Assembly (NCBI GenBank): GCA_021791495.1
Contig: JAJYWN010000076.1
Span: 1 to 33,601 of the forward strand
Direction of reading: 5' to 3'
Origin: Bacillota bacterium
Lineage (GTDB): Bacteria; Bacillota; Sulfobacillia; JAJYWN01
DNA: 33,601 bases
Position numbers and translations under genes: made by a program. Position 1 is the first letter of the stretch, and every line of letters begins with the position of its first letter. The notes beneath the pieces are model-generated. The model was not told the DNA's origin, searched no databases, and saw nothing but the letters and a program-made list of their open reading frames with translations. Positions 1 to 33,601 of this stretch are shown here, one piece after another.

Positions 1-474
1 CCGGGCGGCGCCGCGTTCGGTGTGAATGCCGGTCTGGCCGCGACTGGGACCGGCGCGGCGGGGGTACCGGGCGGCACGGCGGGTGCGGGAGGCCGGGGTA
101 CCGGTGCGAGCGGCCCGTATCCCACCCCCGCTTTCGCTTCCGGGGCTGAAGGGGAACCTCGTGTCCAGCCCGCCCATTTTGGCGACTTGGCCTTCGGTAC
201 TCCGGAAAGAGACCGCGGCAACATCGATCTGCTGATGGATGTCCCCCTGAGCATTACCGTAGAACTGGGCCGCACCAGGCGCTTGGTCCGGGATATCCTC
301 TCTTTCGGCCCGGGTTCCGTGGTCGAACTGGACAAGACGGCCGGGGAGTCACTGGACATCCTGGTCAACGGCCGGCTCATCGCCCGCGGTGAAGTGGTCA
401 TTGTGAACGAGAATTTTGGGATCCGCGTGACGGAGATCAGCTCTCAGATGGAAAAGGCGGCGACACCCAGGTGA
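1..474 (+). CDS. fliN: Flagellar motor switch protein FliN/FliY, C-terminal part (5' truncated by window)
   Basis: The frame is open from base 1, so the true start lies upstream. The visible C-terminal 75-80 residues form a SpoA/FliN-type surface-presentation domain, beginning near NIDLLMDVPLSITVELG and ending in NFGIRVTEIS. This domain builds the cytoplasmic C-ring, which sets rotation direction and, in FliY-type proteins, can bind or dephosphorylate CheY-P. It is preceded by roughly 60 residues of low-complexity Gly/Ala/Pro sequence, probably a flexible linker. A long upstream part would suggest the FliY form, but that part is outside the window, so FliN versus FliY is unresolved. The stop overlaps the next gene's start (GTGA), so fliO is probably translationally coupled. 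Confidence 0.93.
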   Translation, partial: PGGAAFGVNAGLAATGTGAAGVPGGTAGAGGRGTGASGPYPTPAFASGAEGEPRVQPAHFGDLAFGTPERDRGNIDLLMDVPLSITVELGRTRRLVRDILSFGPGSVVELDKTAGESLDILVNGRLIARGEVVIVNENFGIRVTEISSQMEKAATPR

Positions 475-1046
475 CGGGAGCGGCGACAAGTCCCATGACA
501 GGGGCAACTGGCACGGCGGCTGCCCAGACCGGCGGGGTCGGCCTGGGTTGGCAGCTCTTCTACTTCCTGGCCGTGGCGGCTCTGCTCATCGCGGGGGCCT
601 ACTACACCGTCCGGTGGCTGGGCCGCCGCATGGCTTCGCCGGGCGTCGGTAGGCGGATGGCCGTCCGCGAGACCATGGGGCTGGGGCCCCGTTCCGGACT
701 CTGCCTGGTGGAAGTCGATGGACGCCGGCTCCTCATTGGCTTTTCCCCGGCAGGACTCAACCTCATCTGTGACCTGACCGCACCTGTGCCTCCGGTCGCA
801 CCTGGTCTCGCGCCGGTGGACGGGCCCCCTTCCACGGTGGTGGCGCCTGTCTCGGCGGTCAAACCGGTGGAGCCTGAGGCCGCCTTGCGCCGTTGGTTCG
901 GGTCCGCTTGGGCGCGACTGTCCACCATGGCCCAGGGGCAGCGTCCCACCAGGCGCCGGCACTCGGCCGAGACGGCCAAGGTGGAAGAGGCCATCCGGGC
1001 CCTTGAAGCTGTTTCCGGTCAGGAACGCAACGGGGGTGCCCGCTGA
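471..1046 (+). CDS. fliO: Flagellar biosynthesis protein FliO
   Basis: FliO is a small membrane protein that assists assembly of the FliP/FliQ/FliR export-gate complex. About 191 residues. One hydrophobic segment lies near residues 25-45 (WQLFYFLAVAALLIAGAYY). It is followed by the family's cytoplasmic beta-rich stretch, with MGLGPRSGLCLVEVDGRRLLIG near residues 70-90. The rest of the C-terminus is poorly conserved and basic. The GTG start at 471 overlaps the preceding stop by 4 bp. An internal ATG at 495 is an alternative. The identification rests on the single membrane helix, the LGPR...LVEV...LLIG pattern, and the position directly upstream of fliP. Confidence 0.85.
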   Translation: MTGAATSPMTGATGTAAAQTGGVGLGWQLFYFLAVAALLIAGAYYTVRWLGRRMASPGVGRRMAVRETMGLGPRSGLCLVEVDGRRLLIGFSPAGLNLICDLTAPVPPVAPGLAPVDGPPSTVVAPVSAVKPVEPEAALRRWFGSAWARLSTMAQGQRPTRRRHSAETAKVEEAIRALEAVSGQERNGGAR

Positions 1047-1732
1047 TGGATACCTTGGTGCTGCCGAAAGTCACCCTGGGAGTTCAGCAGGCCACCTCCG
1101 CTGGCGGCACCTCGTCCGCCCTGCAGATCGTCCTGATCCTGACAGTCCTGACGCTGGCCCCGGCCATCATCATCATGATGACGTCCTTCACCCGTATCGT
1201 GGTGGTGCTGTCTTTCGTGCGCAGCGCCCTTGCCACCCAGCAGATGCCGCCGAACCAGGTCCTCATCGGTTTGGCCCTTTTCCTTTCCTTCTTTGTCATG
1301 TCACCGGTGGTGAACGACATCAACCAGCAAGCCTACCAGCCCTTTGTGCAGGGGAAGATTACGCAGCGGCAGGCTCTGGACCGGGCGTCGGTACCTATCC
1401 GGCGGTTCATGCTCCGGCAGACCCGGGACAAGGACCTGGCGCTCTTCACCGACATGGCCGGGTTGGAGGCGCCCATCGACCCCGACAAGCTATCCCTCTC
1501 CCTGGTTATCCCGGCTTTCACCATCAGCGAGTTGAAGACAGCCTTTCAGATCGGATTCGTCATCTTCATTCCTTTTCTAGTGATTGACATGGTGGTGGCC
1601 AGCACCCTGATGTCCATGGGCATGCTGATGCTGCCACCGATGATGATTTCCCTGCCTTTCAAGATTGTGCTTTTCGTGTTGGCCGACGGGTGGTATCTGG
1701 TGGTGAAATCTCTGGTCACCAGTTTCCACTGA
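1046..1732 (+). CDS. fliP: Flagellar type III export gate protein FliP
   Basis: FliP forms the FliP5-FliQ4-FliR1 export gate in the basal-body membrane, through which rod, hook and filament subunits pass. 228 residues, about the usual length for Gram-positive FliP. Family signatures are visible: IIMMTSFTRIVVVLSFVRSALATQQMPPNQVLIGLALFLSFFVM in the first half (given here as one conserved stretch, residues about 42-85), and ISELKTAFQIGFVIFIPFL then MGMLMLPPMMISLPFKI in the second half. About four membrane segments. No cleavable signal peptide is obvious, as in many Bacillota. The ATG overlaps the fliO stop by one base (TGATG), so the two are probably coupled. Confidence 0.97.
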   Translation: MDTLVLPKVTLGVQQATSAGGTSSALQIVLILTVLTLAPAIIIMMTSFTRIVVVLSFVRSALATQQMPPNQVLIGLALFLSFFVMSPVVNDINQQAYQPFVQGKITQRQALDRASVPIRRFMLRQTRDKDLALFTDMAGLEAPIDPDKLSLSLVIPAFTISELKTAFQIGFVIFIPFLVIDMVVASTLMSMGMLMLPPMMISLPFKIVLFVLADGWYLVVKSLVTSFH

Positions 1733-1777
1733 CACCAACCGAGGACCGGCCGGTAGCGACGGGAGGAGACAGGAAGG

Positions 1778-2047
1778 ATGAGTCAAGACTTGGTGATCAA
1801 TCTCGGACAGCAGGCCCTTTGGCTTGCGGTCCAGGTGGCGGCCCCCATGATGGGGCTGGCGCTGGCCGTCGGCCTGGTGGTCAGCATCCTCCAGGCCACG
1901 ACCCAGATTAACGAACAAACCCTGGCCTTCGCCCCGAAAGTCCTGGCCGTCCTGGGCGCGCTGGTGTTCTTCGGTCCCTGGATGCTGACGTCTCTCTTGA
2001 ACTTCACCGTCCGACTTCTGGGGAATCTGGGGGCGTACGTACGCTGA
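1778..2047 (+). CDS. fliQ: Flagellar export gate protein FliQ
   Basis: FliQ is an 89-residue, two-helix membrane subunit of the flagellar type III export gate. The sequence shows the two hydrophobic helices and the family motif around SILQATTQINEQTLAFAPKV, residues 38-57. Length is typical (about 88-90). A purine-rich ribosome-binding region (GGGAGGAGA) lies at about 1760-1768 ahead of the ATG. The 45-bp gap after fliP is one of the few real gaps in this part of the operon. The stop overlaps the fliR start by one base. Confidence 0.97.
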   Translation: MSQDLVINLGQQALWLAVQVAAPMMGLALAVGLVVSILQATTQINEQTLAFAPKVLAVLGALVFFGPWMLTSLLNFTVRLLGNLGAYVR

Positions 2048-2868
2048 TGGCAAACACCGCCGCTCTCGCCGCCCAAGTGTGGCAAGGCATTCCGGTCCTC
2101 CTCCGGGTATCTGGCCTGTTCCTGGTAGCTCCGGTCTTCGGCAGCTACTTCGTGCCGGCCCAGGTCAAGGTCTTCATCATCTTGGTGACCACCCTGGCGG
2201 TATACCCCATGGCGGTGGCGGCTGCGGCCCCCGCCGGCACCGGCGCGGCCGTCACGGCCGCCTTTGCCGGCGGAGACCTGTGGGCGATGATGGCTCTGGC
2301 CGTGCAGGAGCTGGCTGTCGGCCTTCTCCTTGGTTACGCCTCGCTCCTGGCCTTCGTGGGCATCCAGGTGGCCGGGCAGTTCCTGGACATGGAGATGGGG
2401 TTCGGCATCGTGAACGTCATCGACCCGCAGCTCAACCAGGTCTCGCCCCTCCTGGGGAATTTCCAGTACCTCCTGGCCCTGCTGATCTTCCTGGCCACCA
2501 ACGGCCACTACACGCTCCTATCGGGTCTGGCCCAGAGTTACCGCATCCTGCCTATGGGCGGGCCGAGGCCGACGGTGGGTGAGCCGGTGTTGGGGTTCGT
2601 CTTGAACCTGTTCTCCGGGCTCTTTGTTACCGCCCTGAAGGTGGCGGCGCCGGTCCTGGCCGCCATGTTCCTAACCACCGTGGCCCTGGGGCTTCTGTCC
2701 CGCGCCGTCCCGCAGTTGAACATCTTCATGGTCGGACTGCCGGCCAAGGCCATCATCGGATTGGCCCTGATGGCGCTGCTGATGCCGGGATACCTGGCCC
2801 TCCTTGAGAACGTCCTGGGCGGCATCAAACCCGCTCTGGCCCGGCTCCTGGAGGTGATGCGCCTGTGA
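2047..2868 (+). CDS. fliR: Flagellar export gate protein FliR
   Basis: FliR is the third integral-membrane subunit of the flagellar export gate and caps the FliP/FliQ assembly. 273 residues with about six hydrophobic segments. Recognisable stretches include LLRVSGLFLVAPVFGS near the N-terminus, GYASLLAFVGIQVAGQFLDMEMGFG in the middle (residues about 95-119), and PQLNIFMVGLPAKAIIGLAL near residues 220-240. All are typical of FliR/FlhR/SpaR proteins. It starts at the ATG that overlaps the fliQ stop. Its own stop overlaps flhB by 4 bp. Confidence 0.96.
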   Translation: MANTAALAAQVWQGIPVLLRVSGLFLVAPVFGSYFVPAQVKVFIILVTTLAVYPMAVAAAAPAGTGAAVTAAFAGGDLWAMMALAVQELAVGLLLGYASLLAFVGIQVAGQFLDMEMGFGIVNVIDPQLNQVSPLLGNFQYLLALLIFLATNGHYTLLSGLAQSYRILPMGGPRPTVGEPVLGFVLNLFSGLFVTALKVAAPVLAAMFLTTVALGLLSRAVPQLNIFMVGLPAKAIIGLALMALLMPGYLALLENVLGGIKPALARLLEVMRL

Positions 2869-3923
2869 GCCAAGAAAGGACCGAAGCCGCCACCCCGAAA
2901 AAACGGCGGGACGCCCGCCGCAAAGGCCAGGTGGCTCGGAGTTCCGAGCTATCCGGGGCCCTCTCCCTCCTGGCCGCCTTCATGGTGCTGCGCGCCGCGG
3001 GGCCCTGGATCTGGCAGCGCCTGTGGCTGAACATGACCGGGTTCTTCGCCGTGGCGGGAGGCCGCGAGCTGTCTCCGGCCCTGGTGGGGAACATGCTGCT
3101 GCAGGCGGCGGAGGCCACTGTCCTGATGGCCGCCCCTGTGGCTGGGGCGGCCGCCGTGGCCGGCGTGGGTAGCGGGCTATTGCAGACCGGTCTGGTCTCG
3201 GCGCCCAACCTCCTTTCCCCCGACTTCTCGCGCATCGACCCGCTCTCCGGGGCTAAGAGGGTCTTCTCCCGCCGCGCCCTGATGGAGATGGTGAAGGCCC
3301 TGGCCAAAGTAGCCGTGGTGGGCTACTTTGCCTTTCAGGGTGTCCGCGGCGATCTGGGCCGCCTGATGAGCCTGGGTGACATGAAACTGGGACCGGCCGC
3401 GGGTGTGGTCCTGTCCATCGCTTCCGGCATGATGGTCCGGGCGGCGGCGTCTCTGGCGGTCATCGGCGCCCTGGACTACCTGTACCAGTTCTACGAGTTC
3501 GAAATGGGACTCCGCATGACGAAGCAGGAGTTGAAAGAGGAAGCGAAAGAGACCGAGGGCCGTCCCGAAGTGCGCGGGAAGATCAAGGAGCGCCAGCGCC
3601 AGATGGCGCGGAAGCGCATGATGGCGCAGGTCCCCAAGGCGGACGTCATCGTCACCAACCCCACGCACTTCGCGGTGGCGCTGAAATACGATCCGAAACT
3701 GGCCGCCGCCCCAGTCTGCCTGGCCAAAGGCGCCGACCTGGTGGCGGCCAGGATCCGCCAGATCGCCAAGGCCCACCAGATTCCCATCGTCGAAAACCCG
3801 CCGTTGGCTCAGGCCCTGTACCGCACGGTGGAAGTGGGGCGGACCATTCCGTCCGACCTCTACCGCGCCGTGGCCGAGGTCCTGGCTTTCGTCTACCGGC
3901 TGAAAGGCAGGGTACCCGCATGA
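2865..3923 (+). CDS. flhB: Flagellar export switch protein FlhB
   Basis: FlhB switches the export apparatus from rod/hook to filament substrates. 352 residues. The start is MSQERTEAATPKKRRDARRKG, the usual N-terminal signature (T-x-K-R-x-x-x-x-R-x-x-G). Four hydrophobic segments follow, then a charged linker (EFEMGLRMTKQELKEEAKETEG). The C-terminal cytoplasmic domain carries the autocleavage motif NPTH, with Asn265 as the residue cleaved in known family members. GTG start, overlapping the fliR stop as GTGA. The stop overlaps the flhA ATG (ATGA), so the chain of coupled genes continues. Confidence 0.98.
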   Translation: MSQERTEAATPKKRRDARRKGQVARSSELSGALSLLAAFMVLRAAGPWIWQRLWLNMTGFFAVAGGRELSPALVGNMLLQAAEATVLMAAPVAGAAAVAGVGSGLLQTGLVSAPNLLSPDFSRIDPLSGAKRVFSRRALMEMVKALAKVAVVGYFAFQGVRGDLGRLMSLGDMKLGPAAGVVLSIASGMMVRAAASLAVIGALDYLYQFYEFEMGLRMTKQELKEEAKETEGRPEVRGKIKERQRQMARKRMMAQVPKADVIVTNPTHFAVALKYDPKLAAAPVCLAKGADLVAARIRQIAKAHQIPIVENPPLAQALYRTVEVGRTIPSDLYRAVAEVLAFVYRLKGRVPA

Positions 3924-6040
3924 ACCTCAACACCGGCTCCAGCCCCTCCGCGCCAGTGAAGACCGGCCGCTCGGTACCGCTCGACGTCATCATCACCGTC
4001 GCCATCATCAGCATGGTGGCCATGATGGTCATCCCCTTGCCGGCCTTTCTCCTCGACATCCTCTTGGCCTTCAACCTGACCCTGTCCATGACCATCCTGA
4101 TGGTCACCATGTACACCAGGGAACCGCTGCAGTTCTCCATCTTCCCCAGCCTGCTCCTGGTGACCACCTTGTTCCGCCTCTCCCTGAACGTCAGTTCCAC
4201 CCGCCTGATCCTCCTGAACGGCTACGCCGGCGAAATCATCCGCCGGTTCGGCGAGTTCGTGGTGGGCGGTAACGCCGTCGTCGGCATGGTGGTCTTCTTT
4301 ATCCTTGTGGTCATCCAGTTCGTGGTCATCACCAAAGGCGCGGAGCGCGTCGCCGAGGTGGCCGCCAGGTTCACCCTGGACGCCATGCCCGGCAAACAGA
4401 TGGCCATCGACGCCGATCTGAACTCGGGCCTCATCGACGAGGCCGCGGCCCGCGCCCGCCGCCGTGACATCGAGCGGGAGGCGGATTTCTATGGGGCCAT
4501 GGACGGCGCATCGAAATTCGTCAAGGGTGACGCCGTGGCCGGTGTCCTCATCACGGTCATCAACCTCATCGGTGGGTTCATCGTCGGGATGATGCAGAAG
4601 GGGCTCTCGGCGGCCGACGCCGCCAAGCAGTTCTCCCTCTTGACCGTGGGCGACGGCCTGGTGTCACAGATTCCGGCGCTGCTCATTTCGACGGCCACCG
4701 GCATCATCGTCACCCGGGCGGCTTCCGACTCGGATATGGGTCGCGAACTGGCGACTCAACTGACGGCCCAGCCCAAGGTCCTCTCCATCGCCGCCGCCCT
4801 CCTGGCGGGGTTCGCCCTGGTCCCGGGTCTGCCGACCGTACCTTTCCTGGTGCTGGCGGCCGCCACCGGATACGGCGCCCGGGCCATCCGCCGCGCCACC
4901 GAAGCCAAGGCCCGGCAGGACGCGGAGCGTAAGCGGGTCGCCCAGACCGAGGCCGTGCGGCGTCCCGAAAGTGTGGTGCCGCTGCTGGCGCTAGACCCCA
5001 TTGAAGTGGAGCTGGGATACGCGCTGCTGCCGCTGGCGGAGAAGACGGTCCACGGCGACCTTTCGGAACGTGTTTCCGCCATCCGCCGCCAGACCGCCTT
5101 GGACCTCGGGTTGGTGGTCCCGCCGGTGCGCATCGTGGATAATATCCAGCTCCGCCCGAACCAGTACGTCATCCGGCTGCGGGGAGTGGCGGCGGCCGAC
5201 GGCGAGCTTTATGCCGACCGTTTCCTGGCCATGAACCCCGGTCAGGTAGAGGAAGAAGTCCCCGGCCTGTCCACGCGGGAACCCGCCTTCGGTCTACCCG
5301 CCCTGTGGGTCACCGAAGGGGACCGCGACCGCGCTGAACTGGCAGGCTATACGGTGGTCGACCCCGGCTCGGTTCTGGCCACACATCTGACTGAAGTCAT
5401 CAAAGCGCATGCGTCGGAGCTGCTGGGGCGCCAGGAAACCCAGAGCCTCATCAATTCGGTGAAAGAACGCGCGCCGGTATTGGTGGAGGAATTGGTCCCG
5501 AGCCTCCTCACGGTCGGGGAGATCCAGAAAGTCCTGCAGAGCCTGCTGCGCGAGGGTATCTCCATCCGTGATCTGGGTACCGTCCTGGAGACTTTGGCCG
5601 ATAACGCCCGCGTCACCCGCGACACGGAGGTGCTGACGGAGTACGTCCGGCGCGCTCTGGGGCGGGCCATCTGCCAGCAGTTGGGCTACAAGAACGGGCA
5701 GGGACCGCTACCTGTTCTGACGGTGGACCCGAACCTGGAGGACCAGTTGATCCGCTCGGCGCGCCGGACGGAGACCGGGACTTACCTCGCAGTTAGCCCG
5801 GCCCAGGTGGGAAGTGTCCTGGAATCGGTGCGCCGCGAGGCGGGTCGCCTCACCTCCCAGGGCAGTCTGCCCATCGTCGTCTGCTCACCGGAGGTGCGGC
5901 CCCATTTCCGCCGCCTGGTGGAGAAGGCGGCCGCCAAGTTGATCGTCCTTTCTTTCGCCGAGCTTCCGCCGGCCATGGAACTCCAGGCGGTGGGGTCGAT
6001 TACCGCCGGACCCTCCGTGCTGGCAGAGAGCGCTGTATAG
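3920..6040 (+). CDS. flhA: Flagellar export gate protein FlhA
   Basis: FlhA is the large export-gate subunit. Its cytoplasmic ring docks substrates and chaperones and couples export to the proton motive force. 706 residues, close to the family norm. The N-terminal half has about eight membrane segments and the conserved cytoplasmic loop with MPGKQMAIDADLNSGLIDE and ARARRRDIEREADFYGAMDG (residues about 154-196). The C-terminal half is the four-subdomain cytosolic part, with SVKERAPVLVEELVP and the later LTVDPNLEDQL stretch. It overlaps flhB by 4 bp. In most Bacillota flhF and flhG follow, but here the next gene is a PilZ protein after a 29-bp gap. Confidence 0.98.
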   Translation: MNLNTGSSPSAPVKTGRSVPLDVIITVAIISMVAMMVIPLPAFLLDILLAFNLTLSMTILMVTMYTREPLQFSIFPSLLLVTTLFRLSLNVSSTRLILLNGYAGEIIRRFGEFVVGGNAVVGMVVFFILVVIQFVVITKGAERVAEVAARFTLDAMPGKQMAIDADLNSGLIDEAAARARRRDIEREADFYGAMDGASKFVKGDAVAGVLITVINLIGGFIVGMMQKGLSAADAAKQFSLLTVGDGLVSQIPALLISTATGIIVTRAASDSDMGRELATQLTAQPKVLSIAAALLAGFALVPGLPTVPFLVLAAATGYGARAIRRATEAKARQDAERKRVAQTEAVRRPESVVPLLALDPIEVELGYALLPLAEKTVHGDLSERVSAIRRQTALDLGLVVPPVRIVDNIQLRPNQYVIRLRGVAAADGELYADRFLAMNPGQVEEEVPGLSTREPAFGLPALWVTEGDRDRAELAGYTVVDPGSVLATHLTEVIKAHASELLGRQETQSLINSVKERAPVLVEELVPSLLTVGEIQKVLQSLLREGISIRDLGTVLETLADNARVTRDTEVLTEYVRRALGRAICQQLGYKNGQGPLPVLTVDPNLEDQLIRSARRTETGTYLAVSPAQVGSVLESVRREAGRLTSQGSLPIVVCSPEVRPHFRRLVEKAAAKLIVLSFAELPPAMELQAVGSITAGPSVLAESAV

Positions 6041-6069
6041 GCATATGCGAATAGTGGAGGGTTGTTGGA

Positions 6070-6900
6070 TTGGCCACGTATGACGAGCGAGACGAGATTC
6101 AGATCCAACTCTCCATGGGCCAGATAGCGACGGTGCATGTCCTGGCCGGGCCCGCCTATGGCCAATATGAGACCACCGTCGCCGAGAACCCGGATCCCGA
6201 AATCCGGCAGACGGTGCTCTTTGATCCGACCGATGATGGCGGCGAAGGGCCCGGACCGGAGGGCGGAGCGGGCCCACGGTCGGAGAACGGACCCGGCCCT
6301 CGACTGGAGATTGGACCGGGTACGCCGGTCCGGATCAGTGTGGCGGATGGCGGCCAGGCGATCACCTTCGAGACTATCGTGGCCCGACGCTCTTTCAGCA
6401 AGCTATATCTTGATCCCCCGGTATGGTGCGAGCGCCGCCAACGCCGCCAGCATGTCCGAGTTCAGGTGACCCTGCTGGCAGTCTACACTCCTATTGTCGC
6501 CGATAGTAGCGAGGCCAAGATACCGCCGCCCGGGCCCGGCGCCAAGCCGGAGGACTGGGTCAAGGCCGACCCGTTCCGGGTGGTCCGCGGCCGGACCCGC
6601 GACCTTTCCGCCGGTGGCATGCTCCTGCTTTCTCCCGTCCCACTGAACCGGGGGGAGCGGGTCCAGGCTCTGGTGGACCTCGGTCGGTACGGGCCCATTC
6701 AGGTGGTGGCCGAATGCGTCCGGCAGGCCGGCAAGACGGTGATGTTGGGGCGTGAGCATTTCATGCTGGCGATGAGGTTCGTGCACATCGACCGGCATTC
6801 TCAGGAAAAGGTCATTTCTCTGGTTTTCGAGGTCCAAAGAAGGCAGTTGGCCGCGGGAGTCAGCTCCGCGCCGCCGACAGCCCGGGGGGTGGGAGCATGA
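6070..6900 (+). CDS. PilZ-domain c-di-GMP receptor, YcgR-like flagellar brake
   Basis: 276 residues with a YcgR-like layout. An N-terminal beta-rich domain (residues about 1-110) is interrupted by a Gly/Pro-rich insert near 57-85. A C-terminal PilZ domain begins at CERRQRRQHVRV (the arginine-rich c-di-GMP binding switch) and contains DLSAGGM near residue 178, matching the second PilZ motif [DN]xSxxG. Proteins of this type bind c-di-GMP and slow or alter flagellar rotation. The brake role here is inferred from the family and from the location between flhA and sigma-28. The TTG start is chosen because GTGGAGGG lies about 8 bases upstream. The stop overlaps the sigma factor ATG. Confidence 0.88.
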   Translation: MATYDERDEIQIQLSMGQIATVHVLAGPAYGQYETTVAENPDPEIRQTVLFDPTDDGGEGPGPEGGAGPRSENGPGPRLEIGPGTPVRISVADGGQAITFETIVARRSFSKLYLDPPVWCERRQRRQHVRVQVTLLAVYTPIVADSSEAKIPPPGPGAKPEDWVKADPFRVVRGRTRDLSAGGMLLLSPVPLNRGERVQALVDLGRYGPIQVVAECVRQAGKTVMLGREHFMLAMRFVHIDRHSQEKVISLVFEVQRRQLAAGVSSAPPTARGVGA

Positions 6901-7682
6901 CCGGACTGCCAGCATTCGAGAAAGCCGATCTCTGGTTCAGGTACAAACGGGCCGTGGACCGGGAAGCGCGGGAGGAGTTGATCCGCAAGTACGCTCCACT
7001 TGTGAAGTACGTGGCGGGGCGTCTGGCCGTGAGCATGCCTCCCAACGTGGAATTGGACGATCTGGTCAGCTACGGGGTCTTCGGTCTCATGGATGCCATT
7101 GAGAAGTACGACCCGTCCCGCGGCAACAAGTTTGAGACTTATGCCGTGGCCCGCATCCGTGGGGCCATTCTCGATGGCCTCCGCTCGCTGGACTGGGCGC
7201 CGCACTCGGTGCGCCAGAAGGCCCGGGAGCTGGAACGCATCTACGGCCAGCTCGAGGTCAAATTGGGGCGCCCGGCCGAGGACCGGGAGGTGGCGGAAGC
7301 CCTGGGGATATCCATCGAGGGCTTCCACCGGATCCTCACCGACATCCAGGGGGCCGGGCTCCTTTCACTGGATGACCTGTGGTCTGGCGAGGGTAATCAC
7401 GGACCCGGATACATGACCCTGGAGATGCTGCGGGACGACCGCTCGGCGGGGCCAGAGGAGCTGGCCGAAGAAAGCGACCGCAAGCGGATCCTGGCCGACT
7501 CCATCCAGAGTCTGCCGGAGAAAGAACGTCTGGTCATCACCCTCCTCTATTACGAGGAACTGACGGCCAAGGAGATCAGCCTGGTGCTCCACGTTTCCCA
7601 ATCGCGAGTTTCACAGCTCCACAGCCGGGCCATTCTTCGACTCCGGGGACGCCTGGCCCGCTTGAAAGAGGGGTTGCTCTGA
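6897..7682 (+). CDS. fliA: RNA polymerase sigma-28 factor FliA/SigD (FliA/WhiG family)
   Basis: This factor directs RNA polymerase to late flagellar and chemotaxis promoters and is held inactive by FlgM. 261 residues. Region 2 is clear: EELIRKYAPLVKYVAG, LDDLVSYGVFGLMDAIEKYD, and FETYAVARIRGAILDGLR with SLDWAPHSVR. Region 3 follows (ALGIS...). Region 4 has LPEKERLVITLLYYEELTAKEIS and the helix-turn-helix LHVSQSRVSQLHSRAI. Two sigma-28-like promoters lie in the window (before flgM and before hag), as do flgM and the late genes, so a complete regulatory circuit is visible. ATGA overlap with the PilZ gene. Confidence 0.97.
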   Translation: MTGLPAFEKADLWFRYKRAVDREAREELIRKYAPLVKYVAGRLAVSMPPNVELDDLVSYGVFGLMDAIEKYDPSRGNKFETYAVARIRGAILDGLRSLDWAPHSVRQKARELERIYGQLEVKLGRPAEDREVAEALGISIEGFHRILTDIQGAGLLSLDDLWSGEGNHGPGYMTLEMLRDDRSAGPEELAEESDRKRILADSIQSLPEKERLVITLLYYEELTAKEISLVLHVSQSRVSQLHSRAILRLRGRLARLKEGLL

Positions 7683-9277
7683 TGGGCCTGCCCGTTTCCA
7701 CTCTGGTCAATTGCCGGAATCTGAGCGAGGGCATCGCCTCCGGCTGTTCTACGCTGGGGATCAGCCCCAAGGAGGCCTGGGTGCGGATCGTTGAGCGCCA
7801 CCAGACCGGGAATAGCGCTCCCCTGGTACTGGAGGTCCGGGCTCTCGACCGGGTCCCGGCGGTGGTTTCCGCCACTGCAGACTGGCACAAGATCGATATC
7901 TCCGAGGACGGGCTATCGGCTTCGCTGGTGTTGTACGGGAGCCCCTCGGGAGAACCGGGCACCCTTCCCACCGCCGATCAGGTCCACCAGGCTTTGACTG
8001 CCGCGGGAGTGGTCTTCGGCGTCGACGAAGAAGCCGTGGCCTCGGCCCTGGCCTTGTTCGAGCCCGGGAGGACCTCAGTGGTGGCGCGGGGCCGGGCGCC
8101 CCGGAACGGGGTGGGGAGCCGGTTGCAGTTGGCCGTGGAAGGAAACTCCGCGCTGCCGGCCCGGCTCTCCCAGGCACAGGACAGCGAGGACTACCGTCCG
8201 TTCGGGCTGGGCACCGGCGTGGTGGAGGGGCAGCTTCTGGCCACCGTCCTACCGCCGGACCCCGGAGAGGACGGCTGCGCCGTCACGGGCGAGAGCCTAC
8301 CGGCGAGGTCGTCCGGCCCCCTCGCCTGGTCCGCCGGGGCCAACACCGTCGTGTCCGACGACGGCAAGGAAGTACGCGCCGCCACCGGCGGCCTCATGTG
8401 TTACGAGGACGGGGTGCTTTCGGTCGAAGCGGTGCTGAGGATCTCCGGTGATGTGGAGTTCGCCGCGGGGCCCATAACGTCGCCCGGCTCCATCATTGTC
8501 GAAGGAAACGTCCAACCGGGTTCGGCCGTGACCGCCGGCGCCGATTTGGTCATCCTGGGCCTGGCCGAAGGTGCTGCCTTAGAGGCCGGCGGTAACCTCA
8601 CCGTCCGGCAGGGGGTGAAGGGCGGCGGCAAGGGCCGTGTCAAGGCCGGCCAGGTCCTGGCAGCACGTTTCCTCGAAAACGTAGCGGCCGAGGCCGACGC
8701 CGATGTGGTGGCGGAAGCCATTTTGTCCAGTCGCGTGGTCGCGAGACGGAAGGTCCTGTGCCTTGAGGGGCGGGGTATGATCGCGGGTGGTTCGGTGCGG
8801 GCGAAGGACGAGGTCATCGTGAAGGTACTGGGTTCGCCCCTTCAGGTCACCACGGAGATCGACGTGGGCAACGATCCAGCCGTCCGCGAAAGGCTGGCCC
8901 AGGTGTCCGAGCAACTCCGCGAAGGCGAGGCCACGCTGCCGAAGATCGAGCAAGCCCTGGCGCTCTTCCGGGAAGGGGCTCAACGCGGTACCCTGAGCGA
9001 GAGCCAGAAGGCCACCAACCTACGCCTTGCGCGCCAGCGTTTGGACCTCCTCCGGCGCCAGCAGGAACTGAACGCGGAGAGAAAGGCCCTGGAAGAGGAG
9101 ATGGCGCGCATGAAACGGGGGCGGGTCATCGCCCGCGAAGCTCTGCACCCCGGCGTCCGGTTGGTCCTGGGAAAGGCCACGTGGGAGTCGAAAGACTCCC
9201 GACCTGGCTGCACCCTGGCCTTGGATGATGGTGGGCTGGTATCGTGTGGTCCCGCGCCCGACCCGGCGCGACCCTAA
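7682..9277 (+). CDS. fapA: FapA/DUF342 family protein
   Basis: 531 residues. FapA/DUF342 proteins have a central right-handed beta-helix and a C-terminal coiled coil. Members occur repeatedly in Bacillota motility operons next to the sigma-28 gene, and their biochemical role is poorly defined. Visible here: an N-terminal domain, then DGCAVTGESLPAR and the repeated short-beta pattern with many Gly/Val/Ala residues (ISGDVEFAAGPITSPGSIIV, VTAGADLVILG, GGNLTVRQGVKG). A charged coiled coil follows near residues 395-475 (REGEATLPKIEQALALFR, LDLLRRQQELNAERKALEEE), then a closing beta domain. Its ATG overlaps the sigma factor stop. Family assignment is firm. Function is not. Confidence 0.88.
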   Translation: MGLPVSTLVNCRNLSEGIASGCSTLGISPKEAWVRIVERHQTGNSAPLVLEVRALDRVPAVVSATADWHKIDISEDGLSASLVLYGSPSGEPGTLPTADQVHQALTAAGVVFGVDEEAVASALALFEPGRTSVVARGRAPRNGVGSRLQLAVEGNSALPARLSQAQDSEDYRPFGLGTGVVEGQLLATVLPPDPGEDGCAVTGESLPARSSGPLAWSAGANTVVSDDGKEVRAATGGLMCYEDGVLSVEAVLRISGDVEFAAGPITSPGSIIVEGNVQPGSAVTAGADLVILGLAEGAALEAGGNLTVRQGVKGGGKGRVKAGQVLAARFLENVAAEADADVVAEAILSSRVVARRKVLCLEGRGMIAGGSVRAKDEVIVKVLGSPLQVTTEIDVGNDPAVRERLAQVSEQLREGEATLPKIEQALALFREGAQRGTLSESQKATNLRLARQRLDLLRRQQELNAERKALEEEMARMKRGRVIAREALHPGVRLVLGKATWESKDSRPGCTLALDDGGLVSCGPAPDPARP

Positions 9278-9312
9278 ACCGGCCCCGAGGAAAGGATGAA
9301 GGGTGACCGGCT

Positions 9313-9672
9313 GTGTCTATGAAAAGCGTGGACTTCCAGACCGCTCTCCCGAAGGCATCGGAACTGGCCCGCACCGTGCAATCCCAAAACAAGGAAGGGG
9401 AAGCGGTCCAGGCCCACTTGGTCAGCCGGCTGGGGCAGCAGGTGTCCCAAAGAAACCGCCAGGTCACTTCGCTCCCGCAGGCGGAGGACCCACGGGTGGA
9501 GCCCCAGCGGTCCGGCGACGAAGGCGGGGGAGGACGGCGGCAGGGCGACGGCGAAGAGGGACGCGCCGCGGCGAAGGAGGCCCAGGCCACCGGGGAAGAG
9601 GAAGGCCGGGACCCTCATGGAGCGGCAGCAGGCGCCCACCTTCGGGGACACAAGTTAGACATCGTGGTTTAG
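9313..9672 (+). CDS. Small hydrophilic protein of the flagellar operon, function unknown
   Basis: 119 residues from the GTG at 9313; an ATG two codons later (9319) is equally possible. No membrane segment or catalytic motif is visible. The N-terminus (KSVDFQTALPKASELARTVQ) is amphipathic, with Gln/Arg-rich sequence after it. The middle is Glu/Gly/Arg-rich and probably disordered. The tail ends in GHKLDIVV. From memory, clostridial sigma-28/FapA neighbourhoods carry short genes with similar N-terminal and LDI-type C-terminal ends. I treat this as a conserved operon member on that basis and on its position, not on a known function. The coding frame fits the spacing between fapA and the swrB-like gene. 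Confidence 0.6.
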   Translation: MSMKSVDFQTALPKASELARTVQSQNKEGEAVQAHLVSRLGQQVSQRNRQVTSLPQAEDPRVEPQRSGDEGGGGRRQGDGEEGRAAAKEAQATGEEEGRDPHGAAAGAHLRGHKLDIVV

Positions 9673-9690
9673 CGGGAGGAATCAAGGAGG

Positions 9691-10353
9691 ATGAAACCGC
9701 AAACTGTCGTCATTGCGCTGGCGGTCGGCGTGCCGGCGGCCTGGGCTCTTTGGCAGGCTCTCAGGCAGCGGGCCACCCTGCGCGGCAAGGAAGCCGATCT
9801 GCGCCGGCGCGAAGAGGAACTGGTCGACCTGTCGGCCCGCCTCTCAGCCGCGTCCACCAAAGCTGTGGAGGAATTGGAGAGACGCAAGAGAGAACTAGCG
9901 GAGCTAATCTCCTTGTGCGACGAGCGTTTGGCCGAACTGCGGCGCCAATCGTCGGAGCGCCGGCCGGCCCGTCCGGGCCAGCTTCCGGCGGCGCCTCGGC
10001 CGGTCGCGGTGCCAGCACCGCATCCGGTCAACGTGCCCGCGCCGCCTCCGGCCGCTACCGCGGAGGAAACGGCGGCCGCGGCCACCCTTGAACCGGACGT
10101 TTCGGCCCGACGCGGCCCCGGCGGTGACGTGCTGGCCAGATACCGCCAGATCTACGATCTGGCCGACCGGGGTGTCGACTTAGCCGAAGTGGCCCGCCTG
10201 ACGAAGGCCGGCCGGAGTGAGGTCGAACTGGTCCTGGCCCTGCGGGCCGCCGATCTGGAGGTGGCCGCGGGCCTCACGCCGGCGCGTGCCCCGGCTCCGG
10301 CGGCCAACGGTGCCGTCCGCCGGCCTTCTCGCCGAGGAGGTGACCGGTCGTGA
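9691..10353 (+). CDS. SwrB-like membrane-anchored coiled-coil protein (DUF6115-type C-terminus)
   Basis: 220 residues. An N-terminal membrane segment (VVIALAVGVPAAWALW, residues about 5-20) is followed by a long charged helix predicted to coil (residues about 27-85). A Pro/Ala-rich linker comes next. The C-terminal motif is IYDLADRGVDLAEVARLTKAG followed by RSEVELVLALRAADLE, resembling the helix-turn-helix-like tail of SwrB/DUF6115 proteins. In Bacillus subtilis swrB follows sigD and promotes flagellar export-apparatus and basal-body assembly. Here the gene also lies downstream of sigma-28, with fapA and one small gene between. A GGGAGGA about 10 bases upstream supports the ATG. The stop overlaps the next GTG by 4 bp. 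Confidence 0.72.
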   Translation: MKPQTVVIALAVGVPAAWALWQALRQRATLRGKEADLRRREEELVDLSARLSAASTKAVEELERRKRELAELISLCDERLAELRRQSSERRPARPGQLPAAPRPVAVPAPHPVNVPAPPPAATAEETAAAATLEPDVSARRGPGGDVLARYRQIYDLADRGVDLAEVARLTKAGRSEVELVLALRAADLEVAAGLTPARAPAPAANGAVRRPSRRGGDRS

Positions 10354-11099
10354 TCCGCGGTCTCCTTGCCTCTCAGGCCGGCATGTTGTCCGAGCTTGAA
10401 CGCAGTGAGAAACTCAGCGCCGACCTGGCCAACCAGACTCTTCCTGGCTACCGCCGCCAGTTACCGGTCTTCGAGACTTTCGGTGAGAGCATGCTTTCGG
10501 CCTGGGCCGGCCGGTCGGTGTCGTCCGTCGGCTCCCTGGGGGGCGGTAGCCGGCTGGCCTTCACGGGATTGGCGCTTGAGGAAGGCACCGTGGAGGAGAC
10601 CGGCCACAACACGGACCTCACTCTTCTCTCCCAGGGTTTTCTGACCGTGAAGACCCCTTCCGGCCTGCGCTACACCCGCAACGGCAACTTGGCCCTGGCC
10701 GACGATGGCTCCTTGGTGACCGCGACCGGCATGCCCGTCCTGGGTCGGGGAGGCAACAGCATCAAACTGGCGGGAATAGACTTCAAGGTTACCCCCGCCG
10801 GCGAAGTGGTCGCGGGTGACCAAGTTGTCGACACCTTGGCCGTGGTCCGTTTCGATGACGACCAAGCGCTGGTCCACGAAAGTGATGGACTGTATACCCC
10901 CACTTCTCGGGCCGGACAAGCCCGCCCGGCCGCTGAGGTCGTTTTCCGGCAGGGTGCCTTGGAGGAGTCAAACGTCAATCCCATCATAACCATGATGAGC
11001 ATGATGGCAGCCATGCGGGCCTATGAAGCTAACCAGAAAGCCCTGTCGGCCCAGGATGATATCCTGGGCAAGGCGGTCAACGAGATTGGGAGGGTCTGA
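10350..11099 (+). CDS. flgF: Flagellar basal-body rod protein, FlgF/FlgG family (FlhO-like)
   Basis: 249 residues. Rod proteins of this family are exported through the gate and link the MS ring to the hook. The N-terminal coiled region has LASQAGMLSELERSEKLSADLANQT then GYRRQ, a variant of the usual ANxNTxGY motif (the NT pair is displaced). A middle flagellar beta domain carries GFLTVKTPSGLRYTRNGNLALADDG (residues about 95-119). The C-terminal motif is LEESNVNPIITMMSMMAAMRAYEANQK with a terminal helix. Two related genes in tandem match the flhO-flhP arrangement of Bacillus. Which is the FlgF or FlgG equivalent is not certain. Confidence 0.88.
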   Translation: MIRGLLASQAGMLSELERSEKLSADLANQTLPGYRRQLPVFETFGESMLSAWAGRSVSSVGSLGGGSRLAFTGLALEEGTVEETGHNTDLTLLSQGFLTVKTPSGLRYTRNGNLALADDGSLVTATGMPVLGRGGNSIKLAGIDFKVTPAGEVVAGDQVVDTLAVVRFDDDQALVHESDGLYTPTSRAGQARPAAEVVFRQGALEESNVNPIITMMSMMAAMRAYEANQKALSAQDDILGKAVNEIGRV

Positions 11100-11101
11100 C
11101 T

Positions 11102-11959
11102 GTGTTGGAGTCCATCGGGGCCGCCATGGAACGGCTCATAACCTATCAAGACAAGGTGGAGGCCATCGCCCGAAATATCGCCAACACCGGTACTTTCGGT
11201 TACCGGTCCATCGACGCGCGGTTCCGGTCCACCTTCCGCCACGCCTTCACGGAGGCATCGGCGTCCGGTTCACCGGCGCCTTCCCGAGCGCCCGGAGATG
11301 CGTCCGGCGCGCCGTCGGCCGCCGGAGCTATCTCGGCGGCGGAGGCGCTGGACATGGGCGCCTTGGCCCTGCCCCGACTGCAGGTGGAAGGCCAGCTGGT
11401 AGAGACTGGGCGGAACACCGATTTCGCCCTGCGTGGCGACGGTTTCTTCACGGTCCGCGCCCCCGACGGACAGACGTTCTACACTCGGGACGGACGCTTC
11501 TCTGTGGACGGCGAGGGCCGCCTGGTCACCGACTCCGGTGGGTTGGTGGAGCTGGACTGGTCCGGTGGCGAACAGGACCTGACCGGGAAGTCTTTCCGGA
11601 TCGACCGGAAGGGGTCCCTCATTCTCGATGGACAACCCGCCGGCCCTTCAGGAGGGCCGACGGGGACCGGAGAGACCGTCGTCGCCCGCCTGCGCCTGGC
11701 CACCTTTGACCGGCCCGAGGGGTTGAAGAGCGAAGCCGGAGTCAACTTCGCCGCCACCGCGGCCTCGGGCGCCGCCCGTCCGGCAACGGCCGATGGCGTC
11801 AAGCTTGAGGTCATTCAGGGTTTCCTGGAGTCGTCGAACGTGGATGTCATCGGGGATATGACAGACCTCTTGGCGGCGCAGCGCTCCTACGAGATGGTGC
11901 TGAGGGCCATCCAGCAGACCGACGCCATGATGGGCTTGGCCAATAACATCCGGAGGTGA
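11102..11959 (+). CDS. flgG: Flagellar rod protein, FlgG/FlgF family (FlhP-like)
   Basis: 285 residues, paralogous to the preceding gene. The N-terminus is IGAAMERLITYQDKVEAIARNIANTGTFGYRS, with the IANTxTFGY form of the rod-protein motif. The central domain has DFALRGDGFFTVRAPDG and FYTRDGRFSVDGEGRLVT. The C-terminus has FLESSNVDVIGDMTDLLAAQRSYEM and a final helix. An Ala/Ser/Pro-rich insert sits near residues 55-85. It starts at GTG 11102 (TTG at 11105 is also possible), two bases after the preceding stop. As a rod or proximal-hook protein it would be exported before the hook-length switch made by FlhB. Confidence 0.88.
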   Translation: MLESIGAAMERLITYQDKVEAIARNIANTGTFGYRSIDARFRSTFRHAFTEASASGSPAPSRAPGDASGAPSAAGAISAAEALDMGALALPRLQVEGQLVETGRNTDFALRGDGFFTVRAPDGQTFYTRDGRFSVDGEGRLVTDSGGLVELDWSGGEQDLTGKSFRIDRKGSLILDGQPAGPSGGPTGTGETVVARLRLATFDRPEGLKSEAGVNFAATAASGAARPATADGVKLEVIQGFLESSNVDVIGDMTDLLAAQRSYEMVLRAIQQTDAMMGLANNIRR

Positions 11960-11968
11960 TGCGGAGTC

Positions 11969-12250
11969 ATGATGTCGCCCTTGACGTCACCTGTATCCTC
12001 TGTGCCCGGTGCGACGCGGCCCGTGGCGGCCGGAACCGTGGCTGCTGGAACCGTGGGCTATCAGCGCAAGGAAGCCACCCAGGCCTTCGTGGCCGAGCTT
12101 CTGCGCGCGGTGGAGAAGGAGTGGCTCGGGTCCCTGCATCTTCCCCAGGACGTGTCCTGGGCCGCTGAAGGTGTCATGGCCCGCGAAATGGCGAAAGCCC
12201 TGGCACCGGACCTAATGCCGAAACTGTTCCCTTCAGACAGAAAGTCCTAA
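11969..12250 (+). CDS. Rod-binding protein, FlgJ N-terminal-like, short form
   Basis: 93 residues. A variable N-terminus is followed by KEATQAFVAELLRAVEKEWLG and a helix ending GVMAREMAKALAPDLMPKLF. This matches the helical rod-binding module found at the start of FlgJ (an F-x-x-x-x-L-L-x-x-x helix and an M-x-x-x-M-A-x-A-L helix). There is no peptidoglycan hydrolase domain, as is usual for the single-domain Bacillota version. The location directly after the two rod genes supports a rod-assembly role. GGAGGTGATGCGG precedes the ATG pair. The TAA stop overlaps the first bases of a sigma-28-like promoter, so this is probably the last gene of the first operon. Confidence 0.68.
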   Translation: MMSPLTSPVSSVPGATRPVAAGTVAAGTVGYQRKEATQAFVAELLRAVEKEWLGSLHLPQDVSWAAEGVMAREMAKALAPDLMPKLFPSDRKS

Positions 12251-12275
12251 ACTTTCCTAACGGATGTTTCGATAC
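12248..12275 (+). promoter_or_regulatory. Sigma-28-like promoter upstream of flgM
   Basis: TAAACTTT at 12248-12255 differs from the sigma-28 -35 consensus TAAAGTTT by one base. TTCGATAC at 12268-12275 keeps the CGATA core of GCCGATAA. The spacer is 12 bases where 11 is usual. It lies at the end of the rod-binding gene and about 40 bases before flgM, where a late promoter is expected. Matches were read by eye. Confidence 0.65.
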
Positions 12276-12314
12276 TGACTGCAGGGGATAGAACTTCCCC
12301 GGGGGGTGCTTGAG

Positions 12315-12665
12315 TTGAAGATTGATGCGCAGCAGACGAGCGGTCTGTTGCAGCCGGCCGGACGGAAACCTGGTCTGGACGAGGTCAAGGCGCCGAAGGG
12401 CCGGAAGCCGCAGGGTTTGGCGGAAAGCGTGACCTTGCCCGGTGATCCGGTGACGGCGCCAACAGAAGCCGATACCATCGTCTTCTCAGCTAAGGCCCGC
12501 GAGGTCCAGTTAGCCCGTAAGGTGGCCGAGGCGACCCCGGACGTGCGGCAGGAGAAAGTCGCCTCCTTGACCCAGCTCATTGCCGACGGACGCTACGACG
12601 TCCCCGCCGAGGATGTGGCCACGGCCATACTCCGGCAGGGCAGACCCGAACCCCCTCCCAAGTGA
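12315..12665 (+). CDS. flgM: Anti-sigma-28 factor FlgM
   Basis: FlgM binds and inhibits sigma-28 until it is exported through the completed hook-basal body. The C-terminal half has the conserved sigma-binding helices: DTIVFSAKAREVQLARKVAE, then TPDVRQEKVASLTQLIADGRYDV and AEDVATAILR. The TTG start at 12315 is preferred over GTG 12306. It gives the usual MKI opening, and the G-run at 12301-12306 sits 8 bases upstream. 116 residues, slightly long for FlgM; the extra lies in an N-terminal Lys/Gly/Pro-rich, probably disordered stretch. The upstream sigma-28-like promoter implies autoregulatory coupling. Confidence 0.9.
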   Translation: MKIDAQQTSGLLQPAGRKPGLDEVKAPKGRKPQGLAESVTLPGDPVTAPTEADTIVFSAKAREVQLARKVAEATPDVRQEKVASLTQLIADGRYDVPAEDVATAILRQGRPEPPPK

Positions 12666-12698
12666 GGACTATCACAAAAACCTATAGGATGGGACTAC

Positions 12699-13049
12699 AT
12701 GAAGACGGTGTTGCCGGTAGAGGAAAGCCTGATGGATCTCATCTCCAAAGCCTCGGCGCGCTGGGCCAAGTGCCTTTCCGAGGGAAACCCGGCCGATATT
12801 CTGGCCGCTTCCCAGGAGATGGCGGAATTCGTCGTGGCCTTGGCGGCGCCGGGCGCCAACGCCGCCTCCGCGGGCCGGTTCCTTGACGTCCAGTCTACCT
12901 GCAAGTCCCTGCTCAAAGTAGCTAACGGTGGCGACGCGCTCTGTTCCGCCTTAGCGGACATGATAGCCCGACGCGAGGGGACACAGGTTTACGGCCCCTC
13001 GGGCACGGTGCGCCAGAAGGAATCTCGCGCCAGCCGCGCCAGCGCTTAA
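12699..13049 (+). CDS. flgN: FlgN-like chaperone for hook-associated proteins
   Basis: 116 residues, largely helical: N-terminal VEESLMDLISKASARWAKCLSEG, a central helix with EMAEFVVALAAPG, and a basic tail. FlgN chaperones FlgK and FlgL to the export gate. Sequence similarity to characterised FlgN is weak by eye. The call rests on size, helical character and the position between flgM and flgK, its usual site in Bacillota. ATG at 12699 with AGGATGG about 6 bases upstream. It could instead be an unrelated small operon protein, but the gene context is strong. Confidence 0.65.
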   Translation: MKTVLPVEESLMDLISKASARWAKCLSEGNPADILAASQEMAEFVVALAAPGANAASAGRFLDVQSTCKSLLKVANGGDALCSALADMIARREGTQVYGPSGTVRQKESRASRASA

Positions 13050-13083
13050 CGGACGCACCACACTCGCCAAGGAGGGTGAGAGG

Positions 13084-14490
13084 ATGCGGAGTACATTCGG
13101 CGGCCTCGAGACCGCGAGCCGGTCCCTGGCCGCACAACAGGCGGCCATGGATCTGGCCGCCCATAACCTTGCCAACGTGAACACTCCCGGCTACACGCGC
13201 CAATCCGTTCGTCTGACCCCAATGGCCGGGGCCGGCTTGGTCACCGGAGCGGCCGGTCGACCGGCCGATAGCATTGGGGGAGGGGTGGATGTGACCGGAA
13301 TCGTGCGCATCCGCGAAGCCTTCCTCGACCGGCAGGCCCGTGACACGGCGGCGACCGGTTCATCCTGGAAGAGCCGCCGCGACACTCTTTCAAGGGTAGA
13401 AACCATCTTCGGGGAGCCCTCCGATAACGGTCTGGCGGCCCAGTTACAGGAGTTCTGGAACGCCTGGGGTGAAGTGGCCGCCCATCCTTCGCTGGCCTCC
13501 GCCCGGTCCGCTCTGCGCGGGACGGCTGGGACCATGGCTTCCACTTTCCGCCGCATCGCCGCCGGCCTGTCTGAAAACCGGGCCGCTCTGGACAACAGCT
13601 TCCGCGCTCTTGCGTCCGAAGTCAACAACGCCGTCTCCCGCATCTCTGATCTGAACAGGAAAATCATGACCTCCACCGTCTCGAACCTGCCGGCAGGAGA
13701 TCTGGAAGACGCCCGTGACCTGTTGGCGGACCGCCTCAGCGCCTTGACGGGTGCCCGTGTGACCACCGAGAGCGACGGTTCCATGCGCGTCTTCATCGGC
13801 GGGACGGAACTGGTGGGCTCCTACACCTTCCAGACCATCAACATTACCGATGATGCCGCCAACGGCAACCTGGCCAAAGCAACTTGGGCCAATGGCGGCC
13901 AGGATGTGACCGGGCTGGGCGGAGAGATGGCGGCCTTGCTGACCCTGCGGGACGGCGATCTACCGTCTTTGGGGACCGAGATCGATGCCCTGGTGGCCTC
14001 GGTGGTCGCCCAGACCAACGCCCCTCACCAAGCGGGGTTCGGCCTCGATGGGGTCTCCGGCAGGGATTTCTTCGACCCGGTCGGCACCACCGCCGCCACC
14101 ATCGACCTTTCGGACGCGGTCAAAGCGGACTCTTCTGTCATCGCCGCTTCGGTCTCGGGCGAAGTGGGAGACGGCGCCAATGCCTCCGCCATCGCCGCTC
14201 TGGGAAGCCAGGAGATCACTGCCGGGTCCAAACCGGGTGACTACTATGCCGGTGTCCTCTCAGAACTCGGTACATCCGTGGCGGAGGCCACCAATGAGAC
14301 GGACACTTTCGACGCCCTTGGACGCCAGATCGAGAACCAGCGGGCCACCGTCTCCGGCGTGTCTCCGGACGAAGAGATGATCGACCTCATGCGGTACCAG
14401 CGTGCCTACCAGGCCGCCGCCCGCGTCCTGACAACGTTGGACGAAGCTCTGGACACGCTGATCAACCGCCTGGGCGCGGTGGGTCGCTAG
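13084..14490 (+). CDS. flgK: Flagellar hook-associated protein 1, FlgK
   Basis: FlgK is the first junction protein between hook and filament. 468 residues, a little shorter than Bacillus FlgK. The N-terminus (FGGLETASRSLAAQQAAMDLAAHNLANVNTPGYTRQ, residues 5-40) holds the conserved ANxNTPGYxRQ motif. The following region has GGGVDVTGIVRIREAFLDRQAR. The C-terminus has EEMIDLMRYQRAYQAAARVLTTLDEALDTLIN, the standard exported-axial-protein helix. The middle is the variable outer domain. A strong ribosome-binding site (AAGGAGGGTGAGAGG) precedes the ATG. Confidence 0.97.
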   Translation: MRSTFGGLETASRSLAAQQAAMDLAAHNLANVNTPGYTRQSVRLTPMAGAGLVTGAAGRPADSIGGGVDVTGIVRIREAFLDRQARDTAATGSSWKSRRDTLSRVETIFGEPSDNGLAAQLQEFWNAWGEVAAHPSLASARSALRGTAGTMASTFRRIAAGLSENRAALDNSFRALASEVNNAVSRISDLNRKIMTSTVSNLPAGDLEDARDLLADRLSALTGARVTTESDGSMRVFIGGTELVGSYTFQTINITDDAANGNLAKATWANGGQDVTGLGGEMAALLTLRDGDLPSLGTEIDALVASVVAQTNAPHQAGFGLDGVSGRDFFDPVGTTAATIDLSDAVKADSSVIAASVSGEVGDGANASAIAALGSQEITAGSKPGDYYAGVLSELGTSVAEATNETDTFDALGRQIENQRATVSGVSPDEEMIDLMRYQRAYQAAARVLTTLDEALDTLINRLGAVGR

Positions 14491-14515
14491 ACTAGTAGCC
14501 GGGAGGTTGAAGTAG

Positions 14516-15412
14516 ATGCGCGTCACCCCCACAACCATGATGAATAACCTGGTCGCCAATCTTCAGGCGACACAGAAGTCCATGGACCAGCTCCAGCAGG
14601 AAGTCAGCACAGGCCGCCGTATCCTGGCGGTCTCCGACGACCCCAGTGCCGCCTCCCGTGTCATGTGGTACAGGTCGGCTCTGCTTGAGATGAGCCGGTA
14701 CAAGAATAACCAGGACACCGCCACCTCGGCTCTGGAAACCGTGGAAACCGCACTGAACCAGGTGGAATCGGCCTTGACGCGGGCCAAGGAAATCGCCGTG
14801 GCCGGCGCCAACTCTGTTCAGCCGCAGGCGTCCCGCGACGCCATGGCGACGGAAATCGGGCAGATCCTCGATCACTTGGTTGCGGTGGGGAACATCTATG
14901 ATGGCGAACGGTTCATCTTCGCCGGGAACCGCAGCCAGACGAAGCCCTTTTCGGCTGTCGGAAGCCCGCCCACGGCCGTCAGCTACCTCGGCGACGCCGG
15001 TGCCCACGAACTGCAGATCGGCCCTGGGGAGACGCTTCAGGTGAACCTCGTCGGCGGCGATGTCTTCACCGGGGCGGGAAACCCTGTGGACGTGCTCATG
15101 GCGTTGCGCGGCGACCTCCTGGCGGGACGGGTACCCGACATCTCCTCCAGCCGTCTGGCCGAGATCGACGCGGCCCTGGACAAGGTCCTGGCTACTACCG
15201 CCGATGTCGGGGCCAGACAGAACCGCGTGGAATCATCCCGCACGGCTCTGGCCGACCAGGAACACCGGTTGGCGGTGATCCTGGACCGCGAGGAGAGCGC
15301 CGACATCGTAGAAGTGACGGCCCGTCTCAAGATCGCCGAGCAGAACCAGCAGATCGCGCTGGCCACCACGGCGAAGCTGATACGGTCGACGCTCATCGAT
15401 TACCTGGCCTAG
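14516..15412 (+). CDS. flgL: Flagellar hook-associated protein 3, FlgL
   Basis: FlgL is the second hook-filament junction protein, related to flagellin. 298 residues. The N-terminus has MRVTPTTMMNNLVANLQATQ and VSTGRRILAVSDDPSAASRVM, which is the FlgL signature. The helix with ALETVETALNQVESALTRAKEIAV follows. NIYDGERFIFAGNRSQTKPF sits near residues 131-150. The C-terminus has VGARQNRVESSRTALADQE and a closing helix ending TLIDYLA. GGGAGGTTGAAGTAG precedes the ATG. It is likely cotranscribed with flgK from the flgM promoter. Confidence 0.97.
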   Translation: MRVTPTTMMNNLVANLQATQKSMDQLQQEVSTGRRILAVSDDPSAASRVMWYRSALLEMSRYKNNQDTATSALETVETALNQVESALTRAKEIAVAGANSVQPQASRDAMATEIGQILDHLVAVGNIYDGERFIFAGNRSQTKPFSAVGSPPTAVSYLGDAGAHELQIGPGETLQVNLVGGDVFTGAGNPVDVLMALRGDLLAGRVPDISSSRLAEIDAALDKVLATTADVGARQNRVESSRTALADQEHRLAVILDREESADIVEVTARLKIAEQNQQIALATTAKLIRSTLIDYLA

Positions 15413-15510
15413 GCCGGGGCGTAGCCTCTACCCCGCTGTTTGCGGCCGGGGCGCAACCAGGACCCGCGCTAGCTGGGCTTTCAATTCTGTCGAAGGTGGT
15501 GCAGGGACCG

Positions 15511-15990
15511 ATGTTGGTGAGAACGGTACCTTACGGGACGGTGGATCTGCCTCCGGAGTTTTTCGTCGACATCCCGGAAGGATTACCCGGTTTCGAGCAG
15601 AACAAGAAGTTCTGTTTACTCGAGCACTCCCCGGCCGGGCCGCTGAAGTGGCTACAGTCGGTGGAAGATCCTGACTTGGCTTTCATCGTTGCTGACCCGC
15701 GTGACTTCTTTCCCGGGTACCGGCTGGATCTGGCCCGCGCCGACCTGGAGATTCTGGCCCTGGACTCTCCAAGGCAGGCGAGCGTCCTGGTCATGGTACA
15801 TATTCCGAAAGACCCCGCCGAGATGACGTGCAATCTGCTGGCGCCGCTGGTGGTGAACCCCCGCACCCGGAGGGGCGCTCAGGTGGAAGTCCGGACGGCC
15901 GGGTATAGCAGTGATCAAAGCCTGCTTCAAGGAGTGATACCCGCAGCGGTGAAGCGCGAAGCAGCACCCGCGCGTTGCCGTACGGCTTAA
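15511..15990 (+). CDS. fliW: Flagellar assembly factor FliW
   Basis: FliW binds CsrA and flagellin competitively. When flagellin is exported, FliW is released and blocks CsrA, allowing more flagellin translation. 159 residues from the ATG at 15511; a GTG at 15496 would add five residues but has no well-placed ribosome-binding site. Visible motifs are FFVDIPEGLPGFEQNKKFCLLEH near the N-terminus, then LKWLQSVEDPDLAFIVADPRDFFPGY and the later MTCNLLAPLVVNPRTRRGAQVE. All are typical of FliW. csrA and hag follow directly, the usual order. The C-terminal 20 residues are unconserved. Confidence 0.96.
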   Translation: MLVRTVPYGTVDLPPEFFVDIPEGLPGFEQNKKFCLLEHSPAGPLKWLQSVEDPDLAFIVADPRDFFPGYRLDLARADLEILALDSPRQASVLVMVHIPKDPAEMTCNLLAPLVVNPRTRRGAQVEVRTAGYSSDQSLLQGVIPAAVKREAAPARCRTA

Positions 15991-16144
15991 AGCCCGACCC
16001 GCCGCGGCACACTAGCTCAGACCGAGAAACGAAGAGTACGTAGATCCATAGAGAAGGATTCACCCGAAAGTCTACCAGCCGGCGCCGGGGCCAATAGGAA
16101 TGGTCCGGGCGATCGAACCGGGGAAGGTCAGGGAGGACGGCCCC

Positions 16145-16408
16145 GTGCTCGTTCTAACACGAAAGACAAACGAAAGCATCGTCATCGGAGATCAAATCGT
16201 GGTCACCGTGGTTGAGGTCCGCGGCGATCAGGTGAAGATCGGCATTTCCGCGCCCTCACAGGTCCCCATTCACCGCCGGGAAGTCTGGGAGGAGATCAAG
16301 AAGGGCAACGTGCGCTCCACGGCCAAGCCGGCCGATATGGACCGGGCCGCAAAAGCCCTGGGCCAGGGTGCTCCGAAGAAGCCCGGTCCCGAGGGCAACC
16401 GGCCCTAG
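16145..16408 (+). CDS. csrA: Translational regulator CsrA
   Basis: CsrA is a homodimeric RNA-binding protein that represses translation by binding GGA motifs near ribosome-binding sites. The GTG at 16145 gives the standard start MLVLTRKTNESIVIGD, with GGGAGG 8 bases upstream. The upstream ATG at 16100 would add 15 residues not found in the family. The core continues QVKIGISAPSQVPIHRREVWEEI, including the conserved VPIHRREV segment that contacts RNA. 87 residues: the core plus a Lys/Pro/Gly-rich tail of about 25 residues. The hag leader just downstream carries candidate binding sites. Confidence 0.96.
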   Translation: MLVLTRKTNESIVIGDQIVVTVVEVRGDQVKIGISAPSQVPIHRREVWEEIKKGNVRSTAKPADMDRAAKALGQGAPKKPGPEGNRP

Positions 16409-16419
16409 CCGCTCTCTCC

Positions 16420-16446
16420 GGGGCATCGCTCTAATCGATTTGCCCC
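16420..16446 (+). terminator. Possible hairpin terminator after csrA
   Basis: GGGGC at 16420-16424 pairs with GCCCC at 16442-16446. ATCG/CGAT extends the stem inside, with a two-base bulge and a 7-base loop. No U-tract follows, so termination is uncertain. It separates the fliW-csrA transcript from the flagellin promoter. Confidence 0.35.
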
Positions 16447-16533
16447 CTCCACCCCCTCAGCTCAGCCTCTCCCTAGCGCACTGGCCCCACCCCCTTTGGT
16501 GAACAGCCCTGTTCAAGCCCTGCGATTCGCCAC

Positions 16534-16561
16534 TAAAGTTTCGCCCACGCCCGACCGATAA
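16534..16561 (+). promoter_or_regulatory. Sigma-28 promoter of the flagellin gene
   Basis: TAAAGTTT at 16534-16541 is an exact match to the sigma-28 -35 box. ACCGATAA at 16554-16561 matches GCCGATAA at seven of eight bases. The spacer is 12 bases. Transcription would begin near 16568-16572, leaving a leader of about 125 bases before the flagellin ATG. This is the best promoter in the window. Confidence 0.9.
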
Positions 16562-16650
16562 CTACAGTGGGTAAAGCACCCGACTCCGCGCACGCCCCGC
16601 CTTAAGGTGGACCGGCCGGACACCGACCAGGCGCGACGTGGCGACGGGGT

Positions 16651-16666
16651 GGAGCAGGGAAGCTCC
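16651..16666 (+). promoter_or_regulatory. Candidate CsrA-binding hairpin in the hag leader
   Basis: GGAGC (16651-16655) pairs with GCTCC (16662-16666) around the loop AGGGAA, presenting an AGGGA motif in a small loop. That is the form CsrA prefers. It lies about 12 bases upstream of the Shine-Dalgarno at 16678-16684 (AAGGAGG), which supplies a second GGA. Two sites bridged by one CsrA dimer would block ribosome entry, as known for Bacillus subtilis hag. Binding here is inferred. Confidence 0.6.
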
Positions 16667-16694
16667 TCCAAACACTCAAGGAGGAAAGAGCAAA

Positions 16695-18050
16695 ATGAGG
16701 ATCAACCAGAACATCAGCGCCCTGAACGCGTGGAAGAACCTGACCGGCACCGAGGCCATGATGGACAAGTCCCTGGAACGCCTGTCCAGCGGTCTCCGGG
16801 TCAACCGGGCCGCGGACGACGCCGCCGGACTGGCCATTTCCGAGAAGATGCGCGCTCAGTTGAAAGGCCTGGGGCAGGCCCAGCGGAACGCCGAAGACGC
16901 CATCAGCCTGCTGCAGACGTCAGAAGGCGCCCTGAACGAGACCCACAGCATCCTGCAGCGCGTTCGTGAGCTGGCTGTCCAGTCCGCCAGCGATACCCTG
17001 ACCGATAACGACCGCACCGAGATCCAGCGCGAAGTGGACCAACTGGTGTCGGAAATCGACCGTATCGCCACCACCACCGAGTTCAACACCAAGAAACTGT
17101 TGAACGGCAGCGCGGGCGTGTCCGTGACCACCAGTGATGACACCAAGTTCGGCAACATGACCGCCACGGGCGACACCGGATCCGGTACCATCTCCTTCTC
17201 GGCCGCCACCGTCGCCACTCAGGCCACCAAAGACTCCACCCAGACATACGTGGCCGCCACGGACGCGACGGCCGCCGACAGCACGATCACCTTCAACGGT
17301 GAGGCCTTCAGCGTTGCCTCCGGCTCCACGGTTCAGACGGTCATCGACACCATCAATAACAAGAAGAACACGACCAACGTCGAAGCCTACTGGGATGTGG
17401 ACCACGTTTCCTTGCGGAGCCTGTCGTCCGGTTCCGCCGCCTACATCGACGTCACCGCCGCAGGTGCCGGGGCTCTGGTCGGCATCGCGGCCACCAAGGC
17501 CACCGGCGCCGACGCCACCGTCACCACGGCGGACGCGGGCTTTGCCTCCACGGCCAGCGGCAATAAGATCACCGTCACGGCCGGCACCTACAAGGGTCTG
17601 ACGTTCGACGTCAAGGCCGCCGTGGCCGCCGCCACCTCCATCACCGTGGGCGCCAACAACTCGCTGTCCCTGCACGTCGGCGCCAACACCGACCAGAGCG
17701 TGTCGGTGGCCATCAACTCCATGACCGCTTCGGCCATCGGTGTGAACTCCGTCAGCGTGTCCAGCAAGACCGCTGCCAACGACGCCCTGGCCACCATCGA
17801 TACGGCCATCACCAAGGTCTCGTCCGAACGGGCGAAGATCGGCGCCATCCAGAACCGCCTGGAGCATACCATCGCGAACCTGGGCACGGCCGCCGAAAAC
17901 ATGACCGCCGCCGAGTCCCGTATCCGCGACGTCGATATGGCGCAGGAGATGTCCGCCTTTACCCGCAGCCAGATCCTGATGCAGGCCGGCACGGCCATGA
18001 TGGCACAGGCCAACCAGAAGCCCCAGACCGTCCTGCAACTCCTGAAGTAA
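16695..18050 (+). CDS. hag: Flagellin (filament subunit)
   Basis: Flagellin is exported by the type III gate and polymerises into the filament. 451 residues from the ATG at 16695, preceded by AAGGAGG 10 bases upstream; the frame stays open upstream but lacks the family start. The N-terminal D0/D1 part begins MRINQNISALNAWKNL and has LSSGLRVNRAADDAAGLAISEKMRAQ. The C-terminal part has ERAKIGAIQNRLEHTIANL and AAESRIRDVDMAQEMSAFTRSQIL, ending QTVLQLLK. The middle (residues about 140-355) is variable, Thr/Ala-rich and beta-prone, so it is the exposed D2/D3 region. It probably forms its own transcript. Confidence 0.98.
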   Translation: MRINQNISALNAWKNLTGTEAMMDKSLERLSSGLRVNRAADDAAGLAISEKMRAQLKGLGQAQRNAEDAISLLQTSEGALNETHSILQRVRELAVQSASDTLTDNDRTEIQREVDQLVSEIDRIATTTEFNTKKLLNGSAGVSVTTSDDTKFGNMTATGDTGSGTISFSAATVATQATKDSTQTYVAATDATAADSTITFNGEAFSVASGSTVQTVIDTINNKKNTTNVEAYWDVDHVSLRSLSSGSAAYIDVTAAGAGALVGIAATKATGADATVTTADAGFASTASGNKITVTAGTYKGLTFDVKAAVAAATSITVGANNSLSLHVGANTDQSVSVAINSMTASAIGVNSVSVSSKTAANDALATIDTAITKVSSERAKIGAIQNRLEHTIANLGTAAENMTAAESRIRDVDMAQEMSAFTRSQILMQAGTAMMAQANQKPQTVLQLLK

Positions 18051-18073
18051 TGACTGACCCGGACTAGGCCTGA

Positions 18074-18101
18074 CCCCGGCCGGGACCGAGAGAGGCCGGG
18101 G
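18074..18101 (+). terminator. GC hairpin after hag
   Basis: CCCCGGCC (18074-18081) pairs perfectly with GGCCGGGG (18094-18101), loop of 12 bases, 23 bases after the flagellin stop. No U-tract follows. It could stabilise the abundant flagellin mRNA or contribute to termination. Confidence 0.45.
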
Positions 18102-18130
18102 CGCGGGACGGCTCCCAGAGCCGGCCGCGC
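18101..18130 (+). repeat. Second GC hairpin in the hag 3' region
   Basis: GCGCGG at 18101-18106 can pair with CCGCGC at 18125-18130. Inside, CGGCTC (18109-18114) pairs with GAGCCG (18118-18123) around a three-base loop. The function is unknown. It lies directly after the first post-hag hairpin. Confidence 0.4.
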
Positions 18131-18174
18131 CCGGAGGGCCAGGCCAGGTCGGTTGAAGCGAAACCCGTGGGGAG

Positions 18175-18219
18175 GGCTCCGCCGGACAACGCCCAAAGCG
18201 TTCCCTGTCCGGCGGGGCC
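18175..18219 (+). terminator. Long stem-loop between hag and flaG, probable terminator
   Basis: Bases 18175-18188 pair with 18206-18219 over 14 positions with one G-T wobble, including CCGCCGGACA/TGTCCGGCGG. An inner ACGC/GCGT pairing lies in the loop. The tail GTCTCCTTC is pyrimidine-rich, not a clean U-run. It is the strongest of three hairpins in this 306-base gap and probably ends the flagellin transcript. Confidence 0.6.
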
Positions 18220-18272
18220 GTCTCCTTCGCGGACGACGACGACAAGGGGGTGTGGGGGCCGGGGCCCCGTAG

Positions 18273-18302
18273 CCGCCAGCGCAGCCAGGCTCTGCCTGGC
18301 GG
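18273..18302 (+). repeat. Competing hairpins in the flaG leader
   Basis: GCCAGGC (18284-18290) pairs with GCCTGGC (18294-18300) across a TCT loop. Alternatively CCGCCAG (18273-18279) pairs with CTGGCGG (18296-18302). The two share bases and exclude each other. Whether they regulate flaG is unknown. No promoter was recognised between here and flaG. Confidence 0.35.
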
Positions 18303-18356
18303 AGCGTTCAGGCGGCGGAGGGAGCGGCCACCACCAAGTTCAGAGGGGTGTGATTT

Positions 18357-18620
18357 ATGACCCCCAACCGCATTGAACCAGTGTTACTGTACCGCCCCCC
18401 GAGGGTGGATCTTCCCGCGGGGGTTCCGCAAGGCGGCCTTGGGAAGACGGGAAGCCAGACGGTGTCCTTTTCGTTCAACGAAGATCTGAAGCAATTGGTT
18501 CTGAGGGTCATCGACGCGAAAACCGGCGACGTGATCAAAGAACTGCCACCGGAAGAGCAACTGCGGGTCGCGGCCTCACGCCGCGAAGCCATCGCCCGGT
18601 TCATCGACAGGAAACTGTGA
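18357..18620 (+). CDS. flaG: FlaG family protein
   Basis: 87 residues. The C-terminal two thirds match FlaG: FSFNEDLKQLVLRVIDAKTGDVIKELPPEEQLRVAASRREA (residues about 37-77), with the D-x-x-T-G-[DE]-V-I-[KR]-x-[LIV]-P-P-E-E core. FlaG proteins lie next to fliD and influence filament length in some bacteria; the mechanism is not established. The N-terminal 35 residues are Pro-rich and variable. GAGGGGTG lies about 8 bases before the ATG. It is the first gene of flaG-fliD-fliS-fliT. Confidence 0.88.
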   Translation: MTPNRIEPVLLYRPPRVDLPAGVPQGGLGKTGSQTVSFSFNEDLKQLVLRVIDAKTGDVIKELPPEEQLRVAASRREAIARFIDRKL

Positions 18621-18689
18621 GACGGAGCCGGCTGGGGAGCGACAGGCGGACGGGCGCACGGGTCGGACCGCGTGAAGGAGGCATGGACG

Positions 18690-20525
18690 ATGTCGTCAGG
18701 TATCAGGCTCACGGGTCTCGTTTCGGGGCTGGATTCCGACGCCCTGGTGGCCCAGTTGATGGCCCTGGAGCGCAAACCCTTGGACGCGCTGAAGAAACAG
18801 CAGGACGATCTGAAAGCCGTCCGGGACATCTGGAAAGACATCAACACCAGGCTGGCCAACCTGCAGGGAAATGCGGCCTCGCTGGCCTCCAAAACCACCT
18901 TCTTCGCCAAAATGAGTCCCTCGACCGATGACACCGTGGTTACCGCGTCGCCTTCCAGCGCCGCGGCAACAGGCGTTTATGAGATGGTCGTCACCGCCAT
19001 CGCCCGGTCCCAGGTGGTCACCAGTGCCGCCCAGGCCAGCAGCACGACAGGGCTGGGACTGGCCGGCACGGTGACCATCAACGGCAAGAACGTGACGGTG
19101 ACGGCCAGCGATTCCTTGGAGAGCGTGCGGGACCGGATCAACGGTACCGCCGGCATCAACGTCACCGCGTCGGTGGTGAAGGTCAACGCCACCGACTACA
19201 AACTGATCCTCACTTCCTCGTCCACCGGCACCGCCAACGCCATGACCATGGTCGACGGCGGTGGGGTCCTGGCCGGGCTCGGCCTTCTCTCTGGCGGCGT
19301 TCCCAACACGATTCAGGCCGCCGTGGACGCCCAGTTCACGGTGAACGGGATCTCCGTGACGCGCAGTTCGAACACGGTGGACGATGTGGTGCCAGGGCTG
19401 TCCTTGAGCCTCAAGAAGGGCGGAGGGGCCTCCGCCACCATTGAAGTGAAACCGGACGTCAACCCCGCCGTTGGGGCGGTCAAGGCTTTCGTGGACCAGT
19501 ACAACTCCGTGGTGGATTTCCTCACCAGCAAGATGTCCTATAACCCCGACACCAAGGTGGCGGGGCCTCTTCTGGGCGACACCACCGCCGGCCTGCTTTT
19601 GCAGGACATTCGACGGATGACCACCGGCAGCGTGGCCGGCTTGCCCATGACCATGAACAACCTGCAGCAGGTGGGCATCACCACCGGCGTGTGGGGCGGT
19701 TCCACCGGGAAAGAGGGAAAACTCACCGTCGATGAGGCCAAGCTACGCTCGGCCCTGACGGCGGACCTGACCAGTGTGGCCAAGCTCTTCGGGGCCGTCG
19801 ACAACAACGTGGCCCTAGCGTCCTCCGGCGCCACGGCCACCGCCAGCAGTGAGTTGGACGCCGCCCACGCCGCCTCGGGCCTCATCAATGGGGTGACCAG
19901 TTCCGACCGTTGGGGGACCGACGGCGGTGGCTGGCAGGACAACACCCTAGGTGTCTTCCCAGATTACGTGGACATCGATTTCGGAGCGGTGAAAACCATC
20001 GACCGAATCGACCTCTACACTATTAACTCCGCGACCCTTCCACCCGAAACATATGGTGTAAGAGATTTCAACCTGAAGTACTGGAATGGCACGGACTGGG
20101 CGCTGCTGGCCTCCGTGGCCGATAGTACCCGGAGTTCGGTCAGCCAGACCTTCGACCCGGTGGACACATCGAAGATCCGGGTGGAAGTGACCAAGGTCAA
20201 CGGCGCCAATGACTACACCAGGCTGGTGGAAGTCGAGGCCTACGAAAAGAACTATGGTGTGGCCCATCTGCTCTCCGATTACCTGACGGGTTACACTAAG
20301 GCCGGCGGAGTCCTTCCGGGGCGCCAGGATTCCCTGGACAAGCAAATCAAGCGCCTGGATTCCCAGATTTTAAGGACTGAAGCCCGCCTGGCCGACCGGG
20401 AAGAACGCCTGCGGAAAGAGATGACCGACCTGGAGAAGGTCATGTCCTCTCTGCAAAGTCAGGGGCAGTGGTTGGCCAGTCAGTTGGGCAACTTGCCGTC
20501 CATGAGTTCGGTGCAGAAGAAGTAG
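18690..20525 (+). CDS. fliD: Filament cap protein FliD with an inserted F5/8 type C (discoidin-like) domain
   Basis: 611 residues from the ATG at 18690, chosen because AAGGAGG lies 8 bases upstream; the in-frame GTG at 18672 precedes that site. FliD caps the filament and promotes flagellin folding. The N-terminus (GLVSGLDSDALVAQLMALERKPLDAL) and the C-terminal coil (LDKQIKRLDSQILRTEARLADREERLRKEM, residues about 549-578) are standard. Between KLFGAVDN and YGVAHLLSDYL, residues about 372-518 form a separate module: NVALASSGATATASSELDAAHA, then DRWGTDGGGW, DYVDIDFGAVKTIDRIDLYT, YWNGTDWALL, SKIRVEVTKV and LVEVEAYE. This is the F5/8 type C/CBM32-like pattern of bacterial surface and phage-tail carbohydrate binders. 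The insert has locally lower GC. The cap call is secure; ligand binding is inferred. Confidence 0.95.
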   Translation: MSSGIRLTGLVSGLDSDALVAQLMALERKPLDALKKQQDDLKAVRDIWKDINTRLANLQGNAASLASKTTFFAKMSPSTDDTVVTASPSSAAATGVYEMVVTAIARSQVVTSAAQASSTTGLGLAGTVTINGKNVTVTASDSLESVRDRINGTAGINVTASVVKVNATDYKLILTSSSTGTANAMTMVDGGGVLAGLGLLSGGVPNTIQAAVDAQFTVNGISVTRSSNTVDDVVPGLSLSLKKGGGASATIEVKPDVNPAVGAVKAFVDQYNSVVDFLTSKMSYNPDTKVAGPLLGDTTAGLLLQDIRRMTTGSVAGLPMTMNNLQQVGITTGVWGGSTGKEGKLTVDEAKLRSALTADLTSVAKLFGAVDNNVALASSGATATASSELDAAHAASGLINGVTSSDRWGTDGGGWQDNTLGVFPDYVDIDFGAVKTIDRIDLYTINSATLPPETYGVRDFNLKYWNGTDWALLASVADSTRSSVSQTFDPVDTSKIRVEVTKVNGANDYTRLVEVEAYEKNYGVAHLLSDYLTGYTKAGGVLPGRQDSLDKQIKRLDSQILRTEARLADREERLRKEMTDLEKVMSSLQSQGQWLASQLGNLPSMSSVQKK

Positions 20526-20571
20526 CGGTGGCCGGGCGGCGGGACGGATTGGGGTAGGAGGAGGATTCCTC

Positions 20572-20997
20572 GTGTACGAAACGGCTGCGGAAACCTACCG
20601 GCGGGTGAAAGTCACCACCGCCAACGGAGGAAACTTGGTGGTCCTCCTGTACGAGGCGCTCTTGACGAACATGAAGCAATCGCGGTCGGCGCTGAACGCG
20701 GGATACACAGAGAAAGCCCACCGCCACCTCATCCGCGCCCAGGAGATCCTGAGTGAGCTGTCCTGCTCATTGGACATGAGCGCGGGGTCCGTGGCTCAGA
20801 ACTTGATGGCCCTTTACCACTACTGTGGCGGCTTGCTGGTGAAAGCGAATCTGAAGAAGCAGGCCGGCCCGGTGGAGCAGGCGATCGCCATCATCGCCCC
20901 GCTATTCGACGCCTGGCGTCAGGTCACGACCATGACGGCCGCCGCCGAGGACAATACCAACACAGCCACCAGTTATCGCATGGTGGCCAGCGACTGA
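20572..20997 (+). CDS. fliS: Flagellin chaperone FliS
   Basis: FliS binds the C-terminus of flagellin, preventing premature polymerisation and delivering it to FlhA. 141 residues. The N-terminus has AAETYRRVKVTTANGGNLVVLLYEALLTNMKQS (residues about 4-36), matching the family YxxxxVxTAxxxxLixmLYdg pattern. The rest is helical, with LIRAQEILSELSCSLDMSAG. The GTG start at 20572 follows GGAGGAGG with good spacing. The C-terminus is slightly longer than usual, ending in a Thr/Ala-rich tail. The position after fliD is typical. Confidence 0.94.
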   Translation: MYETAAETYRRVKVTTANGGNLVVLLYEALLTNMKQSRSALNAGYTEKAHRHLIRAQEILSELSCSLDMSAGSVAQNLMALYHYCGGLLVKANLKKQAGPVEQAIAIIAPLFDAWRQVTTMTAAAEDNTNTATSYRMVASD

Positions 20998-21016
20998 ACG
21001 GGAAGGGGTGGCCGGC

Positions 21017-21409
21017 ATGATTAGCCCGGAGCAACTGATGGACATAGGAACAACCCGCTCGGCCGAAAGGGACTATGACGACCTCCTCCGAGCGTCACAG
21101 GACCTCACTTGGGCCGCCGCCCGCGGTGACATGTCGGGGGCCCAGGCCGCTCTGACGCGGCGCGCCACCATCATGCGGGCCATCGAACGGAGTCTGGCCG
21201 GAGGGCAGAAGAACCCGGCCTCGGCGGCGGGTATCCTCACCACCATTCTGGAACTGGACCGTCAGGTCTCCGAGACCTGGCAGAAAAGAACGGCGGCCAT
21301 CACCAGTGAGCTGGAGAAAATCAGCGCCGGTCGGCAGGCCGGCCGGGCCTACCGGGTCGCGGTGGGCATGGGCATCCCGCTGCCGCGGTTTTTCGACGAC
21401 CGGCGTTGA
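21017..21409 (+). CDS. FliT-like small helical protein
   Basis: 130 residues from the ATG at 21017 (GGAAGGGG 8 bases upstream; a GTG at 21008 overlaps that site and is less likely). Entirely helical by composition: YDDLLRASQDLTWAAARGD, LTRRATIMRAIERSL, then LDRQVSETWQKRTAAITSELEKI. This fits FliT-type export chaperones, which follow fliS and bind FliD in other bacteria. Similarity is weak, as is normal for this family, so the call is mainly positional. It is the last gene before a large hairpin. Confidence 0.6.
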   Translation: MISPEQLMDIGTTRSAERDYDDLLRASQDLTWAAARGDMSGAQAALTRRATIMRAIERSLAGGQKNPASAAGILTTILELDRQVSETWQKRTAAITSELEKISAGRQAGRAYRVAVGMGIPLPRFFDDRR

Positions 21410-21450
21410 CCCGGGAGAGCACCAGCAGAAACCGAAGATTCCCGCGCCAT

Positions 21451-21486
21451 CCAGGGGCCCGCCGGTTAAATCCGGCGGGCCCCTGG
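21451..21486 (+). terminator. Perfect 15-bp stem-loop between fliT-like gene and cheW
   Basis: Bases 21451-21465 pair perfectly with 21472-21486 around the loop TTAAAT. No U-tract follows on either strand. It probably ends or attenuates the fliD-fliS-fliT transcript. A smaller hairpin (GTGTGG/CCACAC, 21497-21502 and 21510-21515) lies just downstream in the cheW leader. Confidence 0.65.
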
Positions 21487-21550
21487 CCGATATACCGTGT
21501 GGGGCCGGGCCACACCGGGGGCCCCTCACAAGGAACGGGAGGGATCAGAA

Positions 21551-22051
21551 ATGGAGCAAGCCGTTCGTGCCAAGGAGCTGCAGTTGGTCGTCTTTCAACT
21601 GGCCAACGAGACCTACGGCGTGGATATCGCGAAGGTGAGCGAAATCCGCGAACTGCAGAAGATTACGCGGGTGCCACGGTGCCCCGATTTCATCGAAGGC
21701 ATCATCAACCTGCGGGGGCGCGTCATCCCGGTGGTGGATCTGCGCACCAGGTTCGGGTTACCCGCCGGCGAGCGTACGGCCAACACGCGCATCGTGGTGG
21801 TGGAGATCGGCGGCCACACCATCGGAGTCATCGTCGACGAAGTCTTGGAAGTGCTGTCTGTGGCGGGCGACGCGGTCGAACCAACCCCGCCGGTGATCAC
21901 GGGCCTGGAAGCCGACTATCTTCTGGGCGTCGCAAAACTGGACGACCGTCTGGTAATCCTTTTGGAACTGGACCGCGTTCTCTCCCGGAACGAGCAGAGT
22001 GCGCTCATGGAAGGCGCCTATGCGAACGGAGCGTTGGACAAGGCGGTGTAA
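21551..22051 (+). CDS. cheW: Chemotaxis coupling protein CheW
   Basis: CheW links chemoreceptors to the kinase CheA. 166 residues from the ATG at 21551, with GGGAGGG 7 bases upstream. Family signatures are LQLVVFQLANETYGVDIAKVSEI, then ITRVPRCPDFIEGIINLRGRVIPVVDLR and the later GHTIGVIVDEVLEVLSV. A C-terminal Ala/Asn/Gly tail is not conserved. It is the first gene of a compact run through cheA, cheC, cheD, cheY, cheB and cheR. Its stop lies 3 bases before the cheA start. Confidence 0.97.
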   Translation: MEQAVRAKELQLVVFQLANETYGVDIAKVSEIRELQKITRVPRCPDFIEGIINLRGRVIPVVDLRTRFGLPAGERTANTRIVVVEIGGHTIGVIVDEVLEVLSVAGDAVEPTPPVITGLEADYLLGVAKLDDRLVILLELDRVLSRNEQSALMEGAYANGALDKAV

Positions 22052-22054
22052 CCT

Positions 22055-24301
22055 TTGGCAAGCTTTGAGTTCTCCGACGAAGACCTGAAAGTCTTCTTTG
22101 AAGAAACCGAAGAACTTCTGCAGGCCATGGAAGACGACCTCATCGGCCTGGAAAAGGGCGATGAGGTCGAGGCCCGGCTGGCCTCCATTTTCCGGGCCGC
22201 CCACACCATCAAGGGTTCCAGCGCCACCGTAGGCTTCACAGCCATGGCCACGCTGACCCATTCCATGGAGAACGTGCTGGACCGCCTGCGCAAGGGGCAG
22301 ACCAATGTGTCCACGGCCATCGTGAACCATCTGTTCACGGCCATGGACGTCTTGCGGAAGCTCACTGCCGACGCGGCGGCCGGTCGGGAGAGCAACGAGG
22401 ACACCTCCCCGGTGCTGGGACTCCTGGAGATGGACCTCGAAGAAGATGCCTCCGCGGCGCCGGCCGAAGCGACCGTGCCCCCCGCCGGGGCGGCTACGGC
22501 TGTGGCGGTGACGGCCGCGCCTTCCGCGGAGGCCGTGGTGGTGGCGGCGACCCCGCCATGGGCCGGCCTTGATCTGGATGAGTTCGAAAAACAGGCTCTG
22601 CAGGACGGTTGCGCCCGCGGCGACACGCTCCTAGGGGTCAGGGTGGAGTTCCATCCGGAAGCGGCCATGCTCTCGGTCCGCTCCTATCAGGTCTACCTAC
22701 ATTTGGAAGAGAAGGGCCGCCTGGTGGCCACCCGCCCGACGCTATCGGAAATGGAACAGGAGAAGAGTGGGGCGGTCCTGACCGCCTTCCTTTTCACCCT
22801 TGAGGACCCGAAGGTCCTGGCGGGCGAGATCGAAAACATCGGTGACGTGCGCCTTGCACTGGTGGAACCGGTCGGGCCGGACGGCCTGTTCAGGGCCGAA
22901 AGCCCCGTCCTCACCCCTTCCGCCCCGGCGGCGGTGTCCACCGCCGGAACCGCTGTCTCCGTCGGAGCAGCCACCCCGGCGGTCGTGGCCGCACCCAGAC
23001 CAACGGGCGTGCCGGCCGCCCGCTCCGAGGCACCGGCCGCCCGCTCCGTACCACCGGCAGCCAGCGCCGAGAGCGGCGCCTCTGCCAAGGCCGGCATGCG
23101 CACGGTGCGCGTGGACGTCGAACTCCTTGACAACCTGATGAACCTCGTGGGCGAACTGGTCATCGACCGCACCCGTCTGGCGCAGAGCATGGGTTTGCTG
23201 GACAAGGCTGTCGACAGCCAGGACTCCGATGTCACCCGGGAACTGGCGGAGGCCACGGCCCACGTGGGGCGCATCACCACGCAGTTACAGGAAGAGATCA
23301 TGCGCGCGCGCATGCTGCCCGTGGAAACGCTGTTCAAGAAATTCCCCCGCATGGTCCGCGATTTGGCCCAGAAGTGCGGCAAACAGGTGGAACTGATCAT
23401 TGAAGGTCAGGATACCGAACTGGACCGCGGGGTCATCGAAGAGATCGGCGACCCCATCATGCACCTCCTGCGGAACTCGGTGGACCACGGTATTGAACCG
23501 CCCGTAGCCAGGGCGTCGGCGGGGAAGCCTCCCGTCGGCATGGTCAGGCTGTCCGCCTCCCACCTGGAAAACCACATTCTCATCACCGTGGAGGACGACG
23601 GCAAAGGGATCGACGTTGAGGGCGTCAAGAGCGCGGCTGTGCGAAAGGGACTCGTGGCTTCCGAACTGGCTGCCCGCATGTCCACGCAGGAGGCGCTGCA
23701 GCTGATCTTCGTCTCCGGTGTTTCCACAGCCGAGAAGGTGTCGGAGGTTTCGGGGCGCGGCGTGGGCATGGACGTGGTCCGGCGTAACGTGGAGAAGCTG
23801 AACGCCTCCATCGAAATGGATACCACCGTCGGGGTGGGCACCAGGATCACCATCAAGCTACCGCTGACCCTGGCTATCATCCGTGCCCTCATGGTTCAGG
23901 CCGGTTCCGGCACCTACGCCATACCCATGGCTTCCGTGGTCGAGACACTGATCGTGGCGCCGGAGGAACTGAAGACTATCCACGGCGCCGAGGTCATCGT
24001 CAACCGCGGCCAGGTCTTGCCTGTCCACCGGCTGACCAGGCTGTTCGCCGACACCTGCGGGGGTGACCCGCGGGCGCTGGTCATCGTGTCGGTGGGGGGA
24101 CGGAAATCCGGACTCCTGGTGGACAAGCTCCTCGGCGATCAGGAAGTGGTGGTAAAGAACCTGGGACTCTTCCTGGGGTCAATTCCCGGCCTTTCCGGGG
24201 CGACCATCCTCGGGGGTGGGGAAGTGGCTCTGATCATCGACGTGCAAAGCCTTCTCAGTCCACACGCAGCTATGACTGCCAGGGAGGAACTCATCGCATG
24301 A
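22055..24301 (+). CDS. cheA: Chemotaxis histidine kinase CheA
   Basis: CheA autophosphorylates on receptor signal and passes phosphate to CheY and CheB. 748 residues. The P1 (HPt) domain has FRAAHTIKGSSATVGF, with His50 as the phosphorylated residue. A CheY/CheB-binding P2-like domain spans about 170-280. An Ala/Pro/Ser-rich linker follows (about 285-345). The P3 dimerisation helix pair begins RVDVELLDNLMNLVGELVIDR. The P4 ATPase has LLRNSVDHGIEPP (N box), VEDDGKGID (G1) and GRGVGMDVVR (G2). The C-terminal P5 domain is CheW-like. All kinase motifs look intact. TTG start, no separate ribosome-binding site beyond the cheW end. Confidence 0.98.
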   Translation: MASFEFSDEDLKVFFEETEELLQAMEDDLIGLEKGDEVEARLASIFRAAHTIKGSSATVGFTAMATLTHSMENVLDRLRKGQTNVSTAIVNHLFTAMDVLRKLTADAAAGRESNEDTSPVLGLLEMDLEEDASAAPAEATVPPAGAATAVAVTAAPSAEAVVVAATPPWAGLDLDEFEKQALQDGCARGDTLLGVRVEFHPEAAMLSVRSYQVYLHLEEKGRLVATRPTLSEMEQEKSGAVLTAFLFTLEDPKVLAGEIENIGDVRLALVEPVGPDGLFRAESPVLTPSAPAAVSTAGTAVSVGAATPAVVAAPRPTGVPAARSEAPAARSVPPAASAESGASAKAGMRTVRVDVELLDNLMNLVGELVIDRTRLAQSMGLLDKAVDSQDSDVTRELAEATAHVGRITTQLQEEIMRARMLPVETLFKKFPRMVRDLAQKCGKQVELIIEGQDTELDRGVIEEIGDPIMHLLRNSVDHGIEPPVARASAGKPPVGMVRLSASHLENHILITVEDDGKGIDVEGVKSAAVRKGLVASELAARMSTQEALQLIFVSGVSTAEKVSEVSGRGVGMDVVRRNVEKLNASIEMDTTVGVGTRITIKLPLTLAIIRALMVQAGSGTYAIPMASVVETLIVAPEELKTIHGAEVIVNRGQVLPVHRLTRLFADTCGGDPRALVIVSVGGRKSGLLVDKLLGDQEVVVKNLGLFLGSIPGLSGATILGGGEVALIIDVQSLLSPHAAMTAREELIA

Positions 24302-24966
24302 CCTTGGACGCAGTTCAGCCAAAGACTCGGGCGCCTGGGCAGACGGGCGCGGCGGAGTGGGATGAACTCTTCGCCCGGGCCGCCGTTACCGCCGGCAAGA
24401 GCCTGGAGCTGATGGCCGGCCGGCCACTGGACATCCGGGCGGGAAAAGCCGTGGCGGTACCTCTGGGTGAGGTCCCCGCTCTAGCCGGCTCCCCGGAAGA
24501 CCCTCTCACCGTAGTCTTCGTCGCCGTAGAGGGTGGCGCGGCCGGTCAGGCCCTGCTCTGCCTGCGGCCCGAAGGCGCCGAACGACTGGCGGCCCTCTTG
24601 CTGGGCCGGTCGCCGGCCGGCAGTGGCCAGGTCCACGATTTTCTGGGTCTGTCCGCGCTGGCGGAGGCGGGGAACGTCGCCCTCTCGGCTTTCCTGAACG
24701 TGGTGTCCGACCGCACGGGGCGGCCCTTACGCCCGTCGGTGCCGGTGGTGGTCACGGATATGGCTGGGGCCATCCTGGCTTCGGCCCTCGTTTCCGGCGG
24801 CAATGTAGAAGAAGAAGCCATCGTGGTGGAAGCCGGCTTCGGCAGCGCCGCCGAGGGGATGGAGGGCTTCATCCTCTATCTGCCCGGCCCGCCCCCGCCC
24901 GCGGAGCACCGCGGCGGCCGTGATCGCGATGAGGTGGAGCTTGCTGGTCCTTCCCCGCGGCCATGA
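24298..24966 (+). CDS. cheC: CheC-like CheY-P phosphatase with one intact active site
   Basis: 222 residues. CheC removes phosphate from CheY-P and partners CheD in Bacillota adaptation. The second family motif is present: LSALAEAGNVALSAFLNV with Glu123 and Asn126 as the ExxN pair, followed by PSVPVVVTDMAGAIL. The corresponding first-site segment (WDELFARAAVTAGKSLELMAG) lacks the ExxN residues, so only one site would be active. In Bacillus CheC the second site is the more active one. A Pro/Gly-rich tail (about 195-222) is unconserved. ATGA overlap with cheA and again with cheD. Confidence 0.82.
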   Translation: MTLDAVQPKTRAPGQTGAAEWDELFARAAVTAGKSLELMAGRPLDIRAGKAVAVPLGEVPALAGSPEDPLTVVFVAVEGGAAGQALLCLRPEGAERLAALLLGRSPAGSGQVHDFLGLSALAEAGNVALSAFLNVVSDRTGRPLRPSVPVVVTDMAGAILASALVSGGNVEEEAIVVEAGFGSAAEGMEGFILYLPGPPPPAEHRGGRDRDEVELAGPSPRP

Positions 24967-25475
24967 ACGGACAAATCGTCAGCGTGAACCTCGGGGAATC
25001 CAAAGTCTCCACGGATCCGTCGGTCACCATGGTCTGTTTCGGCCTGGGATCATGCGTGGGGTTGGCGGCCTATGACCCTCAGGCCAGGGTGGCCGGCTTG
25101 ACCCACGTGGTCCTGCCGGCTTCCGTCGAGGACCGGCCGACCCACGGCGGGAACGGGGCCGGTCCCGCGCCGGGCCGGTTCGCCGACACCGCGGTGCCGC
25201 ACCTGATCGCGGCCATGGAAGCCAAGGGAGCCAGCCGGCGCCGGCTCTCCGTCCGCCTGGCCGGAGGCGCCCAGATGCTGGCTTTCGCCGGTTCCGGCCC
25301 CATGTGGGAGATCGGACAGCGCAATGTCGCCGCGGTCCATCAAGCCCTGGCCGCCGCGGGACTGTCGCCCGCGGCCGAAGACGTGGGCGGGAACTCGGGA
25401 CGGACCCTGCGTTTGGCGGTGGACGGAGGACGCGTGACGGTGTCCGTGGTCGGTCGCGGCGAACACGAGCTATAG
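24963..25475 (+). CDS. cheD: Chemoreceptor glutamine deamidase CheD
   Basis: CheD deamidates receptor glutamines and, when bound by CheC, stimulates phosphatase activity. 170 residues. The catalytic Cys31 lies in FGLGSCVGLAAYD and His48 in GLTHVVLP. The ADTAVPHLIAAMEAKGASRRRLSVRLAGGAQM stretch (residues about 75-106) is the family core, and the later LAAAGLSPAAEDVGGNSGRTL region is also typical. The segment between His48 and Asp76 is longer and Gly/Pro-rich. It overlaps cheC by 4 bp, consistent with the known CheC-CheD partnership. Confidence 0.95.
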   Translation: MNGQIVSVNLGESKVSTDPSVTMVCFGLGSCVGLAAYDPQARVAGLTHVVLPASVEDRPTHGGNGAGPAPGRFADTAVPHLIAAMEAKGASRRRLSVRLAGGAQMLAFAGSGPMWEIGQRNVAAVHQALAAAGLSPAAEDVGGNSGRTLRLAVDGGRVTVSVVGRGEHEL

Positions 25476-25499
25476 GCATTAGGGTTGGAGGGAAGTCAA

Positions 25500-25859
25500 T
25501 TGCCCAAGAAAGTATTGATCGTGGACGATGCCCAATTCATGCGCCTCCGCACGGCCAAACTCCTCCGGGAGAACGGCTACGAAGTGGTGGAAGCCGAGAA
25601 TGGGGAAGTGGCCGTCAACCAGTTCGAGGCCCACGGCCCGGACGTCGTGCTCATGGACATCACCATGCCCATCATGGACGGGCTGGCGGCCGTCAAGGCC
25701 ATTCGCGGCAAGCACCCGCATGCCCGCATCGTGATGTGCAGCGCCCTGGGCCAGCAGGCCGTAGTCCTGGAGGCCATCAAAGCCGGCGCCCGCGATTTCC
25801 TGGTGAAGCCGTTCGACCCGGATAAGATTCTGGCCGCCCTGCAAAAGCAGGTCAGCTAG
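25500..25859 (+). CDS. cheY: Response regulator CheY
   Basis: CheY-P binds the motor switch and receptors' partners to set rotation. 119 residues, a lone receiver domain. Acidic pocket VDDAQ at Asp9-Asp10; phosphoacceptor Asp53 in VVLMDITMPIMDG; switch Ser in VMCSA; conserved Lys in FLVKPF. The TTG at 25500 is chosen because GGAGGG lies 7 bases upstream; an earlier in-frame TTG at 25485 precedes that site. The cheB ATG follows the stop immediately. Confidence 0.95.
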   Translation: MPKKVLIVDDAQFMRLRTAKLLRENGYEVVEAENGEVAVNQFEAHGPDVVLMDITMPIMDGLAAVKAIRGKHPHARIVMCSALGQQAVVLEAIKAGARDFLVKPFDPDKILAALQKQVS

Positions 25860-26993
25860 ATGTCTTCGCTTCTGGGGACGGCCCGACCGAAAACCAGGAT
25901 CCTGGTGGTGGACGACTCCTCTTTCATGAGGCGCATCATCACCGGCATCATTCAGGAGGACCCCAGCCTGGAAGTCATCGGGCAGGCCCGGGACGGTCTC
26001 GACGCCTTGGAGCAGGTCAAGCGGCTGGGGCCCGACGTGGTCACCCTGGACGTCCAGATGCCGAAGCTGGACGGCCTGGCTACTCTGGCCCGAATCATGG
26101 CGGAGAAGCCGACCCCCGTGGTAATGGTGTCCAGCCTCACCCGCGAAGCCGCCGCCGAGACCGTGGAGGCGCTCTCTCTGGGGGCGCTGGACGTGGTAGC
26201 CAAGCCCTCGGGGGCCATCTCCTTCGACATGTTCAAGGCGAAGGAGGAACTGATCACCAAGGTCAAGGCGGCCTCCCACGCCCGGCTGTCCGCCATGGCG
26301 GCCCGCGTCAGGACCGGGACCTCCACCAGGCCCCTGTGGAGTCCCACGACCGGCCGCTTGGAAACGGTGGTCTTCATCGCCTCTTCCACCGGGGGTCCGT
26401 CGGCTCTCGGCCAGGTGCTGGCGGACCTGGCCGAAGGTTTGCCGGCGGCCGTGGTGGTGGTGCAGCACATGCCCAAGGGGTTCACCAACTCCCTGGCGGC
26501 ACGTCTAGACGACCTCTGCCCCTTGAAAGTGACCGAGGCCGAGGGCGGAGAGCAGTTGGAGCCGGGCCACGTCTACTTGGCCCAGGGCGGCCGGCACCTC
26601 ACGGTGCGGGCGGGCCTCCTCCTGGAATTGGACGACGGGCCGCCGAGGCATAGCGTGAAACCGGCCGCCGACGTGACCTTGGAGACGCTGGTCCCCGCGG
26701 TCCACGCGTCGCGGAAAAGAATGGTGGGCGCCGTGCTGACCGGCATGGGAATGGATGGGGCGCGAGGCATGGCCCTCCTGCGGAAGGCCGGCGGGAAAGT
26801 GCTGGCCCAGAACGAGGCCACCTCGGTGGTGTACGGGATGCCGCGGGCCGTGGTGGAGATGGGTCTGGCCGACGAGGTGCTGCCGCTGGAGGAGATCGGG
26901 CCGGCGCTGGTGCGGTCGGTCCGGGGCGGGCCGGCGCAGCCTGAGCCGGCGCCGGACAGGTGTGGACAGAGCGTGGCGGGGGGGACGGCGTAA
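25860..26993 (+). CDS. cheB: Chemotaxis methylesterase/response regulator CheB
   Basis: CheB demethylates (and can deamidate) receptors when phosphorylated by CheA. 377 residues. The N-terminal receiver has VVDDSSFMRR and phosphoacceptor Asp64 in VVTLDVQMPKLDG. The C-terminal methylesterase has the catalytic triad in place: Ser176 (IASSTGGPSAL), His203 (VQHMPKGFT) and Asp299 (TGMGMDGARGM). A Pro/Gly-rich tail of about 30 residues is extra. ATG directly follows the cheY stop with a weak ribosome-binding site, so coupling is likely. The stop overlaps the cheR ATG by one base. Confidence 0.98.
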   Translation: MSSLLGTARPKTRILVVDDSSFMRRIITGIIQEDPSLEVIGQARDGLDALEQVKRLGPDVVTLDVQMPKLDGLATLARIMAEKPTPVVMVSSLTREAAAETVEALSLGALDVVAKPSGAISFDMFKAKEELITKVKAASHARLSAMAARVRTGTSTRPLWSPTTGRLETVVFIASSTGGPSALGQVLADLAEGLPAAVVVVQHMPKGFTNSLAARLDDLCPLKVTEAEGGEQLEPGHVYLAQGGRHLTVRAGLLLELDDGPPRHSVKPAADVTLETLVPAVHASRKRMVGAVLTGMGMDGARGMALLRKAGGKVLAQNEATSVVYGMPRAVVEMGLADEVLPLEEIGPALVRSVRGGPAQPEPAPDRCGQSVAGGTA

Positions 26994-27790
26994 TGGACCT
27001 AACTTACGAGCTCTTTTGCGGCAAGTTCCGGTCGCTGACGGGGATAGACCTGGCCAGCTACAAGCAGGGGCAGATGGAACGCCGCATTCTGGCCTTCATC
27101 TCCCGCACGGGGACCGGCGGTTACCTTCCCCTGTTGAAGTCCATGGAGCATGACTCGGCGAAGATGAAGGAGTTCCTGGATTACATGACCATCAACGTCT
27201 CCGAGTTCTTCCGGAACCCGGAGAAGTTCGATGAGCTGCGGACCAGGATCTTCCCGGCGATCCTAGCCACGACCCGGCACCCACGCATATGGAGCGCCGG
27301 TTGCGCCGGCGGGGCTGAACCCTATTCGATGGCCATTATCCTCGATGAAATCGCCCCCGACGCCCGCCCGGAAATCCTGGCCACGGACATCGACGCCACA
27401 GTCCTGGAGCGGGCCCGGACGGGCTGGTTCCCGCCCAACGAGACCCGGAACATTAGTGAACCCAGGTTGTCCCGGCATTTCACCGCTGAACGGAACGGCC
27501 TGGTGGTCTCGCCGAAAATCAGCGGCCGCGTTACCTTTAAGAAGCATAACCTCCTCGAGGACCCCTATCCGGTAGACTGCGATCTCATCGTCTGCCGTAA
27601 TGTGGTGATCTACTTCGCCGATGGGGCGAAAGACCGTGTCTACCGCGGGTTCTGGGCGTCCTTGAAGACCGGGGGGGTGCTTTTCGTGGGGGGGACCGAG
27701 ACCATCTTCCGGTCAACCGAAATGGGGTTCGCCCTGGAGAGCGCGTTCATGTACAAGAAGGTCCCCACCCGCGCCACCCGGATCGCCTGA
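26993..27790 (+). CDS. cheR: Chemotaxis protein methyltransferase CheR
   Basis: CheR methylates receptor glutamates using S-adenosylmethionine. 265 residues from the ATG at 26993, which overlaps the cheB stop. The N-terminal helical domain ends in FLDYMTINVSEFFRNPEKFDELR. The methyltransferase fold follows, with IWSAGCAGGAEPYSMAIIL as the SAM-binding motif, LATDIDATVLERARTG next, and later DLIVCRNVVIYF. All are canonical for the Gram-positive form. CheB and CheR together set receptor methylation, so the adaptation system is complete in this block. Confidence 0.97.
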   Translation: MDLTYELFCGKFRSLTGIDLASYKQGQMERRILAFISRTGTGGYLPLLKSMEHDSAKMKEFLDYMTINVSEFFRNPEKFDELRTRIFPAILATTRHPRIWSAGCAGGAEPYSMAIILDEIAPDARPEILATDIDATVLERARTGWFPPNETRNISEPRLSRHFTAERNGLVVSPKISGRVTFKKHNLLEDPYPVDCDLIVCRNVVIYFADGAKDRVYRGFWASLKTGGVLFVGGTETIFRSTEMGFALESAFMYKKVPTRATRIA

Positions 27791-27805
27791 AAGGAAGTGA
27801 CGTCC

Positions 27806-28552
27806 TTGCCCAAATTCACCAGTACCGCGGCCCTAGCCTCGGGTCCCGGGTTCCTGGACGCCGAGCCCCTGGCGCCGGATTTCACCGACGAGATACTGGG
27901 CTTTCTGACCGGGCTCTACACCGAGCCGGGGACACGGAGGAAGACGGTCCTGACCTACGATGCCGTGTCCATGCTGGTCCATGAACTGGTGGACCGCCTG
28001 ACCTTCGGTGTCCCGCGACCACACATCAGCGTGAACCGGGATAACGTCCCCTATCTGGCGCTCCACACTTTAAACGCCGCCGTTTTCGCCATTGAGGCGG
28101 GCCGTCTAGCGGGCTATGGCAACCGTTTGTTCGACTTGGGGATGGCTTCCCTCATTCACGATCTGGGCATGCTGGTGGTGCCGAGAGAGGTGCGGGAGTC
28201 GGCCTCGCCCCTCTCTCCGGAGGATCTGCGGCTGGTCCACGCCCACCCTGAGGTGACGCTGAAAGAGATCGAGAACTGGTCCTTGATATCGGCCTTCACC
28301 AAGATCGCCATTCTTCAGCACCATGAACGCTGCGATGGGTCGGGATACCCGGCCGGCAGGACCGATGCCGAGATTCATCCCTTCGCCAAACTGATGGGAG
28401 CGGCCGACGTCCTTTCGGCCATCCTCCTCGACCGCCCTTACCGTAGCCGTCTGTCCGCTACGGCGGCCCTTGCCACCCTGCGCGGCATGGCCGGCAGGGG
28501 CCTGGACCCAGCGGCGGTTGATTTCGTGAGCCGGTCCGTCTTGACCGAGTGA
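27806..28552 (+). CDS. HD-GYP domain protein, probable c-di-GMP phosphodiesterase
   Basis: 248 residues from the TTG at 27806 (AAGGAAG 8 bases upstream; GTG at 27797 overlaps that site). HD-GYP proteins hydrolyse c-di-GMP. The metal motif His118-Asp119 is in IHDLGMLVVP. Later conserved His/Asp residues are in HAHPEVTLKEIE and the signature HHERCDGSGYPAG (His172 to Pro182). The usual HDxGK Lys is Met here, a variant I have seen in the family. There is no receiver domain. The N-terminal about 65 residues are unassigned. It follows cheR by 15 bases and pairs logically with the PilZ receptor at 6070-6900. Confidence 0.85.
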   Translation: MPKFTSTAALASGPGFLDAEPLAPDFTDEILGFLTGLYTEPGTRRKTVLTYDAVSMLVHELVDRLTFGVPRPHISVNRDNVPYLALHTLNAAVFAIEAGRLAGYGNRLFDLGMASLIHDLGMLVVPREVRESASPLSPEDLRLVHAHPEVTLKEIENWSLISAFTKIAILQHHERCDGSGYPAGRTDAEIHPFAKLMGAADVLSAILLDRPYRSRLSATAALATLRGMAGRGLDPAAVDFVSRSVLTE

Positions 28553-28644
28553 CCGGTACCAAGCATCGGATACCGAAAAGTACGCCCGCCGCCCTCCTTG
28601 CGAGGCAGTGACGGTGGAGCAGCGCGAACGGGGGTATTTGCAGT

Positions 28645-29205
28645 ATGAGTGTTGAAGCGGCCACCAGTTTCATCAGCAAAGTCATGAGTGGGGCTACCGG
28701 ACGCATCCGGGCGGAGTTCGTCAACCCCTTCATCCAGGCAGCCCACGACGTGATGCGGGCGGAACTCCAGATCCAGGACTTGGGCCGGGGAGACTTGGCC
28801 CTCCAGAGTACGTCCTACACTTCCGACGAAGTGACCGTCATGGTCGGAGTGGTCGGTGAGCTTCAGGGGGTCGTCCTATACGGGATGTCCGAGCGGACCG
28901 CGAAGAACATGGTCTCATCCATGCTGGGCGAGATCTATCCCGTCTTCGACCGGACCGTGGAGAGCGCCATCGCCGAACTCGGCAACGTTGTGACCGGAGC
29001 GGCCAGCCAAGAGCTGGAGAAAGCCGGTTTCTCCTGCCGCCTGACGCCCCCCATGGTCGTCACCGGTCGGGGAGCCATCATCTCTACTATCAGCATCCAG
29101 CGCCTGGTAGTGCCCATCGTCTGTCAGCTGGGGTCGCTCACCATCCATGTGGCCCTCCGCGATGTGTCGCCCGAACCGCCGAAAGCCTCCGCCGCCGCCA
29201 AATAG
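28645..29205 (+). CDS. cheX: CheX-type chemotaxis phosphatase
   Basis: 186 residues. CheX dimers dephosphorylate CheY-P. The sequence has NPFIQAAHDVMRAELQIQ near the N-terminus, GELQGVVLYGMSERTAKNMVSSMLG in the middle (residues about 72-96), and the catalytic SAIAELGNVVTGAASQELEKAG with Glu111 and Asn114 as the ExxN pair. Length is slightly above the usual 150-160 because of an N-terminal helix and a C-terminal Ala/Lys/Pro tail. The 92-base gap before it shows no clear promoter. Its occurrence with CheC gives two phosphatases in one chemotaxis block. Confidence 0.9.
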   Translation: MSVEAATSFISKVMSGATGRIRAEFVNPFIQAAHDVMRAELQIQDLGRGDLALQSTSYTSDEVTVMVGVVGELQGVVLYGMSERTAKNMVSSMLGEIYPVFDRTVESAIAELGNVVTGAASQELEKAGFSCRLTPPMVVTGRGAIISTISIQRLVVPIVCQLGSLTIHVALRDVSPEPPKASAAAK

Positions 29206-29268
29206 TGGGTCAAGAGGAAATAGACTTGCCCTGGTCCGGAGACACTACCATCCAAAGCAACCGCGCCG

Positions 29269-29289
29269 GCCGCCCCAGGTGGGGGCGGC
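29269..29289 (+). terminator. Possible GC hairpin terminator after cheX
   Basis: GCCGCCCC (29269-29276) pairs with GGGGCGGC (29282-29289) around a 5-base loop, followed by GGCCCCTTCT. The tail is only weakly T-rich. The ribosome-binding site of the next gene (29299-29306) lies just downstream. Confidence 0.45.
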
Positions 29290-29312
29290 GGCCCCTTCTA
29301 GGAGGTACGGAC

Positions 29313-29678
29313 GTGGCAGTGGAAAAGACCCGCAAGGCGCCCGCGGTGGCGGGACACACGGCTCCCATGAAAGCCGGCGGCACTGGAGGTGCCGGTGCCG
29401 GCGCCGGTGTCGAAAAACCGAAGAAGGTCAAGAAACCGAAGCCCCTAACCGAGAAGGACTTGGCGAAACTGGCCATGGCCGACGAACTGGGACTGATGGA
29501 GAAGGTGAAGCGTGAAGGATGGGGCGCTCTGACCGGGGCCGAAAGTGGACGCCTCGGAGGGCTGCTGTCGCGGCGTTCCCGTGACAAGCGGGCCGCCGAC
29601 GCGCTCGCGCCGCTGTCCGCCGCCGGGTCCCCTACCCAGGAACCACCGGCTCCCGAACGGCCGGCGTCAAGGGCCTAA
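29313..29678 (+). CDS. Small basic protein with an alpha/beta-type SASP-like core
   Basis: 121 residues from GTG 29313; TAGGAGGT at 29299-29306 makes this start much better than the in-frame ATG at 29205. The N-terminal 50 residues are Lys/Ala/Gly/Pro-rich (VEKPKKVKKPKPLTEKD), like a histone H1 tail. The core MADELGLMEKVKREGWGALT then GAESGRLGGLLSRRSR follows the layout of clostridial alpha/beta-type small acid-soluble spore proteins: a helix with ELGL, then GWGxLTxxExGRxGG. Those proteins coat spore DNA. The C-terminus is Pro/Ala-rich. Family assignment is by eye, and a general DNA-binding protein is the alternative. Confidence 0.6.
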   Translation: MAVEKTRKAPAVAGHTAPMKAGGTGGAGAGAGVEKPKKVKKPKPLTEKDLAKLAMADELGLMEKVKREGWGALTGAESGRLGGLLSRRSRDKRAADALAPLSAAGSPTQEPPAPERPASRA

Positions 29679-29752
29679 GCCGAGAGGATGGCGGGGGCGA
29701 AACAAGGCCGTCGAAATAAGGCCAGGTAAAACCAGTAATTCAGCTTTTCTCC

Positions 29753-29799
29753 GGAGAGTGGCGGTCGGGGCCAACCCAACGGCCGCCACTCTCCTTTTT
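29753..29799 (+). terminator. Intrinsic terminator closing the chemotaxis block
   Basis: GGAGAGTGGCGG (29753-29764) pairs perfectly with CCGCCACTCTCC (29783-29794), followed by TTTTT. This is a textbook rho-independent terminator, 75 bases after the SASP-like gene. It separates motility genes from the transporter. Confidence 0.93.
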
Positions 29800-29887
29800 G
29801 TCGCCCGGCGCCATCCCCTTTTTTGCCGTCCGGTACCCCGCATGGCAGGAACGGGACACCGCGAAGCGAATCGAACTTTGTTGGAAA

Positions 29888-29905
29888 CCGGTCCACTCAG
29901 ACCGG
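29888..29905 (+). promoter_or_regulatory. Dyad upstream of phnD, possible operator
   Basis: CCGGTC (29888-29893) and GACCGG (29900-29905) form a 6-bp inverted repeat with a 6-base spacer, 36 bases before the phnD start. I found no convincing -35/-10 pair near it, so a regulatory role is only a possibility. Confidence 0.3.
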
Positions 29906-29941
29906 ACGAACTAATCGTTACATTCGGGAGGGGGAAGTGTT

Positions 29942-30838
29942 TTGAAACTGCGTCATAGCTCTCGTTTGGCTATCGTGGCGTTGCTGGTCCTGGCACTCGT
30001 CGCGGTAGGCGTGACGGCGGGCTGCAGCAAGCCGAAGGAGATCACCCTGGCCTTCGTCCCGTCGGACAAGACCGACACCGTGATCACGAACGCCAAGCCG
30101 CTCAAGGATTACCTCGAGAAAGAGATGGGAGTCAAGATCAACCTCAAGGTCCCGTCGGACTACACGGCGACCATCCAGGCGCTGAAGACCGGCCAGGCCG
30201 ACTTCGCCGCCATCGCCACGCTGGCATACGTCATTGCGAAGGAAGAGACCGGCGCGCAGCTTCTCTATAAGTCGGTCCGCTTCGGCAGCTCCGACTACCG
30301 CGGCCAGATCACTATCAGGGCGGAGGATAAGGACAAGATCAAGAGCATCGCCGACCTGAAGGGCAAGACCGTCGCCATCACCGACACGGTGTCCACCTCC
30401 GGCTACCTGTTCCCCTTGATGAAGCTTAAGAAGGCCGGAGTCGACTATCAGGACCAGAAGCAGCTGAAGATCCTGGAAGCCGGTAGCCACCCAGCGGCCC
30501 TCATCCAGCTATATCAGAAGAAGGTCGACGCCGCCTTCTCCTACGAGGACGCCCGTGACGCTCTGGTGAAGGACTACCCCGACGTCAAGACCAAGCTCAT
30601 CCCCCTGGATTACACCGACAAAATCCCCAACGACACCATCGTCGCCCGGAAAGACCTGGATCCCAAGTTGGTCGAGAAGTTCAAGACGGCCATGAACAAG
30701 ATCATCGCCATGCCCGCCGACCAGAAGAAAGCCATCCTGAAGGTTTACAGCTGGGATGACATCACTCCGGCGAAAGACTCCGACTACGACGGAGTCCGCG
30801 ACGTCGTCAAGCAGTTCAACTACAAGATTGCTAAGTAG
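29942..30838 (+). CDS. phnD: Phosphonate/phosphite-type ABC transporter substrate-binding lipoprotein, PhnD family
   Basis: 298 residues. A lipoprotein-type signal (hydrophobic run to VGVTAGC, Cys28) would anchor it to the outer face of the membrane. The mature part has the PhnD/PtxB pattern: ITLAFVPSDKTDTVI at the start, LKTGQADFAAIATLAYVIAKE, DLKGKTVAITDTVSTSGYLFPLMKLK and a C-terminal helical region. Proteins of this family bind phosphonate, phosphite or related anions; the substrate is not determined by what I see. TTG start with GGGAGGGGG 7 bases upstream. A strong terminator separates it from phnC. Confidence 0.93.
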   Translation: MKLRHSSRLAIVALLVLALVAVGVTAGCSKPKEITLAFVPSDKTDTVITNAKPLKDYLEKEMGVKINLKVPSDYTATIQALKTGQADFAAIATLAYVIAKEETGAQLLYKSVRFGSSDYRGQITIRAEDKDKIKSIADLKGKTVAITDTVSTSGYLFPLMKLKKAGVDYQDQKQLKILEAGSHPAALIQLYQKKVDAAFSYEDARDALVKDYPDVKTKLIPLDYTDKIPNDTIVARKDLDPKLVEKFKTAMNKIIAMPADQKKAILKVYSWDDITPAKDSDYDGVRDVVKQFNYKIAK

Positions 30839-30883
30839 GACGGTGCCTGTCGCTTCCAGGAACCGCGCTCGCAGGTAGTAGCG

Positions 30884-30917
30884 AAAGAGGCGGAGAAATG
30901 CTTCTCCGCCTCTTTTT
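30884..30917 (+). terminator. Intrinsic terminator between phnD and phnC
   Basis: GAGGCGGAGAA (30887-30897) pairs with TTCTCCGCCTC (30902-30912) around ATGC, with flanking AAA/TTT extending the stem and TTTTT following. Partial read-through would give more binding protein than transporter. Confidence 0.93.
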
Positions 30918-30948
30918 CATGCCCTAGAAGACCGTGGGGGGATCGCCT

Positions 30949-31716
30949 TTGATCGAAGTCCGCCATCTCCGGAAAGTCTACACCCGCGGCGCCGAGGTCG
31001 TGGCGTTGAAGGACGTCAACGTCACCATCTCCGACGGTGAGTTTGTGGCCATCATCGGCCTTTCCGGCGCCGGGAAGTCCACCTTCATGCGTTGTCTCAA
31101 CCGTTTGGTGGACCCCACTTCCGGCGAGATCGTCATCGATGGGCAAGACATAACGAAGCTCGACGCCGAAGGCATGCGCCAGGTGCGCCTGAAGATCGGC
31201 ATGATCTTTCAGGAGTTCAACCTGGTGGACCGGGCCACGGTTCTGGATAACGTGCTCATGGCCCGGGCGGGCTACCTCCCCACCGGGAGATCGGTGCGGC
31301 GGGCGTTCTCGAAGGCCGACCGCGACCTGGCCTTCCACTGCTTGGAACGGGTGGGCATCGTCGATAAGGCCTATCAACGAGCCGATGCCCTTTCCGGAGG
31401 CCAGCGCCAGCGGGTGGGCATCGCCCGGGCCCTGGCCCAGGAACCCCGGGTCATCCTGGCCGACGAACCCGTGGCCAGCCTGGACCCCCGCACCGCTCAC
31501 GTGGTGATGGAGGACCTCCGGCGCATCAACGACGAGGACGGTATCACCACCATCGTGAACATCCACTTCCTTGAACTGGCTAAGGCGTACGCCGACCGCA
31601 TCATCGGCCTGGCCGGCGGCGTGGTCGTCTTCGACGGCCCCTCGGCGGAGATGGACGAGCCGACTTTCGTCAAGGTCTACGGTACCAGACCGCAGCGCAT
31701 GGGGGTGGCCCAATGA
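30949..31716 (+). CDS. phnC: Phosphonate-type ABC transporter ATP-binding protein PhnC
   Basis: 255 residues from the TTG at 30949, which has GGGGGGA 6 bases upstream; GTG 30934 would lie ahead of that site. Walker A is GLSGAGKST (37-45), the Q loop has MIFQEFNLVDRATVLDNVL, the signature is LSGGQRQR (148-155), Walker B is VILADEPVASLD and the switch His is in NIHFLELA. The VLMARAGYLPTGRSVRRAF stretch is typical of PhnC. It energises import of the anion bound by PhnD. It overlaps phnE by 4 bp. Confidence 0.96.
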   Translation: MIEVRHLRKVYTRGAEVVALKDVNVTISDGEFVAIIGLSGAGKSTFMRCLNRLVDPTSGEIVIDGQDITKLDAEGMRQVRLKIGMIFQEFNLVDRATVLDNVLMARAGYLPTGRSVRRAFSKADRDLAFHCLERVGIVDKAYQRADALSGGQRQRVGIARALAQEPRVILADEPVASLDPRTAHVVMEDLRRINDEDGITTIVNIHFLELAKAYADRIIGLAGGVVVFDGPSAEMDEPTFVKVYGTRPQRMGVAQ

Positions 31717-32576
31717 CAATCATCAACAAGCGGCCCACGCCGGATGGCGATACCGGAGCCGGCATCGACCAGGTGCCCGTGGCCGCCCCCGCTACCTGGC
31801 CGGAGCCTCCCAGCAAGGGGGGAGGCTGGAAGCGGACGGCACTCATCGTCGCCATCGCCGCCACCTACCTGTGGAGCTTCTGGGGGACAGAGTTCAGCCT
31901 CGTAAAGCTGGTGAAAGGCGTACCCGAGGTCTTCTCGTTCCTGTTCATCCGCATGCAACCCCCCAGCCTCAACATCATCCCTCTGGCCTTAAGGTACACT
32001 CTTCAGACCCTGCAGATCGCTATCGTGGGGACCACGCTGGCGGCCATCCTGTCCTTGCCCATCGGTTTCCTAGCGGCTAAGAACACCACGCCCAACGCCA
32101 CCGCCTATCAAGTCACCCGCGGCATCCTGAACATCATCCGCACCATTCCCGACCTGGTCATGGCGCTGATCTTCGCCGGTGCCGTGGGCTTGGGACCCTT
32201 CGCCGGTACTCTGGCAGTGGGAGTGCACTCCGTCGGCATGCTCGGTAAACTCTACTCCGAGTCGGTGGAAGGCATCGACCCCGGTCCCGTGGAGGCGGCC
32301 ACCGCGTGCGGCCTGAACAAGACCCAGACCCTCTTCTTCGCCGTCCTGCCCCAGGTCATCCCGAACTTCATCGGGTTCACCCTTTACCGGTGGGAGATCA
32401 ACGTGCGCGCGGCGACGGTGGTGGGAATGGTCGGAGGCGGCGGCATCGGGTTCATCTTGATGGAGAACCTGCGTCTCTTCAACCTGCACGACTCCAGCAT
32501 GATCCTGATCATGATCTACATCATGGTCCAACTCATTGACTTCATTAGCGCCAGAGTCCGGCTGCGCATCATCTAG
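31713..32576 (+). CDS. phnE: Phosphonate-type ABC transporter permease PhnE
   Basis: 287 residues. The first helix is near 48-66 (TALIVAIAATYLWSFWGTE). The permease core starts at LRYTLQTLQIAIVGTTLAAIL and has NIIRTIPDLVMALIFAGAVGLGPFAGTLAVG. The cytoplasmic EAA-type loop is VEAATACGLNKTQTLFFAVLPQVIPNFIGF, which contacts PhnC. The end has DFISARVRLRII, characteristic of PhnE. About 45 N-terminal residues are Pro/Gly/Lys-rich and cytoplasmic. Only one permease gene is present, so it would act as a homodimer. Confidence 0.96.
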   Translation: MTIINKRPTPDGDTGAGIDQVPVAAPATWPEPPSKGGGWKRTALIVAIAATYLWSFWGTEFSLVKLVKGVPEVFSFLFIRMQPPSLNIIPLALRYTLQTLQIAIVGTTLAAILSLPIGFLAAKNTTPNATAYQVTRGILNIIRTIPDLVMALIFAGAVGLGPFAGTLAVGVHSVGMLGKLYSESVEGIDPGPVEAATACGLNKTQTLFFAVLPQVIPNFIGFTLYRWEINVRAATVVGMVGGGGIGFILMENLRLFNLHDSSMILIMIYIMVQLIDFISARVRLRII

Positions 32577-32590
32577 GGAGGATGGCGGCG

Positions 32591-33391
32591 ATGAAGCTCA
32601 CGGTCCTGGGCACCTGCTCACCGTACCCCCTGCCGGGCCGGGCCTGCCCCAGCTATCTGCTGGAAGCCGGCGGCCGGACCCTGCTCCTCGATTGCGGCAG
32701 CGGGGCGGCATCCCGCCTCCTCGAGTACACCGATTACGACCGACTGGCCGCGGTGGTGCTCAGCCACCTCCACGGCGACCACATGAGCGACCTGTGGGTC
32801 ATCCGCTACGCGGTCGACGCCTACCTGCGTTCAGGCCGGCGGCAAGGGCCCCTTCCGGTCTACGCCCCGCCCGAGCCGGCGGCCGAGTTCGCCTTGCTGC
32901 CCTACAGGGAAGCCTTCAAAGTGATCCCGGCGGTGCCGGGAGGGCCTCCGGTGGAACTGGCGGGCACGCGCGAGCCGGGCGGGGAGGGAGGCCGCCGGGG
33001 AGACGGGCCGGACGGTGGCGAACGAATATCCTTGTCCTTTTTCCGGACGGACCATCCCCTGCCCTGCAACGCCCTGGTCGTCCAGGACGGCGGGCAGAAG
33101 TTCGCCTACTCCGCGGACACCAGTTATAGTCCGGAAATGGCCGCCTTCGTGGCCGGGGCCGACCTCTTCCTGTGCGAGGCCACGCTGCAGGAAAGCGTCA
33201 AGGAGTTCCGGCCGACGGGCCATCTCACGGCTTCCGACGCGGGGCGGCTGGCGCGCGAAGCCGGGGCGAAACGTTTGGTCCTGACTCATTTCTCGCCGGG
33301 ACTGGACGTATCTGTCACCGAGATGGAAGCCGAAGCCTCTTTCGGTGGCCGGGTGGAACTGGCGCGAGAACGTTCGGTATACACTTTGTGA
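32591..33391 (+). CDS. Metallo-beta-lactamase-fold hydrolase (YhfI/RNase Z-like)
   Basis: 266 residues. The ATG at 32591 is preferred over 32582 because GGGAGG at 32576-32581 is then 9 bases away. It begins MKLTVLGTCSPYPLPG. The metal motif is SHLHGDHMSDL (His59, His61, Asp63, His64), later ligands are in FRTDHPLPC and YSADTSYSPE, and the last His is in LVLTHFSPG. Overall it resembles Bacillus YhfI-type proteins. A PhnP-like role (phosphonate-pathway phosphodiesterase) is possible because it follows phnCE, but nothing here proves it. A Gly/Arg-rich insert sits near 125-143. The stop is 6 bases from a transposon-end hairpin. Confidence 0.82.
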   Translation: MKLTVLGTCSPYPLPGRACPSYLLEAGGRTLLLDCGSGAASRLLEYTDYDRLAAVVLSHLHGDHMSDLWVIRYAVDAYLRSGRRQGPLPVYAPPEPAAEFALLPYREAFKVIPAVPGGPPVELAGTREPGGEGGRRGDGPDGGERISLSFFRTDHPLPCNALVVQDGGQKFAYSADTSYSPEMAAFVAGADLFLCEATLQESVKEFRPTGHLTASDAGRLAREAGAKRLVLTHFSPGLDVSVTEMEAEASFGGRVELARERSVYTL

Positions 33392-33397
33392 CGTACT

Positions 33398-33418
33398 CCG
33401 CTGACTGAAAGTCAGCGG
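33398..33418 (-). repeat. Terminal hairpin of the tnpB element, possible omega-RNA 3' stem
   Basis: CCGCTGACT (33398-33406) and AGTCAGCGG (33410-33418) are perfect 9-base inverted repeats with a GAA/TTC loop. It begins 4 bases after the tnpB stop. In known elements such a right-end hairpin serves single-strand transposition and forms part of the omega-RNA scaffold. It could also terminate the two convergent transcripts. Confidence 0.7.
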
Positions 33419-33422
33419 CACC

Positions 33423-33601
33423 TCAGGCAGCAAGAGCCACCTTCGACCTGGTTTCGTGGACCGTATGCCATCCGAGGCGGATCGGCAAGACCACGGGCCG
33501 CGCCACACGGCCACTACTCCGCTCGATGAGGGGAGATACCTTATAGGCATTCTGGAAGATGTTAGCGACACCGTTCGCGTCGGCGTGGACCCGCCAGCCG
33601 C
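33423..33601 (-). CDS. tnpB: TnpB RNA-guided nuclease, C-terminal end (5' part outside window)
   Basis: The reverse strand reads GWRVHADANGVANIFQNAY and continues to a TGA whose complement is 33423-33425; about 59 codons are visible. HADANGVANI matches the last RuvC motif of TnpB/IS605 OrfB, in which the Asp is catalytic. About 40 residues of basic tail follow. TnpB cleaves DNA guided by RNA made from the element's right end. Whether the gene is intact cannot be judged. It is convergent with the hydrolase gene, 31 bases between stops. Confidence 0.75.
   Translation of the reverse strand, partial: GWRVHADANGVANIFQNAYKVSPLIERSSGRVARPVVLPIRLGWHTVHETRSKVALAA

Follow-up and report, generated by a model that had tools for sequence, protein, structure and literature searches.

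The flagellar filament cap protein FliD of a member of the Sulfobacillia (Bacillota, lineage JAJYWN01; assembly GCA_021791495.1, contig JAJYWN010000076.1, positions 1 to 33,601 of the forward strand) is interrupted by a domain of the F5/8 type C (discoidin) family, which raises the questions of what such a module does on a filament cap and how it came to reside there. The window, as the term is used here, is the whole 33,601-nucleotide stretch that was analysed. Within the window, fliD is part of a flagellar and chemotaxis gene cluster in which (i) fliP, fliR, flhA, rod genes, flgK, a flgL-like gene, fliW and flagellin lie 5' of fliD, and (ii) fliS, a fliT-like gene, cheW-like and cheA-like genes, cheD and cheB lie 3' (Table 1). 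FliD_N (PF02465, 77.7 bits) and FliD_C (PF07195, 165 bits) both match far above their cut-offs, the FliD_C match being broken into two stretches and a PF00754 match falling between the FliD_N and FliD_C parts. Cysteine is absent from the whole FliD, which suits a protein that is exported unfolded, and from 20 of the 24 FliD modules compared.

Table 1. Features of the fliD locus, with coordinates in the window.
Feature	Coordinates	Strand	Basis
flagellin	16692..18050	+	PF00669 and PF00700
fliD, filament cap protein, 611 aa	18690..20525	+	start = ATG 18690 (MSSGIRLTG); PF02465 and PF07195; core fold Z 22.0 to 5h5v
FliD residues 1-371: D0-N helix, D1, head D2/D3, D1 to ..VAKLFGA	18690..19802	+	AlphaFold2 model; alignment with Salmonella and E. 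coli FliD
Inserted F5/8 type C / discoidin module, residues 372-521 (NNVALAS..VEVEAYEKN)	19803..20252	+	junctions versus insert-free FliDs; profile A1 223 bits; domain model Z 18.8 to 4zy9
PF00754 F5_F8_type_C match, residues 383-515	19836..20234	+	41.1 bits, cut-off 28.2
Loop WGTDGGGWQDNTLGVFPDYV (residues 408-427), a conserved hallmark of the FliD-module subfamily	19911..19970	+	column conservation, 24 FliD modules
FliD residues 522-611: last D1 helix and D0-C coiled coil	20253..20522	+	model helices 524-536, 541-606; aligned with Salmonella FliD 385-466
fliS, flagellin export chaperone	20572..20997	+	PF02561 109 bits
fliT-like chaperone	21008..21409	+	PF05400 30.4 bits, cut-off 29.5

The insert amounts to a full F5/8 type C module of the discoidin, CBM32-like kind. 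Its PF00754 match spans positions 2-127 of the 127-position Pfam model, PF22633 also matches residues 399-498 (28.2 bits, just over the cut-off of 27.8), and the module is the single PF00754 match in the 4.2 Mb genome assembly. The initial annotation had described a complete F5/8 type C domain placed after the FliD core and before the C-terminal coil, and not general to FliD proteins. This description holds throughout: the Pfam scan and the AlphaFold2 fold agree on the F5/8C/CBM32 family, the Pfam model is covered almost end to end, the bounds differ by at most two bases from those first proposed, and comparison of homologues with and without the insert finds most relatives to be free of the module. 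Conservation among the 24 FliD modules peaks in two loops, at residues 408-427 and 443-460. A further subfamily motif, V-T-G-N-T-x-G, is degenerate in the window FliD (residues 476-483, VADSTRSS, window positions 20115-20138).

The predicted structures are consistent with a discoidin domain carried on a FliD core. In the full model (AlphaFold2 on FliD with five relatives, mean pLDDT 82), the core has a D0-D1 helical leg and a D2-D3 beta head and matches E. coli FliD 5h5v over 338 residues with the Z-score listed in Table 1, as well as the Salmonella cap 9gnz (Z 20.6), while residues 370-520 match chitosan-binding discoidin modules (Z 14.4). The module modelled in isolation (pLDDT 77.6, pTM 0.78) adopts the discoidin jelly-roll fold and superposes on 4zy9, a chitosan-binding module of Paenibacillus IK-5, at 1.6 Å rmsd over 129 residues; it also resembles galactose-, fucose- and Lewis-antigen-binding modules (Z 16-17.6). 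A sequence-profile search of the PDB independently returns CBM32 and chitosan-binding modules. Model confidence is low at residues 396-420 and, thus, the apical loops are poorly defined.

The insertion site of the module is the D1 leg loop, between an LF motif and the last D1 helix. Insert-free relatives read ..VxxLFxx-(short loop)-GVA.. at this junction; FliD proteins with the insert read ..LFGA, then NVALA .. EVEAYxKN, then GVA.., a junction common to 22 FliD proteins. By alignment, residues 371 and 522 of the window FliD equate to residues 376 and 385 of Salmonella FliD, which flank the loop 377-384, and to residues 417 and 557 of Campylobacter jejuni FliD, in which the D4 domain (residues about 418-556) fills the same D1 loop. 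The C. jejuni D4 domain, known from cryo-EM (PMC7316729; PMC12221982), is remote from the cap cavity and has D3 of the adjacent subunit on one side and the FlgL/junction-subunit layer on the other (PMC12221982). Occupation of the D4 loop, together with the position of D4 clear of the cavity, points to a collar below the cap plate and not to a crown upon it; thus, the lectin-like crown at the filament tip envisaged initially is probably the wrong geometry. Judged by the common insertion point and by the pentameric cap known elsewhere (PMC12221982), five modules would probably form a ring beside the distal filament, under the plate.

The FliD modules form a subfamily that is widespread yet patchy. 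FliD was found in 51 of 61 genomes surveyed (the window's own and 60 relatives), with the module at the leg site in 10, at a head site in two, and absent from the rest. A profile of the module matched 16 of 154 genomes of the class, every match being in FliD, and among 398 genomes of the phylum it matched FliD of four further families at the same site (96-165 bits), whereas F5/8C matches outside FliD in these 398 genomes all scored below 46 bits. These matches rule out a module peculiar to the window genome. The module is also present in FliD of four of 17 genomes of Candidatus Aerophobetes, and all bacterial matches above 71 bits in the searched genomes are in FliD. The Aerophobetes FliD open frames L072, L106 and L107 are about 1070 residues long, and L072, the one scanned with Pfam, has several Flagellin_IN repeats in addition to the discoidin module at the leg site. 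The head-site modules occupy residues 199-346 of L032 (genome G031) and 193-346 of L033 (genome G021), at a point that aligns between window residues 201 and 206; near this head site, the FliD heads of L034 and L036 are enlarged by an apparent duplication of a D2/D3-type unit. Two nearer members of the subfamily were found outside FliD and rule out its restriction to this protein: (i) L102 (positions 3333-3830, + strand, of IMGVR_UViG_3300035181_001680), a stand-alone discoidin protein of 166 residues from a phage virion gene region that belongs to the same subfamily (118 bits to the FliD module profile, 40% identity), and (ii) L108 (Aerophobetes, genome G550), which resembles FAD-dependent oxidoreductases and whose C-terminal discoidin domain scores 65-70 bits against the profile. 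Phage and plasmid collections searched for a donor yielded none among the phages and one weak match from Nonomuraea, and PHROGs returned no informative match.

The history of the insertion was traced on a tree of the FliD core from which the module had been removed. Leg-site bearers require nine changes on this tree compared to a mean of 17.8 after shuffling, with starred branches forcing at least five, in counts that do not separate gain from loss. A single clade of leg-site bearers is rejected (p-AU 0.0013), and the module-free L012 is placed close to L003 and L004, which bear the module. The two head-site FliDs cluster in both the core tree (97, starred) and the module tree (86/97); the module tree is star-like, such that a move from the leg site and a separate origin of the head copies are indistinguishable. 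Module and core diverge at similar rates, and their identities are correlated, with a Mantel r of 0.78, or of 0.54 in the thinned set (p 0.001). The window module shares 52% identity with the module of another family but only 38-41% with those of its order-mates, although the window FliD core shares 50-53% with the order-mates and 38% with that other family; either the module of the order-mates changed fast or one module was exchanged. The simplest account is one old leg-site insertion followed by many losses, perhaps with gene transfer, plus one head relocation or second gain.

The module is therefore old and patchy and not recently acquired, contrary to the acquisition initially suggested from its low GC content. 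The reported dip is real (48% GC near 19999-20090, among the lowest 0.5% of the 90-bp stretches of the window, with a GC3 of 0.58 over codons 437-467, inside the module), but it extends for only about 90 bp; the whole insert is ordinary at 60% GC and a GC3 of 0.77, between those of its flanks (0.85 and 0.74), and composition lends a recent arrival no support. A recent horizontal acquisition of a carbohydrate-binding module by one FliD gene, although the local dip and the phage-encoded member of the subfamily would fit it, is extremely unlikely given an identical junction in 22 FliD proteins of several families and two phyla and the correlated divergence of module and core.

The role favoured here for the module, which we regard as an evenly balanced proposition, is that of an outward-facing, five-copy collar on the cap with an accessory glycan- or surface-binding function. 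FliD would be exported unfolded through the filament and the module would fold outside; in the pentameric cap, five modules would encircle the outside under the star-shaped plate, leaving free the cavity in which flagellin folds. The two ends of the module are adjacent in the leg loop, so its distal loops should face outward; their most likely target there would be a polysaccharide or another surface ligand. The filament tip would thereby gain multivalent weak adhesion or surface recognition while filament growth proceeds undisturbed. FliD is known to mediate adhesion to mucin in other bacteria. The nearest solved structures, chitosan- and galactose-type sugar binders, would support such a collar, a discoidin module from Paenibacillus, taken alone, binds laminarin and chitin (PMC2789033), and the C. 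jejuni D4 domain has been postulated to be related to heparin binding (PMC7316729). Also in its favour, filament compatibility in Pseudomonas aeruginosa FliD is set by the terminal helices of D1, and the head can be replaced (PMC8533109); conservation of the module peaks in two loops, and no other PF00754 protein is present in the genome. By contrast, F5/8C domains as a group bind sugars, proteins or phospholipids, so the fold leaves the ligand unfixed. Four further points weigh against the collar: a leg site under the plate has less exposure than one in the head, loops 408-427 and 443-460 may owe their conservation to a structural role, the V-T-G-N-T-x-G motif is degenerate in the window FliD (476-482, VADSTRS), and strongly selected adhesins often outpace their scaffold, yet the module diverges here at about the rate of the core. 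More tentative, and somewhat short of balanced, is the broader proposal of a five-valent lectin collar at the flagellar tip, evolved in a FliD lineage of several Bacillota families and Aerophobetes, in which the module is movable between the leg (the D4 site) and the head and FliD serves as a modular chassis for glycan recognition.

A rather unlikely alternative to the binding collar, but the closest to it, is a structural brace in which the module would touch D3 of the adjacent FliD, the distal flagellin and FlgL (by their outer domains or glycans), or both, and so sets the plate angle and the grip of the cap, the lectin fold being incidental or reading the bacterium's own filament. The C. 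jejuni D4 domain would be a precedent: set in the same loop, it is flanked by D3 of the adjacent subunit and by FlgL, and a wider D1-D2 angle has been attributed to it (PMC12221982). A constant partner would account for best-conserved loops common to distant FliD proteins; the correlated divergence of module and core also fits. A brace is harder to reconcile with the module-free FliD of most relatives, even the close L012 beside L003 and L004, with the presence of the module in the head of two other FliD proteins, where its contacts would differ, and with the lack of any glycosylation gene among the window open reading frames scanned.

If the leg loop simply tolerates insertions, the module could instead be a neutral passenger with no selected role, and its on-and-off occurrence across the FliD tree would fit; but the fold and loop motifs have been retained between families and in two phyla, mostly at 30-53% identity, which makes this quite unlikely. 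Contact with a membrane is still less probable. F5/8C domains can bind phospholipid (PMC2789033) and the module might, like the C2 domains of factors V and VIII, bind lipid and coordinate the cap with a flagellar sheath, a role that has been suggested for Vibrio FliD and its helical D4; deletion of D4 from Vibrio fliD results in sheath extensions that are empty (PMC13106801). However, an Omp85 homologue is absent from the window genome, while seven control genomes were matched; no outer membrane is thus indicated and a membrane sheath is very unlikely, and the nearest solved structures are carbohydrate-binding modules. The window genome has 71 SLH-domain matches and no Omp85, and appears to be that of an S-layer-rich, single-membrane Bacillota.

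Accessory domains of FliD are already known from Campylobacter, Vibrio and Helicobacter, and the discoidin type is a new variant. A literature search found no paper that joins FliD or the flagellar filament with a discoidin, F5/8C or inserted carbohydrate-binding domain, in a coverage that mostly leaves out subscription journals and with domain databases that may list the architecture. The known extra domains have mostly unknown roles, whereas the usual job of the family found here, the binding of ligands and mostly of carbohydrates, is well understood; its occurrence at the Campylobacter D4 loop thus makes what the cap binds directly testable. The D1 leg loop emerges as a tolerated insertion site at which accessory cap domains of unlike sequence occupy one position and, if the collar is real, the tip of the flagellum may also serve to recognise surfaces and stick to them.

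The closest counterpart is the D4 domain of C. jejuni FliD (PDB 9GSX, 6SIH), an accessory globular domain of similar size in the same D1 loop. It belongs, however, to a distant phylum, and the module profile finds no sequence match in the C. jejuni chains. Kinship of the two folds is a separate matter, on which the absence of 9gsx from the 50 structure matches listed for the module model carries no weight. The Vibrio FliD D4 and Helicobacter FliD D4-D5 domains are likewise extra FliD domains with a proposed non-assembly role, but the Vibrio D4 is helical, sits atop the head and is linked to the membrane sheath (PMC13106801). The CBM32/discoidin modules of Paenibacillus sp. IK-5 (4ZXE, 4ZY9, 4ZZ5), NanJ (2V72) and EndoD (2XQX) share the fold (Z 17-19) and PF00754 with the FliD module, but are only about 18-26% identical to it and reside on secreted enzymes and not on flagellar axial proteins. 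The phage discoidin protein L102, by contrast, is of the FliD-module subfamily, yet stands alone in a virion gene region, outside FliD.
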